Made by a program: the position numbers and the translations under genes. From Thermosipho melanesiensis BI429 (GTDB taxonomy: Bacteria > Thermotogota > Thermotogae > Thermotogales > Fervidobacteriaceae): DNA of 64,000 bases. The notes beneath the pieces are model-generated. The model did not search any database. It was not told the DNA's origin and saw only the letters and a program-made list of their open reading frames with translations. Location of the stretch: assembly GCF_000016905.1 (NCBI RefSeq), contig NC_009616.1:1612001-1676000 (forward strand), read 5' to 3'. Below, one piece after another: positions 1 through 64,000 of the stretch (position 1 is the first letter of the stretch; every line of letters begins with the position of its first letter).

Positions 1-1542
1 AGAAAGGGAGAAACAGAGCTATTTGTTAATTTTGGTTGGAGAGCGGAGGGGATAGTTTCAAGTGATGAATTGGTAAAAGATTTAAGTGAATATAATATCG
101 GTGATAAATTAAAATTGTTAGTAATAAAGATTGATGAAGAAGACGGTATGGCATTTCTTTCGGAAAAAAGGGTTTATCTTAAAAATATAAGAAATATATT
201 GAGAGAGAAATTTGAGAAAGGCGAAAAAGTTATTGGGAAAATAATATCAAGAAATAAGGGTGGCTATGATGTATTAATAGATAATGTATTCAAGGCATTT
301 TTACCCAAGAGTGAATCAATGATTTATGGAGATAATATCCCAGATTATACTATGGAATTTAAAATAATAAAGTTTGAAGATAAAAGAAAATTAAATGTAG
401 TTGTATCGCGAAAAGCATTAGTTAAAGAACAAGTTGAGAGATTTTTCAAAGAGAGAAAAAAGGGAGATATAGTGGAAGGTATTGTAAAAAGAATAGAGGA
501 TTTTGGTGCATTTGTCAGGGTAGCAGAAGGTATTGAAGGTTTATTACCAAATTCAGAAGTATCTTATGATTATGAAATTAGCGCAATGGATGTATTAGGT
601 GAAGGACAAAGTGTAAAGTTATATTTAAAGGAAATCGATCCAACAAACAAGAAGTTAATTTTCAGTTTAAAAGAGTTAATGCCAAATCCGTGGAATAACG
701 TTGAAAAGAAATATAAAATTGGTGAAGTTGTTAGTGGAAAGGTGAAAAAGATAATGCCTTATGGTTTTTTTGTTAATCTTGAACCTGGTATTGATGGTTT
801 TGTGCATATCGATGATGTATTTTGGGGAAAAAGAGGGAATATAAAAGATATAATTAGTGAAGGTGATTTTGTTAAGTTAGTTGTAAAAGAAATAGATAAA
901 GAAAATAAAAAGATAAGATTAAGTTATAAAGAAGTAAAAGGTGATCCATGGGAAAATATTGAGGAAAAATATCCATTAGGAAATGTAGTTACTGGAATTG
1001 TAAGAGTAGTATTTGATAAAGGGGTTATTATTGACATTGAAGAAGGAATAAGTGGGTATTGTCCTATTTCGGAAATTTCATGGAATTATATTTCTCATCC
1101 CACTGATGTGATTGGGGAGGGAAATAAAGTTAAAGCTGTCGTTTTAGATTTAGATAAGGAAAATAGAAAGATAAGGTTGAGTATAAAAAGAACAGTTGAA
1201 AATCCATGGGAGAAATTTAAACAACAGCACAAAGTAGGGGATATAATAAAAGTTAAATTGGTAAAGGAATTAAAAAATGGTTATAGTGCAAATGTAGAAG
1301 GTATTGAGGTTTATGTGCCAAAATCACACATTGTTTCTGATATTAATGTGAGTGATGATTTAGAAGTGAAGATTATTAATATAAAAACAGATGGAGAGAT
1401 TTTACGAGTAGTTGTAAGTGAAAAAGAAAAAGAAAATGAAAAAGTTCTTGACGAGATAAAAAATGAAGCTGAAAAGGAAAGATATACCTCCATTGAAAGG
1501 AAGGTAAAAAATGGCGACAGTTCTGATAGTGGGGAAGAGTAA
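1..1542 (+). CDS. rpsA: 30S ribosomal protein S1 (5' end outside window)
   Basis: The frame is open from base 1, and the first codons already read as the middle of an S1 domain (ELFVNFGW...EGIVSSDELV), so the gene starts left of the window. Six S1 (OB-fold) repeats can be followed, including the truncated first one; the third to fifth are the most typical (for example GDIVEGIVKRIEDFGAFV and GEVVSGKVKKIMPYGFFV). The C-terminus is Lys/Glu-rich. S1 binds mRNA on the small ribosomal subunit and helps initiation. Its last 32 bases overlap der, which suggests co-transcription. A TTG at 70 could be mistaken for the start, but it lies inside the first repeat. Confidence 0.93.
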   Translation, partial: RKGETELFVNFGWRAEGIVSSDELVKDLSEYNIGDKLKLLVIKIDEEDGMAFLSEKRVYLKNIRNILREKFEKGEKVIGKIISRNKGGYDVLIDNVFKAFLPKSESMIYGDNIPDYTMEFKIIKFEDKRKLNVVVSRKALVKEQVERFFKERKKGDIVEGIVKRIEDFGAFVRVAEGIEGLLPNSEVSYDYEISAMDVLGEGQSVKLYLKEIDPTNKKLIFSLKELMPNPWNNVEKKYKIGEVVSGKVKKIMPYGFFVNLEPGIDGFVHIDDVFWGKRGNIKDIISEGDFVKLVVKEIDKENKKIRLSYKEVKGDPWENIEEKYPLGNVVTGIVRVVFDKGVIIDIEEGISGYCPISEISWNYISHPTDVIGEGNKVKAVVLDLDKENRKIRLSIKRTVENPWEKFKQQHKVGDIIKVKLVKELKNGYSANVEGIEVYVPKSHIVSDINVSDDLEVKIINIKTDGEILRVVVSEKEKENEKVLDEIKNEAEKERYTSIERKVKNGDSSDSGEE

Positions 1543-2824
1543 TGTTGGAAAATCCACACTTTTCAATAAACTTATTGGAAAGAAAAAGTCAATTGTAGAT
1601 AATAAAGAAGGGGTTACAAGGGATGCGGTTAGTGACCGCGTCTCCTATTTTGGAAAATCGTTTAAATTAATAGATACCTGTGGAATTTTTGAAAGACCTG
1701 AGGATATAATTTCTGAAAGGTTGAAAAATTTAACTTTAAATATGTTGAGTGAAGGTGATATAATAATATTTGTTGTTGATGGAAAATATGGTCTAACATC
1801 AGAAGATTATCATCTGGCGGATTTATTGAGAAAATCAAATTCAGATGTAATTTTGGTAGTAAATAAATCTGAGAATGAAAAAAAAGTTTTTGTAAATTTT
1901 GATGATTTTTATAGTTTAGGTTTTGGAGAACCTTTGTTTATATCAGCTGAACAGGGAAAAAATATTGATAGGTTAATTGAAGAGGTTATAAAAAGACTTG
2001 AGAAAAAAGGATTAAAGCTTGAAGAAGAGGAAGAAAAGGATTCTATAATTAGGGTAGCGTTAATTGGAAGACCTAACGCGGGAAAATCCACATTGTTTAA
2101 TGGTATTTTGGAGCGAGAAAGGGCTTTGGTTACACCTATTCCAGGTACAACAAGAGATGCTATTGATGAGTTAGTTGAAATTAATGGAAAAAAATATCTA
2201 TTTATTGATACTGCTGGATTGAGAAGGAAAAGTAAGGTGGAATATAAGAGTATAGATATGTATAGTAATGTTAGATCAATAAAGAGTATAGAGTTGTCTG
2301 ATGTTGTAGTGTTTGTTATAGATTCTCTAGAAGGAATTACCCACCAAGATCAGAAAATTGCAGGAATTGCAGAAAATAGAGGGAAGGCTACTGTTGTAGT
2401 CTTTAATAAGATTGATTTAGTAAAAAATTTTAAATATAGAAAACAAGAGTTTATTGAACACTTTATGGAGAGGTTGTACTTTGTAAGTTATAGTCCAGTG
2501 GTTTTTGTAAGTGCACAAGAAAGGTATGGAATAGGAAAATTGATTAAGGCTATAAAGGAGGCATATAATTCTTTGTTTTATAGAGTTCAAACAAGTGCTG
2601 TAAACGCTGTTATTCAAAGAATGATAATGTTTAGTCCTCCACCAAGGGGGTTAAAGATTTATTACGGAGCACAGGTTGATGTTAAGCCACCAACATTTTT
2701 ATTTTTTACCAATGGAAAAAAGGTACCGGAATTTTATCAAAATAACATAAGGAAAATTATAAGAGAAAATATTTATCATTTTACCGGGGCGCCAATATTT
2801 TTGAAATTTAAAAATAGACATTAA
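1511..2824 (+). CDS. der: Ribosome-assembly GTPase Der (EngA)
   Basis: Tandem GTPase of 437 residues, the usual length for Der, which acts in 50S subunit maturation. The first G domain has GKSNVGKST near residue 8 and DTCG; its G4 motif reads NKSE rather than NKxD. The second has GRPNAGKST near residue 190, DTAG and NKID. The C-terminal KH-like domain is seen as VNAVIQRM...PPPRGLKIYYG. The ATG at 1511 sits inside the end of rpsA with GGAAGG just upstream, so the two genes are translationally linked. An S1-Der neighbourhood is common in Thermotogales. Confidence 0.95.
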   Translation: MATVLIVGKSNVGKSTLFNKLIGKKKSIVDNKEGVTRDAVSDRVSYFGKSFKLIDTCGIFERPEDIISERLKNLTLNMLSEGDIIIFVVDGKYGLTSEDYHLADLLRKSNSDVILVVNKSENEKKVFVNFDDFYSLGFGEPLFISAEQGKNIDRLIEEVIKRLEKKGLKLEEEEEKDSIIRVALIGRPNAGKSTLFNGILERERALVTPIPGTTRDAIDELVEINGKKYLFIDTAGLRRKSKVEYKSIDMYSNVRSIKSIELSDVVVFVIDSLEGITHQDQKIAGIAENRGKATVVVFNKIDLVKNFKYRKQEFIEHFMERLYFVSYSPVVFVSAQERYGIGKLIKAIKEAYNSLFYRVQTSAVNAVIQRMIMFSPPPRGLKIYYGAQVDVKPPTFLFFTNGKKVPEFYQNNIRKIIRENIYHFTGAPIFLKFKNRH

Positions 2825-2838
2825 AGGGGGAAGAGGTT

Positions 2839-3900
2839 ATGAAAAAATTTTTTTTGCTTTTTTTAACCTTGATTGTTGTTGATATGTTTGCTTTTAAGGT
2901 CATTATGGTGACGGATGTAGGGGGGTTAGGAGACGGGTCATTTATGGATGGTACATGGTCTGGAATTGTTAAAGCGTGTGAGGAACTTGGAGTAGAATAT
3001 GGTGTGATCCAATCGAAAGAGCAAGGAGATTATGTAAGTAACTTAAGTAAAGCAGCAGAACAAGCAGATGTTGTTTTTGCAGTGGGATTTTTGATGTCCG
3101 ATGCATTTTATAAGGTTGCACAACAATATCCTGAAACATATTTTGTTGGTATTGATTTTGATAGCGGGACTATATTGGCCAATGTTATGACTTTTACATT
3201 CAAAGAGCAAGAAGGAAGTTTTTTAACAGGATATTTAGCAGCAGGGATGACAAAAACTGGAAAAGTTGCTATAATTGGTGGTATCCCCATACCACCTGTA
3301 AAAAGATATGAGATTGGTTTTAGGGCAGGGGTTAGGGCTTATAATCAAATTCATAATGCAAATATCGAAGTAAAGGTGGTTTATTCAAATTCATTTACAG
3401 ATCCAAAGAAAGGAAAAGAACTTGCCCAGTCGCTTATTGGAGAGGGAGTGGACATCATCCAGCAGGCTTGTGGAGGTACCGCTCTTGGGATAATTGAAGC
3501 GATAAAGGAGGAAAATTACAAAAATGTTCCAAATGGAGATTTGAAAGGTTTATTAGATTATATGTATGATAATATTGGCTATTTTATGCTTGGAGGGGAT
3601 ATTGAACAAGAGCCCCAGGCACCAGGGCATATACTAGCAAGTGCAATAAAGAGAGTAGATGTTGCAAGTTATTTGGGAGTAAAGAAAGCGTATAATGGCG
3701 AGTGGCAACCAGGAAATATCGAGTTAGGTTTAAAAGAAGAAGGAGAAGGTATTAGTAGAATGAGATACACGAAAGGATTAGTCCCAGATAGTTTAATTTA
3801 CGAAATAGAATATTTGACAGGTTTGGTGAAAGATGGAAAATTAATTATACCATCTACAGAGGAAGAGTTGAATGCTATGAGAATAAAAATATCATTTTAG
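2839..3900 (+). CDS. BMP/PnrA-family ABC substrate-binding protein
   Basis: The 353-residue protein has an N-terminal signal peptide (MKKFFLLFLTLIVVDMFA) and then the BMP-family fold: VTDVGGLGDGSFMDGTW near residue 25, VVFAVGFLMSD, a hinge segment AIIGG, and a late ...YGLKEEGEG-like stretch (here LGLKEEGEG). Relatives bind purine nucleosides or similar small ligands outside the membrane and deliver them to an ABC importer. No lipobox cysteine is visible, so it may be soluble or anchored by an uncleaved signal. No permease genes adjoin it. Start ATG with AAGGGGGAAGAGG upstream. The ligand is not known. Confidence 0.85.
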   Translation: MKKFFLLFLTLIVVDMFAFKVIMVTDVGGLGDGSFMDGTWSGIVKACEELGVEYGVIQSKEQGDYVSNLSKAAEQADVVFAVGFLMSDAFYKVAQQYPETYFVGIDFDSGTILANVMTFTFKEQEGSFLTGYLAAGMTKTGKVAIIGGIPIPPVKRYEIGFRAGVRAYNQIHNANIEVKVVYSNSFTDPKKGKELAQSLIGEGVDIIQQACGGTALGIIEAIKEENYKNVPNGDLKGLLDYMYDNIGYFMLGGDIEQEPQAPGHILASAIKRVDVASYLGVKKAYNGEWQPGNIELGLKEEGEGISRMRYTKGLVPDSLIYEIEYLTGLVKDGKLIIPSTEEELNAMRIKISF

Positions 3901-3912
3901 TAAGGAGTCGTT

Positions 3913-4839
3913 ATGTTGAAAAAGATAAATTTTTGGGGTTGGTTTTCGATTTTAAGTGTATTACTAGTTATACAATTTTTATACTGGTATGTATATAGAT
4001 CTAATGTATATGCATTTTTCTATTCATTAAAAAATTCATCGCATAATGTGGTTAATGAATATAACGGAAATTTAAAGTTGTATTCCTTAAATGAGGATGC
4101 GATAAGGGTTGAAACAATTAAGAATGTAAAGGCAAGAGGAATAAATATAATTGTTGGGCCTAATTTTAGTAGTACTGGTGCAAAGATATTCCAATTTCTT
4201 GAAAAGTACGACCTTGTTTCATTTTCACCAAGTATTACTTCTACAAAGTTGTTGAAACAAACAAATAGAATTATTTCAATGGTTCCAACAAATGAATATC
4301 AAATAAAAAGCATTATGGAATTTTTAAAGGAGAAAAATGTGCAAAAAGTTTTGTTGGTTTTGGATCCATTTAATAAAGAGTATGCAAATGAATTTTTAAT
4401 GATTTTGGATGTTTTTGAAGGAAAATACAAATATTTTTATACAGTAACCAATTTTTCAGAAAATTTGGATGATTATGATGCAATTGTTTTGACCCTTGCG
4501 CCAAAATATGCTTCAGACTTTTTATGGTATTTTGCAAAATATTATAAAGGTATTATTTTGGGAACTGATTCTGTATTTGATGAAATATTAAACACTCTTC
4601 CAACGTTATCAAATTTTTATATTGTAAACTTTGGTTTTAAGAGTTATGATTGGTCAAATGAAGCTATTTTGAAAATATTTGATATACTTTCTAAACACAA
4701 ATTTATTTCAACAAATCAGTTTATTAATTTTCTTTTAGGGCATGATATTTACGATGGAATTAGTCTTACAAAAGATGGTGTTATAAATAAAGGTATAAAG
4801 ATAGTTAATTTTGAAGAGTTTAGAAAGGAGAATAGATAA
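3913..4839 (+). CDS. Type 1 periplasmic-binding-protein-like protein, membrane-anchored
   Basis: The 308-residue protein has a hydrophobic N-terminal anchor (residues about 8-26). The rest resembles the Leu/Ile/Val-type periplasmic binding fold: VETIKNVKARGINIIVGPNFSSTGAK near residue 75, then SFSPSITSTKLL and an EYQIKSIMEFLKEKNVQKVLLV second-lobe segment. It is shorter than a transport binding protein, about 350-400 residues. It directly precedes an HD-GYP sensor gene, so a sensing rather than a transport role is possible; that is inference. Start ATG with AAGGAG upstream, 13 bases after the BMP gene. Confidence 0.6.
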   Translation: MLKKINFWGWFSILSVLLVIQFLYWYVYRSNVYAFFYSLKNSSHNVVNEYNGNLKLYSLNEDAIRVETIKNVKARGINIIVGPNFSSTGAKIFQFLEKYDLVSFSPSITSTKLLKQTNRIISMVPTNEYQIKSIMEFLKEKNVQKVLLVLDPFNKEYANEFLMILDVFEGKYKYFYTVTNFSENLDDYDAIVLTLAPKYASDFLWYFAKYYKGIILGTDSVFDEILNTLPTLSNFYIVNFGFKSYDWSNEAILKIFDILSKHKFISTNQFINFLLGHDIYDGISLTKDGVINKGIKIVNFEEFRKENR

Positions 4840-4840
4840 G

Positions 4841-6253
4841 TTGAAGGCAGCAAAAAGCTTTCTAACTTTTGCTTATTTGATATTAATAGTTTTTATTGTG
4901 GTTATATTTAATTATTTTGTGAAAACAACATTAGAAGATTCTTCGATTGTTTTTACAAAATATTTTGATAATTTAATTTTAAATAAGCAATTTTTAGTGG
5001 CAAAACTTGATAGTGATTTTTTTGATCCTGTTCTCAATCGTAGTTTCAAAGGCATTTTAAATGAGGGACCAAATAAATATATTAAGGGAATTTATTATGC
5101 TTTTGATACTTTAAAATACGTAGAAAGGTGCGAAAATGGGTATTGCTTGTATGAAATTCCCATATATCTTTTTAATTTAAATATAGATTCTATTAAATAT
5201 TACGATGTGATTGTTAGTGATAAAGTGGTTTTTTCAAGTGAAAATTTAAAGATAGGAAGTAATTATGAAAAAGGTTTTTTTGAGGAAAGTACTATTTCAG
5301 AATTTGGATTTACGTTTGTTGTAGGGTATAAAACCAAGTTCGTGCTAATGTTTAATTTGTATATTGTTTTGATATTTACAATTGCTTATTTTCTATCTTA
5401 TTTTCTTTTTTATAACGAGGAGAAAAAAATTAAAAGAATGGATAATGTGCTGAAAAATCTTAATAAGGAATTGATAAAGGTCTATGAAGATTTTGAAAAA
5501 AATAAAGAATTAAAGGAATTTAATATATCCAAAACACATATTGAAAGTGTAAATGTTTTGCAGGAGAATATAAATAAACTTTTTGTGGAATTTAAAAGAA
5601 TCTTTGGTGAATATGAAAGAACTGCACAAATGTTGGAATCGACGATGGCAGAATTGGAAGAAACTAATGCGGAATTGGTAGAGAAGAATTTACAAATAAT
5701 ATCTGCACTTGCAGAAGCAGTTGAGTTAAAAGATTCTGTGACGGGTAATCATTCAAGAAATGTTATGGAATTGTCATTATATTTGGCAAAAAAGTTTAAT
5801 ATAAAGGAACCTGCTGAGATTGAAGCAATCAAGTATGGTGCGATATTGCATGATATTGGTAAAATAGGTATACCTGAACATATTTTGAATAAGCCTGGAA
5901 AACTAAACGATGAAGAATTTGAAATAATGAAAAAACACACAATCTATGGAGAAAAGATTATTAAAGCAATTCCAGGGTGGTCGCTTGTTGCGGATATAAT
6001 CAGGCATCACCATGAAAATTGGGATGGTAGTGGTTATCCAGATGGATTGAAAGATGGCGAAATTAGTTTGAGAGCTCAAATTGTTTCGATCGTTGATGTT
6101 TTTGTTGCGCTAACAGAGGATAGGCCGTATAGAAAAGGATTAACAATTGAAAAAACATTGAGTATTATGAAGGAAATGGTTGGTATAAAATTTTCTGAAA
6201 AATTATTTGAAAAATTTTTGGAAGTATTAAGGGAAAAAGGATATTTAAGTTGA
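4841..6253 (+). CDS. HD-GYP domain protein, probable c-di-GMP phosphodiesterase
   Basis: Two transmembrane segments (about residues 5-25 and 170-190) flank an extracytoplasmic sensor region. A coiled-coil linker follows, then a C-terminal HD-GYP domain with HDIGKIGIP and HHENWDGSGYPDGL, the signature of c-di-GMP phosphodiesterases. I chose the TTG at 4841 because AAAGGAG lies 10 bases upstream (4824-4830); a TTG at 4811 has no ribosome site and lies within the previous gene. The tight junction with the upstream binding-fold gene suggests one operon and perhaps one signalling unit. Confidence 0.85.
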   Translation: MKAAKSFLTFAYLILIVFIVVIFNYFVKTTLEDSSIVFTKYFDNLILNKQFLVAKLDSDFFDPVLNRSFKGILNEGPNKYIKGIYYAFDTLKYVERCENGYCLYEIPIYLFNLNIDSIKYYDVIVSDKVVFSSENLKIGSNYEKGFFEESTISEFGFTFVVGYKTKFVLMFNLYIVLIFTIAYFLSYFLFYNEEKKIKRMDNVLKNLNKELIKVYEDFEKNKELKEFNISKTHIESVNVLQENINKLFVEFKRIFGEYERTAQMLESTMAELEETNAELVEKNLQIISALAEAVELKDSVTGNHSRNVMELSLYLAKKFNIKEPAEIEAIKYGAILHDIGKIGIPEHILNKPGKLNDEEFEIMKKHTIYGEKIIKAIPGWSLVADIIRHHHENWDGSGYPDGLKDGEISLRAQIVSIVDVFVALTEDRPYRKGLTIEKTLSIMKEMVGIKFSEKLFEKFLEVLREKGYLS

Positions 6254-6313
6254 TAATTTGGATAAATTATGATAACATAGTAAAGGATAAAATTTAGAAA
6301 AGGAGGATAGTGT

Positions 6314-6448
6314 ATGAAAAGGACATATCAACCATCAAGAATTAAAAGGAAAAGAACACATGGGTTTTTAGCTAGAAAGAAGACAACAGGCGGAAGGAGA
6401 GTTTTGAAAAACAGAAGAAGAAAGGGAAGATGGAGACTAACGGTTTAA
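6314..6448 (+). CDS. rpmH: 50S ribosomal protein L34
   Basis: 44-residue, very basic protein beginning [19 protein letters not shown] with the typical RKGR core near the end: the complete L34 family signature. AAAAGGAGGA precedes the ATG. It is short enough to be missed by length-filtered gene callers. It overlaps rnpA by 19 bases, the arrangement known for rpmH-rnpA in many bacteria and more extreme in Thermus. Confidence 0.97.
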
Positions 6449-6825
6449 AAGGAAATTTCTTTAAAAAGTATGAACGCTTGAAGCTCAGGAAAGATTTTAA
6501 AAGATTATACGAAACGGGGAAGAGTATACAAGTACCATATTTTGTAATAATATATTTGAAAAATGGATTTGAATATAGTCGATTTGGTTTTTCAGTACGT
6601 AAAAAATTTGGAAAAGCTGTAAGGCGGAATAGATTAAAGAGATGGATGCGAGAAGTTATTAGAACGAATAAATATGTAATTCCAAAAGGCTATGACTATT
6701 TAATAATTGCTAGAAAGCATCTATCGAGGGATTTTGAAAAAATTACTTACCAGCATTTCAAGGAAGAGTTACTAAAATTATTTGCGAGGATTGACGATGA
6801 AGAAAATAATATTGGCGTTAATTAG
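6430..6825 (+). CDS. rnpA: Ribonuclease P protein component
   Basis: 131 residues with the RnpA core: [18 protein letters not shown] near the start, then [25 protein letters not shown], the RNR motif that binds RNase P RNA, and DYLIIARK. It assists the catalytic RNA in maturing tRNA 5' ends. The ATG at 6430 lies inside rpmH, whose AAGAAAGGGA tail supplies the ribosome site. The 3' end overlaps yidD. Confidence 0.96.
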
Positions 6826-7042
6826 ATTTTATCAGAAATTTATTTCACCATTAAAACCACCAACGTGCATATATACTCCGACATGTTCGGAGTATACTTA
6901 TCAAGCTGTAAAGAAATTTGGAGTATTTAAAGGTCTTTTCCTGGGCTTCAAGCGTATTTTAAGGTGTAATCCACTTCATGAAGGTGGTGAAGACCCGGTA
7001 CCAGATAAGTTTTATATAATAAAAGGGAGGCGGTTGGATTGA
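6797..7042 (+). CDS. yidD: Membrane protein insertion efficiency factor YidD
   Basis: 81 residues with the family landmarks [21 protein letters not shown] and [13 protein letters not shown]. YidD is a small membrane-associated protein that assists YidC-dependent insertion. The ATG at 6797 has GAGGA six bases upstream; a TTG at 6782 in the same frame lacks one. It overlaps rnpA upstream and yidC downstream (4 bases), giving a fully overlapping rpmH-rnpA-yidD-yidC cluster. Confidence 0.95.
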
Positions 7043-8340
7043 AAAAAATAATTACCGTCATTTTTTTGTTGCTTTCATTTATTTTGATAGCAGGAACTAT
7101 AAACGTTGAAGAAAGAACAGATGGGATTTACGTTTTTACAAGGTTTATGGAGTATAAATTTGATTATAATGGTAATTTAGTGGAAGTATATAGAGTTATT
7201 GAAAGAAGAACAAGGCTATTTCTATATTCAAACGATGGTTTTGATATAGAAAATGTGAATTCAACTCCAACGTTTAATTGGCAAGGTTTGAAGGATGGGG
7301 AAAAATATTCAGAAGTAACTTTAAAATTTGATTACGATAAGATGGAAAAAATATACAATTTTAAAGAGGGGCCAAATTATACATTTAACGTTGTAATTAA
7401 CTCAACAGATGAAATAACAGTTTCCCTACCAAGAGTTGGTTACGAAGTTAACGATAGATTAAAGAACAATATTTTTCTTTCTTTTTACGAGAAAGGGGAT
7501 ATACTTTCAATAATTAAGTTTTCAGGAAAAACGTTAGGGGGAAATAAAGTAAAAGGTGCTAATTTAAGGTTTTTAGTATACATTGGACCTTACAAAAAGA
7601 CGCTAATAAAAAGTGGTTTTTCGGATGATTATGAAGTGATTTTAGAAATGCTCAAAACAATTTCAGGTGTTGGCGGATGGTTTGACTTTATACTTTATCC
7701 TTTGGTTTATTTCTTTGGATGGATAAATGATTTTACAAAGAATTTTGGTTTAACAATAATAGTTTTTACTATTATTATACGTTTTGTGCTTTATCCTTTG
7801 TATCATTCACAGACAAAGTCAATGATAAAAATGAGAAAGCTACAACCAATAGTTGAACAAATAAAGAAAAAATACAAAGATCCACAAAAACAACAACAGG
7901 AGCTTTTAAAAGCATATAGGGAGAATAAAATTAATCCCGCAAGTGGTTGTTTAATGGCACTTGTACAGTTACCTATTTTTATAATCTTATACCAGGTAAT
8001 AAGGTATTATCAAGAGGAATTTGCGTTTAGCGGAAAGTTTTTAATTTGGAGGGATTTAACCGCAGGTGGTTTTTCTGCAAATTGGGTGTTTTTAATAATC
8101 CAGATTGTAGCAGGGTATTATCTTGCCTTGATTACTAGTCAAGATACAAGAACAGCTTGGCAGAGTATTATCATGAGCTTTATTTTCCCGTTTTTATTCA
8201 TTGGATTGCCAAGTGGTGTTTTCTTGTACTATACTGCAAACACGTTGATTCAAGTTGGTATAACATACTATATTTACAAAAAATATAAAATAAAGGGTTT
8301 GACACAAAGGGAACTTTGGGGATTGCCAAATAAGGGGTGA
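7039..8340 (+). CDS. yidC: Membrane protein insertase YidC/Oxa1
   Basis: 433 residues. After a signal-anchor (about residues 1-19) comes an extracytoplasmic beta domain (to about residue 205), then the conserved Oxa1 region: [57 protein letters not shown], and later membrane segments. The TTG start at 7039 overlaps the yidD stop, with AAAGGGAGG upstream. The protein inserts and folds membrane proteins, alone or with Sec. The periplasmic domain is shorter than in proteobacterial YidC. Confidence 0.95.
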
Positions 8341-8345
8341 AGGTC

Positions 8346-9017
8346 TTGAGAAAGCTGACACTTACAGGAAAAAATGTGGAAGAAATTTTAACAATATTTG
8401 AGGAAGATATGAATATAAAAAAAGGAGAATATGATTATTTGGTTATTGATAAAGGTTCAAGTGGTTTTTTAGGTTTTTTGTCTCGTGATGCGGTAGTTGA
8501 AGTTACGATAAAGAAAGAATACTACGAAAGAAAATTGAAAGAGTTTTTGGAAAATGTGGTAAGATGTTTTGATGAAGGAATAAGTGTAGAGGTGTTTTCA
8601 AAGAATAATAGGGTTTTTATTGCAAAGATAAAAGGAGAGGGTATCGGGAAAATAATTGGAAAACACGGAAAAGGTTTAGGTGCATTGCAGCATATTGCTA
8701 CAATTTTTCTAAATAGATTGTCTGATATAAAAATTACTGTGATTATAGACGCGGGAGACTATAGGGAAAAAAGAAAGGAATTGATAAAAAATATTGTTGT
8801 AAATGCCGTTGAAAAGTTGAGAAATGGTGCAAAAAAGATAGAGTTGGATCCCATGTTTTCTTTTGAAAGAAGGTTAGTACATGAATTTTTAAAAAGATAT
8901 CCAGATGTTTTTTCATATTCCGAAGGAGTTGAGCCGTATAGATATGTGGTAATTGAAAGGAGGGGAAAGAATGATAGTTTCCAAACCAGAAAGAGTAGAA
9001 CCTATAATAATAGATGA
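8346..9017 (+). CDS. khpB: RNA-binding protein Jag/KhpB
   Basis: About 223 residues in the order Jag-N (KGSSGFLGFLSRDAVVEV), KH type II (GEGIGKIIGKHGKGLGALQHI) and R3H (SFERRLVHEFLKRYPDVFSYSEG, with Tyr-Arg-Tyr after it), the KhpB architecture next to yidC. An in-frame GTG at 8337 overlaps the yidC stop, but AAGGGGTGA (8332-8340) is better spaced for the TTG at 8346, which I use. Its 3' end overlaps the cupin gene. KhpB binds small RNAs and mRNAs and influences cell-wall growth in Firmicutes; its role here is not known. Confidence 0.9.
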   Translation: MRKLTLTGKNVEEILTIFEEDMNIKKGEYDYLVIDKGSSGFLGFLSRDAVVEVTIKKEYYERKLKEFLENVVRCFDEGISVEVFSKNNRVFIAKIKGEGIGKIIGKHGKGLGALQHIATIFLNRLSDIKITVIIDAGDYREKRKELIKNIVVNAVEKLRNGAKKIELDPMFSFERRLVHEFLKRYPDVFSYSEGVEPYRYVVIERRGKNDSFQTRKSRTYNNR

Positions 9018-9312
9018 AGGAAAAATTGAAAAAAGGATTTTAATTGGTTCAAAAGATGGAGCCGAAAGATTTGTAATGAGATTGTTTAAATTACAACCTG
9101 GTGCTAACACACCATATCATACCCATGATTGGGAGCATGAGATATTTGTTGTGAGGGGAAAGATACAAGCGGTATCGAAAGATAAGAAGATAGTTGCAGA
9201 AGAGGGAAGTTTTATTTTTGTTAAGCCCAATGAAGAACATCAATTTGTCAATATAGGGGATGTTGATGCAGAATTTATTTGTGTGATACCGTATATACCA
9301 AACAATGAATGA
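8971..9312 (+). CDS. Single-domain cupin protein (TM1459-like)
   Basis: 113 residues with both cupin motifs: GANTPYHTHDWEHEIFVVRGK (metal ligands His, His, Glu) and later PNEEHQF (fourth ligand His). I recall the sequence as close to T. maritima TM1459, a small metal-binding cupin that also sits beside jag and yidC. The catalytic role is not settled. AAAGGAGGGG ends just before ATG 8971; an in-frame TTG at 8953 falls before that site and is rejected. It overlaps the K+ channel gene by 8 bases. Confidence 0.9.
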   Translation: MIVSKPERVEPIIIDEGKIEKRILIGSKDGAERFVMRLFKLQPGANTPYHTHDWEHEIFVVRGKIQAVSKDKKIVAEEGSFIFVKPNEEHQFVNIGDVDAEFICVIPYIPNNE

Positions 9313-10324
9313 AAATATAGGTAAACTTCTAATAAAGCAAATAATTTTATTTTCAATTTTAATAATTGCAATAGTAAGTACGGGAGTCCTTTACTATCAT
9401 TATGTGGAAGGACTCTCGTTTGTTGATGCTTTTTTCTTTACGGCAATAACTATTTCAACTGTTGGTTATAGTATGCCTGAGACACTTAGTAATACAGGGA
9501 GAATTTTCACATCTATTTTAATTTTTATGGGAATTAGTGTGGTTTTATACGGTGTGTCGAGTGTTACTGCAATTGTTGTTGAGGGAAAGTTAAGTGATTA
9601 TATGAAAGAGAGGCGAAATAGGAAAATGATTGAAAGATTAGAAAATCATATAATTGTTGTTGGAGCTGGGAAAACGGGGCAGTATGTAATTGCAGAGTTG
9701 ATAAGGGAAAAGGAAAAATTTTTAATAATTGATAACAAAGAGGAGAATATAAAAAAGTTGCTGGAGATGTATAATATTGAAGTTCCTTATGTTATTGGCG
9801 ATGCAGCAGAAGAAGATATATTACTAAATTCGGGAATTATGAAAGCGAGAGCTCTTATTACTACGCTTCCAGAGGATTCAGTTAATGTTTTTGTTGTTTT
9901 AAGTGCAAGGACTTTAAACCCAAATTTAACTATAATTTCAAAAGTTACCGATGTTTCATCGATTAGAAAATTAATTTATGCAGGTGCTACAACAGTAGTA
10001 GCAGCTGCAGAAATAGCGGGAACTAGAATGGCAAGGTTAATCACAAGACCTGAAAGTGTTAATTTTGTGGATTTATTTGCGTTTGGAAATGAACAATACA
10101 GAATTGAGGAAGTAAAGGTTAATAAAAATAGTGGTATAGTTGACAAAAAAATTTCGGATTTGGATGTTGGAAAGAAGTTTAACGTATTAATACTTGCAAT
10201 TAATCGTTTTGGTGATATAATTTTTGGACCAAGCGGAAATGTTGAAATAAATAATAATGATGTATTGATGATAATGGGGAAAAAAGATAATATTGATAAA
10301 TTTAAGGAGTTTGTTAAAGCCTGA
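9305..10324 (+). CDS. Two-TM potassium channel with RCK (TrkA-N/TrkA-C) domains
   Basis: 339 residues. Two membrane helices flank a pore loop with ISTVGYSMPE as the selectivity filter (normally TVGYG). A cytoplasmic TrkA-N Rossmann domain follows (IIVVGAGKTGQYVIAEL, IIDNKEENI, VIGDAAEEDIL), and a TrkA-C-like end runs from about residue 250. The architecture matches MthK/GsuK-type ligand-gated channels. A glycine-to-serine change at the last filter position occurs in some prokaryotic channels and may relax selectivity. The ATG overlaps the cupin stop. It is the last gene of this rightward block before an intergenic palindrome. Confidence 0.9.
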   Translation: MNENIGKLLIKQIILFSILIIAIVSTGVLYYHYVEGLSFVDAFFFTAITISTVGYSMPETLSNTGRIFTSILIFMGISVVLYGVSSVTAIVVEGKLSDYMKERRNRKMIERLENHIIVVGAGKTGQYVIAELIREKEKFLIIDNKEENIKKLLEMYNIEVPYVIGDAAEEDILLNSGIMKARALITTLPEDSVNVFVVLSARTLNPNLTIISKVTDVSSIRKLIYAGATTVVAAAEIAGTRMARLITRPESVNFVDLFAFGNEQYRIEEVKVNKNSGIVDKKISDLDVGKKFNVLILAINRFGDIIFGPSGNVEINNNDVLMIMGKKDNIDKFKEFVKA

Positions 10325-10400
10325 TATCCTACCTATCTTTCCTATCTTCAAATTTTTCAATGATATGAAAAGATACATACGTATTTTCTAGTTATTTTAA

Positions 10401-10466
10401 GTAATATTGCTTATAAAGCAATATTACACTCCTTGTTGCTTGCAAATTTGCATGTTAGACTATAGA
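10401..10466 (+). promoter_or_regulatory. glnA upstream region with two palindromes
   Basis: A perfect 10-bp inverted repeat (GTAATATTGC / GCAATATTAC, 7-base loop) occupies 10401-10427. A perfect 12-bp palindrome TGCAAATTTGCA follows at 10441-10452. Possible promoter elements TTGCTT (10436) and TATAGA (10461) overlap the second one. There is no T-run after the first hairpin, so it is unlikely to be a terminator. Operators for a nitrogen-responsive repressor are the simplest reading, but no regulator gene is nearby. Confidence 0.4.
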
Positions 10467-10496
10467 TGCTAAATATATAAAATTTGGAGGTGTGTT

Positions 10497-11867
10497 ATGG
10501 AAATAAAAGATATATTATCTATTGTTGAACGTGAAAAAATTAATTTTATAGATTTAAAAGTAGTTGATATTTGGGGTAAATGGAGACATGTAACTTTAGC
10601 AAGAACAAATTTTTCTGAAAAAACATTTTATGAAGGTGTAGGTTTTGATGCCTCAAATTTGGGCTATGCAAGTGTCGAAAACAGTGATATGGTTTTAATT
10701 CCCGATCCTCAAACTGCATTTTTTGAAAAAATAGGTGAGGAAAAGGTTTTGAGTCTGATTTGTGATGTATATGATGTAAATTCAGGTAAAGCTTCTTTTC
10801 ATGATCCAAGGTCTATTTTAAAAGCCACGCTAAATGAAATTGGTGATGTTGCTGATGAAGTTTTTTTGGGACCAGAATATGAATTCCATGTCTTTGAAAA
10901 TGTGAGGTATAGTATTAGTAACAATGAGATTAGTTTGAAAATTGATAGCAAAGAAGGTTTTTGGAATGCCGAAGAAACAGGAGAATATTTTATTGGAAAG
11001 AAAAAGGGATATCATAGAATTCCACCATTTGATACATTGATGGAAGTGAGAAATGAAATTGTAAAAAGGTTGCTAGAATATGGGGTCCCAGTAAAGTATC
11101 ACCACCATGAAGTTGGTACGTGTCAGGTTGAGATTGAATTGAATTTTATAAGTGCTTTAAAAGCGGCAGATTATACACTCTTAGTGAAACATGTAGCAAG
11201 GCAAGTTGCAAAAAAGTTTGGTTTAATTGTAACATTTATGCCAAAACCTTTATATGATGAAGCAGGAAATGGTATGCATGTTCATCAATTCTTAGTAAAA
11301 AATGGCGAAAATATCTTTGCAGGTGACAAATTATACGGATTATCAACTTACGCATTATCGTATATTGCAGGACTATTGAAACATGCTCCTTCAATCATGG
11401 CATTTACAAATCCGACTACAAATTCATATAGAAGATTGGTTCCAGGTTACGAAGCACCGACCAATGCGGTTTTTGCACTTGCAAACAGAACTGCAGCCAT
11501 TAGGATCCCCGCTTATGTAAAAGATGAAAGTAAAAAGAGAATAGAATTTAGAACAATTGATGCATCGTGTAACCCGTACCTTGCATTTTCGGCAATGATT
11601 TTAGCTGGAGTTGATGGGATAAGAGAAAAACTTGATCCGACTGCAGAGGGATTTGGCCCGTTTGAAAGAGATTTATATAATGAAGATATTAAACCTCTCC
11701 CATATACTTTATCTCAGGCATGTAGTGCATTGAAAGGTGATAATGAATATTTAAAGGTCTTTCCAAAACAATTAATAGAACACTGGATTAAATTAAAAAC
11801 AAAGGAAGAGAGAGAAATGTTAGCTATTCCACACCCAAAAGAGTTTGATAATTATTTTGATATTTAG
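10497..11867 (+). CDS. glnA: Glutamine synthetase type I
   Basis: 456 residues, the length of the GSI-alpha type common in Firmicutes and Thermotogales. Landmarks are VDIWGKWRHV (beta-grasp), FLGPEYEFHVF (Glu ligands), YHHHEVGTCQVEIEL, NGMHVHQFL, PTTNSYRRLVPGYEAPT and RIEFRTIDASCNPYLAFSAM. It joins glutamate and ammonia with ATP. No adenylylation-type tyrosine loop of the GSI-beta class is evident. TTTGGAGG precedes the ATG. A strong terminator follows directly, so it is probably monocistronic. Confidence 0.97.
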   Translation: MEIKDILSIVEREKINFIDLKVVDIWGKWRHVTLARTNFSEKTFYEGVGFDASNLGYASVENSDMVLIPDPQTAFFEKIGEEKVLSLICDVYDVNSGKASFHDPRSILKATLNEIGDVADEVFLGPEYEFHVFENVRYSISNNEISLKIDSKEGFWNAEETGEYFIGKKKGYHRIPPFDTLMEVRNEIVKRLLEYGVPVKYHHHEVGTCQVEIELNFISALKAADYTLLVKHVARQVAKKFGLIVTFMPKPLYDEAGNGMHVHQFLVKNGENIFAGDKLYGLSTYALSYIAGLLKHAPSIMAFTNPTTNSYRRLVPGYEAPTNAVFALANRTAAIRIPAYVKDESKKRIEFRTIDASCNPYLAFSAMILAGVDGIREKLDPTAEGFGPFERDLYNEDIKPLPYTLSQACSALKGDNEYLKVFPKQLIEHWIKLKTKEEREMLAIPHPKEFDNYFDI

Positions 11868-11890
11868 TTTTATGAGAATTTTTAGTTTGG

Positions 11891-11918
11891 TCCCCCGTTT
11901 GGGGGATTTTATTTTTTT
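11891..11918 (+). terminator. Intrinsic terminator of glnA
   Basis: Stem TCCCCC / GGGGGA with loop GTTT, followed by TTTTATTTTTTT. It lies 23 bases after the glnA stop. Confidence 0.92.
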
Positions 11919-11927
11919 GTAAAGATT

Positions 11928-11936
11928 TGTTATAAT
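11928..11936 (+). promoter_or_regulatory. Extended -10 promoter for the REC-GGDEF operon
   Basis: TGTTATAAT is a full extended -10 element, 30 bases before the start codon and directly after the glnA terminator. A good -35 is not evident, which is usual for extended -10 promoters. Confidence 0.6.
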
Positions 11937-11966
11937 ACTTAAAGAACTATAAATTGGGGGGAAAAA

Positions 11967-13364
11967 ATGAATGGGGATAGTAGCAAAAAGTTACTTGTAG
12001 TTGATGATAGTAAATTTTGGCGTTCCTTAATAACAGATTTGTTGAAAGATTCGTTTAAAATCTATGTAGCGGAATCTGGAATTGATGGGTTGAAAATAGC
12101 AACAAAAGTTAAACCAGACATTGTAATTACAGATTATAACATGCCAGATTTAAATGGTATTTTTCTTTCAATAGTGTTAAGAAAATACCAAGCATTTGAG
12201 AATGTTGGCATTTTTATTTTAACAAGTTCTGATGATAAGATAAATGATTTTTGGGCTAAGAAAAGTGGAGCAAATGGTTTTTTTTCAAAGTCAATTTTTA
12301 ATAGTAAAGATGAATTAGATAAATTTGTTAATGAAATAAAAGTGAAAAAATTTTTCTCTGTAGAAGATTATGTAAAAAGTGAAATTTCAAGCGAAAAAGC
12401 TTATGAAATAATTGAAGAACGACTTAAAGAGGAAATTTACGAAAAAGAGATTTTAAATCTTTTAAAATATATTAGAGATGAAGAATATCTTATGGAAAGA
12501 TTAAATGGTCTTTTTGGTAGTTTATTTAGTTATGAATCATTTTTGGCACTTGTTTTAAGTGAGAGCGAAGCAAGGATTTATAGTTTTAACTCCCATGTTT
12601 CACGTAATCATGCTAAGGCTTTATTACTTTCGTACTTTGAAAAACCTACAATTCCAAAATCCTGGCATTTTTTTGGTGATTTCGATGATAATAGTTTAAA
12701 AAAGTTAAAAAACTTCAAAAAGTATTTAGTAAAGTACGATAACAAGGAACATGCATTGCTCTTATTTGAAAATGTAAACTATGAGTTCGATAAAGTGATA
12801 AATTTTGTCGGTAAAAGTTTGGGGATTGTTTTTTCGACGATAAATAACTTTAAAGAATATTTTGTAGCTTCTCAATATGATTCTTTAACGGGGTTGTACA
12901 ATAAAAAAGTTTTGATGAATAAAATTGAGGAATACATTGATAAGTATGAGGAAGATACGGTATTAGCTATTTTTGATATAGATAATTTCAAATCAATAAA
13001 CGATACTTATGGACATGTGGTGGGAGATAATGTTTTAAAGGAAATAGCTAATATAATTAGATCTATTACTAAAGGAAATGGAATATGTGCACGATATGGT
13101 GGAGAAGAGTTTGTTATATTGTTTACAGATTCAGAAAGTGCAATTGAGATTGTTTCTAAAATTTATTCTAAGATCAGAAAAAATAATTGGCCCAGTTTGT
13201 TAAATGATAATAGAATAGTAACTGTTAGTTGTGGAATTGCAAGGTATAGGAATGGACTAAGGATAACGGAGTTTATAAACAAAGCGGATGAATTACTATA
13301 TAAGGCAAAAAAAGATGGGAAAGATAGATATTATGTATCAGAAGAAGTGGGGGAGATTATATGA
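11967..13364 (+). CDS. Response regulator with diguanylate cyclase output (REC-GGDEF)
   Basis: 465 residues. The receiver domain has the acidic pair in LLVVDDS, the phospho-acceptor Asp in DIVITDYNMPD and a conserved Ser in ILTSSDD. A middle region of about 170 residues is unassigned. The C-terminal GGDEF domain begins DSLTGLYNKK and carries ARYGGEEFVILF, an active GGEEF site. No RxxD inhibitory site precedes it. It probably makes c-di-GMP on phosphorylation; no cognate histidine kinase is adjacent. GGGGGG before the ATG is the ribosome site. Confidence 0.9.
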   Translation: MNGDSSKKLLVVDDSKFWRSLITDLLKDSFKIYVAESGIDGLKIATKVKPDIVITDYNMPDLNGIFLSIVLRKYQAFENVGIFILTSSDDKINDFWAKKSGANGFFSKSIFNSKDELDKFVNEIKVKKFFSVEDYVKSEISSEKAYEIIEERLKEEIYEKEILNLLKYIRDEEYLMERLNGLFGSLFSYESFLALVLSESEARIYSFNSHVSRNHAKALLLSYFEKPTIPKSWHFFGDFDDNSLKKLKNFKKYLVKYDNKEHALLLFENVNYEFDKVINFVGKSLGIVFSTINNFKEYFVASQYDSLTGLYNKKVLMNKIEEYIDKYEEDTVLAIFDIDNFKSINDTYGHVVGDNVLKEIANIIRSITKGNGICARYGGEEFVILFTDSESAIEIVSKIYSKIRKNNWPSLLNDNRIVTVSCGIARYRNGLRITEFINKADELLYKAKKDGKDRYYVSEEVGEII

Positions 13365-14413
13365 AAGTATTTAAAAATGTTGTTATTTTTATTGGGGTAT
13401 TGTTTGCAATCTTTCTATCGTACTTAGGCGGAGTAATATTGTTTGCTGCAATTTTTGATTACAAGCCCGAAAATGTTGAAAATGTAAAAATTTGCGAAAA
13501 GGCTACAGGGGTTTTGAATAAAAATACACTTACAATTTTTGATTGGAATATCGGTTATGCTGGGTTGGGAAAGGATATGGATTTTTTTCTTGATGGTGGG
13601 AAGAATGCAATTGTTCCAAGTAAATTAGTTGGAGAATATTTAAATGGTATATTGGAGGTCTTAAGGGAAAAGAGAGCAGATATTTATCTTTTTCAAGAAA
13701 TAGATGTTAAAAGTTGGAGAACTCACTATGTAAATCAACTTGAATTTTTAAAACAAATTGGTGACTATGATATTGCTTTTGCATACAACTACAAAGTTTT
13801 ATTTGTTCCAGTACCTTATCTAAATCCAATGGGTAAAGTTGAAGCAGGTCTTGCTACTTTTTCAAAGTATAAGATAGATGAGGCTAAAAGGTATTCTCTT
13901 CCTGGAGAGTACAGTTGGCCAACAAAACTCTTTCAATTAGACAGGTGCTTGTTGTTAACAAGAATAAGAACTTTGAATAATAAAGAATTAGTCTTATTAA
14001 ATATCCATCCAAGTGCTTACGATAAAGGAGGAGTATTAAGAGAAAAGCAATTGAAATTCATAATGAAATTAGCGAAAAATGAGTATGAAAAAGGGAATTA
14101 TGTAGTAATTGGTGGTGATTGGAATAGTGAGTTTTATTCCGAAAAACTTTTTGGATATACCGAAGAAAAACCAGAAGCCTATATCAAATTACCGGAATTA
14201 TTTAAATTAAATGGTTGGAAATGGGGAATAAGTAAAAACGCGCCAACTAATAGATCGATAAGTGCTCCTTATGTAAAAGGGGAAACTTTTGTAACTGTTA
14301 TTGATGGTTTTTATGTTTCACCTAATATAGAGATTTTAGAGGTGGAAAATTTGGATTTAGGTTTTGAATATTCCGATCATAATCCAGTTGTTATGAAAAT
14401 AATGCTAAAATGA
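13361..14413 (+). CDS. Membrane-anchored endonuclease/exonuclease/phosphatase-family protein
   Basis: 350 residues with an N-terminal transmembrane anchor (about residues 5-28) and an EEP-fold domain: TIFDWNIGYAG near residue 60, DIYLFQEID (metal-binding Glu), VVIGGDWNSE (Asp-x-Asn), VIDGFYVSP and YSDHNPVVMKI (catalytic His). The family includes nucleases, inositol phosphatases and sphingomyelinases, and the sequence does not tell which. The ATG overlaps the preceding stop by four bases. Confidence 0.8.
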   Translation: MKVFKNVVIFIGVLFAIFLSYLGGVILFAAIFDYKPENVENVKICEKATGVLNKNTLTIFDWNIGYAGLGKDMDFFLDGGKNAIVPSKLVGEYLNGILEVLREKRADIYLFQEIDVKSWRTHYVNQLEFLKQIGDYDIAFAYNYKVLFVPVPYLNPMGKVEAGLATFSKYKIDEAKRYSLPGEYSWPTKLFQLDRCLLLTRIRTLNNKELVLLNIHPSAYDKGGVLREKQLKFIMKLAKNEYEKGNYVVIGGDWNSEFYSEKLFGYTEEKPEAYIKLPELFKLNGWKWGISKNAPTNRSISAPYVKGETFVTVIDGFYVSPNIEILEVENLDLGFEYSDHNPVVMKIMLK

Positions 14414-14422
14414 GGTGAGAAG

Positions 14423-15742
14423 ATGAAGATAAAAAGAAGTGATTTTCCTAAAGAATTTATTTTTGGAACGGCAACTTCCGCTTATCAAATTGAGGGAGCT
14501 GCTTTTGAAGATGGAAAGGAACCATCAATATGGGATATTTTTTCGCATGAAAAAGGGAATGTAAAGAATATGGAAAATAGTGATGTGGCATGTGATCATT
14601 ATTATAGATTTGAAGAAGATGTGGAATTAATGTCTCAATTGGGATTAGATGCTTACAGGTTTTCCATTTCTTGGCCGAGGGTTTTGAACAAGAACGGAAA
14701 GAAAAATCAAAAGGGAATAGATTTTTATAACAGACTTGTAGATAAGTTATTGGAAAAGAATATTATTCCATTTATTACTCTGTATCATTGGGATTTACCC
14801 TATTATTTGTACGAAAAAGGTGGTTGGGTAAACGACGATATAGCATTGTATTTTAGAGATTATGCAGCAATGATGTTTGAATTATTAGGAGATAGGGTAA
14901 AACATTGGATAACATTAAATGAACCATGGTGTTCCGCGTTTCTTGGATATTATATGGGAATCCATGCCCCTGGTCATAAAGACATAAATGAAGCTTTAAA
15001 GGCTGCTCATAATTTGCTTAGAGCTCATGGATATGCTGTAGGTGTTTTTAGAGAAATAGTAAAAGATGGAAAGGTTGGAATTACAAATGTTGTAATGAAG
15101 GTAGAGCCTGCAAATGAAGTAGAAGAAGATTATCAGATGGCTGTGTTAGTTGATGAATTTATAAATGGTTGGTTCCATGATCCGGTAGTTTTTGGTAAAT
15201 ATCCAGAAAATGCGAAGGGAGTGTTTGGAAAACTTGGCATTAGAACTTACGATAATGATTTGGATATAATATCTGTTCCTATTGACTTTTTTGGAGTAAA
15301 TTATTATACAAGACAATTGGTTACTTATGACCCTGATGAGCCTTTTATGTACAAAATAGTTCCAGGAAATTTACCTAAAACGGAAATGGGATGGGAAGTT
15401 TACCCTTCAGGGTTATATGATATGCTAAAAAAACTTTATATTAGGTATAGGTTACCATTATATATAACTGAAAATGGTATGGCAGGACCGGATAAATTGG
15501 AAGGAGGATTGGTCAAAGATACATATAGAATTGATTATCTAATGAAACACTTTGAAATGGCTTTGAAAGCAATTAATGATGGTATAGACTTAAGAGGGTA
15601 TTTTATATGGAGTTTAATGGATAATTTTGAATGGGCTGAGGGTTATTCAAAGAGGTTTGGGATAATATATGTTGATTATTCAACACAAAAGAGATATTTT
15701 AAAGATAGCGCGTTATGGTTGAAAGACTTTTTAAATAGTTAA
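14423..15742 (+). CDS. bglA: Beta-glucosidase, glycoside hydrolase family 1
   Basis: 439 residues, the usual GH1 length. It shows FIFGTATSAYQIEGAA near the start, acid/base Glu167 in TLNEPW, and nucleophile Glu350 in ITENG, then GYFIWSLMDNFEWAEGYSKRFG. No signal peptide is visible, so it acts on imported cellobiose or related beta-glucosides in the cytoplasm. GAGGTGAG is the ribosome site. Its end overlaps the convergent downstream gene by four bases. GH1 enzymes of this type are well known in Thermotogales; specificity beyond beta-glucoside/galactoside cannot be read. Confidence 0.95.
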   Translation: MKIKRSDFPKEFIFGTATSAYQIEGAAFEDGKEPSIWDIFSHEKGNVKNMENSDVACDHYYRFEEDVELMSQLGLDAYRFSISWPRVLNKNGKKNQKGIDFYNRLVDKLLEKNIIPFITLYHWDLPYYLYEKGGWVNDDIALYFRDYAAMMFELLGDRVKHWITLNEPWCSAFLGYYMGIHAPGHKDINEALKAAHNLLRAHGYAVGVFREIVKDGKVGITNVVMKVEPANEVEEDYQMAVLVDEFINGWFHDPVVFGKYPENAKGVFGKLGIRTYDNDLDIISVPIDFFGVNYYTRQLVTYDPDEPFMYKIVPGNLPKTEMGWEVYPSGLYDMLKKLYIRYRLPLYITENGMAGPDKLEGGLVKDTYRIDYLMKHFEMALKAINDGIDLRGYFIWSLMDNFEWAEGYSKRFGIIYVDYSTQKRYFKDSALWLKDFLNS

Positions 15743-16194
15743 ATATCAAAAAGTTTTAATTGATCTTTTTTTGTCTTTTCTTTTCTTGATTTGAATCTCT
15801 TTATTACAGAAACAAACGTTTTGTTTTCTTTATCTAAAATAACGTCGTCGAAGATATCTGATTCTTCGACGTCTACAAATATAAATTTATCGCCGACGTA
15901 TTTCGGGACGTTTACCATGTATTTCTGACCATAACCTTTTTTGTTTTTTCTTGCAACCGGTATTATTGCATTTAAATTCAAGAGAACTTTAAAGGAAAGT
16001 TCAACTGTTCCGTATTTTACCTGAAGATAATCTGCTATCTCTCTATATGATACCCACGGAGTTATTTTCCTTCCCGCTGCAATTGACATGGAATATAGAT
16101 AGAGATAGATCCTTCCTGCGTTTGCAGGTCTAACTTTCATTACAAATTGCATAACAGGCATTGGAATAATGACAAATCTAGATTTTACTACCAC
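15739..16194 (-). CDS. Hypothetical protein with a winged-helix-like segment
   Basis: 151 residues. The central part (PWVSYREIADYLQVKYGTVELSFKVLLNLNAI) looks like a winged-helix DNA-binding unit with a recognition helix, and the C-terminus is Lys-rich (RFKSRKEKTKKDQLKLFD). I do not recognise the family; a transcription regulator or a plasmid-replication-type helix are the best guesses. AGGGGGAATTTT lies before the start, and a TATAAT on the same strand is at 16227-16232. Confidence 0.55.
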   Translation of the reverse strand: MVVKSRFVIIPMPVMQFVMKVRPANAGRIYLYLYSMSIAAGRKITPWVSYREIADYLQVKYGTVELSFKVLLNLNAIIPVARKNKKGYGQKYMVNVPKYVGDKFIFVDVEESDIFDDVILDKENKTFVSVIKRFKSRKEKTKKDQLKLFDI

Positions 16195-16226
16195 AAAAAT
16201 TCCCCCTAATTTCTTTTTCTTAGTAT

Positions 16227-16254
16227 ATTATAGCACATATTTATATGATATAAT
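16227..16254. promoter_or_regulatory. Divergent promoter pair
   Basis: A minus-strand TATAAT at 16227-16232 serves the winged-helix gene. A plus-strand extended -10 (TGATATAAT, hexamer 16249-16254) serves the gene at 16275. The two lie 16 bases apart, so the two genes may be regulated together, possibly by the winged-helix protein itself. Confidence 0.5.
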
Positions 16255-16274
16255 AATTTATGGGAGGTGGTATT

Positions 16275-17096
16275 ATGAAAAAAATATTGTTTATTATTTT
16301 AATTTTATTATTGACTTTTGGAATTGGTTTTGGAGTTGTTATAAGTATAAAAGATATACATGATGAAGGAATTTTTGTAGAATTCTCGTCTATTGGTTAT
16401 GCATGGCAAAGTAGTGAAATTTCTACTCAACCTTTGTTAGATATAGTTGGTGCTTTTAATTTAAAGTATAGGTTTTATTTAGGAAAGTTTAGTGTATTTA
16501 ATTTTGAAAATTTTCTTGTTGATCCTTTGTTTGTAGGGAAAGTTTATATGCAGCAAAATATTACCCCAAATGATCAAATTTATCTATTTCTTTCAAAGAA
16601 TTACAACTTTACCAATTTTTTTGTTGGAAAGTTTTCCTTTAAAACTTATTTTGAGGTTATGACCCCCGGTGTTTTTAATAATACATCGTTTTCGCTTGGA
16701 ATTATTCCAAGGGTATTAATAGGAACTGGAATGTATTTTGCTGAAAACATAGAATGGTTTGTTTCAATTGAGGGTGGAATGGTTTATGATATAATTACTT
16801 CTGAAATTGTTGATGAAAACTGGAAACAATATATAAACGAACTTAGAACAAATTCTTTATACTCAACCGTAAAAGTTGGGTTAAATTGGTATTATGATAA
16901 TTACTCAGGAATAGAAATAGGTTATAGATTTCTTATATATGGCAAAAACAGCTATTTAAGATTTATTCAGGGGGTATCAATCACTGATATTATATATAAT
17001 TTGGTAAATTTAGCATATGTTTCCAATGAGGATGAGAAAATAAATATACCATTCATTACAACAGACTATTACCTAAGCTTTTCAACTAAATTTTGA
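16275..17096 (+). CDS. Secreted or outer-envelope protein, possible beta-barrel
   Basis: 273 residues. The signal peptide KKILFIILILLLTFGIGFG is followed by alternating hydrophobic/aromatic strands (YRFYLGKFSVFNFENF, YLFLSKNYNFTNFFVGKF, YSGIEIGYRFLIYG), and the chain ends in ...YYLSFSTKF with a terminal Phe. This pattern suits an outer-membrane barrel beneath the toga, but I recognise no family. The ATG at 16275 is preceded by GGGAGGTGG; an in-frame ATG at 16260 lies before that site and at the predicted transcript start. Confidence 0.55.
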   Translation: MKKILFIILILLLTFGIGFGVVISIKDIHDEGIFVEFSSIGYAWQSSEISTQPLLDIVGAFNLKYRFYLGKFSVFNFENFLVDPLFVGKVYMQQNITPNDQIYLFLSKNYNFTNFFVGKFSFKTYFEVMTPGVFNNTSFSLGIIPRVLIGTGMYFAENIEWFVSIEGGMVYDIITSEIVDENWKQYINELRTNSLYSTVKVGLNWYYDNYSGIEIGYRFLIYGKNSYLRFIQGVSITDIIYNLVNLAYVSNEDEKINIPFITTDYYLSFSTKF

Positions 17097-18002
17097 TTTT
17101 TTCAGGAAATTTACAGACATTTTTGTAATAATCCTTCTAAACATGTATGAAGATTTATGTCCAGAAGGTATAAGAATTTTTTTAGCGTTTGGAAGACTTT
17201 CAAACAAGCTTTTAGTTGCTTTTGCTGGAATGATTTTGTCGAAGATTCCTTGAAATAGTAAAGTTGGTTGGGTTACAAATTTTGCATATGAAATAGGATC
17301 ATAGTGAAAGCAAGTAGGTTTGAGAGTAAAAATATCATTGATGTTATTGATTTTTGTTAGCTGCTTTTTTGCATTACTTCTCAACTTTACACACTTTTTT
17401 TCATCTACGCATCCCCACTCATTACTGTATTTTCTATATCCATTTCTTACTTTTTCAAGATAAGGGGAATACCAGTTAATCCATCTCCAATCTCCACCTG
17501 AAAAAGCAATGATACCGGCTTTTATTCTTTTATCCAATGCCATTGTCATTGTTGTAATCATGCCTCCAAAACTAAAACCCATTATATATATATCATCGTT
17601 ATTTTTTTCAATTAGGTCAATTGTTCTTCTTACGTCTTTTATTGCTTGATGAAATCTTACTATACAATGTGCAGGTGAGTGGTGATAAAAGGGTTCGCCG
17701 CCTTCCCAATTTGTTTTTCCTCTGTTTAGGTGATATGGAAATATTAAGAAATATGATTCAAGACCAAGTTTTGAAAATTGTTTCGCATACCACATTAAAT
17801 ATGGTATATGATTATTGCCTATTCCATGTAAAACTATTATCTTTCCCCAAGGATTTTTAGTTAGATATTTATAAACAAATATTTTTTTTGCTTCAGGTAC
17901 GTCTGGTTCATAAACTACATCGAACGATAGGATTGAATAATTGTTAAATTTTTCTTCTTTGAGGTTGAATGGAATATTTTTATCGTATTCGTATATGTAC
18001 AT
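17082..18002 (-). CDS. Alpha/beta hydrolase
   Basis: 306 residues with the hydrolase landmarks: oxyanion region VLHGIGNNHIPY, nucleophile elbow GFSFGGM, acid Asp in LLFQGIFDKIIP and catalytic His in LIPSGHKSS. No signal peptide is visible. The long segment before the elbow suggests an acyl-peptidase or esterase-like enzyme; the substrate is unknown. It is convergent with the upstream barrel gene, with a 15-base overlap, and divergent from the YhhN gene. CCCCC on the plus strand marks its AAAAGGGGGAA ribosome site. Confidence 0.8.
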   Translation of the reverse strand: MYIYEYDKNIPFNLKEEKFNNYSILSFDVVYEPDVPEAKKIFVYKYLTKNPWGKIIVLHGIGNNHIPYLMWYAKQFSKLGLESYFLIFPYHLNRGKTNWEGGEPFYHHSPAHCIVRFHQAIKDVRRTIDLIEKNNDDIYIMGFSFGGMITTMTMALDKRIKAGIIAFSGGDWRWINWYSPYLEKVRNGYRKYSNEWGCVDEKKCVKLRSNAKKQLTKINNINDIFTLKPTCFHYDPISYAKFVTQPTLLFQGIFDKIIPAKATKSLFESLPNAKKILIPSGHKSSYMFRRIITKMSVNFLKKSKFS

Positions 18003-18092
18003 ATTATTCCCCCTTTTGTTTCTCCAATTTAATTATACAAAATTTAACTTTTCATATGTTAAAATTAAATAACGAGATAAAGGGGGGATATT

Positions 18093-19208
18093 GTGAAAAG
18101 GTTGGTTGTTTTCTTTTTGTTTTCTGTTATTATGCTTTTTGGAGTAGAATTTGAATTCAAGATTCCAATTTTTGATGTAGAAAATGGAATTTATGAGATT
18201 TATAAGTTTGAAAAAGACAATAAAGTGGAATATACCGTTGTGTTTTTTGATGAAGATCATCCAAATTTTTTTATTGATTTTGTCTATGATGTGTTTAGAC
18301 TTTTTAAATGGGGAAGAATTTACGATGTTGAAAGCTTTTTGGTGGAAGGTACTAATATAATTTTTAAAGATGATTTTTGTATTTCGTCTAGCTATTTTCA
18401 AGTGGAAAATTTGCATAATTATGCAGAGTTACCTTTAAAGGATTTTGAAAGTAAAAATGGAAAAATAATAATTTACGTTAGTACTTGGAATCATATGTTT
18501 TCAAATATCTCACTAAATGATGTAAAATATGCTTCTTTTTCATCTACTCCTTTGCTAGGAGATAGAAATTATGTAGAGGAAAAGTTTAGAGGAAATCCTA
18601 GATTGATTTTTAGTCTTTTGTTTGCCGTTCTAGTAATTTTTTTTGGTATTCTTACTATGGTAAGAAAATCTCAAAATAGGGATGCAGTCTTTTTTAAAGT
18701 GTTTACTACGTTGTTTTGTCTTTTGATTGCAATGGTAAATTCATCTGGTGTTGAATGGTTGTTGGTTTTGGGTCTTTTTTTTGGAGTTGTAGGTGATTAT
18801 TTTATGGAGTTTGATGAGAAGTTTTTGTATGGAATGTTTTCTTTTTTTGTTGGTCATATTTTTTATTCATTGGGATTTTTATTAAAATTTGGGATACCAA
18901 AATTTAGTATTTTTATTTTAATTTATTTCTTTTTCTTACTTTTTTATTTCATAATTTTATCGAAGCAAGTTGATTTAAAAGTTCCAATGTTTCTATACGG
19001 TCTTGCAATAAGTACAATGTTTGTTTTTACATTTTCTTCAATAGATAAAATGGGATATTTCCTACCTTTAGCTGGTGTGCTTTTTATCTTTTCTGATTTT
19101 TTAATTGTAGTTGATAAATACATAAAGAAAATACCTTTATCAAATGTGTTAATTTTAAGTACTTATTTTTCTTCGCAATTGATTATTTCATTGTCAATTA
19201 TCTTTTAA
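18093..19208 (+). CDS. Membrane protein with C-terminal YhhN (lysoplasmalogenase-like) domain
   Basis: 371 residues. A signal peptide and an extracytoplasmic N-terminal region of about 150 residues precede seven or eight transmembrane helices from about residue 165. The helical part fits YhhN/TMEM86: LGLFFGVVGDYFME (acidic motif), FFVGHIFYSLGF (His) and a late FIFSDFLIVV. The family includes lysoplasmalogenases, though bacterial roles are mostly unproven. The extra N-terminal domain is unusual for YhhN. GTG start at 18093 with AAGGGGGGA upstream. Confidence 0.65.
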   Translation: MKRLVVFFLFSVIMLFGVEFEFKIPIFDVENGIYEIYKFEKDNKVEYTVVFFDEDHPNFFIDFVYDVFRLFKWGRIYDVESFLVEGTNIIFKDDFCISSSYFQVENLHNYAELPLKDFESKNGKIIIYVSTWNHMFSNISLNDVKYASFSSTPLLGDRNYVEEKFRGNPRLIFSLLFAVLVIFFGILTMVRKSQNRDAVFFKVFTTLFCLLIAMVNSSGVEWLLVLGLFFGVVGDYFMEFDEKFLYGMFSFFVGHIFYSLGFLLKFGIPKFSIFILIYFFFLLFYFIILSKQVDLKVPMFLYGLAISTMFVFTFSSIDKMGYFLPLAGVLFIFSDFLIVVDKYIKKIPLSNVLILSTYFSSQLIISLSIIF

Positions 19209-19220
19209 GGGGGGAGTGTA

Positions 19221-20000
19221 TTGCAACTTGGAAATTATATATGTAAGGAAATAAACGGCTTTTTTCTTTGTAAATCAAGTATGTTATATCAATTTAAAAA
19301 GCTCTTTCATGTTGTAACAACAAGAAAAGTGCGAATAAATGGTTGTAGTGAAGAGTTGGATTTTTCTTTAAGAAATGAAAATTCACTAAAACAGTTTGAA
19401 TATTTTCTAAGGTTTATAGGTGTTGAGAAAAAGGATGTAATTTTTGCTGAGCAAGTTCACGGAAATAGGATTGAATGTGTAAAAAGAAGAAATTTGAAAG
19501 ATGAGTTGAATGTAATAAAGGGAGTTGATGGTTTAGTAACAAATGAAAAAGGGGTTTTTTTGATAACTCGTTTTGCTGATTGTATTCCAATTATTGCATA
19601 TGATTCTAAAAGAAACGTAGTTGGTGTAGCTCACTCAGGCTGGAAAGGAACTTTATTTGAAATTTCTAAGCAATTAATTTTAAAAATGAATGGTGAATAC
19701 GGTTGTTTTCCAGAGGATATATTTGTGAGTCTTGGTCCTTCGATTGGTCCACAGAGTTTCGAAGTAAAAGAAGATGTTTTGAAAATGTTTTATGAAAAAT
19801 TTGGAGATGGTTATATAAGGAGAACTAACGAATTAACTTACATAAATTTATGGAAGATAGTTGAAGATCAACTTTCAGAAGTTGGTGTAAGAAATATAGA
19901 AATTTCAATGGTAGATACAGTTAGTTTTAATGACTATTTTTATTCATACAGAAAAGAAAAAAAATTTAAAAGATTTGCTGTCATAGTAGGATTGTTGTAG
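19221..20000 (+). CDS. pgeF: Purine-nucleoside phosphorylase-type YfiH/PgeF (laccase-domain) protein
   Basis: 259 residues with the family signatures FAEQVHGNRI (here IFAEQVHG), GLVTNEKGVFLITRFADCIPI, VVGVAHSGWKGT and SLGPSIGPQSFEV, which supply the His/Cys metal ligands. YfiH-family enzymes act on purine nucleosides or edit cell-wall precursors; older annotations call them polyphenol oxidases. TTG start with AAGGGGGGAG upstream, 12 bases after the YhhN gene, so likely one operon. Confidence 0.88.
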   Translation: MQLGNYICKEINGFFLCKSSMLYQFKKLFHVVTTRKVRINGCSEELDFSLRNENSLKQFEYFLRFIGVEKKDVIFAEQVHGNRIECVKRRNLKDELNVIKGVDGLVTNEKGVFLITRFADCIPIIAYDSKRNVVGVAHSGWKGTLFEISKQLILKMNGEYGCFPEDIFVSLGPSIGPQSFEVKEDVLKMFYEKFGDGYIRRTNELTYINLWKIVEDQLSEVGVRNIEISMVDTVSFNDYFYSYRKEKKFKRFAVIVGLL

Positions 20001-20233
20001 AATAAATGCAGTTTTTTTATTTTTCCTTCTCTTTCTTTTTTATATGACCTATAAGAAATTAATTTTTTGTCAAATTATTCATTTGAGAAAACTAAATAAG
20101 TCGATAAAAAGGAAGTGTGGGTGATAAAATTGACAAATGATAAGCAATTGTTATCTATATAGATATGATTATAATTTTTGAAAATGGACTAAAAGAAAAA
20201 TCCTACACATACAGCCCCTATTATAGATATTTT
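20001..20233. other. Intergenic region between convergent genes
   Basis: No gene seen. A plus-strand TTGACA (20130) with TATCTA 16 bases downstream could be a promoter for a short transcript, but no clear product or terminator follows. No strong terminator serves either convergent gene. Confidence 0.4.
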
Positions 20234-21379
20234 TTATTGTAATTTTTTTGTTTCTTCACTTGTTGAGATTTTTTTACCTTTAATTGTACTATTTCTAATT
20301 TCTTCATTTGCATTTTTTATTGTGGTTAAAGCTCTATCAATTGTTTCGGCTTTTTTGTTTATTTTTTCTAGTAATTGAAGTAAGGTTTCAACCATTTGTT
20401 TGTATTTTCCAATATCTCCTTCTTCCTTTAGCCTAATGTATTTGTCTTGTAATGTATGTGCAATTACAAAAACATCTTTGTAACTACAAATGTATACATT
20501 GTTTTCTCTTCCTATCCCAACAAGTTCAGGGGCTATGTCAATAATTGCTTCGGGAAGTACTAACAAGCAACTATCTGTTGTATTGGCAAGATTTTGATAC
20601 TTTTGCACTCTTTTGATTTCTTTTTTTACTTTATTTATTATTTCTTTTTTTAATTTTTCTCTAATAATTATATCTTCAGTTTTGTTGTATTTTTCCAATA
20701 TTTCAAATACGTCAGGTAATTTTGAATCAATTGGAATATATTTGCCATCACCTAGATCCCATGCAAATTCAACTTCACCGTTTTCAGTTTTGAGGTTTGT
20801 CTTGATTAGTCCTACTTTTATAGATTCTTTTAGGGCGTCCTTTAATAATACTTCACCTGTTATTCCACGGGTTTTTGTACCTGAAACAGTCTTTGCAAAA
20901 ATAGAGATCATTCTTTTCATATCTTCAATTTGAGCGTCCCTTCTTTTTTCAATTTCTTCCCTTGATTTTCCCTGTTCAATTAAGAATTTTTCTGTATTTT
21001 TCTTTTGTTCTTCAAAAAAATTTTTCATTTGCATGACAAGCTCTTCAATTCTTTTGTCCTTTTGTTCATCAATTTTTATTGTTCTTTCACTTAATTCGGA
21101 AAAAAGTTTATGAGTGTTTTCTATAAATTCATTAAATCTTCTTTCTTTTTCTTCGTTTAATTTTTCTCTTTGTCTTTCAGTTTCAAGCCTTGTTTTTTCA
21201 ATTTCTTCATATTTTGCTTTTAACTCAGCAATTTGAATAGTAAGGTTATTGATCGTGGAAATTTGAGTTGATATTTCCTCAGCTTGTTTTTCATTTTTCC
21301 CTATTCTATATCCAAACTTATACCCCAAAAATATTCCCACAGATAAACTTATAATTATTGAAGCATATGTACTTATCAC
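20234..21379 (-). CDS. rmuC: DNA recombination protein RmuC
   Basis: 381 residues. An N-terminal transmembrane helix (about residues 3-23) leads to a long coiled coil (residues 35-145, rich in EEIEKTRLETERQREK-type heptads). The RmuC nuclease-like domain follows: GTKTRGITGEVLLKDAL, FAWDLGDGKYIPIDSKLPDVFEIL, then LVLPEAIIDIAPELV. RmuC restrains inversions and rearrangements between repeats. GTG start with AGAGGTGAT upstream. It stands alone between convergent and divergent neighbours. Confidence 0.9.
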   Translation of the reverse strand: MISTYASIIISLSVGIFLGYKFGYRIGKNEKQAEEISTQISTINNLTIQIAELKAKYEEIEKTRLETERQREKLNEEKERRFNEFIENTHKLFSELSERTIKIDEQKDKRIEELVMQMKNFFEEQKKNTEKFLIEQGKSREEIEKRRDAQIEDMKRMISIFAKTVSGTKTRGITGEVLLKDALKESIKVGLIKTNLKTENGEVEFAWDLGDGKYIPIDSKLPDVFEILEKYNKTEDIIIREKLKKEIINKVKKEIKRVQKYQNLANTTDSCLLVLPEAIIDIAPELVGIGRENNVYICSYKDVFVIAHTLQDKYIRLKEEGDIGKYKQMVETLLQLLEKINKKAETIDRALTTIKNANEEIRNSTIKGKKISTSEETKKLQ

Positions 21380-21512
21380 AATATCACCTCTTTATATATG
21401 TCTATTTTAATTTTATCATAGTTTTCTACGTAGATATATTTATTGAGAAGAAAAATATTCTCAAATGTTATCAGATGTGTTTGTTCAACATATGTTTATA
21501 TCATCCAAAAAA

Positions 21513-21540
21513 TTGACAAAGAAACAAAAAACAGTATAAT
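21513..21540 (+). promoter_or_regulatory. Consensus sigma-A promoter
   Basis: TTGACA (21513-21518) and TATAAT (21535-21540), both perfect, separated by 16 bases and 35 bases upstream of the thioredoxin-like gene. Confidence 0.85.
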
Positions 21541-21575
21541 TGTTAAGGAAAAAAATCTGACAAAGAAGGACCAAT

Positions 21576-21845
21576 ATGAAAATTTTATATTTTAAAAATG
21601 ATAAATGTTCTGTTTGTGAGGCAATGTTACCAAAGATTAAGAAAGTTGCAGATGATTACAATATAGATTTTGAAGTAATTGATGTTATCAAAAATCCAGA
21701 AATTGCAGGTCAAAATCTCGTTTTAACGGTTCCTACTGTTTTATTTGTTGATAATGGTACTGAGTTGACAAGATTTGCGAGAAATTTTAGTGTTTCAGAA
21801 ATTGTTTCTTTTATTGAAAGATATCTTGAGTTTGTAAATAATTAA
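21576..21845 (+). CDS. Thioredoxin-fold protein
   Basis: 89 residues with YFKNDKCSVCEAMLPKI (active-site CSVC in place of CGPC) and VPTVLFVDNG carrying the cis-Pro. It is small for a thioredoxin and resembles the short thiol-disulfide proteins of thermophiles. It probably reduces a specific partner; none is evident nearby. It has its own consensus promoter and a terminator right after the stop, so it is monocistronic. Confidence 0.85.
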   Translation: MKILYFKNDKCSVCEAMLPKIKKVADDYNIDFEVIDVIKNPEIAGQNLVLTVPTVLFVDNGTELTRFARNFSVSEIVSFIERYLEFVNN

Positions 21846-21868
21846 AAAGGCCGAATGGCCTTTTTTTT
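21844..21868 (+). terminator. Intrinsic terminator
   Basis: AAAAAGGCC / GGCCTTTTT stem with GAAT loop and a T8 tract, directly after the thioredoxin-like gene. A TATAAT at 21873-21878 for the next gene follows within five bases. Confidence 0.93.
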
Positions 21869-21902
21869 ATGCTATAATAATTTTTTAGAGAGGAGGGATT
21901 GA

Positions 21903-22769
21903 ATGCACATTTTTTCTGCAATAGTTTCAGCTTTTTCTTCTTCTGTTACCTCAATATTTGGTAAACTTTCATTTACAATTGGGGCAACACCATTACAAAT
22001 ACTTTTTATTAGATTTCTTTTTTCTTTTTTATTTGCTTTTATTTTATTTTTTTTGTTAAGGAAAAAGTTTAGTGCTAAGCTTTTTTTGTTTTTTGGCAGT
22101 TTGGGTATTTTAAATTACGGGATAGCTGCCTTTTTGTTTTTTTATGGTTTAACGTTTTTAAATCCTGCCTATGCTACAGTTTTGTTTTTTACAAATCCAA
22201 TTTTTGTTTTGATTATTCAATGGATATTTTTTAAAACTCAAAAGAGTTTTTTTAGTGCTTTATCTATCATATTTTCATTTTTAGGTGTTATTTTAGCAAA
22301 TATTGCGGAAAGTATTTTTGGTTCAGATAATATAATTTACGGTACCTTTTTAGTGTTAGGTGCTGCTTTTTTAAACGCTTTATTTATATCTATTTCTGGT
22401 GAGAAAATAAAGAGTTTAAGTACCAGTGTAGTTGAAAACGTGTTTTATACTTTTTTGGGAACTTTTGTGTTTTATTTTTTGGTGATACTTTTATTTGGTC
22501 AAGTTCATTCTTTGAAGTTAAGTTATTTTCCATATGGAATTTTACTTTCAGTTTTTTCTACGTTTTTGCCTTTGTCACTTAATTATTTTTCTCTTAAAAA
22601 GGTTGAATCACATTCACTAGCAGTTATTATGCCACTTGAAATTGTTTTTGCAAGTGTTTTATCTTACTTAATTTTTAAGGAAACTTTTAGTTTGATAAAA
22701 GTTATAGGTTTTGTATTTGTTGGGATTGCTCCAGTTATTGATAATTTAAAAAACTTACGTAAATCTTAG
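21903..22769 (+). CDS. EamA/DMT-superfamily transporter
   Basis: 288 residues with ten predicted transmembrane helices in two EamA repeats (for example AIVSAFSSSVTSIFGKLSF at the start and AVIMPLEIVFASVLSYLIFKE in the second half). The family exports amino acids, metabolites or drugs; the substrate is unknown. GAGAGGAGGG precedes the ATG. A TATAAT at 21873-21878 is the likely promoter. Confidence 0.85.
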   Translation: MHIFSAIVSAFSSSVTSIFGKLSFTIGATPLQILFIRFLFSFLFAFILFFLLRKKFSAKLFLFFGSLGILNYGIAAFLFFYGLTFLNPAYATVLFFTNPIFVLIIQWIFFKTQKSFFSALSIIFSFLGVILANIAESIFGSDNIIYGTFLVLGAAFLNALFISISGEKIKSLSTSVVENVFYTFLGTFVFYFLVILLFGQVHSLKLSYFPYGILLSVFSTFLPLSLNYFSLKKVESHSLAVIMPLEIVFASVLSYLIFKETFSLIKVIGFVFVGIAPVIDNLKNLRKS

Positions 22770-22946
22770 AAATTTTTTCTAACAATTTTGATATTGTAAT
22801 ATCAAGGATGATTCTTCGTACAATAGGATACGTTATCTTATTGGAAAATCCGGCTATGTATAGTGGTTTGTTTTTTTCGTAGGCTTTTATTGTTCCAATA
22901 ACTACTTTTGAAATACTATGGACATTATGTTTTTTTAATTCAGCTT
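22735..22946 (-). pseudogene. C-terminal remnant of a short-chain dehydrogenase
   Basis: The minus strand reads a coherent 60-codon tail: ...SISKVVIGTIKAYEKNKP, then LYIAGFSNKITYPIVRRI and a stop. This matches the C-terminus of SDR family enzymes of the DltE type (a 'VA..ALKA..KGKP.vIPGf.NK' pattern). It is cut upstream by a TAA at about 22945 and has no N-terminal Rossmann part. Its end overlaps the transporter gene on the other strand. Probably a relic of a deleted gene. Confidence 0.55.
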
Positions 22947-23059
22947 ACAAGGTAAATAAAATAATTGTACAAAAAATAACTTGGTCAGTTTACTGATTTG
23001 CTCAAAAAACTAATTTTTATGAGGTGTAATTTACAAAAAAACTAAGATAAAGTTATTTA

Positions 23060-23089
23060 AATAATCCCCATCCATGGATGGGGATTATT
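23060..23089. terminator. 30-bp perfect palindrome, probable terminator of the ABC operon
   Basis: AATAATCCCCATCC and its exact complement meet without a loop at CATG. It overlaps the stop codon of the minus-strand ABC gene at 23085. Reading leftward it is followed by TTATTTAAATAACTTT, a weak T-tract. It could terminate the exporter operon or act as a bidirectional barrier. Confidence 0.6.
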
Positions 23090-24017
23090 CTACTATTTCA
23101 CTTAACTGTTTTGCAGATATTATTGCTTCTCTGAAGTTGTCCCATAATCCTACTGATGTTAATAAATGGTATTTTATTAGTGCAAATAGATTTGTTAATG
23201 CAAAAAATGTTCCAACGTTGGATAGTTGTATTCCTCTGTAAATTATTAACAGATAAAAAGTAGTGGATATTATGTCTCTTGTAAAAAATGTTAAAAAGTA
23301 ATCTGTTTTGTATGTATGGGTTAGTTTATCCCAAGTCTTTTTAAAATTGTTTTTGAAATTTTTTATTTCAAATTCTTGAGATTCAAATAATATTATTTCT
23401 TCTATCCCAGAAAACATGTCTGATACGTATGATTTCATGTTTAAAAATTCGTCTTGCACCAATTTGTAGTTTTTATAGAAAAACTTGTTTGCTATTGCTA
23501 AAAATGTTAAGATCAAAATGGCAAAAATAATCATTAAAAATCCAGAGAATTTATCAAGTGTATACATTGTAAACATGTAGAATGTTATTTTAAATGCAAA
23601 AACTAATCCTCCAGTATTTTCATAATCGGAGATTATGTTTAACATATTTTCGGTAGTTCTTAAGGTTATTTCAGAATAAAATGCAGGAGATTTTTTTGAA
23701 AAATTGGTAAAGTCCTTTTTCATTATCTTTTGAAATGAGTATTCTCCCAAATATTTTAAATAACGGCCTTTTACAAATGAAACAAAACTTTTTCCAATGA
23801 CAAGTAGCACGTGACTTGATATTATTGCTATTACATACAAAAGTCCAGTTATTGCAAAATCTTTATCTTTTGATATCGCATAGTTTATTATGTCTCTACT
23901 TAATATGGCTGAGTATGAGATGAGGAAACTAGAGATTATTCCGAATATGTTCATAGAGACAAGCATAATAATTACTTTTCTTGGAACTTTAAATATCCAT
24001 TTTAAAAAATTTTTCAT
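23085..24017 (-). CDS. ABC exporter membrane subunit (transmembrane domain only)
   Basis: 310 residues with five or six transmembrane helices and the ABC-exporter type-1 pattern (LVSMNIFGIISSFLISYSAI; coupling-helix segment SFQKIMKKDF). It ends before any nucleotide-binding domain, unlike normal half-exporters. The ATPase is encoded separately just upstream. It is third in the operon and begins four bases after the ATPase stop. Together with the 318-residue membrane subunit it would form a TMD-NBD-TMD exporter. Confidence 0.75.
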   Translation of the reverse strand: MKNFLKWIFKVPRKVIIMLVSMNIFGIISSFLISYSAILSRDIINYAISKDKDFAITGLLYVIAIISSHVLLVIGKSFVSFVKGRYLKYLGEYSFQKIMKKDFTNFSKKSPAFYSEITLRTTENMLNIISDYENTGGLVFAFKITFYMFTMYTLDKFSGFLMIIFAILILTFLAIANKFFYKNYKLVQDEFLNMKSYVSDMFSGIEEIILFESQEFEIKNFKNNFKKTWDKLTHTYKTDYFLTFFTRDIISTTFYLLIIYRGIQLSNVGTFFALTNLFALIKYHLLTSVGLWDNFREAIISAKQLSEIVE

Positions 24018-24021
24018 AGAA

Positions 24022-24756
24022 TCAGTCCTTTCTGAATTTTTTTGTTAGTTCTTCTTCTGCTTTGAAAAATCTTTTTAGTAAGCTGTTTTCAGAATGTTCA
24101 TCGTATTTTCCTTTTTCAACTATTTTTCCATTTTCTAATACTGCAAATTCATCTGTTATCGATAGGATTGAAAATCTATGAGATATTAATATCAAAGTTT
24201 TGTCTTTAACGAATTCTTTTATATTTTCAACTACTTCTCTTTCAACAAGTTTGTCTACACCTTCTAATGGTTCATCAAGAATTACTATTTCAGGATTTCT
24301 TAATAACAAGCGGGCAAGTGCAATTCTTGCTTTTTCACCTCCTGATATGTATTTTCCTTCATCACCTAAAACAAAATCCAAAGTTTTTGTTTCCATAAAT
24401 TTTTTTAACCCAGCCATTTCAAGCGCTTTATACATATCTTTTTCTTTTGCATTTGGATTTGCAACTAATAGATTGTCTTTGATACTTCTGTTAAAAATGT
24501 GTGCTCTTTGGCTTAAGACTCCTATCATTTTATACCAATCTTCAATCTCATTTATGCTTTTTTTATTTACAAATATTTCTCCAGAATGTGGAGAAATGTA
24601 TCTTAATAGTAATCTAATAAGTGTAGTTTTTCCTTCCCCACTTGAACCTACTATTGCCAATTTTTCGTCCCGTTTTATTGTTAAATTAAAGTTATCTAAT
24701 ATCTTTTTATTTTTGTATTGAAAAGTTACGTTTGAAAACTCTAACTTTCTAAACAT
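24022..24756 (-). CDS. ABC exporter ATPase subunit
   Basis: 244 residues: A-loop FQYKNKKILD, Walker A GSSGEGKTTL, Q-loop GVLSQRAHIF, signature ISGGEKARIALARLLL, Walker B IVILDEP and H-loop ISHRFS. All catalytic motifs are intact. It reads like the NBD half of an MsbA/LmrA-type exporter made as a free protein. The ATG at 24756 overlaps the upstream gene's TAA by one base (TAATG) with GGAGGG before it. An in-frame start further upstream lies within the previous gene and lacks a ribosome site. Confidence 0.9.
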   Translation of the reverse strand: MFRKLEFSNVTFQYKNKKILDNFNLTIKRDEKLAIVGSSGEGKTTLIRLLLRYISPHSGEIFVNKKSINEIEDWYKMIGVLSQRAHIFNRSIKDNLLVANPNAKEKDMYKALEMAGLKKFMETKTLDFVLGDEGKYISGGEKARIALARLLLRNPEIVILDEPLEGVDKLVEREVVENIKEFVKDKTLILISHRFSILSITDEFAVLENGKIVEKGKYDEHSENSLLKRFFKAEEELTKKFRKD

Positions 24757-25712
24757 TATTTTCCCTCCCTTAAATAATCGTTGTATGCAACTTTTGCCCT
24801 GGATATTACCCATGAGATATAATCGGTGTCATGTATATATACCTGAGAAAAACTTGAAAGTTTTTCTGCAAAAGAAAATAACATAAGAGCAATTCCCGGT
24901 GTTATTTTTCCAAAATATACTTCTAAACTGAGAAAAACTATTAGTAAGGGTGTTGTTAGGATGGCTAATAATTCATATGTTACGCCAAATCTTAGCTCTA
25001 CTTTTCCAAATGAATCATAACTTTTAACTAAATAGTTGTACGTATCTTTAATCCAGTTAAATGTAAATGGTACGGTTTCATAGCTTTTTAATTCTTCATA
25101 TCCAGAATATACGTCTGATAATGTTTCGGCTGTTTTGTATTCTGATTCATTCATTTGTTTTGATACTTTTTCTTCAATTTTTACTTTTTTGTTTGCTGAA
25201 ATCCAAGTAATAAGTATTCCAAAAGTGGCAATTATACCTATTTTCCAGTTGAAAAATAGTAATATTAGTATAGAAAATGCCATTAGAAAGGGTAGTAAAA
25301 AGACAAATATGGAAAATCTGTTGTAGAAAAATTCAAAAATATGTTTAAAACTAAATATTTTATCCATTTCTTTTTCTGGAATAATATTTATATCTCCTTT
25401 TTTTAAGATATTTTCTATTGATCTTTCAATTAAAAATTTTGGTGCGCTAGAAATTGAAAATATGATTCTAAAATATCCCTCAATTTGTTGTAACACAAAG
25501 TTGGATAAATAAATTAACACGAAAATAAGAAATATCTGTAAGGTTTTACCGCTGTTTCCAAAACTGTCAATAAGTTTTCCAAGAAGAAATGGAATTACAA
25601 ATGATAAAATAGTTGCCAATGTGTAAGTTAAATCGATAAAAAACTTTTTTGTTCTAAAGCTTTTTGGAAGAAGACGATGGTAAATGAAAAAATATTTGTA
25701 AAAATTTTTCAC
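24756..25712 (-). CDS. ABC exporter membrane subunit (first gene of operon)
   Basis: 318 residues, six-helix exporter TMD without an ATPase domain, starting VKNFYKYFFIYHRLLP. I use the GTG at 25712 because AAGGAGGGA lies seven bases upstream; a possible start at 25754 lies within the leader terminator. First of three genes (TMD, NBD, TMD). The leader carries a short reading frame and an intrinsic terminator, which points to attenuation. The cargo is unknown; a small peptide is a reasonable guess from the leader. Confidence 0.75.
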   Translation of the reverse strand: MKNFYKYFFIYHRLLPKSFRTKKFFIDLTYTLATILSFVIPFLLGKLIDSFGNSGKTLQIFLIFVLIYLSNFVLQQIEGYFRIIFSISSAPKFLIERSIENILKKGDINIIPEKEMDKIFSFKHIFEFFYNRFSIFVFLLPFLMAFSILILLFFNWKIGIIATFGILITWISANKKVKIEEKVSKQMNESEYKTAETLSDVYSGYEELKSYETVPFTFNWIKDTYNYLVKSYDSFGKVELRFGVTYELLAILTTPLLIVFLSLEVYFGKITPGIALMLFSFAEKLSSFSQVYIHDTDYISWVISRAKVAYNDYLREGK

Positions 25713-25737
25713 AGTAATCCCTCCTTGTGAATAAAAT

Positions 25738-25768
25738 AAAAAAAGCTCCGACAACTCGGAGCTTTTTT
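25738..25768 (-). terminator. Intrinsic terminator inside the ABC operon leader
   Basis: GCTCCGA / TCGGAGC stem, GTTG loop on the minus strand, flanked by A7 and T6 tracts. It lies between the promoter at 25910-25937 and the first exporter gene, with the gene's ribosome site just beyond the T-tract. The position suits an attenuator; it could also terminate rightward transcription since it is symmetric. Confidence 0.8.
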
Positions 25769-25784
25769 ATGTTATAACAAAAAA

Positions 25785-25876
25785 TTATAGTTTGCTTAAA
25801 GACAAACTACTAATTGTTGAGTTGTCGTTGTTATTTGATATTAAATTGTCTTGGAATATGTTTTTATCTTTCTCAC
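25785..25876 (-). CDS. Short leader reading frame ahead of the ABC exporter
   Basis: A GTG at 25876 with AAAGGAGG eight bases upstream starts an 11-residue frame (MRKIKTYSKTI) that stops at 25841. A -1 shift at the ATAAAAAC run would continue to 25785 and give about 29 residues (...NIFQDNLISNNNDNSTISSL). Either a leader peptide coupled to the terminator downstream or a small exported peptide is possible. A 7-bp hairpin (25788-25809) overlaps its end. No known peptide family is recognised. Confidence 0.4.
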
Positions 25877-25909
25877 TTTAAAAACCTCCTTTGAAAGCAA
25901 CTCGTGAAA

Positions 25910-25937
25910 ATTGTATCAAATATATTGTATTTGTCAA
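25910..25937 (-). promoter_or_regulatory. Promoter of the ABC exporter operon
   Basis: On the minus strand, TTGACA (25932-25937) and TACAAT (25910-25915) are 16 bases apart. Transcription would start near 25903, leaving a leader of about 190 bases that includes the short frame and the attenuator-like terminator. Confidence 0.75.
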
Positions 25938-25940
25938 GGG

Positions 25941-26267
25941 ATGGTAGTTTGGAATAGGTTCTTGAAAAAGTTTGTAAAAAGATCGATATTTTTTCATAAA
26001 AATATTGATGAGATGAATAATTTAATTGATAAAGATAGATTTTATAGGATATGTTTCAAAAAGTGTAGAGATATCAATTTCACTTTATTAGAAAATTTGT
26101 TAGGTTTTATGATTATTCAGTGTATGAAAAATTTTCAAAAACATAAAAAACATTCTATGTTCCTTCTTCAAAATACAAAAAAAACGGGATTATATGTAAA
26201 TATTTTTCATGATTTAGTTTTGAGTGAAACATATAAAAAAATAAGTAAAGTCCCTGAAAAATATTAA
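25941..26267 (+). CDS. Hypothetical protein, uncertain
   Basis: About 108 residues (MVVWNRFLKKFVKRSIFFHK...). It is Lys/Phe-rich and has helical segments (FTLLENLLGFMIIQCMKNF) but no recognisable family. The start region overlaps the -35 of the divergent ABC promoter and has only a weak AAGGG site directly before the ATG. It may be the remnant of a regulator (the arrangement of a short N-terminal helix pair is loosely TetR-like) or not a gene. Confidence 0.3.
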   Translation: MVVWNRFLKKFVKRSIFFHKNIDEMNNLIDKDRFYRICFKKCRDINFTLLENLLGFMIIQCMKNFQKHKKHSMFLLQNTKKTGLYVNIFHDLVLSETYKKISKVPEKY

Positions 26268-26398
26268 GCGAGGAAATAAATAGATTAAAATTATCAAATA
26301 AGTAAATTATATAATTATATAAAGATTAAAAAGATTTTTGAAAAAAGTGTAAAATATAAAAATATAAAATATTTGGATAATTTGATATGAATAAATTT

Positions 26399-26703
26399 AA
26401 TAAAAAATTATATTTAAATTTACTATTTCGCAAATTAAACAATTTACAACATCGCAAATCGTTACGAAATTCACGGTAATTTTCATGTAACAACATGCCG
26501 GGAAAGAGCTTTAATAAATGGGTTGCAAAATGTCTTTTGTAACGTTTGTGTTAAGCAAGAAAAATAGTCCAAAAATTGAGTAGGTTTTCCGAAATGAAAA
26601 TGCAAAAGAAACTTCATGAATAAGTGAATTTACGAATTAGCAACTTCCTAGAAATGCATTCGCAAAAAATAAGGTGTTATAATATTTATGAGAAAGGTGA
26701 CGG
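26399..26703 (+). repeat. CRISPR leader of array 1 (left copy of an inverted duplication)
   Basis: This 305-bp stretch is, as far as I can read, the reverse complement of 39852-40157, differing by at most a base or two. It carries an extended -10 (TGTTATAAT, hexamer 26678-26683) that would start transcription about 14 bases before the first repeat. Identity stops at about 26399, in an AT-rich stretch without a gene. Confidence 0.9.
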
Positions 26704-27789
26704 GTTTAGAATCTACCTATGAGGAATGGAAACCTACAGTTACCGCCACACCCCCTTCTTTCAAAAATTTGTTTAGTTTAGAATCTACCTATGAGGAATG
26801 GAAACTTAAATAATTTACTTAAATCAGCACGACGAATAACTTCATGTTTAGAATCTACCTATGAGGAATGGAAACTAAATTTATAACTCCAATTCCGTAT
26901 TTTTCCTTTACCTCCGTTTAGAATCTACCTATGAGGAATGGAAACTCCCTGGGGGCGATCACCCCCAAGGATGAGAAAAGAGTTTAGAATCTACCTATGA
27001 GGAATGGAAACTTCCAGGGAGCCTCCCATATATCGGGGTCCCTGTTTGTTTCGTTTAGAATCTACCTATGAGGAATGGAAACATCATAACAAGGCCATCA
27101 TAACCAGCTGCACCAATTTTCGTTTAGAATCTACCTATGAGGAATGGAAACAAAAAAGAAGAGGAGCAAAACTAACGCTCCTCTTCTTCGTTTAGAATCT
27201 ACCTATGAGGAATGGAAACCACCTCCCCCCAAAATTTTTGTTTCAACCTCCATGCTTTCCCCGTTTAGAATCTACCTATGAGGAATGGAAACCAAGGTTT
27301 TCCACAAGGGTGGTACGCGGCAACTCAAAAGTTACCGTTTAGAATCTACCTATGAGGAATGGAAACTACTGGGCAACGTTAATGAATGTCCTGACGGAAG
27401 AATAAAATAGTTTAGAATCTACCTATGAGGAATGGAAACTTGTAAAAATATGCAACTATATCCTCTACCCTATATGTATTTTGTTTAGAATCTACCTATG
27501 AGGAATGGAAACCATTAGAATTGAGAACTCCTATATATTCAATATCATGCAAGTGTTTAGAATCTACCTATGAGGAATGGAAACGAAAAATCACCAGTTC
27601 TATCATTTCTTGTTTATTCATAGTTTAGAATCTACCTATGAGGAATGGAAACCGATTGTGATTTCAGATATGATTCGCCATTGTCAAGTGTTTAGAATCT
27701 ACCTATGAGGAATGGAAACTCTCTTGTTTTGTTAATTCTTCTTCGCATTCTTTGATGCGGTTTAGAATCTACCTATGAGGAATGGAAAC
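26704..27789 (+). CRISPR. CRISPR array 1: 16 repeats, 15 spacers
   Basis: The 30-bp repeat begins GTTTAGAATCTA and ends GGAATGGAAAC; all 16 copies look identical. Repeats start at 26704, 26776, 26846, 26916, 26982, 27053, 27122, 27190, 27263, 27337, 27410, 27483, 27555, 27623, 27690 and 27760. Spacers are 36-44 bases. Leader on the left, so transcription is rightward. Spacers 5, 6, 7 and 15 recur, as exact reverse complements, in array 2. Spacer 7 contains a 12-bp hairpin and spacer 4 a GC-rich one. The last 8 bases ATGGAAAC would form the crRNA 5' handle after Cas6 cleavage. Confidence 0.99.
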
Positions 27790-27880
27790 TTGTGGTAATA
27801 ATATAAATTCTAAATAATTCAGATTGTATTGATATGATACAAAAGCTAAGGAATAAAATTTTTATTTTTTGTTTTTTATG

Positions 27881-27915
27881 AAAAACTGGTGAGAAAAAAT
27901 CTCACCAGTTTTTTT
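27881..27915 (+). terminator. Terminator downstream of array 1
   Basis: AAAAACTGGTGAGA / TCTCACCAGTTTTT hairpin with a short A-rich loop and a T-tract, about 90 bases after the last repeat. It should end the pre-crRNA transcript. Confidence 0.92.
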
Positions 27916-28120
27916 GTAATCTTTTTTTGGATTATGTCAGATTATTTAAATATGATTCGTTAAATATAATGAAAAGGATAAAGGTTGCATACAAATTTGT
28001 GATAAGGATTTTTGAAAAAGAAACTTTGCTTGTTTAATTTTTCGGTTTTATATGTTACAGGTTTTTGGCTGAAAATTGTGATACATTGATGTACTTTGTC
28101 TTTATGTTTTTTTGGATTTA

Positions 28121-28152
28121 GTATTCCCGGCGTTAGCTGGGGATACCTTTTT
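28121..28152 (+). terminator. Terminator-like hairpin just upstream of cas2, possible attenuator
   Basis: GTATTCCCGGC / GCTGGGGATAC pairs over 11 positions (two G-T pairs) around a GTTA loop and is followed by CTTTTT. It stands 20 bases before the cas2 start codon, beyond a possible TATAAT at 27965-27970. Array readthrough is already stopped at 27881-27915, so this hairpin may control the adaptation genes. Confidence 0.65.
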
Positions 28153-28172
28153 AAAAACAAGGGGTGAACGGA

Positions 28173-28433
28173 ATGTACGTAATAATGGTATATGATGTTA
28201 ATAAAAAAAGAGTACAAAAAGTTTTAAAAACGGCAAGGAAATACTTAAAATGGGTGCAGAAATCTGTATTTGAGGGCAAAATAACGGAAAAGAATTTAAA
28301 AAAATTAAGAGATCAATTATTGGAATTAATTAATCAAGAGGAAGATTCTATATATTGGTATATAATGGAGCCTGAGTTTAAACCCTATAGAAAAATATTG
28401 GGAAAATCGGAGAATATTTCAAATCTAATTTAG
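28173..28433 (+). CDS. cas2: CRISPR-associated endoribonuclease/adaptor Cas2 (first copy)
   Basis: 86 residues with the Cas2 ferredoxin core: YVIMVYDVNKKRVQKVLK at the start (metal-binding Asp in YDV), then KWVQKSVFEGKI and EEDSIYWYIM. Cas2 bridges two Cas1 dimers in the spacer integrase. ATG at 28173 with AAGGGGTG upstream; a GTG at 28164 lies inside that site. It is the first gene of cas2-cas1-cas2. A terminator-like hairpin precedes it. Confidence 0.95.
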   Translation: MYVIMVYDVNKKRVQKVLKTARKYLKWVQKSVFEGKITEKNLKKLRDQLLELINQEEDSIYWYIMEPEFKPYRKILGKSENISNLI

Positions 28434-28445
28434 GGGGTGTTTTAA

Positions 28446-29432
28446 TTGGAAACTTTATATATTTTTACTGATGGTGAATTAAGAAGGAAAAATAATGCTT
28501 TATATTTAAAACCCAAAGATAATAATATGAAGCCACTTTTTGTTCCGTTGAAAAGTGTTTCATCTTTGATGATATTTTCAGAAGTTAGTATGAATAAAAG
28601 ATTTCTTGACCTTTTATCTAAAGAAGGTATTCCTGCGTTTTTTTACGGATATTATGAAAATTTTATTGGTACATTTTATCCAAAACAGGTTAATAAAACA
28701 GGTGAGATGTTAGTTTTACAATATAAACACTACGAGGATATTAATAAGCGTTTAAAAATTGCTAGTGAAATTCTAAATGCTGCGGTTGATAATATGGTTA
28801 ATTTATTGAGTAGTTTTAAAGAAATAACACATACGGAGATAGAATATATAACAAAATTGAAAGCATCTTTTAAAAAGCAGCGTAATATTCCTGCGTTGAT
28901 GGCAATAGAAGGAAATATTAGAAAGGTATATTATTCTGCTATTGGAAAAATAGTAGGAAAAAAGGACTTTGAATTTGTGGAAAGAACTAAACAACCACCT
29001 AAGGATAAAATTAATGCACTAATAAGTTTTGGAAATGTTGTTTTGTACAATATTGTACTGGCAGAAATATACAAAACTTCATTAGAACCTCGAATAAGTT
29101 TTTTACATGAACCAAATAAAAGGAACTTTTCCTTGCAGTTGGATATTTCGGAAATTTTTAAACCAATAGTGGTTGACAAAGTAGTTTTAAAATTGATAAA
29201 TAATGGCATGATAAAAAAGAAAGATTTTGAAAATGTAAAAGATGGAGTATATCTTTCAAAAGAAGGCAAAAAGAAATTTGTTCAAGAATTGGAAAATAGA
29301 TTGGAAAAGAAGATTTTTTTGTATAAAGATCAAAGAGTAACTTTAAAAACAGTTATTTTACATGAATGTTATAAATTAATCAGGCATCTAAAAGGAGAAG
29401 AGGAATATAAAGGATTTGTATTAAAGGAGTGA
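28446..29432 (+). CDS. cas1: CRISPR integrase Cas1
   Basis: 328 residues. Catalytic residues Glu155 (in LMAIEGNIRK), His221 (FLHEPNKRNFSL) and Asp233 (LQLDISEIFKP) are present, with the N-terminal beta domain (LYIFTDGELRRKNN...VPLKSV) and the late region KDQRVTLKTVILHECYKLIRHL. It inserts new spacers at the leader end of both arrays. It is not fused to a reverse transcriptase, and no cas4 is nearby. TTG start with TAGGGGGTG upstream. Confidence 0.97.
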   Translation: METLYIFTDGELRRKNNALYLKPKDNNMKPLFVPLKSVSSLMIFSEVSMNKRFLDLLSKEGIPAFFYGYYENFIGTFYPKQVNKTGEMLVLQYKHYEDINKRLKIASEILNAAVDNMVNLLSSFKEITHTEIEYITKLKASFKKQRNIPALMAIEGNIRKVYYSAIGKIVGKKDFEFVERTKQPPKDKINALISFGNVVLYNIVLAEIYKTSLEPRISFLHEPNKRNFSLQLDISEIFKPIVVDKVVLKLINNGMIKKKDFENVKDGVYLSKEGKKKFVQELENRLEKKIFLYKDQRVTLKTVILHECYKLIRHLKGEEEYKGFVLKE

Positions 29433-29707
29433 GAAGTATTAAATACATATTAGTTGTCTATGATGTAAACGAAAAAAGAATAAATAAGGTTCATAAGGTA
29501 TTGAAAAAATATATTATTTGGCAACAAAACTCTACTTTTGAAGGGAATGTAACACAGGCAAACATCAAGAGAATGATTTATGAACTAAATAAAAAAATAA
29601 ATAGCAAAGAAGATAGCATACTAATATATTTTTTCAATTCCAAAACAGTTATAAGAAAAGAAGTAGATGGAATTGAAAAATGGAATGTTTCAAGTAATTT
29701 TATCTAA
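29429..29707 (+). CDS. cas2: Second Cas2-family protein
   Basis: 92 residues: YILVVYDVNEKRINKVHK (Asp in YDV), WQQNSTFEGNV, EEDSI-like KEDSILIYFF. It is clearly a Cas2 but divergent from the first copy. The annotated GTG at 29429 overlaps the cas1 stop, and its AAAGGA lies directly against the start. The site AAAGGAG (29423-29429) is spaced eight bases from an in-frame ATT at 29438, so the true start could be that rare codon. Two cas2 genes flanking one cas1 are unusual. Confidence 0.9.
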   Translation: MRSIKYILVVYDVNEKRINKVHKVLKKYIIWQQNSTFEGNVTQANIKRMIYELNKKINSKEDSILIYFFNSKTVIRKEVDGIEKWNVSSNFI

Positions 29708-29802
29708 ATTGTATAAAATATGTTGAAATTTAGTCGAACTTTTAATTAAATAGAAAATTTGTTTCTTTTTGGCAAAAAAAGATTCAGAAGGAGGATGGAA
29801 AT

Positions 29803-30049
29803 TTGAGATTGTCAGAGCAAAACGAATTGTTTACAAAAATAATTAATTTTACAGATGAAACCATTCAAATAATAAAAAATCAAAATACAAGAAACGGTTT
29901 TAAATCTTGTTAAAAACAAAACAGTTACCCATGAACATGAAGTGGAATTTATATTGGAAGCTATACAAGATCTTATATATTTGTTTTGGTTTGATGATTG
30001 TTTTTCAAAAGAATATGAATATAAATTTGGTAAATTAAAAGGTGAGTAA
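29803..30049 (+). pseudogene. Small gene split by a frameshift in an A6 run
   Basis: A TTG at 29803 with AAGGAGG eight bases upstream opens LSEQNELFTKIINFTDETI and stops after 36 codons. With one A removed from the A6 run near 29875, the frame continues as IQETVLNLVKNK and EFILEAIQDLIYLFWFDDC to a stop at 30049, about 81 residues. The second half keeps good codon character. No family is recognised. Either a recent mutation, a sequencing slip, or a gene read by polymerase slippage. Confidence 0.5.
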
Positions 30050-30055
30050 AACAAT

Positions 30056-30244
30056 GTGAAAAAAGACTTTATGAGATATTTAAAATTATATATAATCATG
30101 AGTTACGGATGGAGTGATAACACCAAAACATTAGTTTTAGGATATGTGCCAGTAGATTTTATTGCAAATAAAAATAATTATAACTTAGAAGTATGCACAC
30201 AAAGCACACATATTAAAGATTTATTCTTTGAAAATAGTGCTTAG
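30056..30244 (+). CDS. Hypothetical small protein
   Basis: 62 residues starting GTG at 30056, with AAAGGTGAG upstream, directly after the frameshifted gene. It reads KKDFMRYLKLYIIMSYGWSD, then VLGYVPVDFIANKNNYNLEV, and resembles no family I know. The position among small genes between cas2 and the CARF gene suggests a CRISPR-associated accessory, but a decayed fragment is equally possible. Confidence 0.4.
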   Translation: MKKDFMRYLKLYIIMSYGWSDNTKTLVLGYVPVDFIANKNNYNLEVCTQSTHIKDLFFENSA

Positions 30245-30284
30245 AAGATAATTTAAAAACGATAATAAATGAGGAGGGGAAATT

Positions 30285-30474
30285 ATGGTATATGTATGGA
30301 AAGCATGTCCAAGATGTGGAACAGAATGTAAGGATAATGAAGAGTATTGTGACGAGTGTGGCTGGACTTTTTACAACAAATCTTAATTACGATGATCATT
30401 GGGACTTTTGGAGAGAGTTAGCAGAAGATACTTTAGGTGTAGATTTAGACGGCATAAGCGGAGCTAGAGTATGA
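30285..30474 (+). pseudogene. Zinc-ribbon small protein, frameshifted
   Basis: ATG at 30285 with GAGGAGGGG upstream opens a zinc ribbon (KACPRCGTECKDNEEYCDECGW) and stops at 30386 after 33 codons. Dropping one T from the T5 run near 30370 continues the frame as LNYDDHWDFWRELAEDTL...GARV to 30474, about 62 residues. Both halves look like real protein. This is the second homopolymer break within 600 bases. If the short form is functional it is a free zinc ribbon. Confidence 0.5.
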
Positions 30475-30544
30475 GAAATACTTGATGATTTGGGGTATTG
30501 ATTTTTGTTGTTTAAATAAAAATATTTAAATAGGGGGAGTTGAT

Positions 30545-31672
30545 GTGAAAACATTAATTAATACAGTTGGAGCAAGTTTAATTAATAATTTGCAGAAAAT
30601 TGGGTTGAAAGAAGCTTTTGAAAATGGAGAAATAGATAAAATAACAAAAAGTCTTTTAGAAATTGAAGGAAATCCAGAAAATCTAAGAGAATTTGGCGCA
30701 GAAATAAATTCAATAGTAAGTATTATAAAGAAAGGTTACTTAACAGAAAGGAAAAATTTGTATTTTTTAGTTTCGGATACTGACGAAGGAAAGAAAATTG
30801 GAGAGATTTTAAAGGGTTATTTTGAAAATATTAAAAATTTTAATTTTGAAAAAGTTACTGTTTGTGTAATAGAAAAACTTAATGATGCTAGACCTTATGA
30901 TTTTAAAATACATGGATTGAGGAATTTAATAAAGAAGATTGCGGAATTTGTAAGAAAACATTATGGAGAAGTTATTATAAATGCTACAGGTGGATATAAA
31001 GCACAAATAGCTTTTGCTTTAGCCCTTGGTCAAACTTTAAAGGTGCCTGTCTACTATAGATTTGAAAGATTTCCTGAAGTTATAGAACTAGAACCTTTAC
31101 CATTAGATTTGGATAAAAATTACTACTTTTTAGCAAGAAATTTATTTGAACAAATAGATAATAGTTTAGGAAAATTTGTTGAGTTTGGTGAAGTGGAAAT
31201 TCAATATAAGATTTTACCAGTGGAAGCAAAGATTTTTTTTGATATTGAAAAAATTGATGGCAAAAAATATTTATCTATAAGTCCAATGGGACAAATATAT
31301 TTAGAATCTATTAGAAGTAAATTTTATTTTTTAAACAAAGAAATACAATTGGAAAAAAGAAAAGGTGAAATTAAGTTTATTAGTAGTGGTAAAGAAGGAC
31401 ATTCTATTCAGATTATTAATAATTATAGTTTGAAAGATTTATTTGAAAGATTTAAATATATTACAAGTTTAAGGGTTACAAGAGCATCTCAAAGTGAACG
31501 TACAAGTAGTTCAAAAGTTAAGATAGTTGGAAACAAATTGATAATTATATTACATACAAAAAAAGGTTTAATACATTTTGAAGCTGAAACAACAGCAAGA
31601 AATGAAGAAGAGTTAGAAATAATAAGATTAAGATTAGAAGAGTTTTTAGATGAAAATTTTGATGGTAGATGA
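30545..31672 (+). CDS. CARF-domain effector of type III CRISPR, C-terminal RelE-like region
   Basis: 375 residues. The N-terminal CARF domain (about 1-180) fits the APE2256/TIGR02619 group: LINTVGASL at the start, FLVSDTDEGKKIGEIL, and INATGGYKAQIAFALALGQ, which lines the cyclic-oligoadenylate pocket. A middle segment of about 90 residues could be a winged helix. The C-terminal 85 residues (YSLKDLFERFKYITSLRV, then KVKIVGNKLIIILHTKK) have the helix-pair-then-sheet pattern of RelE toxins. That would give the architecture of the known CARF-RelE mRNA interferase Cami1; the RelE part is inference. GTG start with AGGGGGAG upstream, ahead of cmr1. Confidence 0.65.
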   Translation: MKTLINTVGASLINNLQKIGLKEAFENGEIDKITKSLLEIEGNPENLREFGAEINSIVSIIKKGYLTERKNLYFLVSDTDEGKKIGEILKGYFENIKNFNFEKVTVCVIEKLNDARPYDFKIHGLRNLIKKIAEFVRKHYGEVIINATGGYKAQIAFALALGQTLKVPVYYRFERFPEVIELEPLPLDLDKNYYFLARNLFEQIDNSLGKFVEFGEVEIQYKILPVEAKIFFDIEKIDGKKYLSISPMGQIYLESIRSKFYFLNKEIQLEKRKGEIKFISSGKEGHSIQIINNYSLKDLFERFKYITSLRVTRASQSERTSSSKVKIVGNKLIIILHTKKGLIHFEAETTARNEEELEIIRLRLEEFLDENFDGR

Positions 31673-31707
31673 AAAACATAAGAAATAAATAATTAAGGAG
31701 TGATAAA

Positions 31708-32832
31708 GTGGAAAAATTGAAATTAACTATAAATTTTACAACTCCTTCATTTGCAAGCAATAATAGAAAAGATTTTAAACTAACTTCTCAAACAATAAGA
31801 GGTATCTTAAGATTTTGGTTTAGAGCTATTATTCCAAGAATTATCAACATTCATAAATACAATGAATGTGATAAAAAATTTATAGGATTAAAAAAAGCAG
31901 AAGAATTAATTTTCGGCTCTACGGAGAGAAAATCATCTTTTGATTTAGTGATTGAAACAGTTGATAAGCTTTTAGAAAAAAATAATAAAAATACATATTA
32001 CTTATATGGTTTGGAAGGCAGGAAATTTTCAAGAGAAAATTCTGAATTTAAGCTAATTTTTTACATAAAAAACAAGCAAATGGAAGATTCATTGAAAGAT
32101 TTGTTAAAAAATCTTTTACTGCTTATTTCCACCGTTGGTGGTATTGGTGCAAAATCAAGAAAGGGATTGGGAAGTTTTGAGGTGTTGGGAGAAAAAAAGT
32201 ATGAACTTGAAGAATTATTGAAAATTCTAGATAACATAAACAAAGAAATATTCAAGAGAAGAGGATTTGAATTTGAACCTACAAAATTTGACAATAAGAA
32301 TGTTTCAGATTACCCAGTATTAATGGATGGTTATTACGAATTTTTTACCAAAGAACTTAAAACTAAAAGTTTGGAAAAAGTTTTTGAAATTCTTTTTCAT
32401 AATAGTAGAGATAGAAATAGAAAAGGAATTTACCTCAAAACAAAATATGACTTAAGAATGGAAGGTAATGACTCATTTAAAAAAGCAATAAATGCTTTAA
32501 ATTTAAATAAAAGAACTACAAATATCATTTTTTACCAATCTATTTTAGGTTTACCTATAAATTATTATATTAGAGGAAAAGGGCAATTTAAATTAGAATC
32601 AAAAGGCAAAGAAAATAGAAAAGCTTCTCCCTTATTTATTTCAATTCACAGAGATAAAAATAACGACTATTTTGTGAATTTTTTGATTATGAAGAGTAAA
32701 TTAACAAGTGATTTAGAACCAAAATTAGTATTTGGTGCAAGAAATAAAATCAGGAATAAGATCGAAATAAAGGGAAGTCACGAATACGGTAAACTTATTA
32801 GAAACTTAAGAGATAATTTAGAAAAAGTTTAA
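31708..32832 (+). CDS. cmr1: Type III-B RAMP protein Cmr1
   Basis: 374 residues. The start LKLTINFTTPSFASNN and QTIRGILRFWFRAI are Cmr1 hallmarks, followed by EELIFGSTE and the glycine-rich GGIGAKSRKGLGSFEV. Cmr1 caps the 3' end of crRNA in the Cmr complex. GTG start with AAGGAGTG upstream. It is the first of six cmr genes in the canonical order 1-6. Confidence 0.93.
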   Translation: MEKLKLTINFTTPSFASNNRKDFKLTSQTIRGILRFWFRAIIPRIINIHKYNECDKKFIGLKKAEELIFGSTERKSSFDLVIETVDKLLEKNNKNTYYLYGLEGRKFSRENSEFKLIFYIKNKQMEDSLKDLLKNLLLLISTVGGIGAKSRKGLGSFEVLGEKKYELEELLKILDNINKEIFKRRGFEFEPTKFDNKNVSDYPVLMDGYYEFFTKELKTKSLEKVFEILFHNSRDRNRKGIYLKTKYDLRMEGNDSFKKAINALNLNKRTTNIIFYQSILGLPINYYIRGKGQFKLESKGKENRKASPLFISIHRDKNNDYFVNFLIMKSKLTSDLEPKLVFGARNKIRNKIEIKGSHEYGKLIRNLRDNLEKV

Positions 32833-32848
32833 TGAGGAGGAATAAGCT

Positions 32849-35044
32849 GTGGTTTGGAAGAAAAAAATTGAAATATATAAATCAATTAGAGATGTTTTTG
32901 ATTCAATTTTAAAGGGAAATATTAATGGAGAACCAAGTATTTTAGCTAAGGTAAATGTAAATTTTTTGCAGGAACCTGAAGTCATTCATCCTCTTACAGG
33001 TGAGAGATTAAAGCTTGAAAAGCAAGCGTTAAAAAATCTTTTGGAAAATATAAATTTTAGTAAAATGAAAAACTTTGAATTCTCAAATGATTTTAGAAAA
33101 ACTTTCTATGAATTGTGGTGGAATATTCCAAAATATTTAGCAATCCCATTTATAATTCCAGAGAATCCAAAGATTCCTTTCTCATCAATAATTGATTATT
33201 TAGATAATCTTTCTGCGCAGAGCATTACTGACAATTTGTCTTTATTGCTTGTATCAATTGGACCAGTTCAGGAATTTATAGCCGCTGCAAGAAGTACTAT
33301 AGATTTGAAAATGGGCAGTTACCTGTTATCTTATTTAGTTTTTCAGGGAATTAAAGTTATTGGTGAAGGATACGGATACGATAATATTATTTTTCCATAT
33401 ATGCGTGGAAGTTATTTTGTTAAAAAAGAATTTGAGAAGTTTGGTATAAAAGTTAGTAATTACTTGGCTCCTTCTGTTGCATCATTACCTAATGTTTTTA
33501 CCGCTATTGTTCCAACTGATGAACTTCAGGAATTAAAAAAGAAGATAGAAATTGCAGTAAAAACCGAAATGCAACAAATTAGTGATTTTGTAAAATCATA
33601 TGTTTTGAAAAATAGAATTATTGGTAATCAACAAATCAATTTGTTAGATAGATTTTCAAAAAGTTGGGATAAGCAAATTGCTCAATTTCCAACTATAATT
33701 ATGGTTGAACAGGAGATGGGAAATTTAAAGGAGATAGTGGAACAACATTTTGAATATACTAAAGATGAAAATATCAAAAAACTATTTGAATCTATTGAAA
33801 CATTGGGTATACCTGAACAGGTATTTTATGGTGTTTTTAGTGAGCTGCTTGGAATAAAAAGTGCGTTAAGGAAGGCGACAAGAGATTTTATTCAGGTTTA
33901 CGAAAATAGTATCCAGCATGGTGATGATTTAAGTGGAGAAAATAAATCTTTGGTAGAGATATTAACAAAATATGGAAATGAAGAAAAAAAAGAAAAATTG
34001 TCAGCCATATCTACAATTAAAAGGTTTTTTGTAAATTATTTAGAAAAAATAGGATATAAAGAAGCATATGAAAAATTAAAAACTATAAAATCTACAGAGG
34101 AAATTGCGGGAAAGTACAAAATAGCTGCATTAATAATGGATGGAGATAATATGGGGAAATGGATCTCTGGTAAGCTTGCACCTAGCATGAAAAATAGAGT
34201 ACATACTAAGGTTATAGAATATTTTGAAAAAAACCAAAGTAATGAGATAAAGAATTTAAAAAACTTAAGATTGATTTCACCATCATATCAAAGAACAATA
34301 AGTAGAACGTTGAATAACTTTGCAAATTTTGTGCCAAAAATTGTGGAGGAATTCGATGGATTGTTGATATACGCAGGAGGAGACGATGTTTTAGCTTTAT
34401 TCCCATCAAATAAAGTTTTTGAAGCGGCAAATAAAATAAGAAAAGTATATTCAGGAATTGGTAATATTAAAATAGACAATTTTATTTTTAAAGATGGATG
34501 GTGCTATATTAATGATGAAAAAATACCATTGTTTAACATGATGGGGAAAAAACTAACAATGAGTGTAGGAATCTCAATTGCAAATAGTAAGTTTAATTTA
34601 AAAATGCTTTTAAATTTGGCTAGAAATATGGAAAAACTTGCAAAAAGTAATGTCAAAAATGGTAGAGAGAAAAGTAGCTTTGCAGTTGCTACAATTAGAA
34701 GAAGTGGTCAAATAAAAGAATCTAAAATTTTCTGGGAAGTAAATGATTATGATGTTATAAATGAAGCACAGAATTTTATCAAAAAATATGAAAGCAAGAA
34801 ATCAATGAAAAGGGTAGTAATCAGAATAATGCATGAATTTGAAAATTTTGGAGTACCTGATAATATAATTTCCCTTGAGGAATTTAAAGGTAAAGTTATT
34901 CCTTTTATTGCTGAAAAAATATTTTTTAATGATTTGTGTGATGAGAAATTTTTAGATATTAAAGATAAGGAAGAATTTGAAGAATATCTTAGGGTGCTTG
35001 AGAATTTAGAGTATGCAAGAAAGGAGAATGAAAATGAAGATTAA
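32849..35044 (+). CDS. cmr2: Type III-B Cas10 (Cmr2), lacking an HD nuclease domain
   Basis: 731 residues. First palm seen as LLLVSIGPVQEFIAAARSTIDL; zinc region weak; second palm has IMDGDNMGKW and YAGGDDVLALFP (GGDD at residues 510-513), followed by MSVGISIANSKF. An intact GGDD predicts cyclic oligoadenylate synthesis. The 130 residues before the first palm show no His-Asp motif, and the protein is shorter than Cmr2 of Pyrococcus, so DNA cleavage by this subunit is unlikely. GTG start with GAGGAGG upstream. Confidence 0.95.
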   Translation: MVWKKKIEIYKSIRDVFDSILKGNINGEPSILAKVNVNFLQEPEVIHPLTGERLKLEKQALKNLLENINFSKMKNFEFSNDFRKTFYELWWNIPKYLAIPFIIPENPKIPFSSIIDYLDNLSAQSITDNLSLLLVSIGPVQEFIAAARSTIDLKMGSYLLSYLVFQGIKVIGEGYGYDNIIFPYMRGSYFVKKEFEKFGIKVSNYLAPSVASLPNVFTAIVPTDELQELKKKIEIAVKTEMQQISDFVKSYVLKNRIIGNQQINLLDRFSKSWDKQIAQFPTIIMVEQEMGNLKEIVEQHFEYTKDENIKKLFESIETLGIPEQVFYGVFSELLGIKSALRKATRDFIQVYENSIQHGDDLSGENKSLVEILTKYGNEEKKEKLSAISTIKRFFVNYLEKIGYKEAYEKLKTIKSTEEIAGKYKIAALIMDGDNMGKWISGKLAPSMKNRVHTKVIEYFEKNQSNEIKNLKNLRLISPSYQRTISRTLNNFANFVPKIVEEFDGLLIYAGGDDVLALFPSNKVFEAANKIRKVYSGIGNIKIDNFIFKDGWCYINDEKIPLFNMMGKKLTMSVGISIANSKFNLKMLLNLARNMEKLAKSNVKNGREKSSFAVATIRRSGQIKESKIFWEVNDYDVINEAQNFIKKYESKKSMKRVVIRIMHEFENFGVPDNIISLEEFKGKVIPFIAEKIFFNDLCDEKFLDIKDKEEFEEYLRVLENLEYARKENENED

Positions 35045-36005
35045 GGTTTTATATATAAAACCTATTGATGTTATAGGTTTTAGAAAATCGAAAACTTTTT
35101 CTACTACTGAAGCATCTATATTTCCAAACCCAAAAACATTTTACGGAGCAATATTTGCTGCTTACCTTAGAAAGAACAAACTTAGTGTAGATGATATTGA
35201 AAAAATTATTGAAAATAAAAAATTAAGTATTATTGGACCGTTTTTATCCAATGCATATGGAGAAATATTTTTTAAAATTCCAACCATAGTAAAGCAAAAT
35301 GAAAAAACTGGAAAGTTTTTAAAGGCTTTTGTTGATTGGAATTTTAGTTTTTATGTGAATAATAAAAAATTGCAAGGGATTAGGTATGAAAATATGAGGG
35401 ATTTAAAAGAACCAAAAAGAAGATATATATCTTTAAAAGAATTAGAAAAATTGAAAATTGGAAGGTTAGATTTAGATAATGAAATATGCGAAATATATAA
35501 ACATGAAAGTAAAATTGGAGTTGCATTAAAAAATAGGAAATCAATAGATGGTATGCTTTATTCTTTAACATACTATAGATTTGAAGAAAATGCAGGTTTT
35601 GCTTTTTTTGTAGAAAATGACGAATTAAATATATTAAATGAGCTTGATTTAATAAAAATTGGTTTAAAAGGAAAACTAGCAAGATTAGAAATTGGTGAAG
35701 TAGAAACGTCTGTATTTGATAAGATAAATGATAATAAAAAGGGAATATTACTATTAACTCCTTCATATTTTGAAAACGGGCTCTTACCTAAGCAGGATGG
35801 AAATATAATTGCAATTGCAAATTATAAACCGGAAAGTATTGGATTTTGGGATCTAAAAAATAATAGACCTGGAGAAATGTTTAAAGTAGTTCCTGCGGGA
35901 AGTGTGTACTTTATTGATGGTGATTTACCGAATAGTTATAAAGAAAATTTCACAGATAAATTTCAGGAATTTAATTTTGGAAGATACATAGAAATAAAAT
36001 TATAA
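35034..36005 (+). CDS. cmr3: Type III-B RAMP protein Cmr3
   Basis: 323 residues beginning MKIKVLYIKPIDVIGFRKSK with PNPKTFYGAIFAAYLRK, typical of Cmr3, which holds the crRNA 5' handle next to Cas10. AAGGAG at 35021 is best spaced for the ATG at 35034; two earlier in-frame ATGs (35013, 35028) lie at or before this site. It overlaps the end of cmr2 by 11 bases. Confidence 0.9.
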   Translation: MKIKVLYIKPIDVIGFRKSKTFSTTEASIFPNPKTFYGAIFAAYLRKNKLSVDDIEKIIENKKLSIIGPFLSNAYGEIFFKIPTIVKQNEKTGKFLKAFVDWNFSFYVNNKKLQGIRYENMRDLKEPKRRYISLKELEKLKIGRLDLDNEICEIYKHESKIGVALKNRKSIDGMLYSLTYYRFEENAGFAFFVENDELNILNELDLIKIGLKGKLARLEIGEVETSVFDKINDNKKGILLLTPSYFENGLLPKQDGNIIAIANYKPESIGFWDLKNNRPGEMFKVVPAGSVYFIDGDLPNSYKENFTDKFQEFNFGRYIEIKL

Positions 36006-36017
36006 GGAGGGACTTTA

Positions 36018-36848
36018 ATGAATGGAAAAGTGGGATTTTTATACGCAGTTACTCAAATTCATGCGGGAAAAGGCATGGATTTAGGTGTTATTGATCAACC
36101 AATTCAAAGGGAAATTCATACAGGTTTCCCTATAATTTCAGGAATAAAAGGAGCTTTAAGACATGAAATAAACTTTGAAAACAAAGAAGAAATTTTTGGT
36201 TCTGAGGCAAATAAAGATAAAGAGAATTCCAAACCTGGTGACATAGTATTTTCAGAAGTAAAAATTTTATTTTTTCCAGTTAGAAGTTTAAATAAAGGAT
36301 TAGTTTGGATAACTTGTCCTATGGTTTTAAGTAGATTAAAAACAGCATTTAAAATTGTTGGGAATAATGACTTATCTAAAAAAATAGAAGATTTTTTGAA
36401 AAATATAAATCATAATGAAAAATACACTACTTTTGAAAAGGAAGAGGTTGTAAGTTTAGAAGAATATTCTATAAAGCCAAAAAGGTCTGATAAATTAATT
36501 GAAATAGTTGAAAGTTTAAAGGAGATAGTTCCAGATGATTATTTATCAAATATGTTAACAAAAAATGTAGTAGTTCTTAGTGAGAAAGATTTTACTTTTT
36601 TTGTAAGAAATGCAACTGAAATTCTTCCAAGGGTTAGAATTGATAAAAGTACAAGAGTAGTTGCAAAGGGAGCATTGTGGTATGAAGAATACTTACCACA
36701 GGATACTGTAATGTTTTTTATTATTAAATCTTTTACTGACAATAGCGAATTACTTAATTTTGTCTCTAAAAAAATTGATGGAAATTATATAAATATCGGT
36801 GGAAAAACAAGTGTAGGTAAAGGTTTTACTTACATTAAATTATTGTGA
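36018..36848 (+). CDS. cmr4: Type III-B backbone nuclease Cmr4 (Cas7)
   Basis: 276 residues. GFLYAVTQIHAGKG and IDQPIQREIHTGFPIISG are the Cmr4 signature; Asp26 in GVIDQPI corresponds to the catalytic aspartate that cuts target RNA at 6-nt intervals. GYGxG-like end GGKTSVGKGFTYIKLL. GGAGGGA precedes the ATG, 12 bases after cmr3. Confidence 0.95.
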   Translation: MNGKVGFLYAVTQIHAGKGMDLGVIDQPIQREIHTGFPIISGIKGALRHEINFENKEEIFGSEANKDKENSKPGDIVFSEVKILFFPVRSLNKGLVWITCPMVLSRLKTAFKIVGNNDLSKKIEDFLKNINHNEKYTTFEKEEVVSLEEYSIKPKRSDKLIEIVESLKEIVPDDYLSNMLTKNVVVLSEKDFTFFVRNATEILPRVRIDKSTRVVAKGALWYEEYLPQDTVMFFIIKSFTDNSELLNFVSKKIDGNYINIGGKTSVGKGFTYIKLL

Positions 36849-36857
36849 GGTGAAATA

Positions 36858-37229
36858 ATGGAAAGAGAAAATAAAACAAAACTAATTGCAAAACAACTTA
36901 TTGTAGAAAAAACTTCGAGAAATGACTTGGAATTGAAAAGTTATAAGTCACTAATTAAAGGATTAGGGGCTATGATTATTCAAAATGGATTGTACGGCAC
37001 ATTGGTTTTTTTAAAAGCAAAAGGAGAAAATAAAACTTCTAAAAAACATTATCATTATGTTTTTGAGGATATAAAACATTTTTTGAACGAAAAAGGATTA
37101 TTTAGTAATAATGATATACTTGAATATCTTGAGAGAACAGAAAATCTTTCTGAGATACAGGAGAGAGTTCTTGAGCTTGTAAATTGGTATCGAAGATATG
37201 TAGAGATTTTTATTTCTGATGAAGATTAA
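36858..37229 (+). CDS. cmr5: Type III-B small subunit Cmr5
   Basis: 123 residues, all-alpha, with SYKSLIKGLGAMIIQNGLYGTLVFLKAKGE near the middle and LVNWYRRYVEIFI at the end, matching Cmr5. It lines the inner filament of the Cmr complex and contacts target RNA. Position between cmr4 and cmr6 confirms the call. Confidence 0.93.
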   Translation: MERENKTKLIAKQLIVEKTSRNDLELKSYKSLIKGLGAMIIQNGLYGTLVFLKAKGENKTSKKHYHYVFEDIKHFLNEKGLFSNNDILEYLERTENLSEIQERVLELVNWYRRYVEIFISDED

Positions 37230-37246
37230 CAAGGATGGTGATTATT

Positions 37247-38062
37247 ATGAATTATTATAAATATGATATAGAGAAACTTAAAGATAAGAATTCATTTATT
37301 AAAAACGCAAGTTTATATTACAATAAATTCGTATTTAAGGAATTGGTAGTGTTAAATAACAAAATTACATCTAAATCATTTAAAAAATCTTTGAAGGAAA
37401 TAAGAGAAAGATATAAAGACGTTTTAATTTCTATTATTAAAAACTTATTTGAATCTTCAAAATCGGGAAGTGATTCTTTACAAGAAATAATTAACTCCTT
37501 ACGAAAAATAAGGGAAAATTTTATCAATTCTTTAAAACAAAGATATATTATATTGAGTTATACCTTAGAAGTTAAAACTCCATTTTTAATAGGTGCAGGA
37601 ATACCTTCCATCGATGAAATAGGCTTTTATTGGTTGAGAAATTATGGAATACCAGTTATTCCTGGAACAAGCATAAAAGGATGTTTCAAGAGTTGTCTAT
37701 TAGATGTTTTGAAGGATTACTTAGAAGAGATATTCGGAACAGAAGACAAAATGGGAAAAGTAATTTTTCTTGATGCAATACCTTTAGGTGAAATTTGTTT
37801 AGGAATTGATTTTCAAACACCACATTTTCAAAAATATTACATTGATAACAAACCACCAAATGATGTTTATAATCCTGTGCCACTGAGTTTCTTGCATGTA
37901 AGTAAGGGAAGATTTAGATTGGATATACTAATTGATAAAGATGAAGGTAATATTGCTGATAAAATTAAAAATCACATAAAGATTTTTTTAGAAGAATATG
38001 GAGTCGGTGCTAAAACATCTATGGGCTATGGAAGATTTAAAATTATAAATCAAAATAGTTAA
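37247..38062 (+). CDS. cmr6: Type III-B RAMP protein Cmr6
   Basis: 271 residues. Region TPFLIGAGIPSIDEIGFYWL, PVIPGTSIKGCFKS, EEIFGTEDKMGKVIFLDA and the final GVGAKTSMGYGRFK are typical of Cmr6, which closes the Cmr filament with Cmr1. I use the ATG at 37247; the ATG at 37235 is part of its GGATGGTGA ribosome site. Two strong hairpins follow, ending the operon. Confidence 0.92.
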   Translation: MNYYKYDIEKLKDKNSFIKNASLYYNKFVFKELVVLNNKITSKSFKKSLKEIRERYKDVLISIIKNLFESSKSGSDSLQEIINSLRKIRENFINSLKQRYIILSYTLEVKTPFLIGAGIPSIDEIGFYWLRNYGIPVIPGTSIKGCFKSCLLDVLKDYLEEIFGTEDKMGKVIFLDAIPLGEICLGIDFQTPHFQKYYIDNKPPNDVYNPVPLSFLHVSKGRFRLDILIDKDEGNIADKIKNHIKIFLEEYGVGAKTSMGYGRFKIINQNS

Positions 38063-38082
38063 TTACTTGTTTTTATAAAAAC

Positions 38083-38161
38083 ATGGCTTTGGTATTGTAC
38101 CAAAGCCATCTCAGACTGTAAACAAACCCCATCTTGGTATGATCAAAGATGGGGTTTTTTT
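38083..38161 (+). terminator. Tandem hairpins ending the cmr operon
   Basis: First, a perfect 12-bp stem ATGGCTTTGGTA / TACCAAAGCCAT with TTG loop (38083-38109), without a T-tract. Second, AAACCCCATCTT / AAGATGGGGTTT (38124-38157) followed by T7. The second is a full intrinsic terminator. Array 2 is transcribed towards this point from the right. Confidence 0.92.
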
Positions 38162-38179
38162 AACATTCAATTTTTTGAA

Positions 38180-38700
38180 GTATTTTTATACATATTTTCA
38201 TTAAATATTCAAATGTCATTGAAAAAGTAAACGTTTCTCCTTTACCATTTATTTTTTCTATCTCATGGTATGTATAAATTTGTTTTATCTCATGATTGCA
38301 TGCATTTATTTAATATTGGATACTTTTCACATATTATTGGATTTGTTTTATATTCTCTGTATTCATTTTTATTGGTTGTATTTAGATTTTTTTCTTATGG
38401 TTCCTTTCTTACCCATTGGCCTTGTGTAAGATATTATTATATCCCTTTTTCAAACAATGACTTTAATATGAATACTTTTTTATACCCAGCATCTATTGCT
38501 ACAGCTCTTGGTTTTCTATTGTTTTTTTCCAATGTTTTTTCAAAGATTTTACTATCATGTTTATTTGCTCCAGTACTTTTACTCATAATACAAATTCTTT
38601 CTTATTGTACGAAGCATAATAGGAATACGCGAACATTTTTTCTTTCTTCTGTTTATTTAACATTCCACCGTTCATTAAGTTTTCTAATTTAAATTTCTAA
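38180..38700 (-). pseudogene. Decayed IS1182-family transposase
   Basis: The minus strand preserves, in shifting frames, the IS1182 DDE core: KEKMFAYSYYASYNKKEFVL, then GANKHDSKIFEKTLEKN, PRAVAIDAGYKK, YTRPMGKKGTIRK, NEYREYKTNPIICEKYPILN, KCMQS. At least three stops or indels interrupt it (one just after EFVL, one after KGI, one after MQS). The N-terminus and inverted ends are not identified. It lies between the cmr terminator and the trailer end of array 2. Confidence 0.75.
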
Positions 38701-39051
38701 GTTTGTTATAGATTAGTTGTCTCAATTTAATTTTTTTGTATCCTCAGTTAAGAATATTAAAACTTTATCGTCTTTTCCCTATTGTTTGCAAAAATATCGT
38801 TTTTTATATTTATTTTCTTTAGTAATTATTTATTCCAAAAATACTAATAAACTTTTTTGTCACAAAATCTCCCGTTTAAATATCCTTTTAATACATGTTT
38901 ATTAATATATACTGAGTAATAATTAATAATTAGGAAGACCTAAACTAAAAAACTTCGTATATGAATGTACCACAAAGCAAATTCCATTTCTTATGGGGAG
39001 ATACTAAACAAGAGATTGAGAGAAAAAATTATAAGAAGGCTCCCATGGATA
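38701..39051. other. Gene-poor AT-rich stretch left of array 2
   Basis: No intact gene. Short frames on both strands are broken; a plus-strand frame at about 38965-39065 (YHKANSISYGEILNKRLREK) looks like a protein fragment of unknown origin. Possibly the rest of the eroded insertion sequence. Confidence 0.4.
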
Positions 39052-39081
39052 GTTTCCATCTCTCATTAGCATATTCAAAAC
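39052..39081 (-). repeat. Degenerate terminal CRISPR repeat of array 2
   Basis: Thirty bases starting GTTTCCAT and ending CAAAAC match the array-2 repeat (plus-strand reading) at about 23 of 30 positions. It stands one spacer length (43 bases) beyond the last perfect repeat on the trailer side. This is typical of the oldest repeat in an array. Confidence 0.75.
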
Positions 39082-39124
39082 GGTTTTATATAGAAAATAG
39101 AAAAATACGCTGAGAGAATAGCGT

Positions 39125-39851
39125 GTTTCCATTCCTCATAGGTAGATTCTAAACAAAATAATAGAAACAAAAATCGTGGGTGGGGGGTTGCGGGTTTCCA
39201 TTCCTCATAGGTAGATTCTAAACCCACGTCAGGGATGGTAGCAAGGGTGTCCACACACAGGTTTCCATTCCTCATAGGTAGATTCTAAACTAAATATTTA
39301 TCAGAAAAAGGATTTTTAAAGGAAAATAGGTTTCCATTCCTCATAGGTAGATTCTAAACACTTATGTTTTTTAGATGAATTATTAAAGGAGATGAAAGAA
39401 TGTTTCCATTCCTCATAGGTAGATTCTAAACCGCATCAAAGAATGCGAAGAAGAATTAACAAAACAAGAGAGTTTCCATTCCTCATAGGTAGATTCTAAA
39501 CCAAATTAATTAACCAGGCACAAAAGGAAGTGGCTATTACCAGTTTCCATTCCTCATAGGTAGATTCTAAACTAGAGATTATTTTCGAAGAGGACTTTTA
39601 GTCCTCTTCTTTTGTTTCCATTCCTCATAGGTAGATTCTAAACGAAGAAGAGGAGCGTTAGTTTTGCTCCTCTTCTTTTTTGTTTCCATTCCTCATAGGT
39701 AGATTCTAAACGAAAATTGGTGCAGCTGGTTATGATGGCCTTGTTATGATGTTTCCATTCCTCATAGGTAGATTCTAAACGAAACAAACAGGGACCCCGA
39801 TATATGGGAGGCTCCCTGGAAGTTTCCATTCCTCATAGGTAGATTCTAAAC
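39125..39851 (-). CRISPR. CRISPR array 2: 11 perfect repeats, 10 spacers (plus one degenerate repeat)
   Basis: Same 30-bp repeat as array 1 in reverse orientation, with its leader on the right. Repeats start (plus coordinates) at 39125, 39194, 39261, 39330, 39402, 39472, 39543, 39614, 39682, 39751 and 39822. Counting from the leader, spacers 1-3 equal array-1 spacers 5-7, and spacer 6 equals array-1 spacer 15. The remaining spacers are unique. Spacer 4 (39573-39613) contains a terminator-like hairpin. The arrays therefore share ancestry and have since lost or gained different blocks. Confidence 0.99.
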
Positions 39852-40157
39852 CCGTCACCTTTCTCATAAATATTATAACACCTTATTTTTTGCGAATGCA
39901 TTTCTAGGAAGTTGCTAATTCGTAAATTCACTTATTCATGAAGTTTCTTTTGCATTTTCATTTCGGAAAACCTACTCAATTTTTGGACTATTTTTCTTGC
40001 TTAACACAAACGTTACAAAAGACATTTTGCAACCCATTTATTAAAGCTCTTTCCCGGCATGTTGTTACATGAAAATTACCGTGAATTTCGTAACGATTTG
40101 CGATGTTGTAAATTGTTTAATTTGCGAAATAGTAAATTTAAATATAATTTTTTATTA
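39852..40157 (-). repeat. CRISPR leader of array 2 (right copy of the inverted duplication)
   Basis: Near-identical reverse complement of 26399-26703. The minus-strand TATAAT is at 39872-39877 and would drive leftward transcription of array 2. Identity ends at 40157. Because both leaders are kept, both arrays should be targets for new spacer insertion. Confidence 0.9.
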
Positions 40158-40942
40158 TTTTTGCATATTATTTAATTCTTGAAAAATTAATTATTTTTAT
40201 TTTTGAACAATTGAAGATATTTTTAAAAATTAATTCGAATTTATTTTTATTTTTTACCATAAATCGATTGATATTTTATCTATAACTTTTTTACCAACTA
40301 AATTCTTTTAAAAATTTTGATTTTTCATATGATTCAATTTTCATGATATAAGATGAAAGAGTTTTCTTCTGAAGAAAAGATGGCGATTTACTCAAAGGAT
40401 TTATAGCTGAAATTTGTCGAAAACGGTATTAAGGTAGTATTCAAGTGAAAGATAAGTATTTTGAAAGTGCAAAGATTACATTCAGAACTTCTGGCAATTT
40501 TTTTCAAGAAGGACAATATCAAAGAATGATACAAGAGTTTAACAAATTATCTGAAAACAAGCAATTGTTATTGAGATATTAAAAAACAATCATTCATTCT
40601 GGAGAGAAATAATAGATAATTTGGTCAGAAAAAGGTTTCAACATATTTTAGGAGATGTTTGAAAATAAGTTGAAGTACGTATTATTAAAAACCAAAAGAA
40701 AATAAATAAACTATTCTTAAACCATACAAAAGCTAAACTAGAAACATCCATATTGGGGTTAGTGTGTTGAAATTTATAAGAGTTGCGAGAGGTATATAAG
40801 AATATCTAAGTATATAAAAATTTCGGAATTTCTGCCTAATTTTTCGAGATGCATTATAACTTTAATAACTATTTTTTTAAATTAATGATTAAACAAATAT
40901 ATGGAAGGTTTCAGTAAAGCATTTTAAAATTATATAAAATAT
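40158..40942. other. Gene-poor region between array 2 and the Csm operon
   Basis: No intact gene. Plus-strand fragments with protein-like reading are visible at about 40353-40410 (MKEFSSEEKMAIYSKDL then stop) and 40457-40580 (SAKITFRTSGNFFQEGQYQ and EFNKLSENKQLLLRY then stop). They look like pieces of one eroded gene of unknown family, possibly mobile-element-derived. Confidence 0.4.
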
Positions 40943-40948
40943 GTTATA
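40940..40948 (+). promoter_or_regulatory. Extended -10 promoter of the Csm/SAVED-Lon operon
   Basis: TGTTATAAT is an extended -10 with hexamer at 40943-40948. It is the only good promoter between array 2 and the block of head-to-tail genes from 41099 to 53003. The -35 region is AT-rich and not distinct. Confidence 0.5.
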
Positions 40949-41098
40949 ATTTTTTTGCAAAGTAGATTGGGTGAAATATGTAATTAAATAAATTAATGAA
41001 AATCTTATTTGATGAACAGATAGAATTAAAAGATAATTATAAATTCCAAAATTGGATTTGCATATAATTTAAAAGAATTTTCGCCCGAGTTTAATAAT

Positions 41099-41404
41099 AT
41101 GGACTCATTATGGAAAGCAAGAAAGAGAATAAGAGAAAGAAGACCATTAATAGTTGAAGAATATGGCAAAAATGGTTATATAATTATATTTTTGTCAGCA
41201 AAAAATTATACTAAAAAACATATTTTAGTAGATAAGTATTGCATAATTGAAGAAAATGAAGTTTGTAATTTTTTAAATAAAGATTCTTTTTTATTTGAAT
41301 ATAAGGGAGAATTTTTGTTTTATATTCCAAAACAAATATTGGAGAGGTATTTCCATTTATGTGGTTTATGCAAAATAAGTATAGATGAATTTTTAAAGAG
41401 GTGA
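41099..41404 (+). CDS. Unknown protein at the head of the Csm/SAVED-Lon operon
   Basis: 101 residues from the ATG at 41099. The same frame is open back to 41030 and reads IGFAYNLKEFSPEFNN before that ATG. A second frame from an ATG at 40996 (MKILFDEQIELKDNYKFQ) would join it with one indel near 41050. So the real N-terminus may be longer and the gene may carry a frameshift. Ends ...YFHLCGLCKISIDEFLKR. No family recognised. It overlaps the sigma-like gene's upstream region, so it is part of the same transcript. It could be a further regulator of the trio that follows. Confidence 0.55.
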   Translation: MDSLWKARKRIRERRPLIVEEYGKNGYIIIFLSAKNYTKKHILVDKYCIIEENEVCNFLNKDSFLFEYKGEFLFYIPKQILERYFHLCGLCKISIDEFLKR

Positions 41405-41412
41405 TGTTTATT

Positions 41413-42078
41413 GTGAAAAAGACGTTAAGAGAATTATTAAAGGAATACCTTGAAAAAAATGTTGTAAACAGAGAGTTGTTTGAAAATGTAAAGGGAATTG
41501 TGTCAAGTGTTATGAATACAAATCCAGGATATAGAGATATACTTATAGGAATTTTTGGAAACAGTTCGTCTGCTATTAATGAACTGACCAATGAAGTTTT
41601 TATTAGATTAAAAAAGAAAAAGAATATTTTGATTAATAAAACAGGGGATAATTTAGAAGGGTATTTATATATGATTGTAAAAAACTATATAATTGATATT
41701 TTGAGAAAAACCCGTGTTAATGATTCTTTAAATGATGAGAATGGATCTAATGTTGAAAAGATTGAATATATCCGAGCCGAAGAACACCATTTTAAACCAG
41801 AATGGGAAATTGTTGCTGAAACATTTGTTGAAGAATTAAAGAAATTAAAAGCTGAAAATCTTTGTTATTATTTATACAAAGTAATGTATTCTGAGGAAAT
41901 ATTATTTGAAGAAAAATCTAGAGATGCAAAATACAAGATAGTTCAAAGAACTAAAGAGAGTTTGAGAGAGCTAGTCGTTGAAAATGGATTAAATGACAAA
42001 GAATTAACATTGGCAATAAGAATTTATATGTCAGAAATCTGCGAAAAAATTCGTAATATCAGTAGAAAGAAAAATTAG
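41413..42078 (+). CDS. ECF sigma-factor-like protein (CalpS-like)
   Basis: 221 residues. The region about 55-105 fits sigma region 2: ELTNEVFIRLKKKKN, then LEGYLYMIVKNYIIDILRKTR, the same layout as 'EVFLRL...WLYRIARNLAIDYLRR' in ECF sigma factors. The C-terminal half is helical and may be a divergent region 4. I choose GTG 41413 because GAGGTGAT (41398-41405) is spaced for it; GTG 41401 and ATG 41404 fall on that site. With the next two genes it matches the CalpS-CalpT-CalpL order described for a type III CRISPR protease pathway, where CalpS is released on protease activation. Confidence 0.7.
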   Translation: MKKTLRELLKEYLEKNVVNRELFENVKGIVSSVMNTNPGYRDILIGIFGNSSSAINELTNEVFIRLKKKKNILINKTGDNLEGYLYMIVKNYIIDILRKTRVNDSLNDENGSNVEKIEYIRAEEHHFKPEWEIVAETFVEELKKLKAENLCYYLYKVMYSEEILFEEKSRDAKYKIVQRTKESLRELVVENGLNDKELTLAIRIYMSEICEKIRNISRKKN

Positions 42079-42096
42079 AAATTTAGGGGGTTAACT

Positions 42097-42867
42097 ATGA
42101 GATTCTTGGAGAACGAACTGAATATGTATAAAAAATTTCTTGGAGAAAAATTTAATATTGAATCGTTGAAAAAAATAAATGGTTCAAAACTAAACCTTGG
42201 GGATATATTTGTAATATATACTCCAAGCTTTCCTATATATGGAATTGTAATAGATAAGAGTGAAGATTTAAATAAATGCTTGTATTTAACCTCTGAGCTT
42301 TTCTTAGCTAGTGCAGAGGCTATTAGAATAAAAATAAATCATTTTGCTAATGAAGTAGCATTAACTCATATTGTATTCTATATCTCCGATGATTTTGCAT
42401 GGAATTATTGCGAAGTAATCGGAAAATTTGAAGATATTAAAGCGATAGAAGAAAACTTTGAAATATTAAATGATGAAGTTTATGTTGGTCCAAGAAAAGA
42501 ATTTTTCGAACTCGAAACAGAAAAGTTAGTCCCACTCTATGATTTGTTCTTTAAAAATGTTGAAGATGAAATCTCAGAAAATGAGAAGATTATAACTATT
42601 GATGTTCCAAAACATTTAAGAGAAACAGAAGTAGAGCTGTTAGCAGCTGAAACAAAAGGTGTTAGAGGTAATAATTTTGTTGGGATAATAAAAGAGAAGT
42701 CATTATTTATTTATCCAAAAGATGAGTTAATAGGAAAACATGGAATTGTTAAATTCAAAGGTGAAATAATTTACACTGGTGTTATTTCTGAAACATTAGT
42801 TATTGAAAACACGGAAGGTTTAGTTATTCAAAACATTGAAAAAGATTTGATAATAGAGGTGATTTAA
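42097..42867 (+). CDS. MazF-like SH3-barrel protein, candidate protease substrate (CalpT-like)
   Basis: 256 residues. The N-terminal half has a MazF/SH3-barrel feel: KLNLGDIFVIYTPSFPIYGI, then IVIDKSEDL and a later beta-rich stretch. The C-terminal half (IITIDVPKHLRETEVELLAA onward) is beta-rich and unassigned. In the published pathway CalpT binds the sigma factor and is cut by the SAVED-Lon protease. The role here is inferred from position between a sigma-like gene and a SAVED-Lon gene. No toxin activity should be assumed. TTAGGGGGTT precedes the ATG; the stop overlaps the next start. Confidence 0.6.
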   Translation: MRFLENELNMYKKFLGEKFNIESLKKINGSKLNLGDIFVIYTPSFPIYGIVIDKSEDLNKCLYLTSELFLASAEAIRIKINHFANEVALTHIVFYISDDFAWNYCEVIGKFEDIKAIEENFEILNDEVYVGPRKEFFELETEKLVPLYDLFFKNVEDEISENEKIITIDVPKHLRETEVELLAAETKGVRGNNFVGIIKEKSLFIYPKDELIGKHGIVKFKGEIIYTGVISETLVIENTEGLVIQNIEKDLIIEVI

Positions 42868-44300
42868 TGTTTGGTAATTTGTTGAAAAATGATCCAGACT
42901 CCTTTATTGAACTTTTAAATTCTGATCAAATTCATTTAGATGAGGCAATAAAATCATACTTGAAGAATAAGGATTTTAAAGCCAAAGAAAGAATTTTTTA
43001 TGAAATTGTTAAAAAAATGTATTTGAAAAAGGTAAAGAATATTAGTGAAGAATTGCTATCAAAATTCTTTGATGGTAATATCGAACTCGTATTTGATTTA
43101 TTAAAAAATGGTTATGTGGAAGCAAAATTTCCAATAGTTAAAGAAGAATATGGAAAAATTGCGCGAGTTATGGTTATTAAGTCTGAAAATTCCTTTTCAA
43201 ATGTCAAATTAAATAAATTGAGAGTAATCGAAAATGTTGTAGGACATAGATTAGCAGTAATTTTTGATTCAAAATTTGTAGGTAATTCATTCATGTTAGC
43301 AACAGCGTTAGCAGCTTTAACTTCTAAAATACCTATTAATCTTGCGTTTTCGGGAGAAATTGATGAGGAAGGTGTAATTAAAAAGAATTTAGATGGATTT
43401 TCTATTAAAGAAAGAGTTTGTTCGGAGAATAACTTGAAATTAATAGGTGCTTTTGACGTATCGAATGTATTTGAGCTTAAAGAATTTTTTGAAGAAGAGA
43501 ATTTCCACATTCCTGTATTGATGTTTTTTAGAAAGGAAGAAGAAGAATATATAAATTTTTCATATGAGAAACTTTTTAAAAGTGTCTCAAAAAAATACCC
43601 AGTTAGATTTGCAGAATTATTTGAAAAAGTATATGATGTCAAGAAATTCTTTGTAACTAATGAACTTTCTTCCTTGGAAAAATGGAAAAAAGCTTTAAAA
43701 GAAGCAAAAGCATTTTTGTTAAAGATTATTTCAAATGGAGGAATTCCACATGTTGCGATAGTTGGTCCATCGGCAATGGCTATGGCTTTGGGTATAGCTA
43801 TTGGTCTTCAAAATCCTTTAGTAATATACCACAAGCAAGATGAGTACTATCCTGTTATTGATTTAACAGATAATCTAAGAAAAATTAAAAACATAAAGGA
43901 TAGTTATGAATATTTAAAATATACAACTTTTGATGAGGGGAAAGATTGTGCTTATGTTATTTATTTAGCATCTCACAATCCATTTAGTTCAGTGATAAAG
44001 TTTTTGGAGAACAATTCTTTAGATTCAAAGATTATTTTAATTGAGCCAATTGAAAATAAAGGAAATTTGAGTATAGATACATGGGGGAAAATAGTCTCAG
44101 AATTAATGTCCATTACTCAAAATGTTTTGTATGATAATTACTGTGAAAATGTTTTTTTCTTTTTGAGTTGTCCTGTTGCTATTGCTTTGGGATTTGGGAT
44201 GGCTTTTGGAGATTTTGCCAAAGGTGGTATATTTCACTACAACAAAGCTGATGATTCTTATATTGAAGTTTTTAAAATTGAAAGGATTAGGGGGGATTAG
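42867..44300 (+). CDS. Lon protease-SAVED fusion activated by cyclic nucleotide (CalpL-like)
   Basis: 477 residues. The first part (about 100-230) resembles the Lon protease fold: VGHRLAVIFDSKFVGNSFML then LATALAALTSKIPINLAFSG and GFSIKERV. Ser141 in GNSF and Lys181 in SIKERV are 40 residues apart, as expected for the Ser-Lys dyad (41 apart in CalpL as I recall it). The second half is SAVED-like: HVAIVGPSAMAMALGIAIGL, PLVIYHKQDEYYPVIDL and a late FFFLSCPVAIALGFGM. SAVED domains sense cyclic oligoadenylate made by Cas10. ATG overlaps the previous stop; AGAGGTGA is the ribosome site. No membrane segment is needed for this role; whether one exists was not resolved. Confidence 0.82.
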   Translation: MFGNLLKNDPDSFIELLNSDQIHLDEAIKSYLKNKDFKAKERIFYEIVKKMYLKKVKNISEELLSKFFDGNIELVFDLLKNGYVEAKFPIVKEEYGKIARVMVIKSENSFSNVKLNKLRVIENVVGHRLAVIFDSKFVGNSFMLATALAALTSKIPINLAFSGEIDEEGVIKKNLDGFSIKERVCSENNLKLIGAFDVSNVFELKEFFEEENFHIPVLMFFRKEEEEYINFSYEKLFKSVSKKYPVRFAELFEKVYDVKKFFVTNELSSLEKWKKALKEAKAFLLKIISNGGIPHVAIVGPSAMAMALGIAIGLQNPLVIYHKQDEYYPVIDLTDNLRKIKNIKDSYEYLKYTTFDEGKDCAYVIYLASHNPFSSVIKFLENNSLDSKIILIEPIENKGNLSIDTWGKIVSELMSITQNVLYDNYCENVFFFLSCPVAIALGFGMAFGDFAKGGIFHYNKADDSYIEVFKIERIRGD

Positions 44301-44301
44301 G

Positions 44302-45708
44302 TTGAAAGTTTTATTTGCTATTGTTGGAAATTTAAAAACCTTTAGAGAAAAGAAATACAGATTGAATCTTGAAGATCAACATTCAGAACTTATTTGCGAC
44401 TCGTCGTTACAGCTACTTTCGGAATATTACAATGTAGATAAAACAGTTATTTTTTTGCCAGATACTCTGTATACAACATGTGATATTAATAAGATCCCAT
44501 CATCATATGATGAACTTACTAAGCTCCTAGCTGAAGAATATGACAAAAAAATAAGAAAAAAACTAAAAATTAATAATTTTGAGATTGTCATAGTGCCGGG
44601 GATTGGTACTTATAAATTAGGTGACGGGAATTTAGTTTTTGACGGAGAAATAAAAGATTTATACAATTTTTCTTTGTATAAATTATATAAACTTTTGTTA
44701 GAAAAAGAATTTTTGAATGGTGAAAAAGTAGAGTTTATTTTTGATATTTCTACTGGGTTAAATTATCACCAAAGTGTAATCTCTAGTGTTTTAAATGATT
44801 TATTAAAGTTACTTGCATATTTAAAGGATACAAGCTTAACAATAGTTAATTCTGAGCCAATTACTGATTTAAAGGAAGTATTAAATGTTTATATTATTGA
44901 CCAAAAGAAAATATTTCCAGGAATAGAAATTCAAAAAATTAAAAGACATAAAATACTTGAAGTATTTCCTTATTTATCAAATGAGGAAAAAAGATATTAT
45001 GGTCTGAAATTTATGAAAAATCTTGAACAAATTATTCTGAACAAAAGTGGAAATAAAAAAATTATGGAATTCTTTAATATGGTATTGTATTTTCTAAATT
45101 CACTTGTATATGGATTGCCGTTGGTTCTTTTGTATTTTAACAAAAAGTTAAAATCGAACGAAATTATTGAAAAAAGCGTCAAGTTTTTTTTAGAAGCAAT
45201 TGAAATTGAGAACAATCATGTATTTAGAAAATTAAAATTTGGAGAATTTTTTAAATACGTTGTTTTTGCAGAATTGTTTAAAGAATATTTTAATAACGTA
45301 ATAGATGATTATAATACTGATAAAATTCCCTTTGAGATATTAGAAGAAACATCAGAAAAAGTATGGAAAGTAAAAGAGCCTAGTAGTGATTTGAATGTTA
45401 ATGCATTTATTTCTTTATCGATAAAAAAGGAATTATACGAAATTAAAAACAGTTTCTTGGAAAATATTGGTGAAGGACAGGAAGTGGTTTTTACGAAAGG
45501 CCCAAATAAAGGAACAGATACTCAAAAATTTAATAATGCGTCAAACAAATACGATAAGACAGTAAATCATGATCCAAGAAGAAACTTTTTAGCTCATTCT
45601 GGATTGTCTTCAGGTAGTTTTAAATTAAAAAAGGAGAATGACCATTTATATATTAGTGCAATAGAAGACAAAATAAAAAAATTTTTAGGAATACTTTTAA
45701 AAAGTTAG
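44302..45708 (+). CDS. csx1: Csx1-type CARF-HEPN ribonuclease
   Basis: 468 residues from TTG 44302, with AGGGGGGATTAG upstream. An earlier in-frame start at 44176 would run inside the SAVED-Lon gene and has no ribosome site. The N-terminal CARF domain shows KVLFAIVGNLKTFREKKYRL, VIVPGIGTYKL and FIFDISTGLNYHQSVI. The C-terminal HEPN has DPRRNFLAHSG: Arg427 and His432 form the Rx4H catalytic motif. Csx1 degrades RNA when bound to cyclic oligoadenylate. It directly follows SAVED-Lon and precedes csm1, so two different effectors share one transcript with the Cas10 that activates them. Confidence 0.9.
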   Translation: MKVLFAIVGNLKTFREKKYRLNLEDQHSELICDSSLQLLSEYYNVDKTVIFLPDTLYTTCDINKIPSSYDELTKLLAEEYDKKIRKKLKINNFEIVIVPGIGTYKLGDGNLVFDGEIKDLYNFSLYKLYKLLLEKEFLNGEKVEFIFDISTGLNYHQSVISSVLNDLLKLLAYLKDTSLTIVNSEPITDLKEVLNVYIIDQKKIFPGIEIQKIKRHKILEVFPYLSNEEKRYYGLKFMKNLEQIILNKSGNKKIMEFFNMVLYFLNSLVYGLPLVLLYFNKKLKSNEIIEKSVKFFLEAIEIENNHVFRKLKFGEFFKYVVFAELFKEYFNNVIDDYNTDKIPFEILEETSEKVWKVKEPSSDLNVNAFISLSIKKELYEIKNSFLENIGEGQEVVFTKGPNKGTDTQKFNNASNKYDKTVNHDPRRNFLAHSGLSSGSFKLKKENDHLYISAIEDKIKKFLGILLKS

Positions 45709-45720
45709 GGGGCGAGATAG

Positions 45721-47994
45721 GTGATAAATCTTTCAGTTGAGAAAGTATTTCTGGCTGGTATTTTTCATGATATTGGTAAGTTTTATATAAGAGCAAACTT
45801 TGGTGATTTAAAGAAGAATATATACGAAGAATATAAATATTTTATTGAAGGTGATAACAAATATGGTCCACGACATCAAGAGTGGGGGGCATATTTTTAC
45901 AAAAATTCTAACCTTCCTTTTAAAGACGAAATTGAAGGAGCTATATTGAATCATCATAAACCAAATAGTGTATTATCTAAATTAATAAGTGTTGCAGATC
46001 ATATCTCTGCAACTGAAAGAGAAGGAGAACATCCAGAAGATAAAGTAAAAAACATGAAATCTATGCTTTCAATGGTTTCATTTTCAAATGATCAGAAAAA
46101 AGGAAAATATAAAAAAGTTTCTAAATTATCTGAAAAATTTGATTTACTTGAAAAAGAGGATGAAAATGTAGAAGAAACGTATAAAAATCTTTGGAGAGAA
46201 TTTGAGAAGGTTATTAATAGTATTCCAAGAAACAAAAATCCAAAAATTTCGTTCCCAATATTTGAAAAAATATATTACATTCTTAAAGAATATACATCAA
46301 ACATTCCTTCAGCATTTTTTTACAATGAACCAGACATATCTCTGTTTTCTCACCTTAGCACTACTGCAGGAATTGCAGTAGCCATTTTTAAACAATTTGA
46401 AGAGGAAATTAAATTAGGAAATATCAAAATTTTAGAAAATATTGATTCAAAAAATTACGATGAAAAAATATTAGGAATAGTCAAAGGTGATATTTCAGGT
46501 ATTCAAGACTTTCTATATAACATTTCCCAAGAAAGGGCTGTAAAAAAATTAAGAGGAAGATCTTTCTATATTACTTATCTTCTGGAGATTGTTGCAAAAT
46601 ATATCATTGAAAATGAAGGATTATCTATAAGCAATATTTTATTCAACGGCGGAGGACATTTCTATCTAATTGTACCAGCAAAAACAATCGATAAATTGGA
46701 AAAGTATCAAAAATATATAGATGAAGTTATGTATAAAGCTCATGGTATAGGATTAAATATAAATATTGCTGGTGAAAAAATCGCACCTAAAGAGTTAAAT
46801 AGTGAAATATACAAGCGAGTTTCGCAGTTGGTTGAAAGAAAAAAATATACAAAGTTATACAGTTTAATTTCTTATGATTTTCACAAAATTTTTGAATCTA
46901 AAAATTTATCTGAAGATTCATGTCCATATTGTAGAAGAAAAATGAAAGATGATGAATGTACTTTCTGTGAATCTTTTACAGTAATAGGTGATAGATTATC
47001 AAAAAGAAAAGCATTTAAATTAAATAAAACAGAAAAAATCCCAGAAAAAATTAATACTTACGAAGATGTTTTTAAAATGTTTGGTTATGAAGTCGAGTTT
47101 GAGGAAGGACCCTTTAGCTTTTTGATAGATAAAAGTGGAAATGTTGATTTATCAAGATATATGTTTTACACAAAATCTGCAAATTACATCTCAAAAAAAG
47201 AAAATAATGAAATATCTGATTTAGAAACCATTGCTAAAAATTCAAATGGAATGGAAAAGTGGGGGGTGTTAAGAGGAGACGTTGATAATTTGGGAAGAAT
47301 TTTTAAAGAGGGATTAGGAAAAGAGGCTTCTATATCAAAGACTGCAACATTATCACAGGAGATAGAAATATTTTTTGGAAAATTTTTGGAAGATATAGTT
47401 TCAAATGAATTTTCTAATTGTACTGTAATTTATTCGGGTGGAGACGATTTCTTTATTATTGGTCCTTGGAGTGATCTTCCAAATCTTGCTGAAAATATTC
47501 AAAAAGAATTTAAAAGATATAGTGGGGATAATGAATGTATTTCAATATCAATGGGAATTGGTATTTCTCCTGCAAAGAAATACCCTGTATACAGGGTGGC
47601 AAAACTTGCCGGAGAATATTTAGAAAAGGCAAAAGAGTATGAAAGAAAGGGCATTGAAAAAAGTGCTTTAGGTTTTTTGGGAGATTTTATCGGTTGGGAA
47701 GAATTTGAAGAATATAAATATTTTAAAAATAAGTTGACAGATTTAATTAATGAAAAAATAACCAAAAGGATTCTTCATGTTTTAAGAAGATATTACCAAG
47801 AATATGATGAAAACGAGGGGACAAATAAAGTTTGGAAATTATATTATTACTTTGCTCAGTTATCGGATAGATATAGTAAATCAAAAGATAAAATATTAAA
47901 ATTTTTAAGCGAAATTCTAAAAGATGATAACAAACTATACAATAAAATTTATTCATTAACATATTGGGTGGAATATGAATTAAAGGAGGGATAG
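45721..47994 (+). CDS. csm1: Type III-A Cas10 (Csm1) with HD nuclease and GGDD cyclase
   Basis: 757 residues. HD domain at the N-terminus: His16-Asp17 in GIFHDIGKF and later NHHKP. First palm GIVKGDISGIQDFLYNI; zinc ribbon CPYCRRKMKDDECTFC near residue 400; second palm GVLRGDVDNLGRIFKEG and YSGGDDFFIIG, with GGDD at residues 573-576, then SMGIGISPAKKYPV. All active motifs for ssDNA cleavage and cyclic-oligoadenylate synthesis are present. GTG start with GGGGCGAG upstream, 12 bases after csx1. Confidence 0.97.
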   Translation: MINLSVEKVFLAGIFHDIGKFYIRANFGDLKKNIYEEYKYFIEGDNKYGPRHQEWGAYFYKNSNLPFKDEIEGAILNHHKPNSVLSKLISVADHISATEREGEHPEDKVKNMKSMLSMVSFSNDQKKGKYKKVSKLSEKFDLLEKEDENVEETYKNLWREFEKVINSIPRNKNPKISFPIFEKIYYILKEYTSNIPSAFFYNEPDISLFSHLSTTAGIAVAIFKQFEEEIKLGNIKILENIDSKNYDEKILGIVKGDISGIQDFLYNISQERAVKKLRGRSFYITYLLEIVAKYIIENEGLSISNILFNGGGHFYLIVPAKTIDKLEKYQKYIDEVMYKAHGIGLNINIAGEKIAPKELNSEIYKRVSQLVERKKYTKLYSLISYDFHKIFESKNLSEDSCPYCRRKMKDDECTFCESFTVIGDRLSKRKAFKLNKTEKIPEKINTYEDVFKMFGYEVEFEEGPFSFLIDKSGNVDLSRYMFYTKSANYISKKENNEISDLETIAKNSNGMEKWGVLRGDVDNLGRIFKEGLGKEASISKTATLSQEIEIFFGKFLEDIVSNEFSNCTVIYSGGDDFFIIGPWSDLPNLAENIQKEFKRYSGDNECISISMGIGISPAKKYPVYRVAKLAGEYLEKAKEYERKGIEKSALGFLGDFIGWEEFEEYKYFKNKLTDLINEKITKRILHVLRRYYQEYDENEGTNKVWKLYYYFAQLSDRYSKSKDKILKFLSEILKDDNKLYNKIYSLTYWVEYELKEG

Positions 47995-47995
47995 T

Positions 47996-48436
47996 ATGAG
48001 GAATGACAATTTTTCGAGACAAAGAAATTCTCAAAAAGAATTTATTAATCAAGAATTAGCTGAAAAAATTCTCAATCCAGATAGTGATCCAGATGGGGAA
48101 AATTTATTCGAATACTCAAAAGAAATTTCAAAAGAAATAAAAGTATTGTCTTCCACACAACTTAGAAAGTATTACGACGAAGTTAAAAAAATCCCAAATA
48201 ACAAAGATTATAAATATCATCTTAAAAGGTTTATAGCAGTGTTTTTGTATAGTGTTAATAAAATAAAAAATAAAAAAAATAAAGAAGTTGTAGAAAAATT
48301 TTCCGAATCAATAAAAAATTTAGCTCTAGTTGCTTCGAATAATGATGAAAGATACTTTAAAAGATTTAGAGACTTTTTTGAAGCATTAGTAGCTTACCAT
48401 ACATATTACAAAAACAACAATAATAATAAAGAATAA
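47996..48436 (+). CDS. csm2: Type III-A small subunit Csm2
   Basis: 146 residues, basic and helical, with STQLRKYYDEVKKI, FIAVFLYSVNKIKN and FKRFRDFFEALVAYHTYYK, the Csm2 pattern. It fills the inner filament of the Csm complex. GGAGGGA precedes the ATG; it begins two bases after csm1. Confidence 0.92.
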   Translation: MRNDNFSRQRNSQKEFINQELAEKILNPDSDPDGENLFEYSKEISKEIKVLSSTQLRKYYDEVKKIPNNKDYKYHLKRFIAVFLYSVNKIKNKKNKEVVEKFSESIKNLALVASNNDERYFKRFRDFFEALVAYHTYYKNNNNNKE

Positions 48437-48452
48437 AAAAGGGGGTAAGAAC

Positions 48453-49262
48453 ATGGTTAATTTAGAATTTAAAGGAAAAATAATTGTTAAAGCTGATATA
48501 CATGTTGTTACTGGGCTTCAAATTGGCAAAGAAAATTCAATGGAAATTGGGGGTATTGATAATCCAGTTATTAAGGATAGTTTAGGAAAACCTTATATAC
48601 CTGGTTCATCTTTAAAAGGGAAACTAAGAACACTAATGGAATATTTTCATGGAAAAATCAAAAATGATGTTTTAGTTGTTGCAAAAGGTGGAGAAAATCA
48701 AATAAGAATTCACCAATGTGATGAAAAAGATTGTCCAGTTTGTAATTTATTTGGCAGAAATCACGGAAAACATAGGTATGCAAGCAATCCAGATGTAGAA
48801 GTAGAATTTAAAAATATAATGCCTACAAGGTTATTTGTCAGAGATGCGCTATTGGATGAAAATAGTATAACAGAAGAAATGAAAAAAAATTTAGACAACG
48901 AATTTACTGAAGTCAAACCTGAAAATACTCTTGATAGGATTACTTCAGCAGCAAATCCGAGGTTTAACGAAAGAGTTCCTGCTGGTGCTATTTTTAAATC
49001 TGAGTTTGTAATTAATGTATATGATGATGATAACGAAAAATACTTGAGAGAACTTTTAACTGCATTAAGCTTGCTTGAAGATGATTATTTAGGAGGGTCT
49101 GGTTCCAGGGGATATGGAAAGGTAAGATTTGAAAATATAAAGATAGTTTATAAAGGCAAAGGATATTACGATGGTTCAAATAAAGAATTACCTAAAAAAG
49201 AATTAGATGATCTTAATAACTGGGAGGAAAAAATTAAAGATTTTAAACTGAATGGGGATTGA
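48453..49262 (+). CDS. csm3: Type III-A backbone nuclease Csm3 (Cas7)
   Basis: 269 residues. VVTGLQIGKE, GGIDNPVIKDSLGKPYIPGS and SLKGKLRT are family landmarks; Asp36 in GGIDNPV is the target-RNA-cleaving aspartate. A CxxC segment (DEKDCPVCNLFGR) and GGSGSRGYGKV follow. GGGGGTAAG upstream of ATG 48453. Confidence 0.96.
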   Translation: MVNLEFKGKIIVKADIHVVTGLQIGKENSMEIGGIDNPVIKDSLGKPYIPGSSLKGKLRTLMEYFHGKIKNDVLVVAKGGENQIRIHQCDEKDCPVCNLFGRNHGKHRYASNPDVEVEFKNIMPTRLFVRDALLDENSITEEMKKNLDNEFTEVKPENTLDRITSAANPRFNERVPAGAIFKSEFVINVYDDDNEKYLRELLTALSLLEDDYLGGSGSRGYGKVRFENIKIVYKGKGYYDGSNKELPKKELDDLNNWEEKIKDFKLNGD

Positions 49263-49266
49263 TAGT

Positions 49267-50208
49267 ATGAAAAACTATAGAATAAGGTTAAAATTCAAAT
49301 CACCATTGCATGTTGGACAAGTTGATAAAGTTGAAACAGTTGTTTCTGATATCATCCATTCTGATACTATTTTTTCTGCAATTATCAATTCATACAATTT
49401 ATTATACGGGAAAGAAAAAACAAAAGAATTACTAAAGTTTATTCTAGAAAATGAAGATTCCATTTTAATTTCATCTGCTTTTTATTACTATAATGATATT
49501 TATTTTTATCCAAGACCGTTAGGATACAAGTTTGATCTGGATAAAAAATTCGATTTTAAAAAAGTAAAGAAAATAAAATTTGTAAGTGAAGAATACATAA
49601 CTGGAAAGGTAAAAACACCAATTATTATAAACGGTTTAGCAACAGATAATAAAGAGATAGAAAGATTATACTTTATCGAAGAAAGGCCAAGGATAACAGT
49701 TGATAGAATTACAAATGAAACAAATATTTTCTACGTTTCAGCTTTAAGATTTATAGAAAATAGTGGATTGTGGTTTTTCCTTTCCTTATCTGAAGAGATT
49801 GAAAGAGAAATATTTGCTGCCTTGAGGCTTTTAAGTGATGAAGGACTTGGTGGTGATAGAACACATGGCAATGGAAACTTTGATTTTGATGTTGAGAAAG
49901 TAGATTTTGGACGATTTCAAGGAGACAATTGTTTACTTTTATCTGTATATTATCCAAAAAATCAAAATGAGATTGATAGTACGTTAAGTTATAAATTATA
50001 TGAACGATCTGGATATGTGTATTCACAATATTCAATGTCGTACAAACAACCACTTGTTAGACTTTTTGCTGAAGGTAGCGTTTTTAAAAATAAAGTTACA
50101 GGGGATGTTTTAGACATTACACCAATAGGTTTTGAATACCATAAAGTATTTAAATTTGCACGTGCCTATACAATTCCTATAAAAAAGGAGGCACAATATG
50201 ATATATGA
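49267..50208 (+). CDS. csm4: Type III-A RAMP protein Csm4
   Basis: 313 residues. RIRLKFKSPLHVGQVDKVE, then SDTIFSAIINSYNLLYG at the start and EGLGGDRTHGNGNFDF (glycine-rich loop) are Csm4 features; it grips the crRNA handle next to Csm1. ATG 49267 is chosen because GGGGATTG lies upstream; the ATG at 49252 is part of that site. Overlaps csm5. Confidence 0.92.
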   Translation: MKNYRIRLKFKSPLHVGQVDKVETVVSDIIHSDTIFSAIINSYNLLYGKEKTKELLKFILENEDSILISSAFYYYNDIYFYPRPLGYKFDLDKKFDFKKVKKIKFVSEEYITGKVKTPIIINGLATDNKEIERLYFIEERPRITVDRITNETNIFYVSALRFIENSGLWFFLSLSEEIEREIFAALRLLSDEGLGGDRTHGNGNFDFDVEKVDFGRFQGDNCLLLSVYYPKNQNEIDSTLSYKLYERSGYVYSQYSMSYKQPLVRLFAEGSVFKNKVTGDVLDITPIGFEYHKVFKFARAYTIPIKKEAQYDI

Positions 50209-51259
50209 AGTTGAAGTTTTAACCCCCTTAGCAATAAATAATGGAAATGAAATTAAAAGCTTTGAAATTATACGTGAGGGTGGAAAATCGTATATTTTAG
50301 ATTTCAACAAACTTTTTGAAAATGAAAATTTTGTTGAATTAGTTGTTAATTCTCCACAAATTCTATCAGATGAAGATTCATTAAAAAAAGCTTTTAAATT
50401 TTTGAAACTTGATTATAAGAAGTATACTAAGATGGTTTTAAACTATCCTTTAGACAAAAGGTATAACATTAAGGAATTTATTAAAACAATTGGGAAACCC
50501 TTTTTACCAGGTTCATCCTTAAAAGGTGCCATAAGAACAGCATTGATTAGAGGTAATAATTTTGAAGAACATTACAAAAAAAGCCTTAATTTTCTCAATA
50601 AAAGTAAAGGTAGAAATATAAATAAAAAACATTTCGATGATTTTGTTGAAAAAAAATTATTTGGTGATTCATATGAATCTCCTTTTAGGTTTTTAAGGAT
50701 TTCTGATGGTTATGTGGTTTCAAATCATGATTTAAAAATTGTTCCCATTGAAGTTTTAAATTTAAAGAAAAAAAGGCGAGTGCTTCCATATATTTATACA
50801 GAAGCATTAAATCTCCACACAAAGATAAGAGGAAATATAGATTTTGGATTTTTAGAAGCAATAAAAAATAGTGAATTTAAAGATAATTTCAAAAACTTGC
50901 AAATTGTCGAAGATTTTGTCAAAAAGGTGAATAATGGTGTGAAAAGGTACATAAATGATGAAATTGATTTGTTGAAAGGTAATTTAAAAGAATTAGAGAC
51001 TTTTTATTCAACTTTATTAAAAAGAATGAACAATTTGAAAGATAATCAATTCATTGTACAAATAGGTTTTTCAACGGGTTATTATTCTAAAACAGTTGTT
51101 GGAAAACTTGATTCAAATCAAATAAAGTTAATGAAAATAAAAAGGTTATTATACAAAAAAGTTAAACCTGAATTTTTCCCAGTAACTAGAAGAGTAGTAA
51201 GACGAAATGGAGTGATGGAACCATTAGGATGGATTTTGGTGACGTTAAAAGAGGAGTGA
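50198..51259 (+). CDS. csm5: Type III-A RAMP protein Csm5
   Basis: 353 residues. EVEVLTPLAINNGNEIKSFE at the start, KPFLPGSSLKGAIRTALI and FQIGFSTGYYSKTV-like QIGFSTGYYSKTVVGKL near residue 285 fit Csm5, which caps the crRNA 3' end. AAAAAAGGAGG precedes ATG 50198. Its stop overlaps the next gene's start. Confidence 0.92.
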   Translation: MIYEVEVLTPLAINNGNEIKSFEIIREGGKSYILDFNKLFENENFVELVVNSPQILSDEDSLKKAFKFLKLDYKKYTKMVLNYPLDKRYNIKEFIKTIGKPFLPGSSLKGAIRTALIRGNNFEEHYKKSLNFLNKSKGRNINKKHFDDFVEKKLFGDSYESPFRFLRISDGYVVSNHDLKIVPIEVLNLKKKRRVLPYIYTEALNLHTKIRGNIDFGFLEAIKNSEFKDNFKNLQIVEDFVKKVNNGVKRYINDEIDLLKGNLKELETFYSTLLKRMNNLKDNQFIVQIGFSTGYYSKTVVGKLDSNQIKLMKIKRLLYKKVKPEFFPVTRRVVRRNGVMEPLGWILVTLKEE

Positions 51260-51846
51260 AAATTTATATACATTTTGCGTTTGATTATCCTTTGTTTTTG
51301 GTGAAAGATTATAAATTAGAACTAATGAAAAATTTTGAACAATTTGGTTTGAAAAATTACAACTTTTCTGGTTTTTTATCAAAGAAATTTTTCAAAGCTA
51401 AAGATGGTTATTATTTAAAAAATAATGGTCTTTTAGTTTTGAAGACGTTTAATGAAAAAAATTTACCTGAAGTTGTTTATAAACTTTCGAAAAGTACCTT
51501 TTTTGGGATTATCCCAAAAAAAGTTGAGGTAAAGCCTATTGAATTTTTTCAAGAAGGAATTTTATTAGGTAGTGTTTTAGGTTCTGAAATTGATTTGAAT
51601 CTTTTGAGTGAGAAGATTAGAAAGAATGCCATTGAGAAATATACGAATGTTTATAATCAAATGCCTAAAAAAAATTCATTAATAGTTATTTTTCAAGAAA
51701 ATCAAAAAATTAAACTTTTTGGTTCACAGGAGTTAATTTATTTGATAAATGTTTTAGGTATCTTTTGCAAAAATGGTTATGAAGGTTTTATCTTAGATGA
51801 CAAAAAATATTGGGGGTATTCTTTTGAGATTGAGAGTAAAATTTAA
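51256..51846 (+). CDS. Unknown protein between csm5 and cas6
   Basis: 196 residues from GTG 51256 (VKIYIHFAFDYPLFLVKDYK...). I do not recognise a family. The start has RAMP-like beta-alpha character, but the usual C-terminal glycine-rich loop is missing. AGAGGAG touches the GTG, so an in-frame ATT at 51262 is a possible alternative start. Because it overlaps csm5 on one side and cas6 on the other, it must be co-expressed with the Csm complex. A divergent RAMP subunit, crRNA-processing partner or anti-plasmid factor are all open. Confidence 0.6.
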   Translation: MKIYIHFAFDYPLFLVKDYKLELMKNFEQFGLKNYNFSGFLSKKFFKAKDGYYLKNNGLLVLKTFNEKNLPEVVYKLSKSTFFGIIPKKVEVKPIEFFQEGILLGSVLGSEIDLNLLSEKIRKNAIEKYTNVYNQMPKKNSLIVIFQENQKIKLFGSQELIYLINVLGIFCKNGYEGFILDDKKYWGYSFEIESKI

Positions 51847-52555
51847 CTTTGATAGGTTAAATTTGCCTATTCATTATAATCATATTTTACATGCAACTAT
51901 TTTAAATATGATTAATAATGAAGAATTTAGAAAATTTATTCATGATAGAGGTTATAAATTTGAAAAAAGGGTTTTTAAATTGTATACTTTTTCAAGATTA
52001 ATTGGAAGATTTGAAATTGATACGGAGATTAAGGAAATTAATTTCTTTGATAATGTATATTTGTATATTTCATCATATGATGACAATTTTTGTTATTATA
52101 TTATGGAAAAACTTTTAACATTTGAAAATATTAGAATGGGTAAAAATATTTTGAAAGTAGAAAAGATTGAAACAATAAACTTTATGCCTACTGATACCTT
52201 AAAAGTAGTAACCAGATCACCAGTTACTGTTTACTCAACTTACATTGATGAAACAGGAAAGAAAAAAACTCTTTTTTACCATCCAGATGATTTTAAATTT
52301 AAAGAGATAGTGGAGAAAAACATTATAAAGAAATATAGAGCATTACATAATAGAGAACCACAAGGACGCATTGAAGTAAAGCATGTTGGGAAGTCCCCTA
52401 AATTTGTTTTGGTATTTTACAAAGGATTTAAAATTAAAGGCTGGATGACAGCATTTGATTTAATTGGTGATCCTGAACTTGTAAAGATAGCTTATGAAAC
52501 AGGTCTTGGGAGTAAAAACTCCCAAGGTTTTGGTTTTATAGAACAAATTAAGTGA
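51824..52555 (+). CDS. cas6: CRISPR pre-crRNA endoribonuclease Cas6
   Basis: 243 residues from TTG 51824, with GGGGGT at 51812-51817. LRVKFNFDRLNLPIHYNHIL at the start, VVTRSPVTVY in the middle and KGWMTAFDLIGDPELVKIAY followed by GLGSKNSQGFGF at the end are Cas6 hallmarks. His in the N-terminal IHYNH segment is a candidate catalytic residue. It is the only Cas6 in the window and would process transcripts of both arrays for both Cmr and Csm complexes. Overlaps the unknown gene before it by 23 bases. Confidence 0.93.
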   Translation: MRLRVKFNFDRLNLPIHYNHILHATILNMINNEEFRKFIHDRGYKFEKRVFKLYTFSRLIGRFEIDTEIKEINFFDNVYLYISSYDDNFCYYIMEKLLTFENIRMGKNILKVEKIETINFMPTDTLKVVTRSPVTVYSTYIDETGKKKTLFYHPDDFKFKEIVEKNIIKKYRALHNREPQGRIEVKHVGKSPKFVLVFYKGFKIKGWMTAFDLIGDPELVKIAYETGLGSKNSQGFGFIEQIK

Positions 52556-52565
52556 AGGTGAGATT

Positions 52566-53003
52566 ATGTATATATATGTTGATGGGTCATATTATCAAGA
52601 ACTGAGTATTGCAGGGTATGCTTTTTGTATTGTTGATGAGGATAAGGAGATTTTTACCAAGAGTGGTGCAATAATTTTAAAAAATGCCAATTCAGTTGTA
52701 GCAGAATTAGTAGCTGTGATAAATGCACTAAGGTATTGTGAAAGAAATAACATTACTAACGTGACAATTGTACATGATTATAACGAAATACCAATGTTTG
52801 CAACAGCGTATAGAAAAACTAAAAATAGAAAGATTAATTCATATATATATGAATTAAAAAGGTTATATAACAAGTTAGATGTATCTTTTAAAAAGGTAAA
52901 GGCACATAAAAATGATGAGTTTAACAATTTAGTTGATAAGTTATCTAGAGAAAGTGTTGAGAAATTTTTAGTTAAACAATTAAAGAGAAAATTTTCACGT
53001 TAA
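52566..53003 (+). CDS. Ribonuclease H-like protein at the end of the Csm operon
   Basis: 145 residues with the RNase HI carboxylates in order: Asp6 (YVDGSYY), Glu47 (VVAELVAV), Asp71 (IVHDYNEI) and Asp124 (NNLVDKLSRES), so it should be catalytically competent. GGTGAG precedes the ATG; it starts 10 bases after cas6, clearly within the operon. RNase H cuts RNA in RNA-DNA hybrids. A role with a type III system, for example on R-loops or on RNA-DNA products during spacer capture, is inference; a housekeeping role is possible too. Confidence 0.88.
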   Translation: MYIYVDGSYYQELSIAGYAFCIVDEDKEIFTKSGAIILKNANSVVAELVAVINALRYCERNNITNVTIVHDYNEIPMFATAYRKTKNRKINSYIYELKRLYNKLDVSFKKVKAHKNDEFNNLVDKLSRESVEKFLVKQLKRKFSR

Positions 53004-53161
53004 TATTATGAGTGCAATATGATATGTGGATGGAAAGTCGTCCAAAATGTGTGAAATAGTATAAAAGAGTATGAGTTGGGTTTGGACGATGTTTTATAAC
53101 AAATTTTGTCCTTAATTAAAAGAATATTGAAAATAAGTTATGAGATAAAGGAGAGTGTAAA

Positions 53162-53368
53162 ATGTGTTTAAAGAGGATTTACACTCAAAACTTAAAACCT
53201 TCAGAATGGGAAAATTTTAACATTGCTTTTTTCGAGGAAACAAATGTGTGTAAAAGCACATTAATAGAGATCTTCATAAGTAGAGATGGGAGCAGTATTG
53301 GGGATGGTCATAAAGATTTTACAAAAAGAATAAATGAAAAATCATTATATTTTAAAAAGCAAATTTAA
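53162..53368 (+). CDS. Possible small protein, unrecognised
   Basis: 68 residues (MCLKRIYTQNLKPSEWENFN, later FISRDGSSIGDGHKDFTKRI). The start has AAAGGAG spaced nine bases upstream, which is the main support. Composition is not clearly different from random frames in this AT-rich stretch, and no neighbour helps. Confidence 0.3.
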   Translation: MCLKRIYTQNLKPSEWENFNIAFFEETNVCKSTLIEIFISRDGSSIGDGHKDFTKRINEKSLYFKKQI

Positions 53369-53449
53369 AAATATTTGAAATGGAAAGCTTAGTTATTAGT
53401 ATTAGCAAGGATTAAGAATATTTTTTATGTAACAATAGTTACTGAAATT

Positions 53450-53502
53450 TTGAAATAAAAATAAAAAATGGTATACTAAATACGATAATGAGAATAATAA
53501 TT
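53450..53502 (+). promoter_or_regulatory. Promoter with Fur-box-like operator
   Basis: TTGAAA (53450-53455) and TATACT (53472-53477) are 16 bases apart. Immediately downstream, GATAATGAGAATAATAATT (53484-53502) resembles the Fur consensus of GATAAT repeats in about 15 of 19 positions. The start site would lie inside it, fitting iron-type repression of the DUF4405 gene. Confidence 0.5.
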
Positions 53503-53519
53503 TAAAGGAGGGTTAAGAA

Positions 53520-53831
53520 ATGAAAACTAAGAAATCAAAAGCTTTTGGAGACAAGTTCACTATTTCTATCCCTAAACCAATTATGAAACTCAAAGGGGTT
53601 ATATCTTTGTTATTGTTAATTTCATTTATTTTAGTTGCAATAACTGGTGTGGTGCTTCAACAATCTATTGCAAAAGGTGTAAAGTTATCAAACCCTATTT
53701 GGTTAAAGATACATAATATTAGTGGATATGCAATGATAGTGTTTGTAATTCTTCACTTATTTTTTAATAGTAAGTTATTTTTTATGGAGATTCTATATCT
53801 TTTTGGGTGGCAACCCAAAAACAAGAAATAA
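53520..53831 (+). CDS. DUF4405-type small membrane protein
   Basis: 103 residues. Two transmembrane helices (LKGVISLLLLISFILVAITGVVL at 27-49; WLKIHNISGYAMIVFVILHLFF at 60-83) carry paired histidines (HNISG, ILHLFF) as in cytochrome-b-like DUF4405 proteins, suggesting haem binding. GGAGGG before the ATG. With its Fur-like operator it may belong to iron or haem metabolism. A terminator follows. Confidence 0.7.
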   Translation: MKTKKSKAFGDKFTISIPKPIMKLKGVISLLLLISFILVAITGVVLQQSIAKGVKLSNPIWLKIHNISGYAMIVFVILHLFFNSKLFFMEILYLFGWQPKNKK

Positions 53832-53905
53832 CTTATACATTCAACTTTTCTTTTTAAAATAATTGCTTCTTTTTCTTTCATCTCAATAATATATTAATCT
53901 TTCCT

Positions 53906-53955
53906 GGCAGGCATGTTGGATTTTTGACCTTTTCCGAAAAGCCTGCCTTTTTTTT
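53906..53955 (+). terminator. Intrinsic terminator with long loop
   Basis: GGCAGGC (53906-53912) pairs with GCCTGCC (53941-53947), followed by T8. The 28-base loop is large but the T-tract is strong. Confidence 0.75.
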
Positions 53956-54116
53956 ATTTTTTATAATTTTAGAATAGAAATATTTAACATGTAAGAGAGT
54001 TAATTTTTTGTCGAATAAATTAAGGAAAAAATGTATTTTTATATATGTTTGTTCAACAGTATTTTTATATCATACCACACAAACAAAACTATAAAACAAA
54101 ATTTTCTAAACGCCCC

Positions 54117-54510
54117 GAATGAAGAATTTGATGTTGCAATTTGCCTAATAACGATCCAATAGAATATGATATTGCAATACTTCAAAATGTCTATGATTCA
54201 TTAAAATCAGGTGGTAAGTTCCTTCTAACCGTTTTAAGTGTACTAGAAAGAATTAAGGAAACCACGAGTGAAGATATAATGAAAGGTTCCTTTGTTCCAC
54301 ATGCAATGACTTTTTTTGAAGAAATTGAAACTCCTAATGGAAAAAGTTTCCTATAAAAGAACGCATTTACGTTCCCACTGAACTTTATTTAATGTTCTTG
54401 GTATCTGGGGAGGTATTGCTGGAAGATGGAGTAAAAGAAAAGTAGATTTTGATGATATTGAAGTAATGGTAATTGCTGAAAAACCCTTTGTCAAAAACAA
54501 AGTGTATTGA
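54117..54510 (+). pseudogene. SAM-dependent methyltransferase remnant
   Basis: Fragments in different frames read DVAICL, then YDIAILQNVYDSLKSGGKFLL (the motif after the SAM site in class I methyltransferases), and finally NVLGIWGGIAGRWSKRKVDF with DIEVMVIAEKP before a stop. The N-terminal SAM-binding part is gone and at least two frame changes are needed. Confidence 0.65.
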
Positions 54511-54599
54511 ATTTGTATGTTAATTATTCGTTTTATAGTACTTAATAAAGTTAAATAGAAAAAATGAAAAACTTTTATTTGACTTAGATACATCAAAAA

Positions 54600-55047
54600 A
54601 TATGGGAATTTATTTTGGACAGATCATCCTTTTAAAGACGATAACGGTAGAATTGGAAAAGTTTTTTTATTTTTATCTTCTTAAAAATGGGATATAAATT
54701 TAACAATAAAAGGCATTGACCAAACTGAGAGAGACGAATATATTACTGCGTTTGAAAAAACTGAAGAAGGAATAAGAAGTATATTCAAACATTCTCCTAA
54801 AGGTTTTACACCGGAACATTTGGATAAGATGTTTATTAAGGAACAAACTAAAAAGCTATCTAGCCTAATATTTGAACAACTTATTAGAGCAATAGATAAT
54901 TATATTTGTTTAACTGAACAAACAATAGATGTTAATGAAGCATCTAAAGTGCTGGGAATAAAGCCTGACAGTGTGCTTAAAATGATAAAACGAGGAAAAT
55001 TAATAGCTACCAAAAAGGAAAAAATGGTGATAGCTAAAAATATATAA
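54600..55047 (+). pseudogene. Fic-family protein remnant with C-terminal helix-turn-helix
   Basis: The plus strand reads HPFKDDNGRIGKVFLFL, close to the Fic motif HPFxxGNGRxxR, then a stop, then DQTERDEYITAFEKTEEG, which matches the region after that motif in Fic proteins. An open 75-codon frame from 54820 follows and ends in TIDVNEASKVLGIKPDSVL, an excisionase-like helix-turn-helix. The gene is broken and probably inactive. Confidence 0.55.
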
Positions 55048-55115
55048 AATTGTTAGTTTCTAGATGAACTTAAAAAATAAATTTTTAATGGATAAAGAAA
55101 TATAAACGTAACTTT

Positions 55116-55712
55116 TTAAACTAAAGGTACAAATTTAACATGAAGTAAATCTTCCTCCGAAATTTGGCCGTTAATCTTTTTTATTTTTTTCAAAACTTGT
55201 ACAAATTCATCACCAACAGGAATTAATAAAATTCCGTTGTCAGAAAGTTGTTCTAATAACTTGTTAGGAACAAATTTAGAATAACATGTTACAACTATCT
55301 TATCAAAAGGCGCGTATTCTTCAAATCCTTCTTTACCATCTCCTAGTATACAGGTTATGTTTGTTAATCCAAATTGTTTAAATCTCTTTGTTGCTATTTT
55401 GTACAACTGTTTTATGCGTTCTATAGTGTAAATGTGTCCACTTTTTCCTACTAGTAAACTCATAACAGCTGCGTTATATCCACTACCTGTTCCAATTTCA
55501 AGTACTTTATCTTTTTCTTTTAAATCAAGTTCCTTACACATTATACCTACCATGTGTGGTGCTGAAATGGTTTGTCCAAACCCAATAGGTAGTGGAATAT
55601 CATCATATGCTAAGTCTTTAACATTTTCTGGTACAAAATATTTCCTATCAATTTTATTCATAGCTTCTATTATGTTTTTTGATACACCGTATCTTTTTAA
55701 ATGTTCATACAT
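55116..55712 (-). CDS. pcm: Protein-L-isoaspartate O-methyltransferase
   Basis: 198 residues, the usual length. IDRKYFVPENVKDLAYDDIPLP, GQTISAPHMVGIM and VLEIGTGSGYNAAVMSLLVG (SAM motif I) define the family, which repairs isoaspartyl damage, useful in a thermophile. AAAGAGGTGAT precedes the ATG on the minus strand. It is isolated between the Fic remnant and an unrelated divergent operon. Confidence 0.95.
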   Translation of the reverse strand: MYEHLKRYGVSKNIIEAMNKIDRKYFVPENVKDLAYDDIPLPIGFGQTISAPHMVGIMCKELDLKEKDKVLEIGTGSGYNAAVMSLLVGKSGHIYTIERIKQLYKIATKRFKQFGLTNITCILGDGKEGFEEYAPFDKIVVTCYSKFVPNKLLEQLSDNGILLIPVGDEFVQVLKKIKKINGQISEEDLLHVKFVPLV

Positions 55713-55917
55713 TTAATCACCTCTTTATACTATAAATTATCTTACCTTTTCAAATTACTATTGTATCAAATATTTAAAATATTTTCATGTGTATAAATTC
55801 TTTATCATGTAAAGTTTGAATAAGCATTAGTAAATTTTTTGTATTGAAAGAAAAATTTGAAAAGAAATAATATATATGCAAATCAACAAATTTGGTTTTC
55901 ATCTTTTTTATGATAAT

Positions 55918-55962
55918 ATTATACCGACAGGTATAATACTAACTGGTATAATACAGGATAGT
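55918..55962 (+). repeat. Three tandem 15-bp repeats, probable operator/promoter
   Basis: Copies ATTATACCGACAGGT, ATAATACTAACTGGT and ATAATACAGGATAGT lie head to tail and end 15 bases before the ATPase start codon. Copies two and three contain overlapping TATAAT boxes (55932 and 55947). The spacing of 15 bp differs from a helical turn multiple (about 1.4 turns), so successive sites face different sides of DNA. Confidence 0.7.
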
Positions 55963-55977
55963 ATATGAGGTGATAAG

Positions 55978-57348
55978 ATGAAATTTTTTAATAGAAAGAA
56001 AGAATTAGAATTTTTTAACAAATTAAAACAAGACAGTAAGAAGCGTTTTGTTGTTTTGCATGGAAGAAGAAGAATAGGGAAAACCACATTAATAAGGAAG
56101 GTATTTGAAAATACAGATGCTTTTTATTATTTTGTTGAAGTGAAAAAAGAAGAAACTTTATTAAAAGAACTGAGTTTAGCTTTTTCAAAGGCAGTGTATA
56201 ACAATTGGTATGATTTGTTTTTAGATTTATTTGAAAAATATGATTATGTTATATTTGATGAATTTCAAAATCTTTTCAAAATTAATCCGAATATATTATT
56301 TGCACTACAACACGCATGGGATGAAAATGAAAATAGAACTAAATTAATTATTCCTGGTTCCTATGTTGGGCTAATTAAAAAAATATTTACAGATGAAAAA
56401 ATGCCATTATTTGGTAGAGCAGACAATATAATAAAAATCAAAGAATTTTCTTTGAAGGATTCATTAATTATGTTAAAGAGTTTCGGATATGATATTTATG
56501 AATCATTACAGATATATGCAATGGTTGGTGGAATCCCAAAATATTTATGGTTGTTTGAAACAAAAAGGAGTATTAAGCAATTAATATATGAAATATTTAT
56601 AGACGAATTTGCACCACTAAGAGAAGAAGCAAAAAACATTTTAATTACAGAATTTGGTTCAGAACATAAGTCGTATTTTTCAATTTTAGAATCCTTAGCA
56701 GGTAGTCCAAAATCATTATCAGAAATTTCTGATTTCTCAAAAATTGAAAAAACAAAACTTCCAAAATATCTTAATGAACTTTCTGAGGTATACGAGCTTA
56801 TTTCCAAAGAACAACCAGTATTTTTAAAGAAAAACAGTAGAAATTATAAGTACAGAATTAGAGATTTTTACTATAACTTTTTCTTTAAAAATATTTTTGG
56901 AAATTATTCAATTATGGAGTTTAACCCGGAAAAAGCTTTAGAAATAATTTTAAATAATCTAAACAATTATATAGGAATTCAGTTTGAAGAAATTTGTAAA
57001 AGGTTTATACAAGAAAATCCAGAGATATTCGGTTTTATTCCAAAAGTTATTGGAAAGCAATGGGGAAAAGTACCTTATAAAAAAGGAGAATCATATGATA
57101 TAGATATTGTTGCATATGATAATGATAATGTAATTTTTGGTGAGTGTAAGTGGAAAAATAAGAAAGTAGGAATTAATGAATACAAGAAATTGCTATTAAG
57201 AAGTGAGTATTTAGAAGTTGGCAAAAGAAAAAAGATGTATGTGCTCTTTTCCAAAAGTGGATTTGAACCAGAACTAGAAAAATTAAGACAGGAAAATTTG
57301 TTTTTTATTACTCCTATTGATATGGAAAAAATTTATGGATTGAAATAA
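55978..57348 (+). CDS. ATPase (AAA/DUF234 type) with C-terminal PD-(D/E)xK nuclease-like domain
   Basis: 456 residues. Walker A VLHGRRRIGKTTLIRKV, Walker B YDYVIFDEFQNL and a winged-helix middle (SLSEISDFSKIEKTKLPKYL) match the ATPase_2/DUF234 family. The C-terminal part has SYDIDIVAYDNDNVIFGECKWK, an Asp-(x)n-ExK arrangement typical of PD-(D/E)xK nucleases. Such genes are frequent in archaea and thermophiles, often near mobile elements. GAGGTGATAAG before ATG 55978. It is preceded by tandem repeats that suggest tight regulation. Confidence 0.85.
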   Translation: MKFFNRKKELEFFNKLKQDSKKRFVVLHGRRRIGKTTLIRKVFENTDAFYYFVEVKKEETLLKELSLAFSKAVYNNWYDLFLDLFEKYDYVIFDEFQNLFKINPNILFALQHAWDENENRTKLIIPGSYVGLIKKIFTDEKMPLFGRADNIIKIKEFSLKDSLIMLKSFGYDIYESLQIYAMVGGIPKYLWLFETKRSIKQLIYEIFIDEFAPLREEAKNILITEFGSEHKSYFSILESLAGSPKSLSEISDFSKIEKTKLPKYLNELSEVYELISKEQPVFLKKNSRNYKYRIRDFYYNFFFKNIFGNYSIMEFNPEKALEIILNNLNNYIGIQFEEICKRFIQENPEIFGFIPKVIGKQWGKVPYKKGESYDIDIVAYDNDNVIFGECKWKNKKVGINEYKKLLLRSEYLEVGKRKKMYVLFSKSGFEPELEKLRQENLFFITPIDMEKIYGLK

Positions 57349-57404
57349 AACATAGATAAATTTTGGGTAGTGAAATTACAATTGGTTAGAAAAATGTAAT
57401 GGTA

Positions 57405-57413
57405 TGTTATAAT
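57405..57413 (+). promoter_or_regulatory. Extended -10 promoter
   Basis: TGTTATAAT with hexamer at 57408-57413, 72 bases before the DUF262 gene. Confidence 0.5.
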
Positions 57414-57484
57414 AAAATTAAGAGTTAGGTAAAATTATTAATGCGTGAATATAGAACCAGATAAATTGAATTGGAGGCAAAAAA

Positions 57485-59743
57485 ATGAATTTAAGTCAAA
57501 GTAAAGAAAAAATTTTAGATTTAATTAAAGTTGCATATAAAGGAGAACTCGTTCTTCCTGATTTTCAAAGAAATTTTGTGTGGCAAAGGTCAGATATAGA
57601 AGAATTAATAAAATCTCTTCTGGAAAATGTTTTTATAGGAACGTTTTTAATTTTAGATACAAACCACCGAGTAATTCCTTTTAAACCTATATTTATTCAA
57701 GGAGTTCAAAAAGTAAATCCAGAAGTAAAACAAAATCCTAAAAAGTTATTATTAGATGGACAACAAAGATTGACTGCTATATTTTACGCAATTTATTCTC
57801 CAAACTTACCTTTAAGATATACTGAAACACCATACAAATTTTTTATTGATTTAGAAAAACTTGCTAAAGACGATGTTGAAAATGCAGTTTTTAGCTGATC
57901 AATTAAATGGAGAGAATATAAAAGCTATATTGATAATGATGAAAATTTGAAAATTAGGGATTTATTAGAAAATAAAATTTTTCCATTAAACGTTTTAAAT
58001 GATATAAACACTTACTACAAATTAAGATATAGCATTATAAATAACTTATTTGATCAAGAACAATTAAAAAAGATAGATTATTACTTAAATAATTTATTAG
58101 ATTATCATATCATAACATTAAATCTTGATTTTTCCTATAATGAAAAACCTGATCAAATAATAATTTTATTTGAAAGACTAAACAAAACCGGGATCAGGTT
58201 ATCAACTTACGATTTATTAAATGCAAGGTTTTATAAGTTCATCAAATTAAGAGAAGAATGGGAAAATGTTTTTAACAACATGTCAAATATTAAAAAATAT
58301 GCTTCTAGAGTTGATAATACCAATGTCCCTTATTCGTTTATTCAATCTCTTGCTTTAGCTAATCACCAAAACATAAAATCAAAAGATTTGATAAAAATAA
58401 ATGAAGATATACTAAATAAAAAGAACTGGAATAAAGTTGTTGATCTTGTGGAAAATAAAGTTTTAGCTACATTAAATCAAATAAATAGATTTGGTATTGG
58501 TGATATTGAAAAATGGCTTCCTTATAATCCTTTAGTAACTTTACTAACAGCATTTTATTTGATGAATAAACATTTAGATTTCGAAAAGATAAATGCCTGG
58601 TACTGGAGTGCTGTTTTTACAGAAAGATACTCAGGTTCAACTGAAACTTATATGATGAAAGATTTTAGAGAAGTAACATATTGGATGAACAATTCTAAAG
58701 ATTTACCTGAAGTTGTTGAACAATTTTTAAATCAGCTTTCTAACAATGCTTTTACATTATTTAATGTTAAGAGAAGTGGAAGCTCAAAATATAAAGGAAT
58801 TTTTAATTTGATATTTATGAATAATGCACTAGATTTCTTTGAGCCAGAAAATTTGGCTTTCAATTTATTAGAAGACCACCATATTTTCCCCAAAGACTTT
58901 TTAAAATCAAAAAATGTGGAAGTAGACTATAATATTATCCTAAACAGAACTCTTATTTTTGGTGAGACAAATAAAAGAATATCAAACAAAAGTCCTGCTG
59001 ACTATGTAAATGAGATAATTTATAATTTTATTTCTAAAGGTTTGAAAGAAAATGAAGCGATTGAGAAAGTTATAAATATTTTAAAAACACATTTTATTGA
59101 CGATGAGATGTTCGAAATATTACTAAAAACAAGTAATGATTTATCATCAAAGAAAATAAAAGAAAACTTTGAAAGATTCACTAAAAAAAGAGAAAAATTG
59201 ATTATTAACAAAATAAAAGAATTAGTTAATTTTAACAAACTTATAGATTTAGTAAATGTTGGTCCCAAAATATTTGATCGCACAAAGTTATATAAACAAT
59301 TTTGGAAGTCTTTACTAAAAAAAAGTAACGCTAAGTTTGACTTTTTTTCTGCAAAAAATGGAACTATTTATAGTGATTTACCTAAAAGATTGTGGAAAGG
59401 TATAGATTTAGTTTATTGGATTACTACAAATAATAGCAAAGTTGGGCTATATATTGATTTTGGAAAAGGAATGAAAGAACTTAATACAAAGGTTTTTGAT
59501 TTTTTGTATGAAAAGAAAGAAGAATTTGAGAAAATCTTAGGTAAAAATATTTCTTGGAGAAGGCCCGAAAAAAATAAAACAAGGTCTGCAAGTATTTACT
59601 TAGTAATTGAAGAAGGAAATATTTATCAAGTTGAAAAATGGGATAAATTACAAAATATAATGGTTGATAAAATGTATGAACTTTATAAATTAATGCAAAA
59701 ATACATACCTCTGATTGAAAAAATAACAAAAGAATTTAATTAA
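57485..59743 (+). pseudogene. DUF262/DUF1524(HNH)/DUF4268 nuclease gene with one in-frame TGA
   Basis: The frame is continuous over 753 codons apart from a TGA at 57896-57898 (..ENAVFS, stop, SIKWREYKSY..). The N-terminal DUF262 has LPDFQRNFVWQRSDIEELI and LLLDGQQRLTAI. The middle has a DUF1524 HNH nuclease: LLEDHHIFPKDFLKS, NRTLIFGETNKRISNKSP. The C-terminus fits DUF4268 (FWKSLL...NISWRRPEKNKT). The set resembles GmrSD-type modification-dependent restriction. A start after the TGA (about 57947) would lack most of DUF262. Recent nonsense mutation is the plain reading; readthrough cannot be excluded. GGAGGC precedes the ATG. Confidence 0.75.
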
Positions 59744-59832
59744 ATAAGAGTTCTTTCAATAATTATTGATTAGTAAAAATTCTTACTTATGAATCTAAAA
59801 GGATTTTTTAATTTAAAATCAGAAGGTGAGCT

Positions 59833-61929
59833 ATGAGTTTTAAAGATTTGGATTTAAAAAGAACTTATTCATCAGAGAATGATGATATTCTAAATGATTT
59901 TTACATCCCAGTTTTAAAAGAATCAATAAGTTATTTTGATTTCTCTGGATTTTTCACTTCAGAATCTTTAGCAATTGCTGCTAGGGGAATATTAGGTCTA
60001 GTGAAAAATGACGGATATATGAAATTAATCGTTTCTCCAAGATTGACTTATAAGGATATAGAAACAATTAAAGACGCCAGTCAAGAACCTTCAAAGTATA
60101 TCAATTATATTCTTGATAAAGACCTGGAACTTTTAGAAAATGAATTTGTTAAAGATCATTTGTTTGCATTAGGCTGGATGATAGCAAACAATAAGCTGGA
60201 AATAAAAATTGCACTACTATATAACCAAGAAGGTAAAATTATGTCTTCAGATGAAATAATAAATTCGGGCCTATTCCACCAAAAGATCGGAATATTTACT
60301 GATAAAGAAGGAAATGTTATTACATTTAGTGGTTCGATAAATGAAACATTGTTAGGTTGGCAAAGAAACGTAGAGGAATTTAAGGTATTTAGAAGTTGGA
60401 TTGAAATAGAAAATGAATATGTAAAAGAAGATATAAAAAAGTTTGAAAAATATTGGAATAATAATGCTACTAATTTGAAGGTAATTGAAATTCCTGAAGC
60501 AATTAAACAAAAATTAATTAAAATAGTTCCCAAAAATTTTGATATAAATTCCCCCGAAAAATGGTATATAAAAAATGAAAATAAAAACAAAATTAAAAAG
60601 ATAACTCTTTTTGAACATCAAATTAAAGCAATAGAAAATTGGGAGTCAAATAATTTTAGGGGAATTATATCAATGGCAACGGGAACAGGTAAAACTTATA
60701 CTGCGATTGGAGCAATTGATAAAATTTTAAAAAGAAGTAAGAAAAATTTTATAGTTATAACTGTACCCTATTCACATCTTATTGAACAATGGAATAATTC
60801 TATAAAAAGATATGGTTTGGATATAGGTTTTATTGTAAAGTGTTTTTCTGAAAACAGTAAATGGTATAGTAATCTAAAAAGATATGTAAGGAAATTATTG
60901 CTGGGACAAATTAATAATGTGTTAGTTATTTCAACTCATGACACTTTAGTGAGTGATAAAATGAAAGATATTTTATTAAATCTGAAAGCCAATATTGCAA
61001 CAGTGTTAGTTGCTGACGAAGTACATAGTATTGGTTCATTGAAGAGACGGGAAAATCTTTCAAATATTTTTAGGTATAGGCTTGGATTGAGTGCAACACC
61101 TAAGAGAATGTATGATGAATTTGGTAATAATTTTTTAAAGGAATATTTCGGTGAAATTGTTTATGAATTTTCTCTTTGTGATGCAATTTATAAAATTAAT
61201 CCTTTAACTTATAAATCATTTTTAACTCCTTATTACTATTATCCATACTTATGTGCTTTAACTGAAACAGAAACAAGAAAATATAATAATCTGACTATGA
61301 AAATATTTAATATATTAAAAAATTCTTCTGATGATTTTTATGATGTAATTGAAAATGATGAAAAGATAAAAATGCTTTTAATTAAAAGAAGTAAAATTAT
61401 AAAAGCTGCTAAAAACAAGTTAAAAGTTTTGGAAAACATACTTAGTGATATTGAAAGAAAACATGGGGATATAAGTCATACAATTATTTTTACGGATGAC
61501 AAGTTAATAACTGAGACACTTGATTTATTAAAATCAAAAAAAATATATGCTGTGAAATTTACTCAAGAACTATCCAATAAGCAAAGAATTGAAGTATTAA
61601 ATAATTTTGGGGAAGGAATCATACAGGTACTTGTTGCAATGAAAATTCTTGATGAAGGAGTAGATGTTCCTGAATCAAAAATAGCAATTATAATGTCAAG
61701 TAGCAAAAATCCAAGAGAGTTTATACAAAGGATAGGTCGGATATTAAGGGTTTCCGAGAATAAAAAATATTCTTATATTTACGATATAATTACAAAACCC
61801 AAGTTAATTGATGATTCTGTGCTAAGTATAGAAAATAAATTGTTTAAAGCTGAGAAAGAAAGAGTAAGGATAATTGCTAAATGTTCTTTAAATTATAAAG
61901 AAGTAATGGATAAAGTGAATGAGATATAA
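59833..61929 (+). CDS. PLD-nuclease/superfamily 2 helicase fusion
   Basis: 698 residues. The N-terminal phospholipase-D-like domain has FHQKIGIFTDKEGNVITFSG with SINETLLGWQRN (HxK...GSxNE). The SF2 helicase follows: Q-region FEHQIKAIENWE, Walker A SMATGTGKTYTA, DEVH box VADEVHSIGS, SATPKR, and motifs V/VI in VLVAMKILDEGVDVPES and FIQRIGRILRV. All motifs are intact. Such fusions are common in defence islands. AAGGTGAG before the ATG. It probably works with the two genes that follow. Confidence 0.88.
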   Translation: MSFKDLDLKRTYSSENDDILNDFYIPVLKESISYFDFSGFFTSESLAIAARGILGLVKNDGYMKLIVSPRLTYKDIETIKDASQEPSKYINYILDKDLELLENEFVKDHLFALGWMIANNKLEIKIALLYNQEGKIMSSDEIINSGLFHQKIGIFTDKEGNVITFSGSINETLLGWQRNVEEFKVFRSWIEIENEYVKEDIKKFEKYWNNNATNLKVIEIPEAIKQKLIKIVPKNFDINSPEKWYIKNENKNKIKKITLFEHQIKAIENWESNNFRGIISMATGTGKTYTAIGAIDKILKRSKKNFIVITVPYSHLIEQWNNSIKRYGLDIGFIVKCFSENSKWYSNLKRYVRKLLLGQINNVLVISTHDTLVSDKMKDILLNLKANIATVLVADEVHSIGSLKRRENLSNIFRYRLGLSATPKRMYDEFGNNFLKEYFGEIVYEFSLCDAIYKINPLTYKSFLTPYYYYPYLCALTETETRKYNNLTMKIFNILKNSSDDFYDVIENDEKIKMLLIKRSKIIKAAKNKLKVLENILSDIERKHGDISHTIIFTDDKLITETLDLLKSKKIYAVKFTQELSNKQRIEVLNNFGEGIIQVLVAMKILDEGVDVPESKIAIIMSSSKNPREFIQRIGRILRVSENKKYSYIYDIITKPKLIDDSVLSIENKLFKAEKERVRIIAKCSLNYKEVMDKVNEI

Positions 61930-61944
61930 AAAAGGGGGGATAAA

Positions 61945-62148
61945 ATGTTTAAATCATCTACTTCAAAATTATATGAAAGCTTGGAAAAAATGACATATTC
62001 TAAATTTGGTGAAAAAGAAGGAGAAGAAGTATTTAATCTATTATGGGAAATTTTTTCGGAATATACAACTATTTCAGCTAGCGAAGAAAATAAGTTTATA
62101 GACAAAGCTATAAAATTAATTGATGACTATTTTGAAAACGGGAGATGA
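61945..62148 (+). CDS. Small acidic protein between helicase and Rad50-like genes
   Basis: 67 residues (MFKSSTSKLYESLEKMTYSK...), helical, ending FIDKAIKLIDDYFENGR. No family recognised. AAGGGGGGA precedes the ATG, and its stop overlaps the next gene's start. Its fixed place between a helicase and an SMC-like ATPase suggests a small subunit of the same system. Confidence 0.65.
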   Translation: MFKSSTSKLYESLEKMTYSKFGEKEGEEVFNLLWEIFSEYTTISASEENKFIDKAIKLIDDYFENGR

Positions 62149-62153
62149 TAATC

Positions 62154-63705
62154 TTGAGAATAGAGAAAGTAAAATTGAACAATTTTAAACAATATAAAAA
62201 TTTTGAGATTGAATTTTCTAAAAATGATAATCAAGACAATGATTTTCATGTTATTGTTGCAATACAGGGCGTTGGGAAAAGTAATTTACTTGAATCAATT
62301 AATTGGTGTTTATATGGAAAAGAAATATTTGGAAAAATCACAAAACCTACTGATCAAAATGTTTTAAATGATAATTGTAAAAATGAAGACAACATTTATA
62401 CTGTAAAAGTAGCATTAAACTTATCAGATGAAAATAAAAATTATTTAATAATAAGAGACTCAAAATTTAAAGTAGCAGAGAAAAAATCTTATTCTTTAAA
62501 TGAAAGTCAACTTTCATTTAGTGAAAAAACTGGATTTATTTTAAAAAATCTTGACGCCAAAAAAGAAATTAATAATCTCCTTCCAGAAGACTTAAGAGAC
62601 CACTTTTTCTTTAATGGTGAAAGGTTACAAAATTATTTTGATAAAACTCAGGGTGAAAAAATTTCTTTAGTTATTAAAAAAATGTCTGGACTTGATATAT
62701 TAGAAAGTTTTAATGACATTTTAGAAAAAATTGAAAACAAATATAGAAAAATGATAAAAGTAAATGATAAAAATATAAACCTAAAAAAAGAATTAGAAGA
62801 AGAATTGGAACTTATAAAAACGCAAAAGAAAGAAAAAGAAAATTTGCTTGAAAAATTTTATCTTAATAGAGATAAAGCGAAAAAAGATTTAAATGAAGTA
62901 AATCTGAAATTAGACAAATTAAGAGAATATGAACATATAAAAAATCAAATAGATACTTTGAAAGGAAGACTAAAAGAATTGAATAACATGAAAGGTAATA
63001 TTTTAAAAGAAAAAATTCAAAATGTTATTGAGATGGGGACATTAATATTTGGATGGGCAGCAGTTGAAAGAGTTTACCATGAAAATTCTAACATAGATAA
63101 TAATTACGATTATTTACCTCATGAGATAATTAAAACAGCATTAAAAGAAAATAAGTGTCCAGTATGTGAGAAGGAATTAGATGAAAACCACAAAAATATT
63201 TTAGAAAAATACCTTTTATTGGATAAAGATTTTATAATTAGTGCTAAAGATTATCAGGAATTAACTAATCAAGTTAAAGAATCAGAGACAAAGAGAAAAC
63301 GCTTAAATAACCAATTAGGTGAAATTGAAATTAAAATTAATGGTATTAAAGAAGAACTTAAGAGTATAGAAAAAAATATTTCACAAATCCAAACAAATGA
63401 ATTAAATAAATTATATGATCAAAAAAAAAGAACTTGATACTCAAATTGAACAAATAAACCAAAATATAGGAAGTTTTAAAAATCAAATCGAATTTTTTGA
63501 AAAAAAGGAAAAAGAGATAGAAAATAAAATTAAAGAATTAGCTACTCAAGATTCAAAAAAATTTATTAAGAAAATAGATTTTGTCAAAGATTTACGACAA
63601 ATAATATTAAATACAGTTATTAATAGGAAAGAAGAAATTAAAAATGAAATTGTGAATTACATAAAAGAATATTTAGATAAACTGAGGAAACCAATAATAT
63701 GTTAG
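62154..63705 (+). pseudogene. Rad50/DndD-like SMC ATPase, frameshifted and C-terminally incomplete
   Basis: The N-terminus has VKLNNFKQYKNFEIEFS and a Walker A AIQGVGKSNLLESINWCLYG, then LRDHFFFNGERLQNYF and a coiled coil with a zinc-hook-like KCPVCEKELDENHK near residue 340. At an A9 run (63421-63429) the frame breaks; with eight As it continues KKKELDTQIEQINQ to a stop at 63705. That end is still coiled coil: the signature, Walker B and D-loop half of an SMC ATPase is missing. Either a decayed gene or a slippage-read gene with a deletion. TTG 62154 is chosen from GGGAGATGA spacing; ATG 62145 is the alternative. Confidence 0.7.
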
Positions 63706-64000
63706 ATGAGATAATAGATAAATTAAAAGAAAATGGAATCACAAATATAGCAAAAGCAAAGTTATATTTTTTTGCAGGAGCGTATGGATATTTTTATGGT
63801 GAAAGAGAAAAAATACAATCTAATCCTAAAGATGTAGCACGTGTGGAATTATTTGATAAATATGATTATAGAATCTCCAAGATAGTATTAAATAGTATTT
63901 ATCAAAGTCAAAAAAATAATTTAGATGAGAAAATGAATAAATATAGGCTCTTTGAAGAATATGCAAATGTTGGAGTAAAAAAATTGTATGAAATTTTTAA
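63699..64000 (+). CDS. Unknown protein, 3' end outside window
   Basis: An ATG at 63699 overlaps the end of the SMC-like frame and the frame stays open for 100 codons to the right edge (MLDEIIDKLKENGITNIAKA, later FFAGAYGYFYGEREKI, RLFEEYANVGVKKLYEIF). It does not look like the missing ATPase half of the preceding gene. Family unknown. No ribosome site is evident, consistent with translational coupling. Confidence 0.5.
   Translation, partial: MLDEIIDKLKENGITNIAKAKLYFFAGAYGYFYGEREKIQSNPKDVARVELFDKYDYRISKIVLNSIYQSQKNNLDEKMNKYRLFEEYANVGVKKLYEIF

Follow-up and report, generated by a model that had tools for sequence, protein, structure and literature searches.

The gene at 52566-53003 of the window (the 64,000-nucleotide stretch of Thermosipho melanesiensis BI429 DNA that we analysed) encodes a genuine RNase HI. 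We consider it most probable, at roughly 0.65, that this is an ordinary enzyme of a dispersed subfamily and accompanies the csm-cas6 operon as a neighbour or passenger; on this reading it is neither part of the Csm complex nor an accessory that the operon needs. The gene has the look of a newcomer in the CRISPR cluster, not a fixed component.

An RNase HI gene directly behind cas6

The operon upstream of the RNase H gene is a genuine type III-A operon, in which csx1, csm1 to csm5, a Cas6-like ORF and cas6 follow one another on the plus strand.

44308-45708, + strand: csx1, CARF-HEPN ribonuclease (profile matches, including PADLOC)
45721-51259, + strand: csm1 to csm5, type III-A effector complex (profile matches)
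51229-51846, + strand: second Cas6-like ORF, between csm5 and cas6 (PADLOC Cas6, 2.2e-15)
51821-52555, + strand: cas6 (TIGR01877, 3.9e-33; PF01881, 1.5e-32)
52501-52530, + strand: terminator-like hairpin in the last codons of cas6, 5' of the RNase H gene (fold z -3.4)
52556-52565, + strand: 10-base gap between cas6 and the RNase H gene, AGGTGAGATT, Shine-Dalgarno-like
52566-53003, + strand: RNase HI-like gene, subfamily S (145 aa; D6, E47, D71, H114, D124)

The original prediction described an RNase HI-like enzyme with four carboxylates, Asp6, Glu47, Asp71 and Asp124, encoded in a type III operon 10 bases behind cas6. The enzyme assignment was borne out. The ORF starts with ATG, and its product matches the Pfam RNase_H profile (PF00075) at 1.1e-12 and 48.7 bits, above the curated cut-off of 25.8. 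All four carboxylates are present and, together with the loop residue His114, are kept in an alignment of close relatives and also across a diverse set that includes viral RNases H. His114 lies 10 residues N-terminal of D124, and we take it to be the counterpart of the catalytic-loop His of E. coli RNase HI. The AlphaFold model (pLDDT 93.5) has the strand and helix order of RNase H1 and no additional domain, and its best PDB structure matches are RNases H1 (Halobacterium, Sulfolobus, LC11 and E. coli), with TM-scores of about 0.70-0.79. The Pfam match, the D-E-D-D set with its loop His and the predicted fold together confirm that the gene encodes a real RNase HI. Judging from the intact catalytic set and the predicted fold, the enzyme is probably active on RNA-DNA hybrids.

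Compared with stand-alone RNases HI/H1 (PF00075, without a hybrid-binding domain), the window protein shares the fold, the motif order, the D-E-D-D residues and the loop His. It differs in scoring only 33 bits against the NCBIfam ribonuclease HI equivalog, far under the cut-off of 160, in lacking in its model the helical handle between the third Asp and the loop His, and in adjoining cas6. Because it falls so far below the equivalog cut-off while exceeding that of Pfam, it is a divergent member of the family. Its sole PDB sequence match (3.3e-10) is the RNase H-like domain of Desulfitobacterium hafniense DSY1790 (PDB 2kq2), with which it has the HDY...KVKAH pattern in common; the two are ~30% identical, and whole-fold superposition on the NMR model is poor. 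Pfam finds the RNase H domain only, no CARF/SAVED sensor or known Cas fold was found in the 145-aa protein, and none of the PADLOC models matches it.

The distance to cas6 was given correctly, as cas6 ends at 52555 and the ORF starts at 52566 on the same strand. Membership of the operon stands with a caveat: the shared strand, the 10-bp gap and the Shine-Dalgarno sequence favour it, and the terminator-like hairpin at the end of cas6 qualifies it. Because of the 10-bp spacing, co-transcription with csm-cas6 appears likely. The hairpin has 13 pairs and a T-rich tail and is encoded by Gly-rich C-terminal codons. Its z of -3.4 was obtained against shuffles, and terminator-like sites are no more numerous in the region than in shuffles; no comparable fold was found in the same part of the cas6 of a related genome (G012), and we rest no conclusion on the hairpin. 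The base composition of the RNase H gene matches that of the csm genes and so gives no sign of recent foreign origin.

Several features of the surroundings are recorded here. The Cas6-like ORF at 51229-51846 has no Pfam or NCBIfam match and occupies the same position in many Thermotogota csm operons. Upstream of csx1, at 41401-44300, lie sigma factor, CRISPR-T and SAVED-Lon genes, a CalpS/CalpT/CalpL-like set (PADLOC: CRISPR-T 8e-65, CRISPR-Lon 4e-171). The stretch downstream of the RNase H gene is gene-poor, with a short ORF at 54141-54356 that by eye resembles a methyltransferase fragment. No integrase or transposase directly adjoining the RNase H gene in the window was recognised by eye.

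The search for another RNase HI or HII that the original prediction had proposed found both. T. melanesiensis has a second PF00075 RNase H1, in a 251-aa frame (C1:751959-752348), and an RNase HII (C1:1895135-1895656). The genome therefore encodes RNases H besides the window gene, and the cell is not reliant on that gene alone for RNase H activity.

Distribution and neighbourhoods of subfamily S

A profile built from close relatives was searched in 103 Thermotogota genomes and returned ten matches of 197-251 bits, the next best reaching 82 bits. By these scores and by the tree, in which they form one group, the ten members from nine genomes are a discrete Thermotogota subfamily (S), so far known only from this phylum. 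The sole close match in an extra scan of genome contigs (L060) is, judged by length and content, the same contig as G081:C63 and added no new member.

We counted a gene as cas-linked when it lay within 15 kb of cas10, cas6 or cas1, a limit chosen after the data had been seen. Two of the ten S members fall within it, the window gene and one in G083, and eight lie outside. The latter occupy varied neighbourhoods in G004, G012 (two copies), G013, G014, G019, G078 and G081; no cas genes were recognised within ~10 kb of them, as far as the contigs reach, and for one copy (G012:C24) cas1 and csm1 are 16-23 kb away. The G083 member (L051:11534-11971) is flanked by a cmr operon and by the cas6 gene belonging to a type I-B operon, and is not the sister of the window member in the tree. 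In this protein the fourth catalytic Asp is replaced by Asn. The survey thus ran against a type III linkage of the subfamily, since only two members are near cas genes, and these are found in unrelated arrangements. The original prediction had named two findings that would count against it: that the gene is the only RNase HI of its genome, which is not the case, and that its relatives are unlinked to CRISPR, which largely applies (8/10).

Counts near cas genes were 2/10 for S, 7/9 for a second family (D, described below) and 2/91 for other RNases H, giving Fisher p values against the latter of 0.048 for S and 8e-8 for D, which serve as guides only, as the rows are related and the limit is post hoc. 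With the window gene excluded, S is not enriched in the vicinity of cas genes when set against other RNases H (1/9 vs 2/91, p 0.25).

The orthologous operons point the same way. None of the four nearest, whose cas6 genes are 61-81% identical (G018 L114, G017 L115, G019 L113 and G012 L039), carries an RNase H behind cas6 on the operon strand; they end at cas6. Likewise, neither the S nor the D profile matched in 18 sampled csm stretches, some of them cut by contig ends. Together these results rule out an S-type RNase H as a conserved feature of csm operons and make the placement lineage-specific among the genomes compared. With two of ten members near cas genes and the nearest orthologous operons without S, no conserved linkage of the subfamily to csm/cmr loci was found.

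Near the csm genes of G012 (L039) we noted a helicase-TBP-RNase H fusion, which we judged a weak parallel as it lies on the opposite strand, beyond a transporter gene. This frame (L039:5848-8037), the one whose domains were scanned, joins a helicase of SF1 type to a TBP-like (TOTE) domain and an RNase H domain; long frames of similar appearance recur in the phylum (L027, L028 and L078). Separately, frames of ~490-530 aa in G014 and G091 (L040:7389-8849 and L087) contain an RNase H domain, and their C-terminal part looks, by eye, like an RnlA-type toxin.

Outside the phylum, strict thresholds gave no S or D match in 391 Clostridia genomes, a set without an internal positive control. Viral contigs held no D members and only distant relatives of S. 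S-like RNases H with 25-35% identity occur on Firmicutes plasmids and in Twort-like phages, and in the tree S has two viral contigs (L104/L107) as its nearest outgroup, a placement with moderate support and a long branch. The distant relatives show the wider enzyme type to be carried by mobile elements.

A CRISPR-linked RNase HI family

Family D, distantly related to S, comprises nine RNases HI from six genomes, all of one bacterial family. In the tree it is separate from S (support 100/99), which rules out a single CRISPR-linked family made up of both.

L043:7121-7615 and 8792-9235: family D RNases HI
L046:9657-10160: family D RNase HI
L049:8732-9406: family D RNase HI
L050:11154-11624: family D RNase HI
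L055:8261-9295: family D RNase HI
L056:9085-10119: family D RNase HI

Seven of the nine lie within 15 kb of cas genes, and two long members are unlinked. In G010 and G011, the D gene is one of the genes of a type III-B operon, flanked by those for Csx1 (CARF-HEPN) and a CARF-CYTH-HD protein. Two copies precede cas1 in G004, the nearer one by 60 bp, and this Cas1 is 61-69% identical to Cas1s adjoining the CRISPR-associated Argonaute and AEP prim-pol, the latter described in PMC8211822. A further copy stands behind a decaying csm operon in G001, and a longer version lies beside CRISPR array-like repeats in G003 and G005. Some members have altered catalytic residues, such as the last Asp changed to His in L050. 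Family D thus shows a strong association with type III/CRISPR loci in Thermotogota and is a better lead than S for a CRISPR role, and its linkage keeps alive the general idea of RNases HI in type III loci. We found no mention of such a linkage in the literature searched.

Role and origin of the window gene

Known type III accessory effectors (Csx1/Csm6, Can1-2, NucC and the CalpL pathway) are represented among the neighbours of the window gene by Csx1 and the CalpL/T/S-like set. Not every type III accessory has a CARF/SAVED-type or Cas fold. Lacking a CARF or SAVED sensor domain, the window RNase HI should not be responsive to cyclic oligoadenylate. No RNase HI is named among type III effectors in the accessible part of PMC11229360, and none is described as a type III accessory in the literature searched, of which the accessory survey DOI 10.1080/15476286.2018.1483685 was not a part. 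The 2025 classification mentions an RNase H fold solely for the DUF3800 nuclease of class 2 loci, which occurs in some VI-F and V-A2 loci (PMC12669027). That nuclease shares with the window protein the RNase H fold and a CRISPR neighbour but belongs to another family and to class 2 systems.

The possibility that the window protein is a working type III accessory appears doubtful to us. Such an enzyme would be made with the Csm complex and would clear hybrid RNA at transcribed targets or in spacer acquisition, either removing R-loops behind RNA polymerase, so that single-stranded DNA is exposed to the Cas10 HD nuclease, or processing RNA-DNA acquisition intermediates. The original prediction had suggested that it could act on R-loops at transcribed targets or on crRNA-DNA hybrids. 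The 10-bp gap and Shine-Dalgarno sequence would be expected of a true operon member, and they speak against a passenger, as do the native-like composition, the second S member adjoining a cas6 (G083) and the varied type III, cas1 and array settings of family D, with their low p value from non-independent rows. However, eight of the ten S members are unlinked, the close orthologous operons have no RNase H, PADLOC has no matching model, and the linkage of D, two members of which are themselves unlinked, cannot be transferred to S as the two are separate groups in the tree. This explanation would also imply several recruitments of RNases HI to type III loci within Thermotogota. A dedicated role of the window gene in type III immunity is possible, with little comparative support in S.

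Still less probable is a phage- or plasmid-type RNase H brought by a mobile element and serving neither CRISPR nor general hybrid removal. The viral outgroup, the similar plasmid and phage enzymes and the different site of the S member in each genome are consistent with it, but the outgroup placement is only moderately supported on a long branch, no integrase or transposase was recognised by eye directly beside the gene, and the composition is native-like.

We thus favour an ordinary RNase HI next to the operon. An S-type gene would have arrived downstream of cas6 in the lineage of T. melanesiensis, presumably by insertion, and would probably be translated from the type III-A transcript via its own Shine-Dalgarno sequence. 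The most likely activity of the enzyme is a general one, degradation by two-metal catalysis of the RNA in RNA-DNA hybrids such as R-loops and leftover primers, in parallel with the other RNase H1 and the RNase HII of the genome.

The window gene itself is of little consequence, an ordinary enzyme in an unusual place. A more tentative proposal, which we regard as unlikely, is that RNases HI were recruited more than once to Thermotogota type III loci, D repeatedly and S at least here, and act on RNA-DNA hybrids formed in transcription-dependent targeting or in prim-pol/Argonaute-linked spacer acquisition. Should the pattern of family D prove functional, type III CRISPR biology would gain a step of hybrid-specific RNA removal, with a bearing on Cas10 access to transcribed targets and on the resolution of RNA-DNA intermediates of CRISPR-associated prim-pols.
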